This document shows positions 1 to 64,000 of a stretch of DNA of 64,000 bases, in pieces. Origin of the DNA: Yponomeuta sedellus (Eukaryota; Arthropoda; Insecta; Lepidoptera; Yponomeutidae); the NCBI GenBank assembly GCA_934045075.1, contig OW203722.1, positions 12,834,796-12,898,795 on the forward strand, in the 5' to 3' direction. A model generated the notes under the pieces. It was given only the letters and a program-made list of their open reading frames with translations. It was not told the DNA's origin and did no database searches. Within the stretch, counting starts at the first letter, position 1. Each line of letters starts with the position of its first letter. The translations under genes and the position numbers were made by a program.

Positions 1-90
1 ACAACCGATTGCAATTGTGCACTGCGTGCATGGATAGCGCAAACGCACGCAAGAAATTGTGTAAGAAACTCAGAACACTGCAGTTTTTGA

Positions 91-858
91 TTCAAGAAAA
101 CACAGACTGACACTGTTATCCCAATAACGTCTTGTCATCCGTGGCAACACAAAATGGCAGCATTCCATTGCTATATTCACCGTTTGCTAACTATGCCAAT
201 GTCTTCTGCTAATTACAACAAGGAACTAAATACCATCTATCAAATAGCAGTTGCAAACGGATATAGCAGGCGAATGATTGATAGGCTGGTGGTCAGGAAG
301 CGGAACGGTATGGTTAGTAGACTTTTATACGCAGTGCCACCTGAAAGGCCTCAAAAAATGAAGTCAAGTATTACCTATGTAGGTCCAATTTCTGAAAAAA
401 TCCACGGGACGTTAAAAAGATCTGGGATACGGGTTGCGTTCAGGAGGAGCAACTCTTTGGCTAGAAATCTGTGCAATCAAAAAGAGAGGGTGGATAGATT
501 CCAGCGGTCTGGGGTGTATAGAGTTGCTTGTCCGGAATGTAATGGAGTGTATATTGGCCAGACCGGTAGGAGTTTTATAACTCGGTATAGGGAGCATGTG
601 GCGGCTTTCCGAAACAATCATCCGGATAAATCTCATTTTGCCAAACACCTTTTGGATACGGGTCATGTACTTAATAATAACCATAATTTGGAAATTTTAC
701 ACACCTGCAGTAAGGGGTTGAGATTGTCTATACTTGAACAGCTGGAAATTTCCAAATTATCTAGGGATAGGTTGTTTACAATGCTGAATGAACAGGTGGG
801 CAGCTCCTCTATTTCCCCATTAATCGATATATTTGCAAAAAACAACAATAGCCCATAG
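91..858 (+). pseudogene. Penelope-like element protein, C-terminal RT remnant plus GIY-YIG endonuclease
   Basis: The frame is open from the in-frame TGA at 88-90 to 858. The first methionine is at 154, but recognisable protein starts upstream: residues reading KTQTDTVIPITSCHPWQHK match the usual end of the Penelope reverse transcriptase. In the methionine-numbered protein (234 residues) the endonuclease core is at about 120-200. It shows GVY (120-122), a CPEC pair (C126, C129), GVYIGQTGR with YIG at 133-135, a basic residue in ITRYREH (143-148), a histidine-rich KSHFAKHLLDTGH stretch and the acidic EQLEI helix (195-199). GIY-YIG nucleases nick target DNA for retroelement insertion. The endonuclease looks intact; the polymerase is missing, so this copy cannot move alone. 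Truncation may be natural or due to the window edge. Confidence 0.8.
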
Positions 859-930
859 GCGGTTGAAACGGTTTAACGGTCACCAGTTTAACGGTTACAT
901 TGCGTCATCGGGGGGAGGGGCGGCCTAGCC

Positions 931-938
931 TATAAATA
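931..938 (+). promoter_or_regulatory. TATA box of the Penelope-like element
   Basis: A canonical TATAAATA lies in a GC-rich context, 30 bp upstream of TCACTTG at 961-967, which fits a Pol II start site. The distance matches the usual TATA-to-start spacing. The predicted transcript would begin almost exactly at the first paired base of the ribozyme-like fold. Start-site mapping is not available, so this is inference from spacing. Confidence 0.55.
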
Positions 939-962
939 CGGAGCGTTTTTGCGGAGACGGTC

Positions 963-1032
963 ACTTGCATTTGGGAGCCTGAGGATGCCTCGTGTTAGAG
1001 GCGAAACGCGTCGCGTGTTTTCTCACACAAGT
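963..1032 (+). ncRNA. hammerhead-ribozyme-like fold
   Basis: The catalytic-core strings occur in the right order. CTGAGGA is at 979-985 (the CUGANGA box). Stem II is GCCTC 987-991 paired with GAGGC 998-1002 around a 6-nt loop. GAAA is at 1003-1006, followed by a very short stem III (AC/GT around GC) and GTC at 1010-1012, with predicted cleavage after 1012. Stem I starts with C978-G1013 and G977-C1014 and has a distal helix ACTTG 963-967 with CAAGT 1028-1032, leaving an internal loop. Minimal hammerheads with very short stem III are known from Penelope-like elements. One unpaired T (986) between the CUGANGA box and stem II is a weakness, so activity is not assured. Confidence 0.6.
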
Positions 1033-1304
1033 ATTGGTGTTGGTGGTGGTGTGTTCGTGTCTTGCTTCTGCTTGAAAAAGTGGGAGGGAGGGCGGTGCAT
1101 TAGCTAGCCGCATGGTGCTTGTGGGATTTTTGGCGGAATTCAGCAAAGTCATTTTAACTTGTTAATACAGTTGTTTCTGGTTGATTCTGAGCTGATTTGC
1201 ATCAGAGCCACCCGGAACCTAGGCGTAGGTAGGCGGGAAGAGAGGGAAAAGTTTGTTATCCTTTATTAAGTTACTTGACGATTACTCGTAAACTTATAGA
1301 GCCT

Positions 1305-1361
1305 CTAAATAGGTTTTCAAAATTGTCCTTAGCACGGGTTAGTGCATTAAAAAGAGTATAA
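1305..1361 (+). repeat. 5'-truncated SINE 3' tail with target duplication
   Basis: This 57-bp piece is the 3' part of the tRNA-derived SINE found at 3.6, 11.5, 11.9 and 17.2 kb: CTAAATAGG..., then GCACGGGTTAGTGCATT and AAAAAGAGTATAA. It is flanked by TTATAGAGCCT at 1294-1304 and 1362-1372. A tail-only copy with a direct duplication is the expected product of 5' truncation during target-primed reverse transcription. It also fixes the true 3' end of the family. Confidence 0.7.
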
Positions 1362-1689
1362 TTATAGAGCCTACTTAGCAGCAATAATTTTCCTTTTAAC
1401 CTCGTTATATGTGCTACTGCTTTATTTTTTTATCTATCTTATGTTTTTGATCTTTTCTCGAACTTCAAAGACCTTTTTTTTTCTTATATTTGTCGTTTTC
1501 AGATTTTTATCCGTATGTAATATACGGCGATATTACTTGACAAATTTAATAGTACGACACAGGGTATCCTAGTGTGGGGCCAGAAGCAATGTATGTGCCA
1601 GTATGTAAAATGTTATGTTATAGTTTTAGGCCAACGGGAAGTACCCGATAAATTATGATTCCCATGAGTGTCGAAATATACGTTTTTTT

Positions 1690-1852
1690 GGTGGCTTAAA
1701 CAGCCATAACTTTTTTGCGTTAACTTAGAAGTTTGGGTTTTTTACCACTTGAAGGGACTGTTTAAAATTAAGTTTAAGGTTTAAATTTTAACTCGATACA
1801 TCCACGCGTTTCCGAGATAAAGCGTCTTCACAGACAAACGGACGGGATTGAA
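1690..1852 (+). repeat. dispersed lepidopteran repeat 1 (copy a)
   Basis: Contains the CCATAACTTTTTTGCGTTAA and CGCGTTTCCGAGATAAAG strings that recur at 16925-17130 and, inverted, at 34175-34290. I recognise this as a common non-coding moth repeat, usually ending next to a TCTGTCCGTCCGT-like tract. No coding capacity. The 370 bp between the SINE tail and this repeat (1373-1689) shows nothing recognisable. Confidence 0.55.
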
Positions 1853-1914
1853 AGACAGTTTTAACAGTGAATACAAAAGCAAAAAGCAAAAACCATCAAG
1901 TAAAACTTTATTCG

Positions 1915-2215
1915 ATATCAACCCTTGTACGTGTATGTCCCCACTGCTGGGGCACGTGTCTTTTCCTGCATCGTAGGAAGGTTAGGCCATACTCCACCGC
2001 AGGGGCAAAGTCCGGGTTGGTGGAGGATTGTAAGACAGTAGCGGGTCTTACTGTCAGAAGTTATCAAGCCGCCTATAAGGCCTCTAACATAGCTTAACGA
2101 CCCCATGACATGACAGCCGGCAGCAAATGACGTGCCGGAAAAATGCCACTAGCGGAAGTCACGGGCGGTCACCTAGCCTGCGTTTGACCGCCCCTGTTGT
2201 TGCTTAACTCAAGTG
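1915..2215 (+). repeat. dispersed lepidopteran repeat 2 (copy a)
   Basis: Contains CCCCACTGCTGGGGCACGTG, the GGTTAGGCCATACTCCACC block, AAGTCCGGGTTGGTGGAGGA and, further on, GACAGCCGGCA and GGCGGTCACC. The same blocks in the same order recur at 15650-15885, 34300-34690, 35075-35250 and (minus) 37490-37565. It is a non-coding interspersed family typical of moths. The short open frames across it are chance. Confidence 0.65.
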
Positions 2216-2756
2216 ATTGCTAGAAACCTTATTGAATAATAATCAAAAATAACAACTTGTTAGTGTCGCTTTATCGCTGTCGCTCAGTAACAGCTTAGAG
2301 ATAAAGCGAGAATAGGCGTTTACTTAAAGGACGATAAAATAAAAATCATCCCAGTGTCGTGTGTGCAGCAGAGGCTAAATGGCCGTTAAATAGGTAATTG
2401 TAACTGCCGAGATTAATGATAAAAATAGATAGATCGAGAGCACATTATTGTGCATAAATATAGAAAAGAATTACGTATTTCCTATCTATCTACGTAGATA
2501 TTTCTTTAACTAATAATACAGCGGCGGCTTTGTCACCAAAAGTGATCTCTTCCAGACAACCTTTAATATAATCATGTTAATTGAATAAAGATACGAGTAA
2601 GCCATATATTATCTTTAGTCGTTTTTTTTTCTTCGTCGTGGTCGACGTCGGATGTCCTAGAATGAAATACTTCGACCAAATAGTAGACGCACTAGCGAAG
2701 GGCGATATGAAAAGTCTTCGAAAACGGCGTGCATTCATGCCACAAGAAAATAATGT
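2216..2756. other. no recognisable feature
   Basis: AT-rich unique-looking sequence. A lysine- and arginine-rich open frame (2581-2910) overlaps its end, but its arginine codons come from the GC-rich arm of the inverted repeat that begins at 2757, so I do not call it a gene. Confidence 0.4.
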
Positions 2757-3191
2757 TGAGGCTGGGCGCATGCTGAGACGCAGGCGACGCAGCACAGCGC
2801 AGCGTAGATTTTGTAAAGCATGTAACGTCATCGTTATTAAGCTACGTACGCTGCGGCGCAGGCACGTGCAACGCAGACATGTGTTTGCCCTGCTCTGCGT
2901 CTCGTTGTAGTGCCGACAGATTTCTGCGCGACGCGTGCACGTCGAGGCGTGTTTACTAACAATTTTGTTGCAATGACAGAATATTTAATTGAATTAGGTA
3001 GTCCGCCGTGAACCTTGTTTCAATGATACAAATCATCCAGACTATAAAAAAAAGACATTGAAAGAGTTATTATGGGTGAGAATTACCAAGGAATGGAGCG
3101 AATAGTTGCGTCGCTGCATGCGCTGCCTCAACCGCCCTACCCTGTATTGAACTGTGCTGCGTCGCCTTGTCTCACCATGCGCCCAGCCTCA
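2757..3191. repeat. inverted-repeat (foldback) element
   Basis: The segment 2757-2797 (TGAGGCTGGGCGCATG..., then GGCGACGCAGCACAG) is almost exactly inverted at 3152-3191. The arms are about 40 bp, differ at only a few positions, and lie about 355 bp apart. Both arms are rich in GCGTCGC-type words, unlike the AT-rich surroundings. This fits a foldback or non-autonomous DNA element. I could not define a target duplication. Confidence 0.5.
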
Positions 3192-3194
3192 TGG

Positions 3195-3275
3195 AGCAAA
3201 AGCGAAAGTTTGTCTAGGATCGTTGCAAGTGACAAACCCTGCTTACACCTCAGGGATGGAATGTGAGAAGTCTTA
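3195..3275 (+). repeat. dispersed lepidopteran repeat 3 (copy a, diverged)
   Basis: AGGATCGTTGCAAGTGACAA followed by ACCCTGC and TCAGGGATGGA corresponds to the GTGGCAAGTGG...ACCCTGGTCTCTGCC...GGATGCAGACGTGA pattern seen at 38390-38480 and 63735-63832 and, inverted, at 59585-59900 and 60610-60880. It is a common moth repeat. This copy is short and diverged. Confidence 0.45.
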
Positions 3276-3342
3276 CGTTTTTTTAAAAAACGTATTTACG
3301 TTTTTTGCTATATAATTGCTGTATGTATAATATGTAATAGTT

Positions 3343-3404
3343 TATCTTAAGTATTTTATTTTTACGTATATGTATATGTATCTTAAGTATTTTATTTTTA
3401 CGTA
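3343..3404. repeat. 26-bp direct duplication
   Basis: The unit starting TATCTTAAGTATTTT and ending TTTTTACGTA occurs at 3343-3368 and identically at 3379-3404, separated by 10 bp of TATG-rich sequence. A simple local duplication in AT-rich DNA. Confidence 0.7.
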
Positions 3405-3593
3405 CGTAGGGTTGACAGTCGGATTAAGTTGCAATGACGATTCCGCACGTGTACTGAACGACTATTTTTAATACAGTTGCGAAAAAATAAGCAATTTAAT
3501 AAAGAAAAAATGTTTGGAAAATGGCGCCAACCGTAAAAAAATATAAGCAGAGATTTTTTTCTTCACCCATTCTCGTAGGCAAAGGGAACTATG

Positions 3594-4100
3594 ATTACAC
3601 TATTTTTATTTTTAATGCACTAACCCGTGCTAAGGAACAAATTTAAAAACCTATTTAGAGGCTAAAAATTTCACCCATGCCGGGATTCGAACCCGCAACC
3701 TCTGGCTATCCGTACCAGCGCTCTACCAATTGAGCCAATGGGCGACTCACGCCCATTGGCGTGAGTCTTTTTAGCCTCTAAATAGGTTTTTAAATTTGTT
3801 CCTTAGCACGGGTTAGTGCATTAAAAATAAAAATAGTGTAATCATGTGGGTACAGTGATATCGTTCCGATGTTAAAACCTAACTGCAAAGAAGGTAGTCG
3901 GGGCTGTAAGTAATGCAATTTGCTTAAGTCAGATGTCGCTGCCTGTACGTAATACAGAGAATATTGTAAAGAGGTTCGAAATTTCACTGATGCCGCGAGT
4001 CGCCCACTGGCTCAATTGGTAGAGCGCTGGTACGGATAGCCAGAGGTTGCGGGTTCGAATCCCGGCATGGGTGAAATTTTTAGCCTCTAAATAGGTTTTT
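3594..4100 (-). mobile_element. tRNA-derived SINE copy with inverted 5' part and 13-bp target duplication
   Basis: Flanked by AAAGGGAACTATG at 3581-3593 and 4101-4113. A tRNA-like unit lies on the minus strand at 3673-3743, with the family 3' tail (minus) reaching the left duplication. A second tRNA-like unit on the plus strand is at 4002-4073, with A box TGGCTCAATTGG and B box GGTTCGAATCC. The two halves face each other. They join at a small hairpin, GACTCACGCC 3744-3753 with GGCGTGAGTC 3758-3767. The plus part ends at ATAGGTTTTT. The direct duplication shows one insertion event. The opposite orientation of the halves suggests 5' inversion during reverse transcription. Confidence 0.75.
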
Positions 4101-4113
4101 AAAGGGAACTATG

Positions 4114-6320
4114 CCCATACACCCAAGTCTTCAGTAGAATTTTTTTATTGATATGAAATGAAAATGAAATTTAATGATATGAAATGAAACCTAACTTAAC
4201 TCATTCAATCAAATCATTAAATCTGATATTGAAAAAAAATAGTAGGTCATAAAAACTTCTATGATTTTTTTTAGTAAAATCTTCATGGTTGGTTTTTCTT
4301 TTTAATAGCCATTATTTTGACAGTTGGGAAAGATAACGCACGAGTGCGGGAAAAGTAAAAAAAAGCACGAGTGTGTAATAGCCCACATCCCGCACGCACG
4401 CTATACGTCCCTGCAATACGCCACTTTTTGAGCAACTGTATTAAAAAGAATATTCCTCATCTTATTTTTTTTGGTGCCTCAATTTAAACCGATTACATGC
4501 TGTTGGCAACCCTACTCGCAACGAATCCACCCAACTCCAACACAACACAACAGAGCGTAGAGTGGCACAGTGCACTCAAAGTGCTATCTGATCAATCCAT
4601 TATCCGAGCAAGCTCTGTCCAGGAGCCCGTTAGGCACTCGCAACTTGGCGATGGCGACACACATTTTCCATTTCCCCCCTTGTCCTTACCGGCCCAGTTT
4701 CGCCTCTTCCATAATTCAATCCATACCGAATCCATTGTGCGACGATACACAGGAATGGCGGGCACAATACACATATGCATTAACTCACCCGGGGCCGTTG
4801 TTAGTTAGGTTGAAAGTTTTTGCGGATACTTTATATGGCAGAGGATAATGTTATGATACGAATAAGAAACGGTTTGAGTGATTTTGTGAGGTTAGTAAGA
4901 TTGTAAATAATATTCTCCAGAGGAATATTAAAGCCGTATACACAGTCTGTGTTTGTATACAGAATAGAGTATGCACTAACGCGGGTCGCTCCCGCATTTT
5001 CTTGATCCAGTCCATTTCGGCGAGATCCATTACCTCGAGAGTGGCGGCAAGAAGCAATCTCATTGAATGACCGTCTTCCCCTTTATGCCCCCATCTCTTA
5101 CGCTCGCCTCCTCCCACCGTCTGATCCACACCAATCGGTAAATATGCGTGTTAAATATGTATGTGCTGTAAGATGCTCGTAAGTGTATTAGATTCTGCTT
5201 GCTTTTTCATTCTGTCAAATACTTATGTGTGAACCACCTAATAGAAAAAGCAACGAGTTGCTTGTCTGTCGTTTCTATTTTGGCATAAATGGCAGAATTA
5301 TCAAACTTCATGAGTAGAGTAGGCAGCTAATGCATTAGCGATTGTACTGCACTCTGCTTTAAGGAGAGTGCCCTAACTTTACATTATTTGCTGTCAGCAA
5401 CAAAGCTTAAGTCATAACTTAGTGGAACTTGAAATACACTTCACACGAAGTGACTAGACTTTTCCATTAGGGGCAATTATCAGGCACTACGGTCGGATCC
5501 CGTGCTTTCCCCACTTTGGAACAACCCCATCGCTTCGCGGGCGACGAAGCCTGTTAGAGATAACGTCATAAAGTCGCCGATGCAGAGCCGGACTAAGTAA
5601 CGTCTTTGCTGTTACGGTGTCCTCGCTGCGGAATAATGGACCCCGCCCCGCGCGCGCCTTCCCGCTCCGCCCGCCGAACCCGTCCAACTAAACTAAACTT
5701 TTAAGCCGAATTCAGATTCTACTGCATCCACCTTCAGCTAATCTTGAATGCAAATTGCGTGTCTCCACTTATTCGCCATTTCCTCGTGTTAACACTTCCA
5801 CATTAAGCGAAGCACTTAGCATTATTGCGGTGATCTTATCTGTCTCAGGTGGAGCGTATCAATATTGGTTCGGGCTAAGGCAAGTCAAGAACGTGTTAAG
5901 CATATTTATTCGTTAACAGGTTCTCCCCCTTAACCTGTCTACGTACAGTCCAATAAAGAGTCACTCAGTCACTTAATCAATATCCATTGTCCGACGTCGG
6001 CGCCAACATATGGTATCGAGGCTTCGCAAACCAGCCCCTATGGCCTAATGGCGGATCAAACCTTCTATATTCGGCACTCTCCGCTTCTCCCCCGCTCGGC
6101 TAATGGAGCACACTGATGGACGTCACTCTCTATTTCGACTTGCACACTGAGGCTTCCATGATACACATTCGGCGCTCTAATGAAGTGCACTTTCATGCTA
6201 CGATGAGGTACTAATGAGTGATTCACTTCAAAATAAATCCACTAATACAACTTACCTACAGGGTGTTAAATCATTCTTACATCTACGCATATTGGATACG
6301 AGAAGAAACAACTTTCCCTA
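4114..6320. other. unique-looking non-coding sequence
   Basis: No protein similarity recognised in any frame. 4310-4450 contains repeated GCACGAGTG / CCGCACGC words that may belong to an old repeat. 5480-5700 is a GC-rich patch with CCCCGCGCGCGCC, and 6050-6200 another. The 92-103 residue open frames at 4497-4848 lack domains and overlap each other, so I treat them as chance. Confidence 0.4.
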
Positions 6321-6325
6321 AAATT

Positions 6326-8228
6326 TTGTTTGTTTGTTTGTTACACTTTATTGCACAAAATATACAAAGTAAAGCACTTAAGTAACAGGGTTAACTTATA
6401 TTATGAGCAAAGGCGGACTTATTTCTATAGAAATTTCTTCCAGCCAGCCATCATGTTTATATTTTTATACAGACAGCGGGAAAAGGCAAGTAAAGTACAA
6501 ACAATAATTAAACAGTTATCTCAATTGTGTTAAGCAATAATATCTACATACTAATATACATACAACATAAACCAGTGTCTACTCACATACCTAATAAGAT
6601 AAAGGAACATAAATATCTAGTATATACATATCTATAATATATACATATATATAAACATACTTCTGAATATAGTACTTAAATATAGTGATATGATATAATA
6701 ATATTATGTATTATAGTTTAGAAAGGAAGTGCTCCTTCAGTTTGATACGGAACAGCGACACCGACGAGCTATCCCTGACCGACTCAGGCAACGAGTTCCA
6801 CTGGCGAGCAGCACGCACAGAGAACGAGTGAAAGTAGAACTCAGTGTTGCAGACTGGGACTTGCAATGTTCTAGTGTCACAAGCTCTCTGTGGTCTGGCT
6901 CGCGGTGGCAAAGTCCGAAATCTCTCCCGAAGATACGATGGTGCACATGGGTTTTTTAGGACATTATAGAGGAAAGCAAGCATATGCAGATTACGACGCA
7001 TCCTGATAGGAAGCCAATTCAGTTGACTGCGGTAGGTAATCGGACACGTGGTCAAACTTCCTAAGGCCAAAGATGTACATAATAGCGAGGTTTTGTAGGC
7101 GCTCGAGCTTGTTTACAGGTGCTTCAGAGGCGTCCATGTAGCAAATATCAGCGTAATCTAAAACGGGTAAGAGAATGGATTGAGAAAGCAACAGTTTTGT
7201 TTTAAGAGGTAAGAAATTTTGAAGACGTTTTAGGGAGTGGAAAGAAAAATGGATGCGCCTGCTGATTTCATTTATTTGAGCTTGCCATGTTAAATTACCA
7301 TCGATAATGAGACCGAGATTTTTTACATTATCTGTGAACGGGATTGCGACATGATCGTAAATTAACGCGGGTAGCTGTAGTCGGAGGATGCTATCACGTA
7401 ACCTCTTGCTACCGATTACGATAGCCTGTGATTTCAGCGGGTTGACTAATAGGCCAAAATCACGCGCCCAGTTCCTAATAGCCAATAAGTCACCGTTCAT
7501 ATCAGCCAAAGCTCGAGCAGCATTTTCATGCTGCGCGCAGAAATTAGTGGGATCGGAGCCAGCATTAAAGTGCAGGTAGAGCTGGAGATCATCAGCGTAT
7601 AGATGAAAATTCGAGGAGAGCGAGTAGGTAATATCATTTATAAAAATCGAAAATAGGAGTGGCGATAGGACCCCACCTTGGGGCACACCCGACCTCAACT
7701 CGCTCCAGCTTGAGGTTGCCTCATCTACATGCACTCTTTGCACTCGACCACGAAGGTATGAATCAAACCACTCCACCGCAGGTGCGGAGATGTTATACGA
7801 CCGAAGTATACCGAGTAAGACGATCTCAGGAACTTCCACACCTGCGGGGGAGGGAGTTGTTCAATCGAAGAGTAAATGTGCTGTCGCTTAGCATCTCTAC
7901 AGAGGCGATTGCACCGATTCCGGAGGGACTTGTACGCAAGCTTTCTTTCCTCAGTACAACTCTTTTTAAGAGCTTGTTTTGCGCGATCTGGTTTTGCCAT
8001 AAGATTTTTGATCTGTGGGGTCAGCCAAGGGGCTGGGAAGTGTTTAACTCGGATTTGTCGAAAGGGTGCATGTTTGTCATAGATATTTGTAAGAAAAAAA
8101 ATAAACAGCTCAACCTTTTCATCAACTGTTACCGCGTTGAGAATAGATTCCCAGTTCAGGACCTTCAAGTCTTCCTTGAGGCGATCCACGTTCATATCCT
8201 TGAAATTGCGCTGCAGAATTTTGCTGGG
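6326..8228 (-). mobile_element. decayed LINE (CR1/jockey-type group), family A
   Basis: Minus-strand non-LTR element. The 3' end is the (TTTG)n tract at about 6328-6344 followed on the plus strand by ACACTTTATTGCACAAAA. The same 3'-UTR features (CTTTATTGCA, GGCGAACTTA, CCAGCCAACC) recur at the 39-kb copy and in the insertion at 26.7 kb. Coding remnants are at 6711-8218. The upstream end is approximate and abuts a tandem repeat. There is an internal deletion in the polymerase and no endonuclease domain, so the copy is dead and 5'-truncated. Confidence 0.75.
6711..8218 (-). pseudogene. LINE reverse transcriptase remnant (family A)
   Basis: Three minus-strand blocks belong to one broken polymerase. 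8218-7840 encodes the connector before the palm (PWLTPQIKNLM..., then RDAKRQHIYSSIEQL and VWKFLRSS). 7839-6991 resumes in another frame at PEIVLLGILRSYNIS and carries GRVQRVHVDE, SGVPQGGVLSPLLF and the catalytic YADD (residues 81-84 of that block, in FHLYADDLQLY). 7070-6711 carries the C-terminal end after a frameshift (RAARQWNSLPESVRDSS and KLKEHFLSKL). The jump from VWKFLRSS to PEIVLLG skips the fingers and the first catalytic aspartate (motif A). No ribonuclease H is seen. Clade assignment beyond the CR1/jockey group is uncertain. Confidence 0.8.
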
Positions 8229-8249
8229 AGATCAATATTTTGCTTTGAG

Positions 8250-8612
8250 ATAATCCTCTTGTCACGTGTTTGTTATCGAAAATCTCCGAAGTGGCGTCAC
8301 CGATTTTAAGTCTGTGAATAGGCAGTAAGCTAGTTTTATTTGGTAAAACCACGTCTGCCAAGTCAGTTTGTAAGTACCTACTTTTATAAAAATCTTGGGT
8401 CACAGTGTTTGTTATCGAACTTCTCCGAAACGGCTTTACCGATTTTATGGTTTTTTGTATTCGGTAGGTCTGAGAATAGGTCGTAGGCTAATGAATATGG
8501 TAAAACAACGTTTGCGGGGTCAGCTAGTAAGTATATAAAAATCTCGTGACACATTGTTATCGAACTCCTCCGAAACGGCTTCACGAATTTTTATGATTTC
8601 GAAATCCCGATG
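8250..8612. repeat. three tandem copies of a lepidopteran repeat
   Basis: The strings GTTATCGAA...CTCCGAA..GGC.T.ACCGATTTTA occur three times, at about 8255, 8400 and 8550, with TCTGTGAATAGG / TCTGAGAATAGG and AAAATCT blocks between them. The unit is about 145 bp; the third copy is short. This matches the 3'-end-like repeats frequent in moths. Non-coding. Confidence 0.6.
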
Positions 8613-11490
8613 TACAAATTCATTGAGCGTTGTAATTTCAAATTGAAAATTTTGATTAAGATCTCTGGGAAGAAATGTTCGGTGACGATCCATTTTTGCA
8701 AAATATTTTAAAAATGTGGCATTGAATCGCAGTATCTCCTAGTTTTCCCAAGATTGGTTTCTTCGTAAAAAAAGTTCAAAACAATACAAAAAATACTTGG
8801 ATGTCGTGAAGGGTGTTAGTAATTTAACACCCTCTATCTATATGGTGAGTGCTCGCTCTAATTTAAGTACTTACTATAATTATAGCTTACTAACCGAGAC
8901 TTAGTACCTACTTGGGTTTAAATATTTAAAACTAATTATAGATCTGTCAGAGCAGCTTAAAAGCTTTTGTGTCCAACGTGTTGTTGTTTCCGAGGACAGA
9001 CTTCTACGTGTAAGTGCCGCTTTACTGACAGTACCTACGTATAAATAGGGAAAAATAGGAGATCTTTTTAGGCTTATGGCCAGTGTTGAGTGAGTCCACA
9101 AATGTCGCTAAAAGGCTGGACGTCATTGTTTATCCGGAGGACATTAGGCGGGTAACCGGACACGCGCGGCCTGAGTGCGCTACAAGTATCCGCTTTCAAC
9201 TCATTACTGCTCGGACGTGGTGCGTGGGATGCCGCACCTCCCCTCACCCCGTCTCGCTCCCAACCCGTCTTGTCTTCGTCCTTCACCAATCCCTCGCAAC
9301 CTTCGATCCAATTCCGAATATCCAAGTATCTAATGGACTTTGCATTCTATTAAGTCCGCGATAATATTGGAGCGATACAAGGTTGTGTATCCGAAAAACA
9401 AAAGCTTGTCCTCTACGTATCTTTTCCTTGAGATTAGGTTTAAATGAAGGCTGTAGAAGTATTTGCTATAAGTAAACAAGATAGGCACTCACGTCGGCTG
9501 AAATTGAAAAATAAAGTCACTTAAGTCTCCTAATCAAGCAGCCATTCTGAATAACTACCGGCCGCCGCGGTCCGTTCGGGGATTTTTGTACGAAATGTCA
9601 GCCTGGTCCGGTCCAATAACAGTTTGGGAAAATTTACTCTAGGCTTTCGAAGACACGACATAATGTTCAAAGTAAGGCTGGAATTGACATTCTCACTAAT
9701 TCCTTTCTAAGAATAATCGCCTATTAGAAAAATAATTTCTAAATTTTACTTAAACTTGGTACTAGGTAAAGGTAGGTACTTGGTACTACCTATACCTAGT
9801 ACCAAGTGTTGAAAAAAATCGTCCATAGCGGGGCGACTTCGCATGACTGCACAAAAAAAAATCGGTGGGGGTTTTTTCAAAAGTAAGTTCAAATCTTTGA
9901 CTTTTTGTCCAGAAATTCCTCTTTCGAAAACGAGATTTTGGGACGAACAAACCACAAATCCCCACTGATAAGTATATTTCCCTTCGGCCACTTTGGAAAC
10001 CAAAGTTTCGAAAACAGAATTATTTTTCTTTTTAATGCCCTAAAATAAAAGTAAAATGCAGAAGATAGTAAATAATGCAAGGTTTTTTCCAGAAAACGTT
10101 TAATTCAAAATAATTCGAAAAAATGTTAGGTACCTACCTAATTAAATATTCAGCTATGGGGTATTGGGGAATTTTTGTCCAAAAATGCCTGCCAGACACT
10201 CGATGTAGACTCGTGAATCATTGGCATCATTGGTACGGATAATCACACCGGTATTTTGAGATTTTCAGTGCGTTATTCAAGATTCCATTTTGTGTAGAAG
10301 CTCCGCAGTCAAGTAACGCAAATAAATCTTGTCTGCAAGAACGTTTTTAAGTGTTTATCTTAGTATGGTTTCAGGACAAAACTTTTACAAACTCTCCTTG
10401 GTGGGTAATAGAGCGATCTCACATATGAACATTTTTGTAATAGTTGGCTTAGTATTGTGCTACTCTGATTGTGCTAACAAATAACAAAGTGCGAAAGTGG
10501 GCATTGTGCTATAAAACTTTTCGAGCGGGGATTTGTGAAATAATCCATGTACGATCCTTGTTTTTAACGGTGCCTTATTATATGCAGTCTTATTTCGTTT
10601 TTTTATAAACAAGCCCGTAAGTGTTTTGCTAAAGTTTATTATAGGATACGTAAGTAATAAAAAATCCATTCGGCCTCCAAAAGTCTTGTAAAAGAGAGGA
10701 GTACACCCCACGACCGCGGCGGCTTAGACCGCAATAACATAACCGTTTGGACAAATTGTCCGCCCCGAGATTAGAGGAATTTGTACTCTTTATAGCACAT
10801 CCCGCGCAGGACGCAGGCTCTTCCCTCTGGCTTGATAATTGATATCAATGCTTCGTCCAGCTGCGAATGAGATCACGCCCTCATTTGTCTGCATTTGACT
10901 TTATTAGCCTCGCTGCATGACTCCCGATTTGAGAATAGAGCAGCGAATTGGACTAATGAAATAAAAGAACCAAGCTCGATGGATAATTTAATTTATCGGT
11001 CTAACAAATCATACTGAGTCCAATCCTTCCAAAATACAGGGTGAAGTAAAATCTCCAACATCCGAAAATGGAGGAGATCCAACTTTTATTACAAACAAAA
11101 CAATCGAAATCTATAGATAAAATATTCCAATGTACTCCGTAGGACAGCTGAAATTTTTTGCGTTCTCGAAATTTTCCCTAAAGCTAAAGCGGTTCACATT
11201 GACAAGTATATCTTTCATTTTGAATGTGTCTGGAGTTTGGTACACCTTATATAAAAAGTAGCTATTAATGTATAGGATAACAAACAACGGCGTTGATATA
11301 GATCCGGTGAATGAGAGATCTCCCTTCAATTAATTAATATGTTTACCTACCGGAGGAGCTTACCACGTAATACGTAGAGTCGGTTTATTACTTGTGCTAC
11401 ACCATCGATATTGGTAAGAGAATTCTGGAATATCGTTCGCATGACAGTGTTGATGGTTTTTTTTAATAGGTCTACTACAGCTTAAATATG
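8613..11490. other. unique-looking sequence, no gene recognised
   Basis: Mixed AT-rich sequence with one strong hairpin (9754-9807, listed separately). Short open frames (for example 9083-9364, 9746-10003 and 11111-11329) have no domain, and no neighbouring frame extends them. No tRNA, rRNA or repeat was recognised. Confidence 0.35.
9754..9807. repeat. 54-nt near-perfect hairpin
   Basis: ACTTGGTACTAGGTA at 9754-9768 is inverted at 9793-9807. Inside, AGGTAG (9770-9775) pairs with CTACCT (9786-9791), leaving a 10-nt apical loop. The strand is built almost entirely of GGTACTT / ACCTAGT words. Confidence 0.7.
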
Positions 11491-11511
11491 TAACACAATA
11501 TACACATTTTT

Positions 11512-11717
11512 AAAAATCCATTTAGAGACTAAAAATTCCACGAAGCCGATGAGTCGCCCATTAGCCAGAGGTCGCGGGTTCGAATCCCGGCATGGGTGGA
11601 ATTATTATCCTCTAAATAGGTTTTTAAAATTGTCTTTGACGCGGGTTAGTGCATCAAAAAGAAACGCGGGTTAGTGCATCAAAAAGAAACGCGGGTTAGT
11701 GCATCAAAAAGAATATA
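11512..11717 (+). mobile_element. tRNA-derived SINE copy with 17-bp target duplication and triplicated tail
   Basis: Flanked by ACAATATACACATTTTT at 11495-11511 and 11718-11734. The 5' end is a piece complementary to the element's own 3' arm (AAAAATCCATTTAGAG...). The tRNA-like head at 11556-11598 has lost its A-box half but keeps the B box GGTTCGAATCC. The tail has three tandem 25-bp units (GCGGGTTAGTGCATC AAAAAGAAAC) from 11641 to about 11713. The true family 3' end, AAAAAGAATATA, abuts the duplication. Confidence 0.75.
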
Positions 11718-11734
11718 ACAATATACACATTTTT

Positions 11735-11926
11735 TATGTGTAGCCTATAAACGTTCCACTGCAGGGCACATGCCTTCTCTCGAAGAGAGAGAGTATGGGC
11801 TTAATTACCACGCGTGCCCACCGTGGATTGGCAATTTCAAGCGCTGAGATACTTGAACACTTCAGAGTCTCAGGTTTCCTCACGATCTTTGCCTTCACAG
11901 TTAGCGAGTGGTATTGCGGATATAAC
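11735..11926 (+). repeat. lepidopteran dispersed repeat 4
   Basis: Contains TTCCACTGCAGGGCACATGC, CTCTCGAAGAGAGAG, CCCACCGTGGATTGGCAATT, and GGTTTCCTCACGATCTTTGC. I recognise this order of blocks from moth genomes (the inverse form begins GTGAAGGAAACCATCGTGAG, seen at 37850). It is interrupted on its right by the next SINE insertion. Confidence 0.65.
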
Positions 11927-11939
11927 TTCACAAAATGTA

Positions 11940-12402
11940 AAAACCTATTTCGAGGCTAAAAATTGCACTCATGCCATTAGCTCAGTTGGAAGAGCGCTGG
12001 TACGCTTAGCCAGAGGTCGCGCGTTCGAGTCCCGGCATTTGCGGAATTTTTAGTCTCTAAACAGGTTTTTAAAATTGTCCTCAGCACGGGTTAGTGCAAC
12101 AAAAAGAGTATAATCATGTGGGTACAGCGATATCTTTTTGATGTAAAACCTAACTGCAAAGTAGGTACTCGGGGCTGCATGTAATGCAAATTACTTCAGG
12201 CAGATGTCGCTGCCTGCAAATAATACAGAGAATATTGTAGTCATTTGAAATTTCGCTTATGCCGGCACTTGCCCATTAGCTCAGTTGGGAGAGCGCTGGT
12301 ACGATAAGCCAGAGGTCGCGGATTCGAGTCCCGGCATGGGCGGATTTTTAGCCTCTAAATAGGTTTTTAAACCAGCACGGGTTAGTAACAAAAAGAATAT
12401 AA
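11940..12402 (+). mobile_element. dimeric tRNA-derived SINE copy with target duplication
   Basis: Flanked by TTCACAAAATGTA (11927-11939) and TTCACAAATGTA (12403-12414), identical apart from one A in a homopolymer. Two tRNA-like heads lie 300 bp apart (11971-12043 and 12271-12342). Each has an A box like TTAGCTCAGTTGG and a B box like GTTCGAGTCC. Between them is a body also present in the 3.6-kb copy (CATGTGGGTACAGCGATATC, AACCTAACTGCAAAG, CAGATGTCGCTGCCTG). The 5' end is again a short inverted copy of the 3' arm. The second head folds with a good acceptor stem (GCCCAT with ATGGGC), but its anticodon loop has C at position 33, so I read it as a SINE head, not a tRNA gene. Confidence 0.7.
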
Positions 12403-12554
12403 TTCACAAATGTACATAAGCTAGAAAACAAAGTTATTTATTTGTACATGCCCGCACGGCCCGCTGGAATCGAGCACATAAATGGTAAATTACTTGTTAG
12501 TGAGATTAATTCCGGATACTATGTTACATGAATGTTTTGGAAGCAACCATCATA

Positions 12555-12727
12555 TAAAGATAGGATGTTGCTTCCAATATCTTTATGATGATGTTGTTGA
12601 TATGGTTGTCTGGAAGAAATTACTTTTAGGAATAAGGCCGCCACTTGTACTGTACCGACTGTTATTTTTTAAGTCTCTTATGTAATTCCTGGTGTATACA
12701 TGCAATAAAGAATATTCGATCTATCTA
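12555..12727 (+). repeat. LINE 3'-UTR fragment
   Basis: AAGGCCGCCACTTGTACTGT, then TGGTGTATACATGCAATAAA (polyadenylation-type signal) and a GATCTATCTATCT tail resemble the 3' ends of moth non-LTR elements. No coding part remains upstream. Confidence 0.45.
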
Positions 12728-15447
12728 TCTTCCAAAACTTGCTATTAGCTCTATTGCTTAGTATTTTAAGGAGCTCAGCATGGAAGCCAACTATTTCCGT
12801 ATGATTGCGACAAAGCCGTGAACTCGAGCGACAGTTCCAACGTTATCTTAAATACATTTATTATATAACAAAATAATATCATCAAGATACAACATGATTT
12901 TGAAATCGTTAATTAGTAAATTAGTAAATATATAGTTTGTTTAATTTGTTTTAATTTGTTTATTAGTAAATATTTTGAGGTAAGTTCTTTCTATTGTGTT
13001 AAGCAGATTATAACGTTTGTGACAACAGCGACTTCCGACCTCGGGTCAAACTACGAGTATGAACAAATAATTAAAAATTTAAAGTATTTTCGATATGCGT
13101 AAACTAGTGAAAGAACAATAATTGAATTGACTTGCGCCAAAAAATGGCGCAGTTTTTCAACTAGTGGTATATGTTTCTAAATCATGGTTAAAAGGAAATG
13201 TATTATGCAAAAACGACGCACAACAGTAAAATACCCTTTTCCACGTTGTTAATTAACTGCTTTCTTTAAAAAGTTTAATTAATCAGATACGGACATCCAA
13301 AACAAGGAGCGCAAATTAGTTTTTCTTTCTTAATGCAGGCCGTTGTGAATAGTAAACAAAATGAATGGGCCGCCCTAAGCTAAGTTTAATCCGTTTTTAT
13401 TACAAAGAAAAGAAGTAATTACTTCTACCCTTAGCCCGGAGAGGGTCGGGGTTTGAGGTAAAAATTTCCATAGATTTATCATAAGCAAATTAAGTTTATA
13501 ATTAGAAACAGGAGTTTTGTATAGACATAATTTGAATATGTAAATCGTGTTATTCAGCGTATTTCTCATTAGAACAAAATCTCTCGTAAATTAAAGGTTT
13601 GCAAAGTTGCGATGAAAATTCTCAAAACGTATTTATCTATATGAGTTTTGTTTTCACCGTGCACTGTAAGTAGAAAACAATAATTATGGTATAATATTTT
13701 CAAATTACGGTTTGCATCCGCCTCGGTCCCCGCGCCCGCCCGCCCACGCCTTAATCCGCCTTTAGCAACGTAATTATTCCATTAACTGAACAAATAAAGA
13801 TAAGCTGATTGATTAACAGTTAGTTGCTACTATGAATCGGTACTCATGTAACTAAATCACAGAGTACTAAGTCGAAGCAAGTTTCAATTATATTAGGTGG
13901 TTGTAGATACTTATCAATTTGAATTGTTTCAATTTAATTCATTACTATGTTGTTAGAGCACAAATAGCACAATGTAAGTTCTGATTTGTTTTGTTAGAAA
14001 ATCTCACTTCGCACATATCTTCCAAAAGGAACCAATTACATTTTTATTAGTAGAGTGTACGTTTCCCTCATAAATCGCGATAAACATGCGTGACTGACAT
14101 GCCAATCTCGCGGTGTACTGTACAAATCGCAGTTCAATAACGTGTTTGTTTCTCGTATGACGCCGGCTTGTATGTATGTGTGCGGGTGAACAATACGGAC
14201 TTCATTTTTCAGCCGTCTCCAGTATTGACGGGCATTTCAATTAAATTTCCTAAAGACTTCAATAGGGGTTGTCAGCCGAGAAAAACATTTTGCTAGAGTC
14301 GTGACACTTACGGTAGGAATGCAATAGGTTCTACAGAAAGTGTGGTACATGTGGTAGGTATAAGTCACACAAAATTCGCACAATGGTCAATCTCAATACA
14401 CGTTTCCCCAGTGACGACCGTCCGTTTTATCACTTCATCAAGATACCAGTGAAATCAATTTAGAGCCCGTAAGGCTGAACGGACTCACCTAAGAGTCCCT
14501 AAAGTCCCAACGGCGGGCATCCCTGCCGCCGCGTCTCGTTCGCTCGTGCCCGTTTATAAACGGTTTTATTGCTTTCGGAGCAACCGAACATTATTAAACT
14601 TTTCCAATTTCGATTTATCACGTAGCTGTCGGAATTTAATACCGCCCTACCTTCGGCGGAGGCGATCGCCCGCCGCGTCATTACAATACATGCCGTTAAT
14701 AATATCTGCGCCCAGTGCCTTGGTGCTTGCTGACGATTACCACATATACGACGCGCCCTTCACCAGCCGGACGGCCACCCGCCCGCCCTCCAATTCCGTT
14801 AGAAGATCCATCGGACTTTATTGGAATAAAAAGTGTGTATGTGTGTGGTGCTTCAATAACTTTAACAACATTCCAGTTAGATTGTTTTTCTCTCAGCCAA
14901 ATGTTACTACGTTGAATATATTATCGCAGCAGTATAGGAGATTGGGGTGAATTCCATAAAGCGACATAGGTAAAGCGGTACCCTACTCTCATATCATATC
15001 GGGTTAAAATTGTGAAGCTGAAACTGGGGGTTATTGAAAACGTGACTTACATTTACATGGGCCATATGAAACTAAGAGGTCGAAATTGCTTTCTTGTATA
15101 GATACATTTTATTTGTTCAAGGATTTGTCGTTTATTTACAACCGCCTGAAGTCGGGAATTGGATATTGAACACGCTCTCTTCCTATTTTCCGCTAGGCAC
15201 TTCTGTTATGTGGAATAGATTGATTACCCCCGTATTGTCCAGATCGTTTGCCCGGCACTGAGCTTTCCATAGGTGCTGCGTCCACTAATATAGCAGGTCG
15301 TAAACAATTGTTTGTTTTTGTGATTTTGACACGATTTTGGGAAGAACTGACTGGGAAGAAGTAATCATACGTAGTATTACTTACATGTATTACGTACCTC
15401 CGCGGTAAACAATAAACTTTTTTTATCAATAGTGAGATAACGATATT
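12728..15447. other. unique-looking sequence with a GC-rich island
   Basis: Mostly AT-rich. 13720-13760 is a CCGCC-rich patch followed by TAATTATTCCATTAA, and 14490-14830 is GC-rich. The 134- and 66-residue open frames at 14546-14950 overlap in two frames and have no domain, so I do not call a gene. No tRNA or repeat recognised. Confidence 0.35.
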
Positions 15448-15545
15448 GAACGAACGTACGAACGAACGAGCAAAAGAAGGAACGAATAATCGAATGAATG
15501 AACGAATTAATCAATCAACGATTCAACGACCGAAATGAATGAAAT
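15448..15545. repeat. degenerate CGAA/GAAT tetranucleotide tract
   Basis: GAACGAACGTACGAACGAAC grades into GAATGAATGAACGAATTAAT and ATCAATCAACG. This looks like a decayed relative of the CGAA block that starts the long microsatellite at 25.2 kb. Confidence 0.65.
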
Positions 15546-15649
15546 ACATAGTATTTTCTTCCAGCTAACCCTCGTTGATGTGGATAGTGGAAGAGATATT
15601 GCCAGATAAATTATGGGAGTGATTATTACATAAGCGAGGTTAATTGATA

Positions 15650-15885
15650 TCAACCCCTTTATTGTCCCTACTGCTGGGGCACGGGTGTCTTCCTGCATCG
15701 CAAGAAAGTTAGGCCATATTCCACCACGGGGGCCAAGTCCGAGTTGATGGAGGATTGTGAGGCAGTGGCGGGCTTTACTGTCAGAAGTCATCAAGCCGCT
15801 AAGGCCTCTGACATGGCTTAACGACTGCCATTACATGACAGCCAGCACCACGGCTTAATGTGCCTTGCGAAGCATGAAAGGTTAA
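15650..15885 (+). repeat. dispersed lepidopteran repeat 2 (copy b)
   Basis: CCCTACTGCTGGGGCACGGG, AAGTTAGGCCATATTCCACC and ATTACATGACAGCCAGCACC match copy a at 1915-2215 in order and orientation. Confidence 0.65.
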
Positions 15886-16840
15886 TTATTTGCATAATAT
15901 CATTATAATTTTAAATACACATAAGTAAAAAGTAAGGTGTTAAATATACATGATATTAAATTACCTATTTAGGTATTGTAATCTCCATACCTACTAATGA
16001 TCAATATTGGTAACGTAGGTACATGTACTATAATAATATACTCGTAATACTACGTAGATGTCCTGGACAACTGTATTGAAGCCCAAAGCAATAATCAAGA
16101 ACTTGTACAGATGAAGCCTGGCGAATTTTCAGAGATAGCGTTTCACAGATGAACCGCTGCCACAGTAAAGGAATTCGAAAAGCCCGCCGTATTGCGCTCG
16201 GGTATATCAAGAAGAAGGTCTTTGCATGGACGCTGAAGGCGACTATGCTTGCCACGGGTGGCGAAACGTTCATAGATAATGGAGGGAGGACCGGTCGTAT
16301 AATACGCTATAAAGAAGCGTCACAATGTGAGCATTCCTGCGGAAACTGATGTTTAGCCAATTTAACTCAGTGGGAAATTTGGAAACGTGTCATAATTACT
16401 GAGGCCGATGATATCGGATACAGACATTGAGATGGCGATCTAGTTTACCAGGAAGTTGCTCAGTGTGGTTGGGATAACAGCTAACACACACCTGCGTAGT
16501 CTGTCTGGGAGTAACAAAGCGTTAACCATCGTAACTTTGGTGGAATACGGCAGGACATTTTTTTATGTTTTAATCAAATGAAATCATAGTATGTTTATCC
16601 AAAATTACACAGAAGCTGTGACTCATTGAACGTTACAAGTTAAACTAGATGTCCATTTCAAAACTAGCTCATTTTGGAGAAAAACTGGATAAACAAACTC
16701 CAAAGTCTTTTCAAAGTCCGTAATTAACAGAGTTATCTATAATTATTATAAACTCACACATTATACTGACTTTAATTTCAGACATCATTGTCATCTAAAT
16801 ATTTTTTTATATCATACTAGCCTTTTTGTAGTAGTACACT
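15886..16840. other. no recognisable feature
   Basis: A 66-residue open frame at 16149-16349 has no recognisable domain. The remainder is AT-rich unique-looking sequence. Confidence 0.3.
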
Positions 16841-16880
16841 AAAAAATCAGATAACTATACAAAGATTTATCTGATTTTTT
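16841..16880. repeat. hairpin with 14-bp perfect arms
   Basis: AAAAAATCAGATAA (16841-16854) is inverted at 16867-16880 with a 12-nt loop. On the plus strand the structure ends in TTTTTT. No promoter is visible, so I do not call a terminator. Confidence 0.55.
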
Positions 16881-16924
16881 CTTCCTATATTTGTAGAATA
16901 AGACAATTTCACATGGCAAATTTC

Positions 16925-17130
16925 ATAGATTTAGGTGAACTTTTAAATTTTACGTTTTTTGCGTCATAGACGGCTGTTACATTTTTTCAGTTAACTTAAA
17001 AGTTTGGTTTTTTCACAACTTCGTGGGACTGTAGACTTGAGTATACGGTTTTAATTTCATTTTGATACCTTCAAGCGCCTACCGAGATAAAGGGTCTTGA
17101 CAAATAGACTGTCGCACAACAAAGTGATCC
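16925..17130 (+). repeat. dispersed lepidopteran repeat 1 (copy b)
   Basis: GACGGCTGTTACATTTTTTC, GGTTTTTTCACAACTTCGTG, CGCCTACCGAGATAAAGGG and CACAACAAAGTGATCC match copy a and the usual form of this moth repeat. Confidence 0.6.
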
Positions 17131-17203
17131 CATCGATGTACAGAACCCTAAACACTCGATTTGCAAGAGACTCGCGACACTACTTCGTGACAGCTCTCTT
17201 ATT

Positions 17204-17428
17204 ATATTATTTTTAATGCACTAACCCGTGCTAAGGACAAATTTAAAAATCTACTTAGAGGCGTTGCCTGTACGTAATACAGAGAATATTGTAAAGAGGT
17301 TCGAAATTTCACTGATGCCGGTGAGTCGCTCATTGGCTCAGTTGGAAAGAGCGCTGGCACGGAAAGCCAGCGGTTGCGGGTTCGAATTCCGGCATGGGTG
17401 GAATTTTTAGCCTCTAAATAGGTTTTTA
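17204..17428 (-). mobile_element. tRNA-derived SINE copy, inverted core, 12-bp target duplication
   Basis: Flanked by AGCTCTCTTATT at 17192-17203 and 17429-17440. The left end is the family 3' tail on the minus strand (TTTTTAATGCACTAACCCGTG...). This is joined at about 17263 to plus-strand body and a tRNA-like head at 17329-17400 (A box TTGGCTCAGTTGG, B box GGTTCGAATTCC), ending at ATAGGTTTTTA. The tail and the tRNA head therefore have opposite orientations within one insertion, as in the 3.6-kb copy. Confidence 0.75.
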
Positions 17429-17440
17429 AGCTCTCTTATT

Positions 17441-18540
17441 GTTTATTCATTATCGAACCAAATAAAGCGTCCTCCGGTGTCGCTGTAAACTGCCAACCTT
17501 GAGTGGCCAGTTAATAGAGCTTTGCGAGTCATAAACTAAACCAGCGACGGCTTCAAGACGCTAAATTTACCTCTTACTGTGCAACTATTCGGGGCTAATA
17601 CATTATGTACCTTCGTAGCTCGGGCGAAGGAGGTATGGGCGCGAGTGGCGATGCAATCTGCTCGCATTCATAGGGCCAATCAAGCACCGGCCCGCTGCCG
17701 CCCGAGCCCCACGTTTTCCTCACAGGAGTGTACTCAGGGCAGAAAACCTTTACATTCTTAAAAATTGCAAATCTATCCGACGCGTAGGCGTAGGAGTACT
17801 AGTAGTAAAGGAAAGACGAGACGAACTTCTTAGCCACCTTCCATTCCACTACTGATCGTAAGTTCAAAAAGGTTTATCGTATCAAAAACTTGGTACTTAT
17901 ACGAGTCAGTAGTCACCAAAGTCGTTAACTAGTGAGTTGCTAGACACCTGCTCTTGTGGTCGCTACTAAGAAATTGACACCAGTCAGAACAATTTTAATA
18001 ATGTGTTTGATTTGAAGTCTAAACAAGCAAAGTTGAGGACCCTCGTTAGAGAGTATCTAGCGATATTAATGAGGCTGTCACTCCTGTTAAAACTCTTTAG
18101 ACTTATTCTACCTTGTTAACAGTTGGCGATGCTCAACCTCGGGCGCTCTATCGATTTATTAACAAACTTACTCCGCGCACTGAAGTTATTGTCCAAGAGG
18201 GTTAAATTGTTGTACATTTTATTATTCACAACGTCATGTAGAGACGCTTTCGGGTGCAGGTGTGTACAAATAAATTGTTTGCACTGCTGTAAAGTTTAAG
18301 TAATTTTGTCAAACTTATAAGCCGGTGGTTTTAGTATCGTCAGATCTTTCTTATTCTTCTACGTGTGCCTTCTACTAATAAAGGTGGGCCGTCGACTCTC
18401 TATATTCTTTAGAATTTCACTCATCACTTTGACATGTGTTAGGTCGCAAAACATCGCAATCCACCACATTTCTTGAAGTACTCTATATGAATATCCACAG
18501 AATAGTTAACGTGTGAATAGCAATACAAGTTTATTTTTAA
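17441..18540. other. no recognisable feature
   Basis: No domain-bearing frame and no recognised repeat. A 60-residue frame at 17579-17761 is not supported. Confidence 0.35.
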
Positions 18541-18551
18541 ATGGTCATGAT

Positions 18552-21500
18552 CAGTGATCGAATAATCGGATGCATATTTACCTAAAGTTGAGGTGTTGGC
18601 TGTTATGGAATGCACTTTTGTATCGAAAAAATCCCGGGATTCCGGAATCGACGAATACAGTGTTTTGGTTATAGAATTAAGTCGGGTTATTACAGATACT
18701 TGCGTTCAGGTGTTTGCTAATATGGAATGCACTTTTGTATCGATCGTACAAAATCAAGCGATTTCAGAATTATCGTTTAGTGCTTTCCGACTATAGATCG
18801 GGTGCTGGCTAATGTTATAAAGTTAATTGCCAAACTGTCATTGCAAACGTCAAGATAAGTAATTTTCTTTCTTCACTCTACATAGCGACAAACAACTCGG
18901 TGCCTTGAATTTCTATAAAAAAAATCTCATTTTTTATTATATTAACACGGCGAAAGTAAGTAGCATCCGTAACAGGGCTGGTAATCATTTCATAAATATA
19001 TAATATAACATAATTTGTCATCTTACTCGCACTTATAAGTGAGTGAGCGAGACAGCAAATTATACCTGCTTGTGCACAGGTAGCGCCCCAAAAACAGTTC
19101 CTTTTGTTCATTTTATAACATTCGTCGCTTTGCGTGCCATGCGTTCGGGTGCTTTTTGTGTGTTTTCTGTATTTTCGGACTACTTGGCTATTCTACAACG
19201 GTTATTGATTTGCATTGTGATACGGATTTTGGTTTTGCATGAGACGACAACTTTGCTACAAATTTTTGAACCTGATTTACTCTGCGCTGGGACTTGGACA
19301 TCTTATCTCTTTTATTAACAAGGTAAGGATTATTTATTTTTACAAAATATATTAAATGTCATTGTACTTATATTTGCAAAAATGTGAAGATTTTGACTAT
19401 AGTGAGAGATTCCCTCGTTCGACCAGTGTGTGTGTGTGGCCTAAGACACACAACATTTTTGTATTACATTTGAACACCGTATTCTGCAACTGTTGCCGAA
19501 ACCGTGTTGCGATACAAATATGCCCTAATCTTGATGTAAAAAGGCGTGATACAACAAATAGTATTTAATGTTTATGTCTTTTAATTTATTTTTATAAATG
19601 TATTATTAAAGATTGCATTTAGTACCTCGAGTTAAAAAAGTCAGTTGTATCTACCAATACAATCGTGTCATGTAATTTTTGTATGGAGGTTCCAAGTCAG
19701 TATTGAAACCAATTGATTAGATGCTTATTTGGTTGAATCTGAGCTACCTCGGTAGAGTGTCAAGTTGACCTGTTTAATTGACATGCAAGTACCTGTTCAA
19801 GTTTTTCATTTATGCCCCTATTAGAGCAGTGTAACTTAAAAAGCATTTAAAAAATGTCTTTACCGTTACTTTTGTACAGTTATCGCTTTTACTGAAAAAA
19901 TAAGCCGAATAATAAAACGAATGATCTTTTTTGCTTCACAGACATAATGGCTGATTCAACTCAAAGAGAAGACATAGCTCAGTCATGGATAAGAAATTAC
20001 CCAGAGATGTTTTACGACTCGGCAAGTGGAACTATAGTATGCACGAAATGTGAAAAACATTTAAATGCAAAGAAGACTATTTTGAATCGGCATCTGAAGT
20101 CACAAAAACATCGCGAGATTAAAAAATCAACACCAAATGATTTTTATTTTGATTTAGTTAATTTTCTCATTATGTGTAACATACCGTGGTCAAAAGTTGA
20201 AAACCCCATTTTTCGTAGTTTTTTTGAAAAATACATTTGCAAATGTAACAACCAAGATAGGGCTATTCCAAGTGAGAATTTGTTGAGAACAAAATATGTG
20301 ACTCAAGTTTATGAAAGCAAAATAAAACGTGTTCATAGTGACGTACAAAACAATAAATTATGGATATCATTAGACGAAACCACTGATTTTCTGGGCCGAT
20401 ATGTGGTACATTTTTAGTTAAACCGTTAAGTGAAAACGTATCGGGACGAATTCATATGTTAACTTGCAAAACTTTAGACGTAGTTAACGGTCATTCAGTG
20501 TCTGAGTTTGTAATACAATGTTTAAAAAACTTATGGGGAGATCAATTTAACAGTAAAGTGCAGGACGTCTTAATATTATGTACCGATAGCGTAGCGTATA
20601 TGTTACTGGCTGGAAAAATATAAAAAATACATTTCCAAATATGAAACACTTTACATGTTTAGCGCACGCCTTGCACAGGTTAACTGAGACTATACGTTTA
20701 AGCTATAGTGATGTAGACACTTTAATTAACAATGTTAAGAAAATATTTTTTAAATCTCCCAACAGGGTACGAATCTTTAAGGAGCTGCATCCAAATTTAC
20801 CCTTGCCTCCAGAGCCAGTTATTACTATGTGGGGAACATGGTTAAAGGCGGCATTTTACTATGCTAAACACTTAGACAAAATAACAAATGTTCTAGGTTT
20901 ATTAGATAGCAATGAAGCCATCTCTATTAGAAATGCTAAGGAAGTATTAACAAAATCTAATTTAAAGAAAGATTTAGAGTATATATACGAGTATTTTTAA
21001 ATTTTCGATATTGCAATTGTAAAAATAGAAAAACGCGACCTTGCTATAACTGAAACATTTGAAATATTTGACGATGTAAGATCAATTGCAAACCAGACAT
21101 CAAATAATATATTAATCAACAAAATGGAGCAACTTATGGATAGAAACCCTGATTTTGATTTCCTTAGGTCAATTAGTGAAAATATTACTCAAGACAGTGG
21201 CGCTAGTATTTACAAATTTGCGCCACTTACATCTGTAGATGTGGAGAGATCTTTTTCGTTATATAAGTGGATCCTGAATGTCAAAAGAAATAGGCTAAAA
21301 ATTGATAATCTCGAGAAAATTATAATTATTCACTACAATTCTCTGAATGAAACAGAAGTTACCAGTTCAGATTTAGAACAGTCACTGAAATCTGACGTAA
21401 CACCATCATGTTCAACACAGACAGACAGAGAAATATTAACGTCAGATTTCAGTGACCAAATTATAGTTATAGATAGTGATTAAAGTTGTTACACATATGG

Positions 21501-21935
21501 TACTTAATTTAAATAATATATTATTAATAATTATGTATATTTTAATTATTTTAACATCTATTTTTTTTTATCCTGTAAATGTGCAATAAAGTATTATTTT
21601 ATAGTAGGTAATGTTTTTTTTTTAACTAACACACTACTTTTCCTGTTACACCCTACATACACACACATACATACTTGCATCGGAGGCTAAAATAAACTTT
21701 AAACAAAGACACATATAAATAATTATGTCATACCAGAGTCCCGGGTTTTTTAAATTCATAATACTACACGCTAAATAAGTCGTCTCCATGCTACGTATGC
21801 GATTAGTTTTGCATTCCCGAATTTTCTGAAATCCCGGGATTTATATTTAAAAAATATGTTTTAAGAAGCCGCTTCCATAATTTCTGAGCCAAAAAATAAC
21901 TTTAGGTAAATATGCATCCGATTATTCGATCACTG
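18552..21935 (+). mobile_element. complete hAT DNA transposon
   Basis: The termini are perfect 38-bp inverted repeats (18552-18589 and 21898-21935) beginning CAGTGATCGAATAATCGG. They are flanked by the identical 8-bp duplication GTCATGAT (18544-18551, 21936-21943). An 8-bp duplication and CAG-starting ends are hallmarks of the hAT superfamily. Two subterminal direct repeats of TATGGAATGCACTTTTGTA lie at about 18604 and 18720. A putative 5'-UTR intron runs from AAG|GTAAGG at about 19320 to TTCACAG just before the start codon region at 19947. Perfect ends and duplication imply a recent insertion, although the transposase frame is broken. Confidence 0.92.
19947..21483 (+). pseudogene. hAT transposase (BED finger, DDE, C-terminal dimerisation region), frame broken
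   Basis: The start at 19947 lies just after a splice-acceptor-like TTTTTTGCTTCACAG. The N-terminus has a BED-type zinc finger: C32, C35, H49 and H55 (C-x2-C-x13-H-x5-H). The first catalytic aspartate is in LWISLDETTD (D143). The second is in LCTDSVAYM (codon 20585-20587). The conserved tryptophan block is ITMWGTWLKAAFYYAKH. The catalytic glutamate is in SVDVERSFS (codon 21244-21246), inside the hAT dimerisation region. The protein resembles the CGGBP1-like hAT transposases. Breaks: an apparent 1-nt loss in the T run near 20410, a 1-nt loss in the A run near 20618, and a TAA at 20998-21000, with the same frame continuing to 21483. All acidic residues are preserved. Confidence 0.88.
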
Positions 21936-22017
21936 GTCATGATAGACGACGACTATAAATATATAGAGCGATGTCTTGTTCTAGACTATGGACGCGGGTT
22001 GCATGTTGGATATGTAG

Positions 22018-22123
22018 TAAAGTTTACAGAACCTCTTAATAATGGTAATAACGTTAATATAAACGTTATTATGTACCTCTTATAACGTAAATATAAACGT
22101 TATAAGAGGTTCTGTAAACTTTA
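22018..22123. repeat. foldback with nested hairpins
   Basis: A 21-bp outer stem (22018-22038 with 22103-22123, containing GTTTACAGAACCTC) encloses TAATAACGTT 22046-22055 / AACGTTATTA 22062-22071. A second hairpin, ACCTCTTATAACGT 22075-22088 with ACGTTATAAGAGGT 22097-22110, competes with the outer stem. It lies 82 bp beyond the right end of the hAT element. Confidence 0.75.
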
Positions 22124-22331
22124 ACGTGCATTATAACGGATCGGTATACATAGTGTCAAAGCTGAGGTGAAATCGAAAGATTTCGAAACGAGGCCGAAGT
22201 CCAGATAAACAATAGTCAAAGAATCAGTCCGAAAAAAGTGAATAATGTCAAAATCATAAGGTGACACGGAAACAATATTCATGCACTTAAGAAAAAAATA
22301 GAATGTTCCAATTTTGTATTTGTATGTGTCA

Positions 22332-22412
22332 ATTAGTTTTTTACGTAGCCGCACTGGGGTGTTCTTTACGCACTCGACACCCCCCTTGCGGCTAATACGT
22401 AAAAAAACTAAT
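22332..22412. repeat. hairpin element with 16-bp arms
   Basis: ATTAGTTTTTTACGTA (22332-22347) is inverted at 22396-22412 with one extra A. Inside, GCCGC (22348-22352) pairs with GCGGC at 22388-22392. The loop contains GGGGTGTT and ACACCCCCC, which can also pair. This could be a very small palindromic MITE. Confidence 0.6.
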
Positions 22413-25150
22413 AATCCTATTTTACTTCTGAGTAAAAAAAACTAAAACATTTTACTTATGTGTGCTATATTGTTGTTTTATTAAATTATTTAATTTTATA
22501 AGTAATTCGATAATTATCTCCTTGGACCATTAACAGTTTTGGTCACACAAGCCTACTCTTTACCAGTAAAAATTATATATACAGCGTATAACGATATCTT
22601 TTATAAATCTTTTAAATAATAAATAACACTGCTTTTTTTTTTAATCGAATTAAAAAACAAACTTTAGGTCAAGGAGAGTAGGTATAGAAAGAGAAAAAAA
22701 GTAAAATAATGAAATGTTTTGCAAACAATTTCAAAGTTTTGTTGCACTTTCCTTCTTACAAAAATACACATAAAAATCTGTGAATTTTATCTCTGTATTA
22801 CATATCTGTCGATTATCATTCGGCCATTCCATTTATTTGCATCACGCAAAAACTATGAACCTATAGTTTAGATTAGTGAGTAGCACATTAGCTATAAAAT
22901 GATAAAATATAATGATATAACTATAAAATGTCTCTATTTAAGTGGTTAAACGTAACCAACCCTATGAAAAAACCAAAACTCGATGACCTCTGAGCTTTCA
23001 GGACCGAGTTTCATAATACTGGAATTTGTAGTTTACCATAACAATTCAAGGTACATTGCATAGCACGGAGTTTGGAACGTCAGTTCTTTATTGGGCAGCA
23101 GTAAAAACAGGGCGTTGCCGGGTTGTTTATAAAAACATTATGTTTCAGGAACTCAAGGAACGAAATTTAGAACGGAGATAGGCCATGACCTTGATTAATG
23201 GTAAGGGTACTTCATATTCTAATCTAAAGCAAACGTAGTCGCGGGCAGTTATCAATACAAACAACATACACGGTGATCGCAAAAAAAAACTTTAAAAAAA
23301 CTGTCGTACAAAGTTTAGTTCTTGCTCCTGGGAATGTATGAAACAGTATATAATCTGCATTTAAATTTTTTAGAGTTAATTTCATGATAAAACTTCAGCA
23401 TACTTACCAATAATTTAAAAATAAACGTATGGCGAACTCCTCGCTGTTTGGTTTTTTATACCGTTTTTAAAAAAGAATGAATTCTTTAATATGACAGTTG
23501 TTGTGTTTTGAAATATTTTTAGTTGTCAAGTAGATAGCGGTTCTGCCCATGTTTTCTATCATTAAATCTTAATATTGAGCAGATTTCTACGGTTTCATTA
23601 GCATTCATACAGTCCATTTAATTCCGTCGTATTCAAAAGGTTAAAATAAGGATCAAAAAACTTCTTTATGATATTAAATACTCCGTTGTATTGAACTAGA
23701 GACCTTTTTCTCATTTATGATGTATTGGGATACACTGCAAAGAAGCGCCTAACCCCGTCCCTGGCGCGAAAGCTCACGTACGACCGCTCGTAAGTTCAAT
23801 GGAGGTGTTGATTAAAAATATTTCCCATGTGCGGGCGGATAAGTCCCAATTGGGCCGGCAATCAGCCGCTCTCCGCCCCCGACGCTAATCATGCGCCCAA
23901 CTTGCCGCTTATTGCCCACCGGCTTTTTGTATTCGCCTTTATTCCGAGCGCGGTCTGAGGTCGACCCGAGCTTTCTTACCTTATCCTTTGCCACTTCTTT
24001 TACATTTTAGCGCGAGAATTTCTATGACTATGTGTTTTTTCTGCTGTTTCCTATCTCTTCCTCTCACATACTTTGTGGCATAAATGCGCTCGCAAGGGTG
24101 ACGCCCGAGCGCGTAAGTGATTACTAGAGCTTCAGTTGTCACGGTTATAATAGTGGTATAGTGACAGTTTCTTTTAATAATTTTAGGTAATGTAGATTGA
24201 AGTCAGTAACGGGTTCAGATTTTCGAGATTTTAGTTCAAAAATATGATACTTTGTAATGCATTCTTGCAGTCCCTAGCTTCATATTTATGACATCAAACG
24301 TCTTTCGCAGAAAGAAGACAATGATAACATCACAGGCGAGTCTTAGCGTTCACAAGAAAACGATCAAAGCAGTTTTAATGAGGGCTTCTTGGACCAAAAT
24401 GTGAAACATTCGTATTGCGGAACGCATGCGCGTGCGGACGTGCTCGAGGATCAAAGTATAGGGAGCTGAATGGCTAATGCTGGCGTCGGCCAAATGCTTG
24501 GCGAGCTCCGCGGTGCTCGGCGGACACAAAGCGTTTTGGTGACGCGCAAAAAAGACTACGCTGCGTTCTCGGAGTGCGTTTAATTGGTGCCCAATGCAAG
24601 TCCGCTCAGAGGACGTTCCCGGCAGCTCACGGGGGTGGACGCAACGTCGATCTGCGCGTATCTTACTTATAAAAACGTTTACCTAAAGTTTTGATTATTC
24701 CTTAAGAAACACTAGATACTTACAACATAACGTGTGATGTGCATATCAAAGGAATCTGGCACGCAGCGAGCAATGGATTGCTTAAAAAAGAAGACTGATA
24801 ACTAGCCTGTGCCGCGAACGATCCGGGACGCGGTCGTTTTTCTCATCGATCTAAATTCATTAGAAAACGTCGCCATCGTCGCATGCGCACCGTACGCCGC
24901 AGATTCCGAACTTTTTGCGCAACGTGCTGCTTAGCCAGATTGAAATAACCACTGTCTTTGAACAGAAAATGCAATTAGTGGTTACTGAAAACAAAAATAA
25001 TAGCAATGGATTCTTCAATTAAATGGTTCTTCATGGTTTAGGTACAAAATGTTGCCGGTAACAATCAGTAATTTGTTACCGTCCACTTTTTAGAATAATA
25101 CCTAATATACAATCTCAGTTTATGACAAATTATCTTGAGTGTGTGATATT
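22413..25150. other. unique-looking sequence, no gene recognised
   Basis: AT-rich to 23.7 kb, then GC-rich patches at 23740-24000 and 24400-24660 and again near 24800-24930. No supported coding frame, repeat or RNA gene. The 60-residue minus frame at 23812-23994 is within a GC patch and has no domain. Confidence 0.35.
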
Positions 25151-25180
25151 ATATATTGCTTTAGTCACTAGTCGAGCGAG

Positions 25181-26398
<1,218 letters not shown>

Positions 26399-26697
26399 CT
26401 ATGGTGACACGAATGTAGATGATAATCACTTGCCAGGTCCTGAGTCTGGATTTAATTTTAAAGAAGTTGATGAAATGACACACGAACTCGATTCAGAAAT
26501 CAAGCTCAAATTCGTTAGGTTCTGATAATGTTTCAATGTTCATGTTAAATTTCGTAGGAAACATAGCACGTCAACGGCTCTTCTCAACATAGTTGATGAT
26601 ATCTTATCTGCCTCAGATAAAGGGCGTGCTACACTACTGGTCCTGCTGGATTTCACTCGGGCATTTGACTGCGTAAACGTTGACATGCTCTTATTAT

Positions 26698-26921
26698 TAT
26701 TATTATTAATAATACTTTATTGCACCATAAAATTGTACAATACGGCGAACTTAATGCCATAAGCATTTTCTACCAGTCAACCGCAGGAGGTAGAACGAAA
26801 ACTTGGCAGGCGTGCAAAGTTTAGTTTAGAAAAAAGGAAAAAGACAACCTTCCACATTATTATATACTTACACATATAATACACTAAACGTATATATTTC
26901 AATATTAGTATATAAATAAAA

Positions 26922-26969
<48 letters not shown>

Positions 26970-26990
26970 CTCATCTTATCTATTTTAAAA
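26698..26990 (-). mobile_element. nested LINE 3'-end fragment
   Basis: On the plus strand it reads (TTA)n, AATAATACTTTATTGCACC, GGCGAACTTAATGCC, TTCTACCAGTCAACC and ends in an (AT)n tract at about 26928-26964. These blocks match the 3' UTRs of the minus-strand LINEs at 6.3 and 38.9 kb. It sits between the two halves of the family B polymerase, so it inserted later. CATG occurs at both junctions but is too short to call a target duplication. Confidence 0.6.
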
Positions 26991-27051
26991 AACATGGGTT
27001 TTTCAACGACAGCTATTATCTGGTTTAGGTCTTATTTTTAGTAGTCAAGTA

Positions 27052-28065
27052 GTGCAATGCATTAACGGTCTGGGATTAACGTCTAGATCAGAGCCGCTAG
27101 CCGTTACGCGAGGTGTAATCCAAGGTTCAATTCTCGGGCCCACCTTATTCTCCCTGTATACATCTAGCATGTGTCGATCTATCCAGTTCGCAAGATATCA
27201 TATGTATGCCGATGATACGCAGATGTACATACACACAACAGCTACCATACCCAACTTAGCAGATTCAATTAATCAGCTCAATTTAGATTTGGAAGCCATC
27301 GCACTATGGTCTATTAAACACAGTCTAATCCTAAATCCAAACAAGAGCGTTGCCATTATTTGTGGGACTAAACACCAGGTTCACTCCCTGAAACTATTAG
27401 ATCCTGTAATAAAAATTGGAGGTAATACAGTACCTATTCATGATTGTGTCCGTAATCTGGGTCTTATGATGGACGAGTCCCTACGATTCGAAACCCATGT
27501 CCAGCAAAAAATTGGTAAATGCTTTGGTTTACTCAAAACGTATAAAATCAGACCATTTCTAACTAATGAGATTAGATATCAGTTGTGTAGTAGTTTGGTT
27601 TTATCGCAGTTGGGCTACTGCGACATAGTCTATGGTCCCTGTATTTTTAAGAAAACGGCTTGTGCAATGCAGCGTGTCCAGAACGCTTGCATGCGTTATT
27701 GCTACCAAATCCCCAAAAGAGAGCACATCTCCCCTCATCTTCTAGCAAAGGGGGTCTTGAATATGGCGAACAACAGGACATTAAAACTGTCTTGCTTCTT
27801 GTTTGATGTATACAAGACTCGCATGCCGACATACTTGTATGCGAAGTTGGCCTGGTCCGTCAGAGCACGTAGTTCATTGCTACTTATACCCAAACACTCC
27901 CTCAGCAGTACCAAGGGTTGTTTCAAAATTGCAGCATCGAAATGTTGGAATGACCTGCCGCCGCCTTTGCGCGTTGCACGAACCCTTCCAACATTCCGAA
28001 TTAAATGTCGTAAATGGCTGCTGCACAAACAATCCTTGGCTTCTGGTGTCCTTCAAGGGCTGTAG
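27052..28065 (+). pseudogene. LINE reverse transcriptase, palm and C-terminal part (family B)
   Basis: A 337-residue open frame without internal stops, lacking its start because of truncation and the nested insertion. It carries RGVIQGSILGPTLFSLY (residues 20-36), catalytic YADD at 52-55 (YHMYADDTQMYIH), LNPNKSVAIICG, VRNLGLMMDESLRFE, and a C-terminal region with QRVQNACMRYCYQIPKREH and ASKCWNDLPPPLR typical of CR1/jockey-type LINEs. No RNase H is seen. In the first block IQG replaces the usual PQG. The methionine at 27052 is not a real start: related sequence extends upstream in the same direction through the insertion to 26540. The single long frame suggests moderate age. Confidence 0.82.
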
Positions 28066-28491
28066 TGGATGAAATTTATATACCTATATGTTAAGTTTTT
28101 ACATCTGTCATCATGCGCGTGTGTTCTTTATAACATTAGTATAATTATACCCAGATAGGTATAATTTAGTTTAAGAAAAGGCCTTGCCTGAAAATCGGCA
28201 ACTAGTTGCATATTGGTGTACATTAGTTACAAACCGAGGCACAGACCTTTTTGTCTTCATTTGTAATTTATAAACTGTTAAAGAATAGTCTCTTTAAACT
28301 GTCATTAATGCCTCTAGTATAAGTGATTGTTGTGTCTTATTTCGCTTGAAGACAAATAAATATATTCTATTCTATTCTATAAGTAAACCATGACCGTCTT
28401 TTGGTTTTTATATCATTTATATGATTACGTTAAATAAAGTCTTTTAAACATCAATCAATCAGTACTATTTCGACTCTACTATTAAGGTAAA

Positions 28492-28518
28492 GGTCGGATC
28501 GCGTGAGTCGTTCAAATT
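28492..28518 (+). repeat. left terminal inverted repeat of the 5.2-kb transposon
   Basis: Begins GGTCGGATCGCGTGAGTCGT and matches the inverted 33691-33717 at 21 of 27 positions. The longest identical run is GAGTCGTT. TAAA precedes it. Confidence 0.75.
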
Positions 28519-28652
28519 TTGCGAAATGCTAATATTTAAATTTTTTGGAGTTTTTTTAAATTATTTGTAAATGAAAGTATAGTTATACTTACATTAGACA
28601 ATATTTTTATGAAGGCACCTTATTAAGCCTTGTAGTTTTGAAGTAAAGCTAC

Positions 28653-28724
28653 AGAGAGTAATGAAGTGGTGGAGGGCAATGAAAATCACCTGGAGTACAA
28701 TGAAGTTGTCAGGAGAGTAATGAA
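28653..28724 (+). repeat. left subterminal cluster of GGAGNNNAATGAA (4 copies)
   Basis: Copies at 28653-28665 (first base A instead of G), 28671-28683, 28692-28704 and 28712-28724, spaced 18-21 bp and all on the plus strand. The same motif is clustered near the other end. Such subterminal arrays commonly bind transposases, but here that is inference. Confidence 0.8.
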
Positions 28725-29428
28725 AAAACAATAAAGTACTAATAAATAAAGAAGAAAATACTACGTATTTTTATAATAATTACTATTTAATTTGTTTTGA
28801 AAGTTATATTATCATTTATTTTAATATTTTGTTTACTTTTAACCACAACGTACTACTTTTATTCAAAATGAATATGTAGGCATATTCAAAAAAAAATAAT
28901 ATATTTTATAAACTCTGTTTTTAATACATATTTCATTGGTTGATATTATATAGGTATTCAATATTATAATTTATATTATATACCATAATTAACTTTTGTT
29001 TCTTTTAAGTTTGTTTAAATCAGAAAATGAAACTCTTTATAGTTACTATAATATTTATTTAGCATACATATTTATTTGACATTAATAATACACATTTATT
29101 CTTATAACATTTTTTTTGTTTTTGGTATTAGGTACGTTTTAAAACAGTTAATCTTAGGAAAATAATCATAAGTCAGACTTTTTCGTTACTTCGTAATTTC
29201 AGTCTTCAAAAAATAACTCAAATCAGGCACATAATATAATAATAACTACTTAATAATATTATCGAAACATTTTTCATCATTAAACATAAACTTTAAGATA
29301 CTCTCTTTAAACTCTATTATTCTCAATTTTTTACTTCTGTATTTAATCTAACTTTGAGGAGAGAACTAAACTAAAAACGAGATAATTCTTAAAATATAAA
29401 GATAGGAACTTATGTAGCATAAAAGCAG

Positions 29429-32400
29429 TCATTTAAAATTAAAATTTGGCAATTCACTAAAGCTAAATTGCCCTCTTCGGTTTTGGTTTGGTTCAATTAA
29501 ACGTTGGACGATTCGAAATTCTGCCACGATATCTTCATCAGTCATTGCAGGCCAAACGAATGTCCTTGTTCTTCCTGTATTTTTTTTCAAAAAACCGACT
29601 GTGTATTCATTTGTAGAGTGTCTACATTCAAGTATTTTTCCCACATAATGAATCAATTGGGATTTGTTCTGATCACTTTGGTAATTTACCACTACCCAGT
29701 CATCTACGTTATACTTTAGTTCGTAATTGTCAGTGTTCATGTTCACTTTAATGTTTTCTTTGTTTGTTACGGTTGTCATGGTTTCTGTATCTTTTATTAA
29801 GTTTATGTTCTTTGTTTTATCTTCTTTTTCTCCTTGTAAATTGTATTTATCTGTGTTTACGTTCTCAGTTTCGGGTTCTTTTAAACTATCTTTAACTTGT
29901 AATTTTGTTGATGCTATCAACTCTTCGAAGTCCTGGTCATGCTGAATTTTACGTTTAGTTGCTTTACGTAATTGGGCTGAATAACTTGGGTAATCAAGTT
30001 TAATATTCGATAAGATTTTGGGTCGTTCTTTTTCTGGCATTAAAGCAGGCTCAGAATCTATAGGAATGCTTTCGTTCTGAGTCTGGAATAGAAACCCGTC
30101 ATATTCATTTAACAATATGTTGCTATCAGCATTAGCGTCAAATGTTTCAGAGTCTAATTCGCATGGTGATAAGTCGTCTACATATTTTTGGTTGATGTTA
30201 TATGTATCGAGTTGAGCATCAATATCAAAATTAAACTTTGACTGATTTTTCCGAGTTATCTGGCATGATTCGAAATCCATTGTTCCAATATCCATACAAT
30301 GCTTACATGGCGAGTAGCTCTCTAAACAATGAAAACAGCTGAGGCACCTGAGACGTACAGTGAATGGAGCTTCACATGACCACAAAGCTTGGTGCACTTT
30401 AATAGTACCTCTAAATGCCGGGATGAAAGGTGGATACCTTTTTTGTTTAATCTCTTGCTCTGAGATCACAAATATTTCAACGCTTTGAATATTTTTGCGA
30501 ATCAGTTCTTCAAATTCTTTGAAAGAGCCAACATCACCACCAAACCTTACATGGTTATCAGCCGTCCTTTTTATGACTGCCCCAACGCCATCAGGAGCCC
30601 CTTTACCATGGCCTGCTTCCTGATAATTCCAGGTAACAACACCGACCGACGGGATTAGTTCTTCGATTTTGGTGATCATATAAAATATAAATCTGTTCCT
30701 GTATTGACTTGAAGGAGAATCTGACAAAAAATGAACTTTTGTCAAAAAAGGAACCAAAGTTTTTGCTCTTTCGAGGACGGGTATAAGATGAGCCCATACT
30801 GCTGACGCATCATGGTCCAAGCATTCACTCATTGTACAAATCGATTTTGCTTTAATACTTTTTGTAGGATCATTGTAATACATCACTACTGTGTGTAATG
30901 ACACTTGCCCTCTGCTACCACCAAAGTGGTATGACTGAACTTCTTCGTGAAATTTAAGGGAATAATTCTCACTGAAGTCAATATGCAATAGAACTTCGGT
31001 TTCTGACAGATTAGTTTTAAGCAATTTGACTGCAGCAAACTGCATCACAATATTTCGAGTGTGCTGGAAAAATTTTGGTAAAATTTCATCCAACTTGTGG
31101 ATAATAGTACGTGGTTTATCTTGATATTTCTTTTTGTTTGTAACTGTTTTGATTCTCGCTTCACCATCTTTCCCTCTGTAAGTCTGTTTTTCAATAATCC
31201 ACTGGCTGTAATATATTTTTTCATTATTATTAAATTCTCTATAATTTAGTATGTTATGTTCGCAGTCGTGACATGTTCTTGCAAGACATTTTTCTTGATA
31301 AGGATCGCAACAAAGCTTTTTCAATAGGTCTGTTGATGAACATTCAGTTATTATCCTCGCCTTTTTGAGAGACTTCACAATTAGTTCAACATTGGCATGC
31401 AATTTGCATTGGCAGGTATCACGTTCTACTTTCGGGAAGACGACCCAGAATGGTCTTAATCTACAAAATACAGCATAACTTAATGCTTCTTTTCCATGCT
31501 GCTTTCGATATTTATCATGTAAATTTTTCAGATTATCATTTAGGTAACGTTTCTGTTTTTTGACACCACGTTTTGCGATATATTCTTTTTTTCCTGCCGC
31601 TACACGACTGTTCGCATCCTCTTCAAAGAACTCTTGTAATATTTTCTCCCTTTCCTGTGCCTTTATCCGTCGTTCTTCTACCGTTTTCTTTCTAAGTGAA
31701 AATGGAATCTTGGATTTAAGTTTATGTTTAATTATTTTATCTTGACATTGTTGGACAGTATTTTCAGCAAAACTTCTTTTTTCCGTCTTGTTTAATTTCT
31801 TGTAAGTTTTGATTTGTCCCTGTATTAAAGTTTCACTGAATAATAACTTCTTCTTCACTTCTTCAACCTTACCTTTTTCAAAATCTTCCACTAGTGAGTT
31901 GACTTTCTTTTCCACTGTATCTTCTATATGTTTCTGTTTCTTCATATCTTCTAATAGACTCTTCATATATTTAGCTTTTCTTTCAAATTTGTTCTTTTCC
32001 TTGTTCAGCTGATTAACTTCAGCTTTTAACAACCTGACCTCTTTAGATGTCTTGTACCTGTATTTTCGAAAAGATGAAGAACTCATTTTCGTACTTTCAT
32101 CCTGTTGTATACTGGTTTTTGGAGTATCCAAAGTAGCAGAACTCATTTTCTTAAAGTCCTGTTGTTTACTGGTTTTTGGAGTATCCAAAGCAGCGAGAGG
32201 ATCTTCATTAGAAATTTCGTCGTCCCTGTCATGTTCCTGTAATGGGTTTACCTCAACGTCGGCGTCGCTTTCTGGTGGTGAATTATCTATTAAAATTGTT
32301 TCGAGTTCTTTTTGCCTCTTCTTTTTATTTAAATAATTTCGAGAATTCTTCCTCCAACGTTTTCTTTGCTCACGTTTGTCTCTGCTACTCATATCTTCAA

Positions 32401-32572
32401 TGCTTAGAATTTTTTTTCTTTCTTTCTGTAATAGATATTTTTTTCTGTTTTTCTCTTTTTGAATTTCACGTAACACAGGGTCATTTTTATTTTTGTCATA
32501 TTTTTCCTTTTTTCTTATTCTATCTTTTAGCAGCTTTTCTTCTTTCGAGAGTTTCTTTTTTTTGTTCGCCAT
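29429..32572 (-). CDS. putative transposase, 1047 residues, uncharacterised family
   Basis: One uninterrupted frame starting at ATG 32572. Residues 1-80 and 175-330 are lysine/glutamate-rich and coiled-coil-like. A metal-site candidate is RDTCQCKLHAN (C387, C389, H392) with C421, C422, C429, C434, C437 and H439. Next comes a candidate RNase H-like core: D532 in LLHIDFSENY, D618 in VHFLSDSPSSQYRN and E652 in NYQEAGHGKGAPDG, giving D-x85-D-x33-E. A second Cys cluster is at C743, C746, C749, C756 and C759. Residues about 957-1027 (VDDWVVVNYQ...YVGKIL...FVWPAMTDEDI) resemble an SH3-like/Tudor-like barrel. I recall proteins with FSENY...SDGPATQYR...EASHGKGAPDG as widespread uncharacterised invertebrate and fish sequences. 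The TIRs, target duplication and subterminal motifs around it support a transposase role; catalysis itself is inferred. Confidence 0.8.
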   Translation of the reverse strand: MANKKKKLSKEEKLLKDRIRKKEKYDKNKNDPVLREIQKEKNRKKYLLQKERKKILSIEDMSSRDKREQRKRWRKNSRNYLNKKKRQKELETILIDNSPPESDADVEVNPLQEHDRDDEISNEDPLAALDTPKTSKQQDFKKMSSATLDTPKTSIQQDESTKMSSSSFRKYRYKTSKEVRLLKAEVNQLNKEKNKFERKAKYMKSLLEDMKKQKHIEDTVEKKVNSLVEDFEKGKVEEVKKKLLFSETLIQGQIKTYKKLNKTEKRSFAENTVQQCQDKIIKHKLKSKIPFSLRKKTVEERRIKAQEREKILQEFFEEDANSRVAAGKKEYIAKRGVKKQKRYLNDNLKNLHDKYRKQHGKEALSYAVFCRLRPFWVVFPKVERDTCQCKLHANVELIVKSLKKARIITECSSTDLLKKLCCDPYQEKCLARTCHDCEHNILNYREFNNNEKIYYSQWIIEKQTYRGKDGEARIKTVTNKKKYQDKPRTIIHKLDEILPKFFQHTRNIVMQFAAVKLLKTNLSETEVLLHIDFSENYSLKFHEEVQSYHFGGSRGQVSLHTVVMYYNDPTKSIKAKSICTMSECLDHDASAVWAHLIPVLERAKTLVPFLTKVHFLSDSPSSQYRNRFIFYMITKIEELIPSVGVVTWNYQEAGHGKGAPDGVGAVIKRTADNHVRFGGDVGSFKEFEELIRKNIQSVEIFVISEQEIKQKRYPPFIPAFRGTIKVHQALWSCEAPFTVRLRCLSCFHCLESYSPCKHCMDIGTMDFESCQITRKNQSKFNFDIDAQLDTYNINQKYVDDLSPCELDSETFDANADSNILLNEYDGFLFQTQNESIPIDSEPALMPEKERPKILSNIKLDYPSYSAQLRKATKRKIQHDQDFEELIASTKLQVKDSLKEPETENVNTDKYNLQGEKEDKTKNINLIKDTETMTTVTNKENIKVNMNTDNYELKYNVDDWVVVNYQSDQNKSQLIHYVGKILECRHSTNEYTVGFLKKNTGRTRTFVWPAMTDEDIVAEFRIVQRLIEPNQNRRGQFSFSELPNFNFK

Positions 32573-32918
32573 TTATGTCTGCAAATATCATTGTAAAAAT
32601 TAATCATTTGGCCACAGTATTTACATTTTTAATAGGTAGGTTTATGCAATTTTTGTTAGTATTAATATTATTTTATTTAAAACGGTTTTTTTTGCAATAA
32701 ACTAAACAGTAACTTATAATTTAGGGAAAAAAATATTTTTATCAATTTCATGAAATAATAGTGTATCGAAAGATTTTAAGGGTAAATAAATGTTTAAGAA
32801 ATACATAACTATCTATTTTTAAAATTATACAATTTTTATTTTTATTTAAAAATTATACATAGGTATTCTTAATTATTATGTATATATCAATATACATAAA
32901 CTCAAGTAGAAAAATAAA

Positions 32919-33537
32919 TTCATTCTCCTCCGAGTCGCTTCATTACTCTCCAGATTCCATTTTGGAAATACGGAGGGTAATGAAACGGAGGAGAATGAAG
33001 TTTTGCCCTTTTTTCAACATTACTCCATTATAGTGTTTTCTAAAAATCTCTAAAATATAACTAAGTTTCCCATCGTTTGTTGGAATGACCTATTTGCTTT
33101 AGTGATTTTTTAAAATACATACTTACCTTGAAAAACGCCGGAGTATAATGAAACAAAATCTTGACAAACTAGAGTTTTTAATACGAGAACTTAATTAACA
33201 AATTATTCTAGCGACACACGTCCACTCGCTATCCGAACGATGACAGACTGGTGCGAGAAGAGTGCGCGGGGAGTGGGTTCGTGTTGCACAGAGTCGGATT
33301 CAAAGAGATGTTTTAGTTTCCGTCGTTGCGGAGGATAATGAAGTTTTTTTTTTGACAAAACTGTAAACTACGTTATCTTATATAAAAAATCATGTAAAAA
33401 ATATAATATTTTACTACATAACTACCTGAATAGAGCCGTTACGCATAAAATATAGCGATGTTTGTTTATTATAAAAATATACGGTAAAAACAAAAGTTGA
33501 AAAAAAAAGGTGTGATTTAACAACGGAGGTTAATGAG
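32919..33537. repeat. right subterminal copies of GGAGNNNAATGAA (7 copies)
   Basis: Minus-strand copies at 32919-32931 and 32939-32951; plus-strand copies at 32972-32984, 32987-32999, 33140-33152, 33330-33342 and 33525-33537 (last base G). One copy (32939-32951) is identical in all 13 bases to the left copy at 28712-28724. They lie upstream of the transposase-like gene, between its start codon and the right end, so they could also serve in its regulation. Confidence 0.8.
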
Positions 33538-33690
33538 ATTTTGGCAAGTTTTTGCTGAATTTCTCGCTACTTAGTGTATTAATGATTAAATATATTAAGT
33601 GTACTGCAAGTGCTTTTTAAGTAGATCGTCCGCATATATAAATGTTTTTCTTATATATTAAAAAAATATCAAATCGTGGCCCGAAACAGG

Positions 33691-33717
33691 AATTTCAACG
33701 ACTCGCGATATCGTACC
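33691..33717 (-). repeat. right terminal inverted repeat of the 5.2-kb transposon
   Basis: Read on the minus strand it begins GGTACGATATCGCGAGTCGT. TAAA follows it on the plus strand. See the left terminus for the comparison. Confidence 0.75.
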
Positions 33718-33721
33718 TAAA

Positions 33722-34174
33722 CCATCGTTCGCTGCATACCAGACGCCTTTGATTTATCTACACTTCACAAGGGGGTTGTTATTGAATCTAATGTTTCTTA
33801 AATAAGTTTAATTTAACATCAAACAGCCAGAGTTTTCAACTAGAAATCTGTAGAGCAGGACTCTATAGTTTTCCTGTTCAAATTCCAACTACCACCGTTA
33901 TTCAGTCTGTCTGTCAGTTAGCAGGGCGAGTTATCCCAACCCTAAGTGATTACAGACCGTTTATTTTATTGAAGCACACTATTTATTGCGAATGCCACTG
34001 CTTTTTCTTGCCCAACGCTTCTTGCAGGCCTTGTGCAAAGCGGAGAGATCTAATTTATGGTAGAGTAGATACTCTACACATTGTAAGGTATATCGCTCGC
34101 GGCACCTACCGTTCGAATTTTAGATGTAGGTGAGTAGTGCGCAGAGACACTTAGTTTTTGTAACATTTTGTGTT
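33722..34174. other. no recognisable feature
   Basis: Flanking sequence to the right of the transposon, without domain-bearing frames or recognised repeats. Confidence 0.3.
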
Positions 34175-34290
34175 TTTTAGGGTTTCGTACCTCAAAAGGA
34201 AAAACGGAACCTTAAAGGATCACTTCATCGCCTCCGTCCGTCCGTTCGTCTGTCTGTCACGACCCTTTATCTCGGAAACGCATGGAGGTA
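34175..34290 (-). repeat. dispersed lepidopteran repeat 1 (copy c)
   Basis: GGGTTTCGTACCTCAAAAGG, CCGTCCGTCCGTTCGTCTGT and CCCTTTATCTCGGAAACGCA are the inverse of the end of copies a and b. Confidence 0.6.
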
Positions 34291-34299
34291 TCAAGTGTA

Positions 34300-34690
34300 T
34301 CTTCACCACGGGGGCCAAGTCCGGGTTGGTGGAGGATTTTAAGTGGCGGGCCTTACTGTCATAAGTTATCAAGCCGCCCATGAGGCCTCTGACATGGCTT
34401 ATCGACTGCCATTACGTGACAGCCCGCACCAACGGCTTAGCGTGCCTTGCGAAGCACGGAAACGCTCCAAAAAATGCCACTAGTGGTAGTCACGTGATGG
34501 TCACCCATCCAGTTCCTGACCGCGCCGGTTGTTTCCTAACTCAAGTAATTGATTACAATCACTCGCTTCCACTGGGCCTCGAGGTTATTCTACTATATCT
34601 TTACCACTTAGAAAAAAAAGTCATTGGTCATGACCGCACCCGGAATCGAATCTGGCTCTCTCGCTTCAGAGTCCATTATTCTACTCCTAG
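34300..34690 (+). repeat. dispersed lepidopteran repeat 2 (copy c, longest 3' part)
   Basis: Starts at CACCACGGGGGCCAAGTCCG and runs through GACAGCCCGCACCAACGGC, AAAAAATGCCACTAGTGGTA and TCACTCGCTTCCACTGGGCC. It abuts repeat 1 directly, so one of them was inserted at or truncated by the other. Confidence 0.65.
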
Positions 34691-35074
34691 ACATAAATAT
34701 GTGAAAATACTCATAACACTTAAAGTTGCTGTAATACACAAACTTTAGTGTTTAAAAAATAAAACCACAAAGAGGACAAATGTCCGTGAAACACTTCTGG
34801 TTTTGAGTGGCGGTGCCTCATTTGGAGGTTCATCTGTGGTGGTTATGAGTGAATTCCCGCGCGGGGCCGGCTAGTCTCATTAGGCCGCCTGCACGTCCGC
34901 GCCGATAATATCCAGTGCAATATTTTCCTAAGCTATTTGCAGCGGTCAACGGGCGAGATCCTAGGCCACGCTTGTCTTGGAGAACGCTGGGCTTGATAAA
35001 CATCTCGGCTGGACAATTTCAATACCTAGCAAGTGACACATCTAAGAAAAAACGGGTTTTTGCATTTTATAGCT

Positions 35075-35250
35075 TCGTTATCAACCCTTGTATGTCCCCA
35101 CTGCTGGGGCACGGGTCTCTTCCTGCATCGCAGGAAGGTTAGGCCATACTCCACCACGGGGGCCAAGTCCGGGTTGGTGGAGGATTGTAAGACAGTGGAG
35201 AGCCTTACTGTCAGAAGTTATCAAGCCGCACATAAGGCTATTTTATAGCT
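35075..35250 (+). repeat. dispersed lepidopteran repeat 2 (copy d)
   Basis: ATCAACCCTTGTATGTCCCC, ACTGCTGGGGCACGGGTCTC and GGTTGGTGGAGGATTGTAAG; 3'-truncated after the AAGCCGCACATAAGGC block. Confidence 0.65.
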
Positions 35251-36500
35251 TACTAGACCACAAAGCCTCGATCTGCATTTTCAAAAGATCTAAAAATACC
35301 TTAGAAGTTGGATTTAGAATATTGAAAAACCTAGCAAGGGCACTGCCGTGATGTTTGAGGACGCAAAAACCATTTCAAAAACCTAGAGAGGTGAAAGACC
35401 ATTTTAAAAACCTAGTAAGGGGTGTCCCTTGCTTGTTTTTTGATAATGTCAAAGACGGTGGGATTTCGCACGCCAAAGTTAGTAAGACGCTAAGTCTTAA
35501 CGCGTGCTGATCCTTTTAAAGGTCGAGAATGATGTTTAATATCCTAACTGCCTGGCATCACACGTAAGTGAAATTATGTTTTCTTACTTCAGTAAACTTT
35601 AACACAGTTTGTCCATAACCTCAAAAATATTAATGTGATTTGTTTTAGAGATTTCTGTTGTATGTTGAGTGAAACATCTTCCTTGCGTACTTTTTTGGGT
35701 TTTATAATTGATATTAAATTTAATTAGTAGGAATTTAGATAGGCCGTGTGTACATTGGGGTTGCTATTTTTGCTAGAAACTTGTCACTTGAAAACCAACT
35801 AAACTTATTTATGCTATTTTATTATAATTTGATTCTCAAAAAGACTATGATGAATAGAAACATAGACCTCGTACACTGTTGCAGCTTTCTATCTATATAG
35901 CCACAATTTGTGATAAAATTATCTGTTTCGTTATTACTTTCCTTAACCATAGACTTGACATCCTAATGATGACCTGGGGGCCGATACTCGCCCAAGCGAA
36001 TTGAAAGCGTAGACGCAATATATTCGGAGGCTTCGCATATAAATAAGATAACATAACTCGACAGAGTCATTCATGAATCAGACATTTATTTTCTCATTCG
36101 AATTCAATCTAGCATGGCGTTCAGAATACAGATTTTGGCTGTCAGTCGACTTTTTATGTAGAATTCCAAGTCATAAGCCTTATACGGCCTTAGCCTTAGC
36201 CTTTACAGCCTTAGTCGTATGCGACTTATTCGCTAATGAAGTGAGAATTCGCTCCTAGCACTTGAATAAAAAAAAAGTAAATCTTTAATTTTCAAAAGCC
36301 GCGACATTTTTCATTTCTCATGCGTGTCTGCCTAAATGCATTCTTTCCGGGATGGTACGAGGTGGCTGGGAATAGGAAAAGATGGAAAGTAAGGATGCCT
36401 TTGCCCAGCAGTGGGGTACAAAAGAGGCTAAAAAGTAACCATTATATTTAAATTTTTTCAGTGAGGTTTGTTTGAATAAAAAAAATATAATAATTTCTTG
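35251..36500. other. no gene; short direct repeats at its start
   Basis: Three copies of AAAAACCTAG followed by (C/A/T)AAGG- or GAGG-type sequence occur at about 35325, 35378 and 35415. A fragment at 36365-36425 (GCCCAGCAGTGGGGTACAAA) resembles moth SINE 3' ends. The rest is unrecognised. Confidence 0.35.
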
Positions 36501-36609
36501 TTAGGCCCACATGCGTCAGCACGGATTAACTTATTTAACTCGAGTTAACCGGTTAAACCGGATAACTTGAGTTAAATGAGCTAACCCGGGTTGACGCAAG
36601 AGGGCCTTA
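36501..36609. mobile_element. palindromic MITE-like foldback (109 bp)
   Basis: The two halves are inverted copies about 52 nt long meeting at AACCGGTTAAAC (centre about 36555). Outer ends are TTAGGCCCAC...TGCGTCAGC and GGTTGACGCA...GGGCCTTA. About four fifths of positions pair. The interior is a run of GTTAACC / GAGTTAAAT words. No coding capacity. Confidence 0.7.
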
Positions 36610-37489
36610 GTATAGGTACTTGCATTGTTCATAACCTCTGCAACGGGTTGTATCACCATACTTTCATAGTACACTTAACGATGGTGTGTAGAACGTTTAA
36701 AATTGCCGCGACGAGTGGACAGCACGTTCAGAATAATATTTCCTGTAATAGAAGTCTTAATCATTCGAGTATTATCGCATTATACTTTGATGAATTGTTT
36801 AATGGAGCTGCCACTTATTAAATTCTTTTACGACTTTGCGGGCGTAATACATAGAGTGTCTTTACAAAGTATGCTACTAAGACTTGGCCCTATGAGATAT
36901 CTTGTCGGCAGTATGCTGCTTTATAAAAATGTAAATCAAATTGATATAAACTTTTATGCCAACCGCAAAATGGGCACATGAATGCGATAGGTTTTTACTT
37001 TAAATTTTCAATTTATCTAAGTGCAAGCCAATTTCCGAATGTGTACCAATCATGCCATTAAAAGACATGCGCCGGAGATATTTACGACTACTAAATTTCT
37101 CTGTAAACAGCCATGGAAACATTTCGCAGAACTCGTTCATTTCTCTCGATTTTTATGTTTATACGGACACTTTCAGCTTATATGAGCCATTCAGTTATAA
37201 GTATCGTGAAAAGTAATGCAGCTATAGATCGGTATACAATAGACGATTATAGGTGCTCTACTATGCAAGCGATCTTGGCTACGGCTCCCGCACATATTCC
37301 CTGTCTTTTTTGACCGCGTTTCAAGGATATATACCTATGGGTATCTATCTAATTTGCATTACTGCAGTTTAATGTAAGGTTTCCGTTCCTTTGACACTTT
37401 CCTTCTCGTTTAGGCGTTGATACTCGCTCAATTATCGTCATCAATGCCCTGTCATGCTCAATCAAAATCTTATTCGTCAAAATCTGACA
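36610..37489. other. no recognisable feature
   Basis: Several 60-90 residue open frames, none with a domain or supporting context. Confidence 0.3.
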
Positions 37490-37565
37490 GGTTAAGGAGT
37501 TGCCTAACCTTCCTGCGATGCAGGAAGAGACCCATGCCCCAGCAGTGAGGACATACAAGAGTTGA
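37490..37565 (-). repeat. dispersed lepidopteran repeat 2 (copy e)
   Basis: AACCTTCCTGCGATGCAGGA and CCCCAGCAGTGAGGACATAC are the inverse of the 5' part of the family. Confidence 0.6.
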
Positions 37566-37774
37566 TATCGAATTAAACGTAGCCATCTAATATCAATCCG
37601 TAATTATATGGCAAGTCACTTGTTATTTGTAGTCAGTTACGGTAAATAAAATGAAAGCGGTGGTAGCTCAGTGGGTAGAGCCATGGACTCGCAAGCGAGA
37701 GCTCCAGGTTCGACCCCGAGCGCGGGCATGTACCAATGACTTTGTTTAATTTCAAAGTTACGTACATTTGCGAA

Positions 37775-37830
37775 CGACTACAAATTCGCATTACCACATT
37801 TGCGAATGTGGTAATGCGAATTTGTAGTCG
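37775..37830. repeat. perfect hairpin, 26-bp arms, 4-nt loop
   Basis: Arm 37775-37800 (starts CGACTACAAATTCGCATTAC) is exactly inverted at 37805-37830 around TGCG. It interrupts the SINE between its ACATTTGCGAA and GCTAAATGTGAAGG blocks. Confidence 0.9.
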
Positions 37831-38108
37831 CATTACCAAACGCTAAATGTGAAGGAAACCATCGTGAGGAAACCCGCGGCTTCGTTGGCTCCGCACGTAT
37901 TGACTAGTCTATCCTGTGGGCTAGGCCAACTAAGCTGTCAGGATGGTATAGGTGCTGGGCAAGCCTACACCATCTGTAAAGACATGTCCCAGGCACTACA
38001 GCGTCGGAGTGCTCCCTTCACACATCTAGTGTGAGTGAAGATGCCACTGGACGCTGTGTAAATCATCTCATTACGTAGATGCAAAAAGGCCAATACTACT
38101 ACGGTAAA

Positions 38109-38152
38109 TAAATATCATGGAATATTATAAATATAATATTCCATGATATTTA
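38109..38152. repeat. perfect hairpin, 21-bp arms, 2-nt loop
   Basis: Arm 38109-38129 (TAAATATCATGGAATATTAT...) is exactly inverted at 38132-38152. Confidence 0.9.
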
Positions 38153-38389
38153 ATAAATAAATAAATAAATAGCGTGGAAATGAACAGGCCTATACCCAGC
38201 AGTGGGGTTTACCGGGCTGATGATGATGATGATATAAATATCATAGTCTATCTGTAGGGCGAATGTGGGTGAAGGGTCGGTAAGAGATGTCCCAGACGAA
38301 CATGCTTCAACCAAATAGGGGATATATTAGAGAGGAGCAATGTGAAATCTACCCAAAACTGGCGTCCATGCATGCAGCGATTAATATAT

Positions 38390-38480
38390 ATTGAAAATTT
38401 TCAAAGGACCGTGGCAAGTGGTAAACCCTGATATCTGCATACCCATCCGGGATACAGACGTGAAGTTTATATATGTATCT
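38390..38480 (+). repeat. dispersed lepidopteran repeat 3 (copy b)
   Basis: GACCGTGGCAAGTGGTAAAC, CCTGATATCTGCATACCC and GGGATACAGACGTGAAGTTT match the other copies of this family. Confidence 0.6.
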
Positions 38481-38844
38481 GCAAGGCATTCTATAACTAA
38501 GGCGACGGAGAGCCCAAATCAAGGTAGGAGGGCCCCCGCAAGCCGTTTACTCGGTTTCCTTTATAGTGCTCACTCTCTTATGGAAGTGCTTGGAGACGTC
38601 GGCATGCAGTGGATACGCCGGCCGGCCTTTTTTGATCAATCTTTGATATGTTCTTTATTTAAAAATATTCATCTGTAAAGTACTGGGCTCTCGAGTTGAG
38701 TCAAGGTGACGTAGAAGTAGAAGAACCTCGCACAAACAGTAATAGAAGAAATATAGTTAATATTCAAGGTAGATTATTGACGGTTCCTCTCTCTAGTGCA
38801 GTATACGATAGACTAACTTAATTATACAAAATTACCTAATAATA

Positions 38845-39471
38845 TATTCTTTATTGCAAATAGTAAAATCGAAATATCATTACATGAAATTTGTTTCAAA
38901 GGCGAACTTATCTCTAACAGACATCTCTTCCAGCCAACCTTAGCATTGGGTGTTTAAATTAAGATAGCGGGAGGAAGGGAGAAATATTTATAACTATATA
39001 AATAAGTAATAATACGATAATACACTTACATATAAATATATACTTATACATACATAAGCCTATTAACTATGTGATGTTAGAAAGGTAGTGCTCTTTTAAC
39101 CTCTTCTTGAAAGCATATACGGATGGACTCTCTTGAGTATAGTTAGGAAGCTTGTTCCAAAGTTGCGCAGCTCGGACAGTGAAAGAGTTAGAGAAAAAAA
39201 ATGTATTGCTAGAAGGACAGTCAAGAGTGTTACGGAAGCAGGAGCGCCTTGAACTGGACGATAGTGGAAGAAAATTGAAACGGGAGCGGAGATACTCGGG
39301 ACAAGAAGGGTCATGAAGAATTTTAAATAGAACACAGTAAGTATGTGCACATCGCGGCGCTGTCTGATTGGGAGCCAAGCGATATTCGGAGATGCGGTCA
39401 AACTTCCGTAAGCCGAAAATAAAACAATAATAATAATAATAATGTAAATTGCTCAACGTGCCTAAAGCCAA
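38845..39471 (-). mobile_element. LINE 3' end, family A
   Basis: The minus-strand frame 39471-39067 encodes FIFGLRKFDRISEY, EYLRSRFNFLPLSSSSRR and VRAAQLWNKLPNYTQ ending KRLKEHYLSN, homologous to the C-terminal block of the 6.3-8.2 kb element. The 3' UTR (plus strand TATTCTTTATTGCAAATAG, GGCGAACTTATC, TTCCAGCCAACC) also matches. A (TAA)n tract at 39426-39441 marks the upstream junction. No catalytic part is left. Confidence 0.75.
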
Positions 39472-39614
39472 TACAAAGGTAGGGAAAAACTAGGTTAAAC
39501 GCGTATGCAAAATGTGCGACGCTGGACCTTACACCATCTATCTTTCAACCGCGTTATTGAAATAAATGGAAAACGTATACCGTTTCTTTAGCATCCCTCA
39601 AAGCAAATATTTAA

Positions 39615-39962
39615 AACTAGCTGACCCAGCGAACTTCGTACCGCCTAACAGTCGATTCTTTATTTTTTTTACCCTCCGTAAGAACCATCCTCATACTTCA
39701 AGGAATATTCTAAAAAAAGAATTAGCGAAATCGATTTAGCTGCTCTTGAGATTTGCGCTTACATTCAGCGATTCATTTTTATATTTTTAAAATTGACCCA
39801 GCGAACTTCGTACCGCCTTACAGTAGATTTTTTTTCTCTCCGTAAGAACCATCCTCATACTTCAAGGAATATTCCAAAAAAAGAATCACCGGACTCGGTT
39901 CAGCTGCTCTCGAGATTTGCGCTTACCAACACATTCAGCGATTCATTTTTATAATATAGATA
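39615..39962 (+). repeat. two tandem copies of a lepidopteran repeat
   Basis: GACCCAGCGAACTTCGTACC occurs at about 39624 and 39794. Each is followed by CCGTAAGAACCATCCTCATA, TTCAAGGAATATTC, GAGATTTGCGCTTAC and ACATTCAGCGATTCATTTTT. The unit is about 170 bp; the array ends with ATAATATAGAT. The head sequence is very common in moth genomes. Confidence 0.75.
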
Positions 39963-40509
39963 GAATATTTGACAGGTTTTTGAAAACCAGCTCAGTTTTT
40001 CCGTTGGTGTTTAATAAGTGCTCAAAAAGTGATAATTAATAAATGTTCCGTGTATTTTTCTAAAATAACTGTCAAATCACTCTAGCATCGCAATATGTCG
40101 TCGCACAGAAGTTAGTGACGTCACTGGTATTACTGACAAACAAACGTCTCAGGTTCTCGGATCGCTATATTTACTGAGCTGTGGCGTAGATAAATAAATA
40201 AATATTCATGGACATAATTATTACACAGATTTCGTTAGCCCTATATTAAGTACAACTACAGTCTATTTATTCTTACTTGTCCAATTTAGTAAACAAGATT
40301 CTAACCTTAAAATTGAGATTAGATGCCTAAACTAGACATTTTCTCGCAAATTCATGAACTATCATGAACTATGTTTATAAAATTGGCAGCGTGTTATCTG
40401 AAAGAGTGTTCCAAGTTACTTCATTTATGGAAATATGGCAGCTTTGGACTAAAAAGTCACAGTTTAAGGGTAGAATCTTGTTTACTACATTGGACAAGTA
40501 AGAATAAAT

Positions 40510-40700
40510 AGACTGTAAATGACTTGTGTTATAGGTACTAAGTTGACGATAGATTTAATACAATAAATACATAGATAACGTCCAAGACCCGAGACAAATT
40601 AGAAAAGTTCTTTTCCTAGTTTGACCCGGCCGGGGATCAAACCCGAGACCTTCGGTTTTACAGTCAGCTTGCCAAACCGCTGCGCCGCCGAGGCCGTCAA
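40510..40700 (-). mobile_element. tRNA-derived lepidopteran SINE (minus)
   Basis: On the minus strand the head reads GCCTCGGCGGCGCAGCGG, with B box GGTTTGATCCCC, then CGGCCGGGTCAAACTAGG and CTCGGGTCTTGGACGTTATC, the block order of a common moth SINE. The head is too diverged for a real tRNA. Confidence 0.6.
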
Positions 40701-41081
40701 ATACGACCAATCGTGGGCGTTTTCGATAAAATTGCTACAGAAACATTATCAAGTTTTATACTGTTTTTTGTAGAATGTTTTGCAAGTTTTTAAATCGGTT
40801 TCACAACTCATCATTGATACAAATATGTATAATTAATTATATTTTTCAAACTGTCAAACAGCCTATTCTCAATTTTATTTTTATTTTTGACCGCATCAAG
40901 TTTCAATATTTACGGGCTCCAAACAGTAAATTGTTTTATACGACGATTTTCCAAAAAGTGTCAGTACAATCTCTAAATTATGTTTATAGTGATTTTTAGG
41001 ACCCATGACCGAGAACCTACGATCAGGGACTCGTGATTACATACCATTTATGCCAAAAACTGCCGCTTTTGAGTTTAAGGG

Positions 41082-41136
41082 CATTTAATTCAATATTTTT
41101 TTAGCTTCACGGGCTAAAAAAATATTGAATTAAATG
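41082..41136. repeat. perfect hairpin, 24-bp arms, 7-nt loop
   Basis: Arm 41082-41105 (CATTTAATTCAATATTTTTT...) is exactly inverted at 41113-41136 around TTCACGG. Confidence 0.9.
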
Positions 41137-43982
41137 TTGAAAAAAAATATTCTCCTGAAATGATTAATATAAATTGAGTATGTATTTTAAATTTTTGTGT
41201 CTTATCATAAGTGACTTAACGAAAGGTAAAAATCGGTTTTTAGGTATTCCCTTATTTCAAAAACACGTTGTAGTTAAGCTTAGGTACTTGCAGGTAATGG
41301 GTATCCTAGTTTGCCGTTAACAGGTATTACTAGGTAAGAATCGCGTATTAAAATAATCAGGTATGAGAATAGTTATCATCTATTCTCTAGTTAGTAAATC
41401 ATACTGTATGACATTGTAGATTAGGTATGTAGACTTAAGAAAATTACAGACTTCATATTTATATAAACTTTTGCAGAAACCATAAGAAGAGCATATCCAT
41501 AACCAGCCAACCGTCACAGCAATACTTTTAATGGATCTTGTGAGTTTTTGCCTTTATTTATACGTTAGGACGATGTGCGCATAATGGATCAGCGAGCGCA
41601 CACTTCATACATATGTGATACCCATATATTGCTTATCGATTTCTAAAGGATTTTAATCTGATACTACGTCGAATTTATTACCCCGTTATTCCATAATTGT
41701 ATAAGCGGTTTCGAGATGTTTATTTATCCCGCCTACTAGTCATGGATTCCGTTAGAATTTCCGAGGGAATGCGGCACGAAAATTGATGTAGTCTGTGTGT
41801 ATTTTGTTCGTATGTAGGTATAAAAACAATTAAACTTACACAATGAAAACGCGTTAGCGCCGCGCCGCTATTGTGCCGCTCTAGTATTAATCGAATAAGT
41901 CCACTGAGTAAAGGCTTGTTCACAGATAGATTCATCTCGTTCAGCTTTGTCCTAAGGGTAAACAATATATTTTTTTAAATACTAATAAAAAGCCCCAAAG
42001 TAAAAAAAGAGTTAATTGTGATGATTCCTTACTGAATGCCATAAATGAAAGACATAGCAAACCACTTAAAATACATAATTCTTTTCCGTAGTTCAACAAT
42101 ATTTCGCTTACATTTAAAAAATCTGAATGAAATTAAATACGAGTACGTCAGTGTGACCCAGTTTGTGTTAGTGTAACTTTTGACGTGAAAGCTTTCGCTT
42201 CACACACAGAACATCAAACGGCATATAACGTAGTAAGCCTCGAGCGAACATGTTTGCCATAATATGCGAATGTTCGCTGCTCGCCGCGAATGCTCGCCAC
42301 CACGGGAAGTGTCGCACAGTCCAGAACGCACCTAAGCTCGGATAGGTCGGCCAAAGTGAGTTAATTAACTGGGAGCGTGTAAGGCGACGCTCACGGCCGC
42401 TCTAATTGCGCGATTATTCCTGCGCGTCGCCTAACTGCTGGATGAAATTTAATTAAAGTTTGTTGTTGAAATAGATTTAATTAAAGTAATGTTGTAGCAA
42501 GCGGCGCGGCGCGCGCCCGGCTCAATCCGCGTGAGTGCTGCGGAACTTTTCTAATTCATTACTTCTGAAAGCGTTCCCGTGACGCCGAGCACTCTTAATA
42601 ATTTGTATTGTATAGTTCTGGTCTCTTTGCACAGATCCAGCTCTGACTACTCCGGACGGAACATTAGATACCTATCTATTTGTAGCCGCCCGCCCGCCAC
42701 TCCAGGAAATGGAATTGTGATTCAAATATCACAACAACTGCAGGCGATTTTCTAACGTGCTATAAGCCAATTCAATATTTATACTATGTGTTTTATTTGA
42801 TATTTCTCCATTAGCGAGCCAGTCGGCCCTACCGCCGAAAATTACATTGGAATGGCCTCTCGAATATAAATGCACCGTTAAAAGCCACATTAAGATAAAA
42901 GCAATGCGCCATTAATTCTGATTAATTATTAATAGGATTGTCAATTAAGACGAAATAACTTTTGGAAGACCTTCTGAAAATAGGAAATGTTTATCAAAAT
43001 GTAGGAATCGCAGCGGCTGTATGGCGGCAGTAAGTGACGAACGATGTTCGCGTCAATTACCGCTAATGGAAAACTTAAATATGAAAAAGCCGATTGGCGG
43101 ATCTGCGCCTTAACTGAGCTCTACACTTCGCGGGTCAATAGTCTATCGCGGAACCGAAGTGGCTCGGGAAAATTTACCAAGATTTTGTTATCTTATTTGC
43201 TTATTAGGGAAATTAGTTCTGATACATTTGATTAGCTTAGCGATAAGCTAAATATCTATGACATTTATAATGCCGTGTTTTAATAATACTAGGCACACAC
43301 TGATGCAGGTGGAGGTGAGCGAATCACGTCGAGACCACACCGTTCCGTGTGTATAGGATCTATCCAACGGAGAACAGAGCAGGGCGTGGAGTATCTTGTG
43401 AGAAGTTCTCGTCGACTAATTATTCTTCTAGATGTTTAGATAAATACTTACTATGTTTACATTTTAAATAAATGGCTTCATATAACAATCTTGTAAATAA
43501 GGAAGCGGATGCCCCAATGGAGAGTGGCACTTACCACACACACTTATTGATAAATACTAATTAAAACCGAATTGAAAAGAAACAATCAAACCGAATACTC
43601 AGCATCAACACAGGATTAATCTTTGTTTTTTTAGGATTTAGTCATAATGTTGAATTTGTGTCCCACTTCAGATTTCGGGTTTCGGACTTATGCTGCAGAA
43701 TATAAATTGCCTTTGACCGCATGTAAACGTAATCCATAGGCAATGTTGCCATCGGGATCCTCTATAACTTTTCGCTTACCTCATTTTACTCCTACGAAAT
43801 AAATAAGTGTCCCTATTAATCCTTCTCTCCGTCTATACTCCATTTATTTACTTTTGCAGATTCATATTTGCTGTTAGATTATGTTTTTACATTTTTTAAA
43901 CATTTTCTTTCTTAGCGAATATCTAGAACGTACAAATAATTCTTCTGTTTCAGCGGCAAAAGATACGAATGTCTTACGCTTT
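41137..43982. other. unique-looking sequence with GC-rich blocks
   Basis: 42230-42600 alternates GC-rich text (GGCGCGGCGCGCGCCCGGC) with TTAATTAA / TAATTAAAG sites. No coding frame, RNA gene or recognised repeat. Confidence 0.35.
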
Positions 43983-43990
43983 ATTGAAAT

Positions 43991-45354
43991 ATTGAATTGA
44001 GTCATATGGAGTTAGAGGGACACCGTTAGAACTTATAAAATCGTATTTAAGTGATCGAACGCAGAGCAAACACACCTCAGTAATATTTGCGCTAATACAA
44101 ACCATGAAGTTACATATACTTCAAACGATCGCTTGTCTCTACATGGTGTTCCGCAAAGAAGTATACTTGGCCCATTAATTTTCTTGCTCTACAAAATGAT
44201 TTACCTTTAAATGTAAGCTACCCAATGACTCTTTTCGCAGACGATAGCACGGCAGTCATTAAACAAACTGAAAATAGGGATTACGAAAGTGAAATAAACA
44301 AAACTCTCGAAGAAATAATGCAGTGGCTTGACTCTAACTGCTTGAAAGCAAACCTGAATAAGACAAAAATTATGCATTTCCATCAGAGGGTTAATGCACC
44401 GTCAGTAAAGTTGGTATATGACAAAATAACTATTGAAGAGGAATCTATCACAAGATTTCTAGGTTTGATAATTGACAAAAACTTGAACTGGAAATGCCAA
44501 GCAGAGGTAGCATGTAAAAAACTCAGTAAATCAGCCTACGCTTTACATAAATTAAGTAAAATTGTTAGTAGAGATGCTTTACTTTCAGCCTTTCACGGAT
44601 ATGTTATGTCAACTTTGCGATTTGGTATTATATTTTGGGGCAATAGCACGGACATAACTACCATATTTAAAGCACAGAAAAGGTGTCTTAGGTCAATGTG
44701 CCAATTACAATCAACTGAAAGCTGTAAGCCCTATTTTAAAAAGCATAAGACCCTCACACTTTCTTGTTTATATATTTATGAGGTTGCTATATTTGTTAAA
44801 ACTAATGAGTCGTTATTTCCGAAAGCTCACAAAAACCAATACAGGTCGATACGCCATCCACACAAACTCTTAATTGAACCATGTAAAACTACTTTTAAGC
44901 AAAAAAGCATTGTGACTATGGCACCAAAAATTTATAATAAGTTACCTGATGAAATTAAAACATTAAATACAATTATATTCAAAAGAAGACTATATGACAT
45001 TTTAGTAAATAAATGCTACTATGACATAAAAGATTTCTTTGCTGATAAAATGTAATGATAACTTTGTATTTGACATTTTATATTTGTACCATTTAATTTT
45101 GTTTTGACATTTTTTTATTTTATCATAGCTTAAGTATTTAAATTTTATTCTACAATTTTACTGACATTTCTAATTTAATGTGATTATTACTATTTTCATT
45201 TGACTATTAAAATTCATATTAATTATATTCTATAGGACATGATTTGTATGCCTATTTAGGTAGAGCACATAGCAACCCAACTTTTCAAATTAATAACATC
45301 TTTATGTACTTGTGACTCACAGATCAATAAATGAAATATGAATATGAATTATGA
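43991..45354 (+). mobile_element. 5'-truncated LINE, family C, with likely target duplication
   Basis: The reverse transcriptase remnant runs from YGVRGTPLELIKSYLSDRTQ at about 44005 to the stop at 45055, then a 300-bp AT-rich 3' UTR ending ATGAATATGAATTATG. ATTGAAAT occurs at 43983-43990 and 45355-45362, a plausible 8-bp target duplication. The same family is seen at 61.2-63.5 kb. Confidence 0.72.
44225..45055 (+). pseudogene. LINE reverse transcriptase C-terminal part (family C)
   Basis: 276-residue frame starting inside the palm domain. FADD is at residues 4-7 (MTLFADDSTAV), followed by LKANLNKTKIMHF, ITRFLGLIIDKNLNW, the thumb and the C-terminal tail with APKIYNKLPDEIK. Upstream, HGVPQRSILGPLIFLLY can be read from about 44139 in a frame that joins at an A run near 44200 if one base is missing, so the methionine at 44225 is not the true start. 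Only one of the catalytic aspartate pairs remains; motif A is lost by 5' truncation. No RNase H is present. Confidence 0.8.
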
Positions 45355-45362
45355 ATTGAAAT

Positions 45363-48300
45363 AACGCAACAATGAAAAGCCGTTTCTTTACCTATCTGTG
45401 CCTAGAAAAAAGTGGTCGTAATGATACTGCGCAGAAAACTATTCGGAAAGGGCGTTACTAGATTAACACCCGACATACTATTTCTGTTTTTTGTTTCATT
45501 TAGACAAATCAGTGTATCTAGTCTAAGTGTGCCACTCATTTAATGCGTGTTATACAGGATGACTCTTCGATATTGATCGCGTGAAAACCGCTATGGTGAT
45601 AAAGCTAATCTGTGAAATCGACCTTAAATAGCATAATAATCCTATAACAGCTCCAGTCTTTCTTTGCAGAACGAATACAAAAAAATCCTCGTCGACTCCA
45701 CGAGTGTCGCTGCGCTGGGCGCCCCGCCGACCCACAAAAGCTCTCTGTCGGGCAGCTTTCAGCCGATTACCCGCGACGCGGAGCCTAATTTGATTGCCGC
45801 CCGCCATCAATTACCGCGACCACCGCCGCACCGCTTTTTATACACTCCGCTCTCCGCTTGCAGCTTGTTGCCGTTGAAACCCAGTTTTTGATTCATTTGT
45901 ATTTAAATTTATGCTTGTATTGGGCTCTTTAAAACTGATTTCATAATAACTATGTAAACATAAAGAGCCTCGTGTGCGATTAATTAATATGAGATGAGGC
46001 ATGAGTGTGAACATGATTCTGAGGAGGAGTCGACGCTTTCGACTCGAAAGAAGAAGATGTCTGTAAGTATGAAAACTCCGGTTTCTCTGAATACCTTCTT
46101 CAACTATCAGATAGTACATACTAGCGACTATTACCACATGTTTTTATAGTCCACTTCAGTTGATGAGATAAAAGAACGAGACCCAATCGCAACAGCGACT
46201 TTTTATTCAGTCCGCTCAGCTCGCCGCGCGATCTCTCGCTTATTTATTATACGAGCGATTTATTGTCGAGCCTTTTATTGGCATTGTTCGCCGTGATTGC
46301 TCGATTTTCGACGGCTAAATACCGTTTGTGACCCTTAAACTCGATGATGAGTCAATAAAATCGGAGTTAAACTAGGGCCGCCCGTTGATTACTTTGGATG
46401 CGGGTAACGATCTTAGCAGGTGGGTTAGGGTATTTCAGGAACTCCCTATTTCTCGTATGTTGTTACGTAACTTTTAGCTAAGTGACAGGAAAAAAAGAAA
46501 TTGTCAATCGCTGTTATATGTGGATCACAGGTCGCATGTGGATATAACAGCGGTAACATCGATTCATTCTAGCTTGATTAGAAAATTTGGTATTATATCA
46601 CATTATTATATTTAAACCTTAAATAAATAATAAAGTAAAGTTGGCCACTACAAAAAGTAACTTAGTTGAGACCACAAGCTAGCAGATAAATATTAGGGTT
46701 AATTATTAAAGCCCATAATCTCAAGCAACAAAAAACGAGACAAAAGCCCAAATGAGAAATGGCCCTGATTGTGTCTAAAAGCTGACTGCGTTTTAGTACT
46801 TCAGTCTGTCGCTTACGCGTCAATTTCCCTGATGAACTAACAATTACGGAAATTGGAAGCGCCCGCGGCGCGACGCGGCGTGAGACTATATACTCTGTCG
46901 CAACAAAAGAGGAAGAGCCCAGAAAGTTCGCTTTTTTCCTTGCTCCTTCGTAGGAAAGATATAAGCAATAACCTTTAAAATGCGCAATTCCACAAACACG
47001 TGATTCCAAGGTTATTTTTTACCATAACTTTTTTCCTATAGATGAGTTTTTCTCAGATAGATATTTTTCGAAATACGAGTATCGAGAACATTTACTGGTT
47101 GGCATTGTATTTTCGCTATATTCGCTTTACCAAAATGAAACGCGGCAAAAGTATAAAATTGTAGGTACTCGTTTAGTACAGTCTGTTAGGTCTGGGAGGT
47201 CAGTTATTGGGCAACGAGCTCAAAGTAACGTAAACGACAATAATAATAGACGCGACAGTTTTTTCAACGCCCTTTATGTGCGCTGTCACACTCATGATTG
47301 ACCTTCTGTATTATTTTATTTTGCGTTGTCTCCTTCGCTTCTGGGCTTTCTTTGTCAGCTGCCTGTTTTCGGTCATTTGAGAAATTACCCTGTTGACTGT
47401 GACGGAAGCGTATCTACCCCATGGTTATTAACTCGTCAGAAATTTTAGTAAAATCTCTACCTGCCTGACTTGGAACTGTCAAGGAAGGTACAGTGCTACA
47501 CAAGAAATAAGTCTCGCGGGTGTACCTGCGCAGATGACCAAATTTTGGATGTGCGGCAAGTTGATCAACCAATCAGATAGTTTCATTTTATGGCAGACCG
47601 CGCGCCTTTGTTGCTATTGGTTGATTCAACGTCATCGATGCAGGTGACTATTAGTTTGGCAATATTAGCGTGAACGAAATAGGTAGCGCTACTGCGGCAA
47701 TCAATTCTGCACCTTAACCGTATCGGTTAAAGATCATGTTTAATGTACTTATCGCTTCGGGTACTTTCGTTACACTTCTTCCCGAAGATGAAGATTCCCG
47801 AAGGGACTTTTATGATGTGTAGTACTGTAAAAGTGAGACACAAGAAAACTACACAATAAAATAGAGAAAGAACCGACCCGACTTTTAAATTTTCATAAGG
47901 TAGGGTGTGATATCAATATCGAAATCTTTAGTGACCTCTTTGTTCTATTCTCAATTTCAGGCGTCCTTGCAAGTTTACGCATCTCTTTCATGAGCAAATT
48001 GCTTTGCTCCGTCGGAAGAGTCGTAAAGAAAATTGCCATACAGTTGATAAATAATTTATCTGAAAGCCGGGCCCCAGTCACCGAAACACGCTCGGGGTAG
48101 CTCGTACCTCCACTTCCACCTAATATTACTTTCCTTTTGTACAATTTTGCAACAGAGCCGTTCGCACGTTCCCTCCCTTTTATGGGCAATAAGTGGAACG
48201 CAATTATATTTATGGAGGAGGAATGGTAAGGAAAACTAATTTGAGAAAGTTCCTCGGCCGTGTACATTAGGTCTAATGAGTCCGCGGTACAACATTGTAG

Positions 48301-48957
48301 CGCGCTGATCAGTCAATAACGAGCGGCGATTCGCTCTTTAAATACCGCTTCCAGCAAACGTTTCATTTCTTTACGTTCGTTCTTAGATTTACTATGTATC
48401 TGCTTCGTGGACTAATTAGGTGAGCAAATGAACGGTCCCCGTCCTATAACACGCTCATTTAAGCATTACAAAAATATTCCACACAGCGCCCTGGCGATGT
48501 GAAACTAAAAACGCTGGTAATGAACTTAAATATTTTTTCGTGGAGTGTGTCGAGTTTGCGCGATGATGTTTCCTCTAATTAGGGAGAGCCAGCTTAGTTT
48601 CTGGAACAGCGGCGTCTAATTAGTCGAGCAGGGGGCTCTCATTACGACCTGAACGTCTGTTTAATTACCCGCACCAACAAACTTAATAAGCCCACCATTA
48701 GATTCCCGGTAATGTTCGCCGGGCGTCACATTCAACTAGCGTGCATTGATTTATTAAATTAATTAAAATTGTGGTCGTGAGTTTCCAAGAAACTGCGGGG
48801 CCAAATAAGTCCTTCATTAGTTCGTCATTAGTGTCCGATCAATGCGGAGTGCGTTTGTGGTGCGTCTAACAAGACTACAGATCTGTTGGATAAATGTTGA
48901 GCTTGCTTTACAGAGGCATGATCATTGGCTAGTGCCGGATTAAGCCTACTTGATGAC
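45363..48957. other. unique-looking sequence, possible regulatory DNA
   Basis: No supported gene. 45680-45850 and 46850-46880 are GC-rich. 48150-48860 contains many TAATTA-type words (listed separately). Open frames up to 124 residues (47893-48267 minus; 46662-47009 minus) have no domain. Confidence 0.35.
48565..48775. promoter_or_regulatory. cluster of TAATTA homeodomain-type sites
   Basis: CTCTAATTAGG, GTCTAATTAGTC, GTTTAATTACC and AAATTAATTAAAAT occur within 210 bp, in otherwise GC-containing, non-repetitive sequence. Further sites lie at about 49570-49670 (GTTAATTAGAC, CCTAATTAGACC, CTCTAATTACTAAC). Such clustering fits an enhancer, but TAATTA is common in AT-rich DNA. Confidence 0.25.
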
Positions 48958-48999
48958 CTAAGCAATCCAAGCCTAGTAACTTGGAGAAAACAAAATACA

Positions 49000-49062
49000 C
49001 GTCGGGATTCGAACCCAGGATCACGCTAAAGTGAGGACAGCTGTCTACCGACACGCTATCAG
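49000..49062 (-). repeat. tRNA-like SINE head (minus)
   Basis: On the minus strand TAGCGTGTCGGTAGACAGCT is followed by GGTTCGAATCCC (perfect B box). The D and anticodon arms do not fold cleanly, so I treat it as a SINE fragment. Confidence 0.4.
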
Positions 49063-50044
49063 TATAAAAAGTGGCTATTTGAAATTTAAACAGATTTTAT
49101 GTTATTCCGAAATTATTTGACCAACTAATCTTCTTCTAACATATAAGACAAAGTAGGCTTTATTCGAACACTTATAACTCGAAAACGCGTGGAGCGGTTT
49201 CATGGTTTGTGATATGTTGTATTTGTCACCGCACCGGATAGACCACGCGGAGAAGAGAAAAAGTAAAATTTGTTTATGAGTTGCACTACGATCAGAAACT
49301 AAAAAAATGTAATACGTACCAAACTTAGTGTGATTATTGACTGCGGTCTTTTCTGTATAAAAAATAAAATGACATGTGACAAAAACGGTCCTATTTTACC
49401 TAATCAATGTAAATCTATTGTTATTTTCAAGGTCAGTACCTACTTAGAAAATTATGGTGTCGGCTATCACCCGAGATGTGATGTCCTAAGCAATTGCGTA
49501 ATTCCCTATATGCTAATCCAGGACTGTTATTTGCGGATGTTTTTTTTTTATATCTATAGAGTAGTTCGTTAATTAGACAGAGTGCGGGAGATAGGCGCGA
49601 GCTCTCGTGCCTAATTAGACCACACAGTGTCTCGACCCGGCCACTCTTGCCGGTGGCTCTAATTACTAACCCGAATAAGGCTCCCGAGTACGCTTTGCTA
49701 CAAACACGTCCACTTGCACGCCGATTTCTTATTTACAGTCTCTTAATTGGTTGCTAATTTGAAAACTCTTTTTTCGCAACAGCTGGAGGTTCTAGGAAGT
49801 ACGGATCTTTACGTAATTAGTGAGACGTAAATCCTTTCTAACTAAACCACTCTGTTAATTTTGTCTGGAGAAAAGAAGACGTGAACAAATGAATTAATTG
49901 AACTACCTATACACAACGCGTTTTAAAAAAATCTTAGTAATTATTAAAATTAGGTAGAATCTTGTTTCAAACACTCAGATTTAGGAATTTACCGCTCCAA
50001 ACGTGAAAGTCATAATTCCTAGAACAAGCAGCAGACAGCTAGAT
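49063..50044. other. no gene recognised
   Basis: Contains additional TAATTA sites at 49570-49670 and a GC-rich patch there. The 80-residue frame at 49330-49572 has no domain. Confidence 0.3.
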
Positions 50045-50215
50045 ATTGGCGGTCACGTTGGTCTAGTGGTGTCACGTCTGATTGCCGTGCCGGAGGTCAT
50101 GGGTTCGATATCGCTTTATCGCTGTTGGTCATTCGTACAAATACCCTCAGCCAGGGTGTATTTCCATGTTTGTGATGTCCTTGTCTGGTTACTAAAGCGC
50201 AGGGTCACGTAGTTT
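50045..50215 (+). repeat. tRNA-derived SINE-like repeat
   Basis: GTTGGTCTAGTGGTGTCACG resembles an A-box region and GGGTTCGATATC a diverged B box. They are followed by TCATTCGTACAAATACCCTC and AGCCAGGGTGTATTTCCATG, a body typical of moth SINEs. Confidence 0.5.
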
Positions 50216-50278
50216 AGGACAGGACGAGTGATTTTCTTCTGTGGAAGTTACAATTACTATTGGAAAGGGACCATTTTC

Positions 50279-50545
50279 TTCTTCTTCAGGCTATATTAGT
50301 CCACTGCTGGACATAGCCCTCCCCTAATGAGCGCCATAGCGCAAGGATGTGCCATCATTGGGGGGTAATGCCCATAATCCCCACGCTGGGCATGCGGGTT
50401 GGGGATCGCAGTTTGGTGGAATTGTACAGCAGGGGGCGCTGCTGCCCACCCCCTGGTTTGTGTCCCTTAGTCGCCTTTTACGACACCCGCAAGAAGAATT
50501 TGGGTTGGTGCTATTCTCTAGGCCGACACCACACAGCACAGCACA
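50279..50545 (+). repeat. lepidopteran dispersed repeat 5
   Basis: TTAGTCCACTGCTGGACATA, GCCCTCCCCTAATGAGCGCC, CCCATAATCCCCACGCTGGG and CGCCTTTTACGACACCCGCA form the usual block order of this moth repeat. The three overlapping open frames through it are chance products of its GC content. Confidence 0.65.
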
Positions 50546-50741
50546 GCAGCAGCACAGACCACTTTAGTAATCAATAATATATTTCTTTTAAATGCACTTT
50601 TCTGGGATTCCCTTTTAAGTATGGGACAGGGAAACTCGCTCTTCCATAGCTTATAAAGGTTGAACAACTAAAATTAATTTCAAATAAAATTGAAATTGAA
50701 AGAACAAATAAAATTAATAACTACCCGACCTAAAAGCTTCC

Positions 50742-50958
50742 ATGCTACCAGAACACTTACAATATCCTGACATAATTAACCAGCATTTCTTGAATATTCC
50801 AAATAACTACAATTTTAATCTTTCCTACATGACATTCTTTAATTCAAACAAACATCGTGATGCCATAAATTTTAGCCTGAACACAGTTGACGAATCTATC
50901 ATATTAAAAATTATCTTAGAATTAAAATCGAACGCTATGGGTAACGATAATGAAATGA
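50742..50958 (+). pseudogene. LINE fragment (connector before the RT palm)
   Basis: The frame encodes HRDAINFSLNTVDESIILKI and ILELKSNAMGNDN, matching the segment of LINE polymerases just upstream of the fingers (usual form SIKSNAxGxDGI). It stops where an unrelated ATGAAATGAAACGTCG sequence begins. Too short to assign to a family. Confidence 0.5.
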
Positions 50959-51189
50959 AATGAAACGTCGTTTTTATTTCAGACCGAGATCCATACACAT
51001 TCACACAGATAATTAAGACACAGAAATAACACATGTCACAGATTGATACACAAACTTCAAATATTAAAAAGTCAATTACATATAACGTTATCAATAATAA
51101 CAATGTCAATTAATAAGAAATAATTATATTTAAATTCGTCTGATAGTTATATTAAAAATAAAATTTTATGCAATTTGAGTAAATATAGA

Positions 51190-53342
51190 AATACTAGCTT
51201 TTGCCCACGACTCCGTCCGCGTGGACTTTAGTTACTCAGCATGCTTCAATAAAAGGTGCAGACGATTTTTGTTCTGATCAATTATCTGACTCTGCGACAA
51301 ATCGTAGAAGTACAAAATAAATTTTGGAAGAGATTCAAGGAACAAAATTTTGCAACCCCCTTCACTCCCTTAAAGGTTAAATTTAAAAAAAACGGCGAAA
51401 CTTGCGTTCAATCAATTGTTTTGAAGAGTATTTATTTTCAGTTTCAACAAAATTGGACAACATTCTTTATACCTCCCATGCAAATTTTGGCAACCGTTTT
51501 CGCCCCCTTACGGGTTAAATTTAAAAAAATCTGGTCTTATTTCTTGCTTACATTATACATAGACCCCCTGTGCAAAATTTCAGCTTCCTAGGTCCAACGG
51601 CTTGGGCTGGGCGTTGATGAATGAGTGAGTGAGTGAGTGAGTGAGTGAGTGAGTGAGTGAGTGAGTGAGTGAGTGAGTGAGTGAGTGAGTGAGTGAGTGA
51701 GTGAGTGAGTGAGTGAGTGAGTGAGTGAGTGAGTGAGTGAGTGAGTGAGTGAGTGAGTGAGTGAGTGAGTGAGTGAGTGAGTGAGTGAGTGAGTGAGTGA
51801 GTGAGTGAGTGAGTGAGTGAGTGAGTGAGTGAGTGAGTGAGTGAGTGAGTGAGTGAGTGAGTGAGTGAGTGAGTGAGTGAGTGAGTGAGTGAGTGAGTGA
51901 GTGAGTGAGTGAGTGAGTGAGTGAGTGAGTGAGTGAGTGAGTGAGTGAGTGAGTGAGTGAGTGAGTGAGTGAGTGAGTGAGTGAGTGAGTGAGTGAGTGA
52001 GTGAGTGAGTGAGTGAGTGAGTGAGTGAGTGAGTGAGTGAGTGAGTGAGTGAGTGAGTGAGTGAGTGAGTGAGTGAGTGAGTGAGTGAGTGAGTGAGTGA
52101 GTGAGTGAGTGAGTGAGTGAGTGAGTGAGTGAGTGAGTCAGTCAGTCAGTCAGTCAGTCAGTCAGTCAGTCAGTCAGTCAGTCAGTCAGTCAGTCAGTCA
52201 GTCAGTCAGTCAGTCAGTCAGTCAGTCAGTCAGTCAGTCAGTCAGTCAGTCAGTCAGTCAGTCAGTCAGTCAGTCAGTCAGTCAGTCAGTCAGTCAGTCA
52301 GTCAGTCAGTCAGTCAGTCAGTCAGTCAGTCAGTCAGTCAGTCAGTCAGTCAGTCAGTCAGTCAGTCAGTCAGTCAGTCAGTCAGTCAGTCAGTCAGTCA
52401 GTCAGTCAGTCAGTCAGTCAGTCAGTCAGTCAGTCAGTCAGTCAGTCAGTCAGTCAGTCAGTCAGTCAGTCAGTCAGTCAGTCAGTCAGTCAGTCAGTCA
52501 GTCAGTCAGTCAGTCAGTCAGTCAGTCAGTCAGTCAGTCAGTCAGTCAGTCAGTCAGTCAGTCAGTCAGTCAGTCAGTCAGTCAGTCAGTCAGTCAGTCA
52601 GTCAGTCAGTCAGTCAGTCAGTCAGTCAGTCAGTCAGTCAGTCAGTCAGTCAGTCAGTCAGTCAGTCAGTCAGTCAGTCAGTCAGTCAGTCAGTCAGTCA
52701 GTCAGTCAGTCAGTCAGTCAGTCAGTCAGTCAGTCAGTCAGTCAGTCAGTCAGTCAGTCAGTCAGTCAGTCAGTCAGTCAGTCAGTCAGTCAGTCAGTCA
52801 GTCAGTCAGTCAGTCAGTCAGTCAGTCAGTCAGTCAGTCAGTCAGTCAGTCAGTCAGTCAGTCAGTCAGTCAGTCAGTCAGTCAGTCAGTCAGTCAGTCA
52901 GTCAGTCAGTCAGTCAGTCAGTCAGTCAGTCAGTCAGTCAGTCAGTCAGTCAGTCAGTCAGTCAGTCAGTCAGTCAGTCAGTCAGTCAGTCAGTCAGTCA
53001 GTCAGTCAGTCAGTCAGTCAGTCAGTCAGTCAGTCAGTCAGTCAGTCAGTCAGTCAGTCAGTCAGTCAGTCAGTCAGTCAGTCAGTCAGTCAGTCAGTCA
53101 GTCAGTCAGTCAGTCAGTCAGTCAGTCAGTCAGTCAGTCAGTCAGTCAGTCAGTCAGTCAGTCAGTCAGTCAGTCAGTCAGTCAGTCAGTCAGTCAGTCA
53201 GTCAGTCAGTCAGTCAGTCAGTCAGTCAGTCAGTCAGTCAGTCAGTCAGTCAGTCAGTCAGTCAGTCAGTCAGTCAGTCAGTCAGTCAGTCAGTCAGTCA
53301 GTCAGTCAGTCAGTCCTTTGAATTTTATATGTATATATAGAT
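51190..53342 (+). repeat. lepidopteran repeat containing a hugely expanded tetranucleotide tract
   Basis: The left part (51190-51620) starts CTAGCTTTTGCCCACGACTC and ends GGCTTGGGCTGGGCGTTGAT, with two internal blocks of TTAAATTTAAAAAAA. The right part after the array (53316-53342) is CTTTGAATTTTATATGTATA TATAGAT. In moth genomes this family carries only a short GAGT/CAGT tract between these two parts; here the tract is about 1.7 kb. Confidence 0.7.
51622..53315. repeat. compound microsatellite (GAGT)n then (CAGT)n
   Basis: 51622-52138 is perfect (TGAG/GAGT)n, 517 bp. 52139-53315 is perfect (CAGT)n, 1177 bp. The switch is a single sharp G-to-C change of the unit. The two 403-residue SVSQ frames over the second block are artefacts. 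Confidence 0.98.
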
Positions 53343-53456
53343 GAAATTTTATAAAATATTGAAATTAATTCGTTAGTACAACAAAGTCCTTACGTCGTTT
53401 AGTCCTTATTAGTAGAAAAAAATTACAATGTATGAAACAACCGCCACCGACAGACT

Positions 53457-55946
53457 CTAGCCTGCGAGATGCAGCTTAACCCAGTGCGCCAGGATAGGAT
53501 TATCGATCTTGTCGGCAATGATCTTGAGAAGGCCATTGGCACTGCCGCGAACCCTAAACAAAAGGGATGCCGCTCTCTTTCGCATTATCGCGTGGAAGCC
53601 GTCCGTGTGTGTCTCAGCGAACATCCTCGAGGCGCTACAGTATCGCGGCAGCCCCAATAGCATCCTGTAGCCATTATTTTATTGAACACGGAGGGCATTG
53701 TACGCTCGCCACGAGAAGCTGACCCACAGACTGCACGTGTAAAATGATTGGCAAAATGCCTTGAATAAGGTTACTTTGACACTCCTAGTACATCGCGCAA
53801 ATCTGCGGGCCAACATGTTGCACCTTACGGCCAAAGCCCTCCGCTCTCTCTCAATATCCAGATCGTCTGACAGGTCCTCCTCCAGATCGTCTGACAGGTC
53901 CTCCGCAATCCAGTGACCCAGATACTTAAACTGCTTAACTCGCGCCAGCGGAGAGCCACACAGTTCAAGTGATGGCACGTTTATTAGTGTTTTGTTCTTG
54001 GCCGTGAAAACAAGAAGCTCGCGCTATCTGAGGATGTCGGTCATCTCAGCCGGTAGATCCGTCTCTTGCGACAGCTTCTTCCATAGTACATCATAAGAAA
54101 CCAAATCGAAGGCCTTAGATAGGTCCAAGAAGCAGGCGTAAACTGGGGTCCTCCTGTCGGTGTAGTAACGGACAGTGTGCTTCAGGCACAATATCGCAGA
54201 CTCAGTGGAGAGTCCAGGACGGAATCCGAATTGTGCATCATTTAATGTCATGTTGGCACCTAGCTGACAGTCAAGCACACTGTCTAGCACCTTCGCTATA
54301 ATAGTAGCCAAGGATATTGGCCTATAGTAAGTCTTATCAGACGCATCACCTGTACGGTTCTTGATCACTGGGACCACAATAGTTTTCATAAGGGCAGTAG
54401 GTAGATAAGAATGCCTAATGCAGAACGTAAACAACATTGCCAGTACCCTCGACACATGAACCCCAGCATACTTCAAATGCTCTATGCTGAGACCATCATG
54501 TCCTGGCGATTGACCTCTCGCCATTCCTTTCATGATTAAAGCAACATCTTTTGCAGTCACTTTTAGGGGCTTACCGAGGCACGAGGGAGCGCTAACATCG
54601 GACCCTCGTGACCCTGCCCGCCCCAGAGGAGAATCGACTCTAAAACAATTCTTAAAAATATTTGCAGTTGTTTCTGGCTCACTACAACCTTCTACACTAA
54701 CGGGCAGGCCGGACCTGGGATTCAGCTTATTTGTTTCTTTCCAAAACTTTCCAAAATTTTTAGAGGTGTGGTAAGTCGCTATAATGTCCATTTTAATTTG
54801 TTGTTGATTGTTTTGGCACCATTTAAGTTTACTTTTGAAGTCTTTTCTAGAGGAATACATAAAGTCGTAAACAGGCCCTGCTGAAGGTTTTCCGAGAAGA
54901 CACCAATTTTGATATCCTAATCGGGCCTTTTGGTGAGCTACACTTACATATTTATTCCAGCCTATGACGTGCTTATGTTTTTTACCAATATTTTCCTTAT
55001 GACTATTTATAGAGGCCTCTTGAAGTGCAATTACAATATTTTCATCCAAACTATCTATTATTTTGTGATGTTCTAGGTCGTAACACATCGAGTCACAACA
55101 TTTCGACAATTCTTGGGGAAAGTCAATAGCTCTTAGTTTGTCCTGACATATTTCATAATACTTAGATATTTCTTCTTGTTTTCTTTCGCCCCACAAATAT
55201 TTGTTACATGTTTTTTCGGGTTCAATATTTACTGAGGTGATGAAGTTTAGATTACATGCAATTAATAGTGGAAAGTGATCAGACCAAAAGGTGTTACTGA
55301 TTACTTTAGCGCTAAGCACAGTTTGACGGGCCGCCTGTGTCACTACACAATGGTCTAAACAGTGAGGGCAGCCATGGGTATCACTGATAAACGTGAAAGA
55401 ATTTGCTGGAAGTAATTCCGTATTGGCGCACGACCAGTCACGCTCAATACAAAAGTTTGATAGCTCTTTATAAAATCATTCGCCCAGGTGAGCGTTATAG
55501 CCACCTAACATAAATACAGTTTCTACATTATAGTTCTCAATTATAGCGTTCACTTCGCTTAAACACTCTGTAAATTCCACTAAATTTATAGCTTGGTTAG
55601 TAGGCATATACACCGAGAAAATTAACAGCGAACGATCACAAATATCAATTTTTATAGCACATAGACGAACACTTTGGCATGGCACTATCGAAACGCAGTT
55701 AAAAACACTTTTTCTCCACAGCAATGCCACGCCCCCGTAAGGCCTCCCGCGAAGCAGACCCACCGACGTGTCCACCGCTGACTTGCCGGTCGCGGCAAAA
55801 TCCATGTCTATGTTCTCTAAGACCTGGAGATCATGGGGCAGGAGCCAAGTTTCTTGAAGCGCCATGATGTCGGTGGTCTTACATAAATCTGCAACACATT
55901 TGACTGACCGGGTGAGACCTTTGCAATTAAAACTGCAAATGTTCAC
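53457..55946 (-). pseudogene. LINE family D endonuclease-reverse transcriptase
   Basis: One original frame. Endonuclease: MNICSFNCKG (N), LQETWLL (catalytic E), SVYMPTN, then MLGGYNAHLGE where GDFNAH is expected, so the catalytic aspartate is replaced by glycine. A nonsense codon lies at 55476-55478. The reverse transcriptase connector (residues about 120-220 of the 439-residue block) is followed by SPGHDGLSIEHLK, YYRPISLATIIAKVLDSVL, FGFRPGLSTESAI and motif A in CFLDLSKAFD. The frame then breaks at 54024 and resumes in the same frame at ELLVFTAKNK, KQFKYLGHW and LLGLPRYCSASRMFAE. The skipped segment should contain the FADD/YADD motif, so catalysis is impossible. A 24-bp duplication (DLSDDL twice) is at about 53860-53905, and a third stop is at about 53680. 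Confidence 0.85.
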
Positions 55947-56009
55947 CGGCTCAGATTAATTTTTTATCACAGGCTTTTTTTTTTTCTCCATCACTCGAAC
56001 AAGTCTACT

Positions 56010-57052
56010 TGTTCTTATCGTAGGCCAGAAAACGTCTAAACGTTATGCCGTCTGGCCACAGACAATCGTCCAAAAATGAGGATATCTTATTATTTGGAAC
56101 GAGTACTTTATAGGCACTGTAACTTTTTTCCTTTTTCATTTTTATTTTATGAGCGATAACTAGTACGTTTATCCTCTCATTTACCTATATATATTCCACT
56201 ATATGTCTTTTTCGGTTGCATCCTTAGAAACATTTGTGATGAAAAGTGGTATAAGGGAAACAGCCGCTCGAAAGTTTGAGTTTTCTCGTATAGGAGCTTT
56301 ACCCATTTGACTACCACGAATGTTTTTGTTTAGTTTTCGTTTTTGCACGGTAGTCCATTCACCCTCAGCAGACTTGTTTGGAGATTCTCTATTTAGCTTC
56401 AAGGCTTCAGCCATAGTTAAGTTCGGTAACGCCGTATCTGGATAGGCCATATCTGGTTTTATATTATTAGGTTTTATAAACTTACTGTTCCGGGTCCAAT
56501 ATTTTCCTAATCATTTTTTGGACACCAAGAAAAAAAGTTCTTCAAAATATACGTAGTTTTAGAAGACTTGAAGTAACTGTTACGTCCAGGGCTTAGGAGG
56601 TTAAGTTCATGCAATTGATCGAGCGTTGCATACTGGACATCGTTTTCGTATTTGTTCTGTATTATTCTCAGCTCATTCTGGATCGCAATAATGTCCTTAA
56701 GAAGTCTGGTGACGTCTATGTGGTCAAAGGTCACCGGTGGTAACTACTGCAAGTCCCGGGCTACAAAAGTAGGCATCTTTTCCGGGTCGGTTTCTTTCAT
56801 TATGGTGATTATATCATCAAGATCTCTGTTCTTTTTACCGGCTCCTCTGCGGTTTACGACTTTTCTTGACAAGTAGTCGACAAGTAATCTCTTCGCACTA
56901 ACAATTTCTTCATCGCAAAAAGATGTTTTACAGATACGAACCAAACTTTCCTCATCCATAACATCACATTTATTTTGAATAAATGCAAGCACTTCACAAA
57001 TCACTATATTACAGCTAGAACATTTTATTACGTTATAAGACATTGCGAACAA
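56010..57052 (-). pseudogene. LINE family D ORF1
   Basis: Starts at the methionine 57052 (MFAMSYNVIKCSSCNIVICE). CSSC..IC.E and DEESLVRICKTSF, then RDLDDIITIMKETDPEKMPT, RDLQ-stop-LPPVTFDHIDVT and a coiled-coil-like stretch match the ORF1 proteins of this LINE family. After a frameshift near 56510, LTMAEALKLN, EWTTVQKRKLN and SLIPLFITNVSKDATEKDI follow. A last block, YKVLVPNNKISSFLDDCLWP, ends near 56010. Damage: nonsense codon at about 56741 and at least one frameshift. ORF1 proteins of LINEs bind the element RNA; the precise fold here is not assigned. Confidence 0.7.
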
Positions 57053-57104
57053 GTTCAGTGACCTCGCGCGTCAGCTGATCGCGCGCGACTGTTAATATCA
57101 ATAG

Positions 57105-58544
57105 AGATATGATTATCTTATCACTTCCACGTACCTTAAGCACCATCACTGATATTGTCAATAATTCCATATTGTCTGGCACTTGAAAGATTGCACTCGT
57201 CATCCCTCTCCCTAAATCTAACGATCCTGCTAATTTCAGCGATCTCAGGCCCATTAGCATCTTGCCTTACATGTCTAAAATCTTAGAAAAAGTTGTTTCC
57301 AGACAGGTATTACATTATTGCGAGTCGAATGATATTCTACCCAGGCGTCAATCTGGTTTTCGTAAGCATCATAGTACTTCTACCACCCTGCTAGACGTAA
57401 TTGATAATATACTGGGTGAGCGAGATGAGGGCAGGGGTACAATATTAGGATTATTGGACTTTTCCAAAGCATTTGACTCCTTAAACTTAGAGTTACTGCT
57501 TTCCAAGCTTACTTACTACGGGTTTCATGACAACGTAGTCTCAGTCTGATGGCTCTGTGGTCAGGTCTGATTTATGTCAGGTGGGGAGAGGAGTTCCTCA
57601 AAGTTAAATCTTGGGGCCGCTCCTTTTCACTATATACTCGTCTGATATAGTAAAATACATAAAATCTTGCAGATACCATCTTTACGCAGACGATCTGCAA
57701 ATTTATATTTCGACTGACCCCAAAAATGTTGCAGCTGTTACAAGCTTATTGAACGATGACCTTGAACGCGTTTTTGTATGGTGTGAAAATAATGGTCTCT
57801 TACTAAATCGTGAGAAGTCTAAACTTATGATCCTGGGCTCTAAAATTCAGAAACAGAAAATAATTGCGCTCAATCCCCTGGTCCACATAAGAGGTGAGCG
57901 TTGGTGTTTTGTCGATGAAGTACGTAACTTAGGCGTAACTATGGACAGTAGCTTAAAGTTTGAGAGACATGTAGGTGAGATGGTGCGTAATTGTTTTTTA
58001 AGAATTAGAATTTTATATAATATAAGGAAATACCTTAGTGTGTCAACCCGAACCCTTCTCTGTGATAGCCTTGTCATGTCCAGAGTCAATTATGCTATCG
58101 CTGCTTACGGTCCGTGCTTTTACGCGAAAACACTCAAGCTTGTGCATAGCATTCAAAAATGCGTGTGCTCGTTTTTGTTATAATATTCCTCCACGAGCAC
58201 ATGTCACACCGTTTATTAATAATGCCAATATATTAAAGATGGAAAGTAAACTTTTTATGGCTACTCTCATGTTTGGAATTGTGAAATTCCAGAAACCAGC
58301 TTATCTGTACAATAAACTTATTTGGCGTTGGACTGCAAACGGAGACTGCAACAGAGTGAGGGCATGCTCGAACCCGCTTGGTGTGCCGCGTCACCGGACT
58401 GCCGCGTTTCGTGGCAGTTTCCGGTTTCAGGCTACCAAGTGTTGGAACGACATTCCTCCTCCTATTAGGCAAATACAATCAAAAAATTGCTTTAAAAACA
58501 GCTACAAGAAATTTCTTCTTGACCTCCAAAAGCAGCTTCCTTAA
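57105..58544 (+). pseudogene. LINE reverse transcriptase, broken (family B)
   Basis: Blocks in order: SNDPANFSDLRPISILPYMS KILEKV, QSGFRKHHSTST, motif A in LLDFSKAFDSLN (within 57262-57549); then GRGVPQS-stop-ILGPLLFTIY, with the catalytic YADD in YHLYADDLQIYIS (57611-58183); then NLGVTMDSSLKFERHV and, after a frameshift near 58160, FKNACARFCYNIPPRAH, FQATKCWNDIPPPIRQ to the stop. Damage: a TGA at about 57172, loss of the segment after HDNVVSV, a TAA just after PQS and a frameshift near 58160. No endonuclease and no RNase H are present. Confidence 0.8.
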
Positions 58545-59165
58545 ATAATTATGTACGGCCAAATCAATTCATACTTTCGCTGTGACTTTATATACCTACC
58601 TATATGTATTTATATATATACTTATAATACATTTATTTAAATTAAAATAGTTGACATCAATATACAATTTTTCTATTTTATTAATCTATTCACAATTTAT
58701 GCAACTATCGTAACTAACATTGCCCTATCAATTATTCTATCCTAATTATCTTTTTACAATTTATGCAATTACAATAACTGACATTCAGCTAACATTATCC
58801 AGCAGTCCACTTTGTTAACTCAAAGTTTGACTCGCTACTTATAGTATTCACTGTCTCTTATTTACTTATTTGCTTAATCTTATTTACGATTTTGTGCAGG
58901 TTCGTACCTACTAGGTATCTCTCCGAGGCCTGCATGCCGCCTCACGGGTACTGACGGAAGACCAGCGCTGGAGTATCATATCTCCAGCTTATGCTGAGTC
59001 AGAGCCCTTTTGCACTTGCCACACCCACAGTACTCACACTGGAAAATGCTCTGTGTCTGTGTTTCATGGTGTATCGTATGTGTTGTTGCTTTTCTTCTCT
59101 TGTACGTATAGTCTGCTTAATATTGTTTTTATTGCGTGTGTGTGTAGGTGTAAATAAATGATTAA
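57105..59165 (+). mobile_element. 5'-truncated LINE, family B
   Basis: Plus-strand polymerase remnant from about 57105 (IILSLPRTLSTITDIVNN) to the stop at 58544, followed by about 600 bp of 3' UTR ending TGTAAATAAATGATTAATCA. It begins within a few bases of the 5' end of the minus-strand family D element, so the two are arranged head to head. Homologous to the 26.5-28.4 kb copy. Confidence 0.75.
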
Positions 59166-59584
59166 TCAATAATTTCCGTATTAATGTTGATTAGTGACAG
59201 ATTAAATCTAATATTTCTATTTTACATTTAGACAAGTTTTTATAAGAGAATTTCTTTTCTTACTGAAAAGAATTTTACATGTCTTTAGTTAAATTTTGTT
59301 AATTTATAGACTTGTGGTGTGTATGTGTGTGTGTGTGTTTGTGTGAGTGTGTCTGTTTTGTATTTATTACACTTATTCTAATTAGGTGACATGTTGTAAC
59401 AGAAGTTCAGTTTCCTCATATTATATACCAGTCAGTACCAATACCAGTAACAGCTACGTGGGTAGCTGTTAGTTATGAAGCGCTAATAATTAACGTTCAG
59501 GTGGATTACAAGGCAGACGAAACGTGGCCCAATTAGGCGAAGCGTCCGAATGGACCTCGTCACCGCGCCCGCCGCGTCTCTGTT

Positions 59585-59900
59585 TAATTACCAACTTTTC
59601 CCGTTGTAATAGATGAAATGCAAGATCTACCTACTAGTAAATATGTTAAATACATAAAGTGTGTGTATTCATATTTGTACATCCATAAACTTACGCCCTT
59701 ATACCGTAGGGTAAGCAGAGACCAGGGCTTGCCACGAACCTGAATGACAATTTTTGCTTCATCAACATTCATTAGTCACTGTATACACGCACTCTAGTTT
59801 TGAGTTCTTTTTATTTTGCCCTTTGCAAGATCCTATAAAGCCTCAATTTTTTCGAATTATGTCCGCCTGATACGTCCCTTACTGGCGCTTCCACCCACAT
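59585..59900 (-). repeat. dispersed lepidopteran repeat 3 (copy c)
   Basis: On the plus strand CATAAACTTACGCCCTTATA, GTAAGCAGAGACCAGGGCTT and GCCACGAACCTGAATGACAA precede TTCATCAACATTCATTAGTC and ATGTCCGCCTGATACGTCCC. The same order is present in copy d. Confidence 0.6.
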
Positions 59901-60609
59901 TTGCTTGATTAAATATATATGTGTATTTCATTAGTTGGTTCTAAACTTGCTACTTTTTACTTTATTTTTCAAAACATATATTTTTTTGTTTGTATCTATG
60001 ATATAAACTTTGAAAAGTTTAATAAGGGGACTTATTTATTTAGATACGTGTGTAAATAAAACATACATTCTTACGCGCTAACAGGGTATATGAAGTTATG
60101 ATGAACTAATTCCCTATAGATAAATACAGCACCCATAACAAAAGTGTAAATATCTACAGTTAGATCCAATTTTTGTAATAAGTTACTTCAGTCTAATTAC
60201 AGTATAGTTTTTTAGCCTTTACGTCAGGTGTCCCAAACAACCTCTGATATGGGACAGTAAATCGGTAAAACGATGCTCCAATTACTGGCGTAACAGCTAA
60301 TCCTAATTTAACAGGGAATATTTTCGTAAAGCGTAATTCTTAACAAAACAAAGAAAATCATTCAAATCAAATAAAAATATGCATGTACATAAGTAAGTAT
60401 TTCCTAGAGGCTATATTAAATCAGCATAATACCAACCCAAAAAAAAATCACTGAAAGAATAATATAAAAACTGAAATAAAAAGTAACCAACAACCCGACT
60501 GCTGAGCATGAACTATTTATACGAGTAACTACTGTAATAAGTTAAGGTATAACTGCCTTAACTTATACTATGATGTGGTGTGAGTGAGATTGACGACAGA
60601 AATATACAT
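59901..60609. other. no gene recognised
   Basis: AT-rich. A small hairpin, ATAAGTTAAGG 60537-60547 with CCTTAACTTAT 60556-60566, is the only structure seen. Confidence 0.3.
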
Positions 60610-60880
60610 AAATACATACATACATAACCTCACACCTGTATCCCAGAGGGGTAGGCAGACCCCAGGGACTGCCACTTATTACGATCCTGACAGATTACCT
60701 ACGCTTCATCAACATTCATAAGTCGTTGCATGCACGCACGCCGGGTACTTTTTATCTCAGTAGGGTACTTTTTAAAAATCTTTTTACTTTACATCTTTCC
60801 CTTTGCTAATACATCCCCTATTTGGTCGATGTATGTCCGCCTGAGACGTCTCTTACCAGCCCTTCTACTCATATTCGCAA
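60610..60880 (-). repeat. dispersed lepidopteran repeat 3 (copy d)
   Basis: CATACATACATAACCTCACA, GTATCCCAGAGGGGTAGGCA, GACCCCAGGGACTGCCACTT, TTCATCAACATTCATAAGTC and TATGTCCGCCTGAGACGTCT give the most complete copy, with a (CATA)n start. Confidence 0.65.
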
Positions 60881-61192
60881 TATATATTTGATTGCAGCGA
60901 CTAATCCGGGGAAGTATTGTTTTATAACTGTATTTTACGCCATAATACACTTTCTACTCCTTACACCAACTATAGATAACCTCACGTACGTGAGATACTC
61001 CGGCTCAGTTTTGGCTCTCTTTACTTGACGGCAAGTGGAAGCAAAGTTGAGACTAAACATAATAGCCTCAGCCATCACAAAACTCACACCTCACATCTAT
61101 AAACGTGACATCCACTCGTTATCAGTCAATATAATCTTACATGGTCAGACACTGACACCGATTCCCGGTTTCTTTTCAGGATTTCCAGTACC

Positions 61193-61582
61193 ATGTTGAC
61201 CCGAAGCAAGATGACTGTACGTGATATGGAACTGAGGCTAAAGGTGACCCTGCTAGAGCTCCAAAAAAGTAAAGAGCTGTGCGACACTCTTCTTCAAGAA
61301 CGAGAGGACAGCAAAGAGGAGATCCGTCAACAAAACAAAACCAACTCGGCGCTCAAAGAAGAGCTCAATGAGTTAGATATCCAATGCCAAGACCTAAGTG
61401 CCCAGCGCGATGAGCTGCAACATGAAGTCCACACATTCATCAAATGCCATGATGTCCACGATGTAGCATTACAACGTATACGCTCAACGTATACTACACA
61501 AAATAATAAGACCCTTAATGCAAATGCTCAATATGGAGATTTCTTCAAAGTAGTTTCAGATAGTTTTGAAAAACGTTTTTAA
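61193..61582 (+). pseudogene. coiled-coil ORF fused to LINE RT connector
   Basis: 129-residue frame. Residues about 8-82 are a heptad-rich coiled coil (LLELQKSKELCDTLLQERED, then LKEELNELDIQCQDLSAQRD). From about residue 105 (NKTLNANAQYGDFFKVVSDS FEKRF) the sequence is the LINE segment that normally follows the endonuclease. So either an internal deletion removed the endonuclease or two segments were joined. The frame ends at TAA in a TTTTTAAA run where one T fewer would continue it into KLKKLSSKRNKGAFSEWATA. Confidence 0.6.
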
Positions 61583-63388
61583 ATTGAAAAAGTTATCATC
61601 AAAAAGGAATAAAGGAGCATTTAGTGAATGGGCTACTGCCGGCATCCGAAAAAGCAGGGACACACTTTATGCGCTGTATGAGAAAAAAACATACACATAT
61701 GACCCCCGTTTTATACAGTATGTTAAACTATATTCAAAATTATTTAAGGCCGTCTGCCACAAAGCAAAATATGAGCATATAAAATCCAAAATCCTTCAAT
61801 CTTCTAATAAATCCAGAACAATTTGGGCTATTATAAATAAGGAAAGCGGTAAATCTAAATCAGGAGATCGCGAACTTTCACTTAAAATAGATGATAAATT
61901 AATAACCTCAAATGAAGACATTGCTACGGCTTTTGAACAGTTCTTTACAAATGTTCCAATTGTAACGACAGTTTCAATACTTTAGTCCTTTAGACTCTTC
62001 TCCAGCTCTTGCTGAAAGTATTTTGAAAGACAATGTCCCCCCATGCTATCACGAATTTTCGTTCGACTATATTGAAGCCCATACCGTGATTAAATCGTTT
62101 AAAAAGCTAAAGCTTAAAAAACTGAGGACTTATGGGGTATGTCAGTAACAGTAGTTAGCTCAGTAATCGATATCCTAGCACCCCATTTAGCCAGAATCTT
62201 TAACAAATGTTTAGATGAGGGTATATTCCCTGATCTAATGAAATATAGTAGGCTCGTTCCTTTATTTAAAAGTGGTGATAAGCAAGATCCCACAAATTTC
62301 AGACTTGTCTCAGTTCTACCCGTTTTGAGTAAAATATTTGAGAAGATAGTTCTAGGTCAACTGCTTACACATTTCAATGACTAGCAACTTCTCCATGGTC
62401 AGCAATTCGGCTTTACGCAAGGGCGCTCTACAACCGACGCCGGCGTCATGTTAGTTAAACATATATTTAGTGCATGGGAAGATCACAAGGATGCTATAGG
62501 CGTGTTCTGTGACTTGTCGAAAGCATTTGATTCCGTGGACCATAAAACACTTCTTTTAAAATTAAAGCACTATGGTATAAACGGGAATAGCCTAAAACTT
62601 ATGATATCATATTTAGAAGGGAGAGTTCAAAGAGCTCATATAAATAGAACTAAATCTTCAGGGTCAGAGGTCAGGATAGGAGTGCCACAGGGATCGATTT
62701 TGGGGCCGTTCCTCTTCCTCGTATATGTAATGTAAATGATTTGCCGTTCATGGTTCAAAATATTATGTCAGAGATAGTATTATTTGCAGATGACACGTCA
62801 CTTATTTTTTAAATTAAGAGACAAGTAAATGACCTTGACAATACAAATAATGCTCTCTCTCGGGTACTAAATTGGTTTACTTCTAATAACTTATTGTTAA
62901 ATTCAAAAAAGACAAAATGTATAAAGTTCACTCTTCCAAATGTCAAAACGGTTGACAGCAATGTTTTATTGGGGAATGACAAATTAGACCTTGTGAATGA
63001 CACTGTATTTCTAGGTATCACAATTGATGCAAAGCTTCAATGGGGTCCTCATATAGAAAAATTAGCAAATAGGCTTAGTTCAGCAGCATATGCAGTCAAA
63101 AGAATTAGAGAACTAACTGACGTCGCAACTGCTAGGCTTGTTTATTTTAGTTACTTCCATAGTCTTATGTCCTATGGCATACTACTGTGGGGACGGGAAG
63201 CAGACACTAAGAGCATCTTCGTCTTGCAGAAGAGAGCGATCAGATTAATTTATAGGCTGGGTAGTAGAGATTCGTTAAGAGATTTCTTTAAAGAAACTAA
63301 CATCCTGACAGTTGCCAGTCAGTATATATATGAAAACATTATGTACGTTAGGAAAAATATCAGTAACATTAAAACTTTAGGTAGCTAA
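61566..63388 (+). pseudogene. LINE reverse transcriptase, broken (family C)
   Basis: Blocks: 61566-61985 connector (EWATAGIRKSRDTLYALYEK, SRTIWAIINKESGKSK, FEQFFTNVPI); 62139-62384 fingers (LARIFNKCLDEGIFPDLMKY, RLVPLFKSGDKQDPTNFR, VLPVLSKIFEKIV); then QQFGFTQGRSTTDA; 62448-62735 motif A in FCDLSKAFDSVD and RIGVPQGSILGP; FADD at about 62790 (VLFADDTSLIF) in a frame interrupted by stops; 62894-63388 thumb and C-terminal end (FLGITIDAKLQWGPHIEKL). Stops or shifts near 61984, 62138, 62384, 62735 and 62812. Motif A and FADD survive, but not in one frame. The element is dead. Confidence 0.8.
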
Positions 63389-63581
63389 CACAATGTAAAT
63401 ACTAGAAATAAACATAAACTTTTGTTCCCACTATTTAGGCTGGCAAAGGTTAATACATCCTTCATGGGGCATTGTATACGCTTCTATAATAAAATTCCTG
63501 AAGATATACTATATTAAGCTTGCCTGAATTGCGGTTAAAAAAATATGTTAAGCACACTTTGTGCCAAAAGGGCTTAGTAGC

Positions 63582-63649
63582 CCTCAATGTCATCTAAATA
63601 ATCCTTTATGTTATAGTTAACATAAAGGATTATTTAGATGACATTGAGG
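63582..63649. repeat. perfect hairpin, 32-bp arms, 4-nt loop
   Basis: Arm 63582-63613 (CCTCAATGTCATCTAAATAA...) is exactly inverted at 63618-63649 around TAGT. It lies near the 3' end of the family C LINE. Confidence 0.92.
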
Positions 63650-63734
63650 TCTGGAATTAAAGCCAGTATATTACCAAAGGGCATAAAAACTGCCCGAACC
63701 GACGTGCGTGCTTGCAACGAATAAGTAGTGTTAA

Positions 63735-63832
63735 TGAATCGAAAAAGGTTTTCCAGAATCGTGGCAAGTGGCAAACCCTGGTCTCTGCCTACCCCTCTAG
63801 GATGCAGACGTGAGTTTATGTAATATGATGTG
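63735..63832 (+). repeat. dispersed lepidopteran repeat 3 (copy e)
   Basis: AGAATCGTGGCAAGTGGCAA, ACCCTGGTCTCTGCCTACCC and TAGGATGCAGACGTGAGTTT match the family. The last 168 bp of the window show nothing recognisable. Confidence 0.65.
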
Positions 63833-64000
63833 TCCGACTGCTGAAAAAAAAGCCATGCCACAAATACTGGTTAGGCATTCCCGAAAAAAAAACTTTGACG
63901 TCTTTGAAGGTTCCGGAGGTGCTAGTAAAGTACTCTGTGGTGCTAGTATACTTCGATTCTGTGTGTACCTATAGCATAGGTGATATGTCAACGGGGCTCG

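Follow-up and report, generated by a model that had tools for sequence, protein, structure and literature searches.

A probable Sola-type cut-and-paste transposon of Yponomeuta sedellus with a Tudor-like tail predicted in its transposase

The segment at positions 28492-33717 of the window (the whole 64,000-nucleotide stretch of Yponomeuta sedellus contig OW203722.1 analyzed here) is a mobile unit of 5226 bp, which is almost certainly a DDD cut-and-paste DNA transposon. This assignment is based on copies flanked by target-site duplications (TSDs), an RNase H-like predicted core and a conserved D532-D618-D661 triad. We propose that the element is probably an autonomous member of the Sola superfamily, with which it was compared by description and not by sequence. 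Sola is the most likely home because a DDD triad and 4-bp TSDs fit that superfamily as described.

Ends, copies and target sites

The original prediction described an intact DNA transposon bounded by a 27-bp inverted repeat (21 matching positions), with TAAA immediately beyond each end, a subterminal motif array and an uninterrupted gene. The coordinates proved exact, the repeat and its TAAA flanks were re-derived without change, and the gene encodes 1047 residues with no internal stop. The features of the element, in window coordinates, are as follows.

28488..28491, no strand: left target-site duplication, TAAA (flank comparison)
28492..28518, + strand: left terminal inverted repeat (TIR), GGTCGGATCGCGTGAGTCGTTCAAATT, 21/27 against the right end
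28671..28723, + strand: left subterminal motif array, three GGAGNNNAATGA sites
29429..32572, - strand: putative DDD transposase, 1047 aa, single uninterrupted ORF
29483..29710, - strand: Tudor-like C-terminal domain, codons 955-1030 (predicted fold)
30299..30337, - strand: probable zinc site after the catalytic core, C-x2-C-x6-C-x-H, codons 746-758
30473..30997, - strand: RNase H-like catalytic core, codons 526-700 (predicted fold)
30590..30592, - strand: codon D661, third acidic residue, last core helix, motif HGKGxxDG
30719..30721, - strand: codon D618, second acidic residue, after core strand 4
30977..30979, - strand: codon D532, first acidic residue, core strand 1
31262..31414, - strand: probable zinc-binding module before the core, CxCxxH ... 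C-x6-C-x4-C-x2-C, codons 387-437
32920..33536, no single strand: right subterminal motif array upstream of the gene, five + and two - GGAGNNNAATGA sites
33691..33717, - strand: right terminal inverted repeat, GGTACGATATCGCGAGTCGTTGAAATT, pairing with the left end
33718..33721, no strand: right target-site duplication, TAAA (flank comparison)

A match of 21/27 is unremarkable by length alone in AT-rich DNA, where 27 of 100 shuffles reached at least 21; in the real sequence this level is attained only by the element's inverted repeat and its one-base shift. The G+C-rich terminal pattern GGTNSGATNNCGNGAGTCGTT, derived from both ends, has two window matches at up to three mismatches (0.09 expected), and both are the element's own ends. 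The predicted motif array is borne out: GGAGNNNAATGA has 11 sites in the window where 0.41 would be expected, and 10 of these lie in the non-coding ends of the element. No Rfam match was found at the gathering threshold over 28000-34200.

Copies were sought by searching the protein against the 657.5-Mb genome assembly, with 44 of 931 candidates scored, such that the number of matched stretches is a lower bound; at least 45 stretches matched, with loci given for 30. The exact TIR pattern has 10 genome matches, which form five pairs, and the reversed-pattern control has none. Four copies are full-length with an intact ORF: the window copy (L004) and L005, L006 and L007. Each of the latter three aligns to the window copy over exactly 1-5226, and none runs past the ends. 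L005 differs from the window copy by one substitution, and L006 and L007 differ by 25 each plus small indels. The flanks of the four copies show no relationship (19-31% identity across 200 bases), so each copy is an insertion in its own right rather than part of a duplicated segment, and the single difference in 5226 bases between L004 and L005 indicates that transposition was recent. In a fifth copy (C13:17552166-17558843) the ORF is broken into two matched stretches (L009, L010), one with two stops, and L008 is a further decayed piece. A search with the joined flanks of L005 gave 41 matches, comprising the two halves of L005 and 38 copies of a right-side-only repeat, with no clean empty site among them; a place on C6 that matches both flanks (89% and 94%) was rejected as such a site, with ~53 extra bases between them.

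A nested insertion lies outside the ORF of the fifth copy (L009/L010/L049), at 4749-4756 of the element, and is flanked by an 8-bp duplication, ATGACAGA. Insertions of hAT type duplicate 8 bp, and the duplication here has the size that would be expected of one.

The five two-ended copies are flanked by TAAA, ACCT, GGTT, TGCT and, at the broken copy, AATG, each identical on both sides. The predicted TAAA duplication therefore holds at the window copy but not as a general target: five copies with five different 4-mers indicate a duplication of 4 bp that is not TAAA-specific.

Related proteins of the same genome fall into other families with more than one copy, B (L013, L016), C (L014, L015, L017, L018), D (L022, L026), E (L023-L025) and F (L027-L030), and representatives of A (the element's own family) to F show 40-67% mutual identity over the core. 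The ends of B-F were read by comparing near-identical copies and then hand-set after viewing the flanks, which moved them inward from the alignment limits, by as many as five bases in D and a single base in several others. Identical 4-bp flanks were found in 15/15 complete copies of B-F that were resolved, so that a 4-bp duplication is present in all 20 resolved complete copies of A-F (5/5 in A), in a table where two copies each of B and D appear once per strand. The flank pairing of a truncated family C copy (L019) fails the TSD test. The end analysis covered families A-F, for which near-identical copies were available; outside it lie L008, L011, L012, L021, L033, the 15 matches that lack a locus, and L031 and L032, which were grouped as family G. 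TIRs start with GGGTGAATCC in B, GAGTGAATTTCC in C and GGGTCATACACA, or close to it, in D, E and F. By 9-mer count, B, C and F carry motifs of their own that recur in each non-coding end and appear at most once in the ORF, and no repeated terminal motif emerges for D, E or H, nor for A, whose array is degenerate.

Across the 20 TSDs, A in the first position or T in the fourth accounts for 23 of 40 cases against 12.4 expected, and 61 of 80 bases are A/T in a window that is 62% A/T. AWWT and TTAA each occur in one TSD of the 20. The target is a varied 4 bp with a mild palindromic A..T preference, which was noticed after the fact. Family H is a single copy (L039 2311-6678 on C34, the same place as L020) with an 867-aa ORF and candidate TIRs GGGTCAATATACAGTA/GGGTGAATATATGATA (12/16) and TSD ATAG; its ends come from a scan requiring equal 4-bp flanks, and H was left out of the TSD counts.

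The predicted transposase and its relatives

The protein is most likely a DDD transposase, with its triad set on a predicted RNase H-like fold (mean pLDDT of the core 92.9). D532, D618 and D661 are kept in 213 of 221 aligned sequences; six of the remaining eight have a gap, and the third place is V in one and E in another. The predicted core resembles those of retroviral integrase, Tc1-mariner (Mos1) and IstA, and in the predicted topology its three acidic residues take up positions equivalent to theirs (strand 1, after strand 4 and the last helix). Unlike these proteins, to which it has no detectable sequence similarity, the element's protein has long insertions and zinc modules.

In the predicted structure the C-terminal ~75 residues look like a Tudor domain, resembling those of the histone readers PHF19, MTF2 and SGF29, although phmmer found no sequence match between this domain and those three. 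A chromatin-reader-like tail of this kind would be unusual in a transposase, and a narrow literature search of an incomplete library found no paper on a transposase with Tudor and PHD domains. A PHD-like cysteine pattern near the C-terminus was seen, by regular expression only, in 3 of 220 homologues (P0109, P0120, P0169); Pfam did not show a PHD finger in P0120, the only one of the three tested.

No Pfam model of any kind matches the 1047-aa protein at E≤1, NCBIfam does not recognize it, and a PDB sequence search gave nothing relevant. The family has 713 database matches. Among the homologues listed, which include 120 of the 713, the names are of the 'hypothetical', 'unnamed' or 'uncharacterized' type, except for one hAT-domain name (P0089), and none is called Sola. 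The nearest named homologues include Loxostege, Euphydryas, Chilo and Spodoptera. The original prediction's statement that such proteins are common but uncharacterized in invertebrates and fish agrees with the named relatives listed, which include many insects and one fish. No prokaryotic or viral relative was confirmed among 6 viral-contig and 18 genome-contig pattern matches, and exact TIR pattern matches in three viral contigs (L001-L003) were taken as chance. One full-sized relative, P0110, is filed in a Wolbachia MAG and is probably insect host DNA in the Wolbachia bin.

We suggest that the basic N-terminal region and the zinc modules would bind the TIRs as well as the subterminal GGAGNNNAATGA sites, and that the DDD core would then cut the element ends, excising the element, and join them to target cuts staggered by 4 bp at mildly A..T-biased sites. 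The C-terminal Tudor-like domain could bias insertion toward marked chromatin, possibly by tethering the transposase.

Assignment to a superfamily

The founding Sola paper, by Bao and colleagues in 2009, is said to describe Sola transposases as DDD, and a single transposase of this type is reportedly a feature of Sola as it most likely is of the element. In published work, Sola1-3 are groups of one superfamily (PMC4455052), Sola2 has 4-bp AT-rich TSDs, AWWT in Dictyostelium (PMC3627910), bivalve Sola1 elements have a mean length of 5445 bp (PMC10294476), and moth Sola insertions into baculovirus are tabulated (PMC4735498, PMC6983493, PMC5704228). Sola and the element share 4-bp TSDs, a TIR-bounded unit of comparable size and occurrence in moths. 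The likeness has its limits: in contrast to Dictyostelium Sola2, the TSDs of the element and its relatives are not restricted to AWWT; the target 'AT' that PMC5704228 gives for Sola insertions in baculovirus is not shown by the 20 sites here; and the available portions of the cited Sola papers neither mention a Tudor-like tail for Sola nor tie the element's protein family to it.

The main rival, which we consider unlikely, is a DDD cut-and-paste transposon of an unnamed superfamily, related to Sola but outside it. This would accord with the empty Pfam, NCBIfam and PDB sequence searches, with homologue names that, P0089 apart, are uninformative among those listed, and with a TSD preference that differs from the Sola statements cited here. 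On the other hand, the triad and the 4-bp TSD length agree with descriptions of Sola, and a family so common in insects is likely to be in Repbase under some name. Pfam and NCBIfam recognize nothing, but the original prediction's 'no named superfamily' is not established, given the fit to Sola, and the premise that the family has no named home is doubtful.

Less probable again is a large unnamed animal DDD superfamily in which each transposase comes with a chromatin reader of its own, Tudor-like in the element's protein and probably in many relatives and PHD-like in a few, and in which histone marks rather than DNA sequence steer insertion. Such steering would explain the weak 4-bp target preference.

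It is very unlikely that the element belongs to another named superfamily with 4-bp TSDs, whether Ginger, Chapaev/CMC or one of those that target TTAA, such as piggyBac or Kolobok. Ginger and Chapaev/CMC have 4-bp TSDs, so that the length fits, and the best VIA fold matches are to retroviral integrases, which might also be the case for an integrase-like Ginger protein; however, no Pfam model matches at E≤1, and the third conserved residue is D, not E. Kolobok targets TTAA (PMC9587614). Both piggyBac and Kolobok share the 4-bp duplication with the families here, but in 19 of 20 copies the target is not TTAA. Three further candidates were set aside on the TSDs: hAT, which duplicates 8 bp against 4 bp in 20/20 here, and Tc1/mariner and Academ, with TSDs of TA and 3 bp, respectively (PMC5199201), against varied 4-bp TSDs at every one of the 20 sites. 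Finally, a host gene or domesticated transposase lying by chance between inverted repeats would fit the intact ORF and a degree of constraint (the window copy is separated from L006 or L007 by 5 synonymous and 5 non-synonymous changes), but this reading is refuted by the dispersed copies, five of them with identical terminal sequences and different TSDs, amid at least 45 matched stretches in one genome.

Implications and neighboring repeats

A family of 713 matches, nearly all 'uncharacterized' among the names listed, is here tied to exact termini, 4-bp TSDs and a predicted DDD fold. The original suggestion that this copy could provide termini for the family has been extended, as six families in a single genome now have termini. 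This set of termini and the Tudor-like tail are the less familiar aspects of our probable Sola element. If the tail reads histones, the protein would offer a natural example of a cut-and-paste transposase that brings its own module for chromatin targeting. The near-identical intact copies indicate recent movement, which makes a two-plasmid transposition test feasible.

Elsewhere in the window, reverse-transcriptase pieces lie at 27052-28065, ending ~0.43 kb left of the transposon, at 44225-45055 and at 54024-55343 (Pfam RVT_1 E 9.9e-10, 2e-5 and 1.2e-10, respectively, the second below Pfam's cut-off); the three are probably parts of non-LTR elements. An almost perfect 1.1-kb (AAAT)n array at 25257-26398 (285 copies, 99% matches) gives rise to a spurious 440-aa ORF, and a similarly near-perfect 1.7-kb (AGTC)n array at 51624-53315 (423 copies, 99% matches) gives two overlapping 403-aa ORFs.
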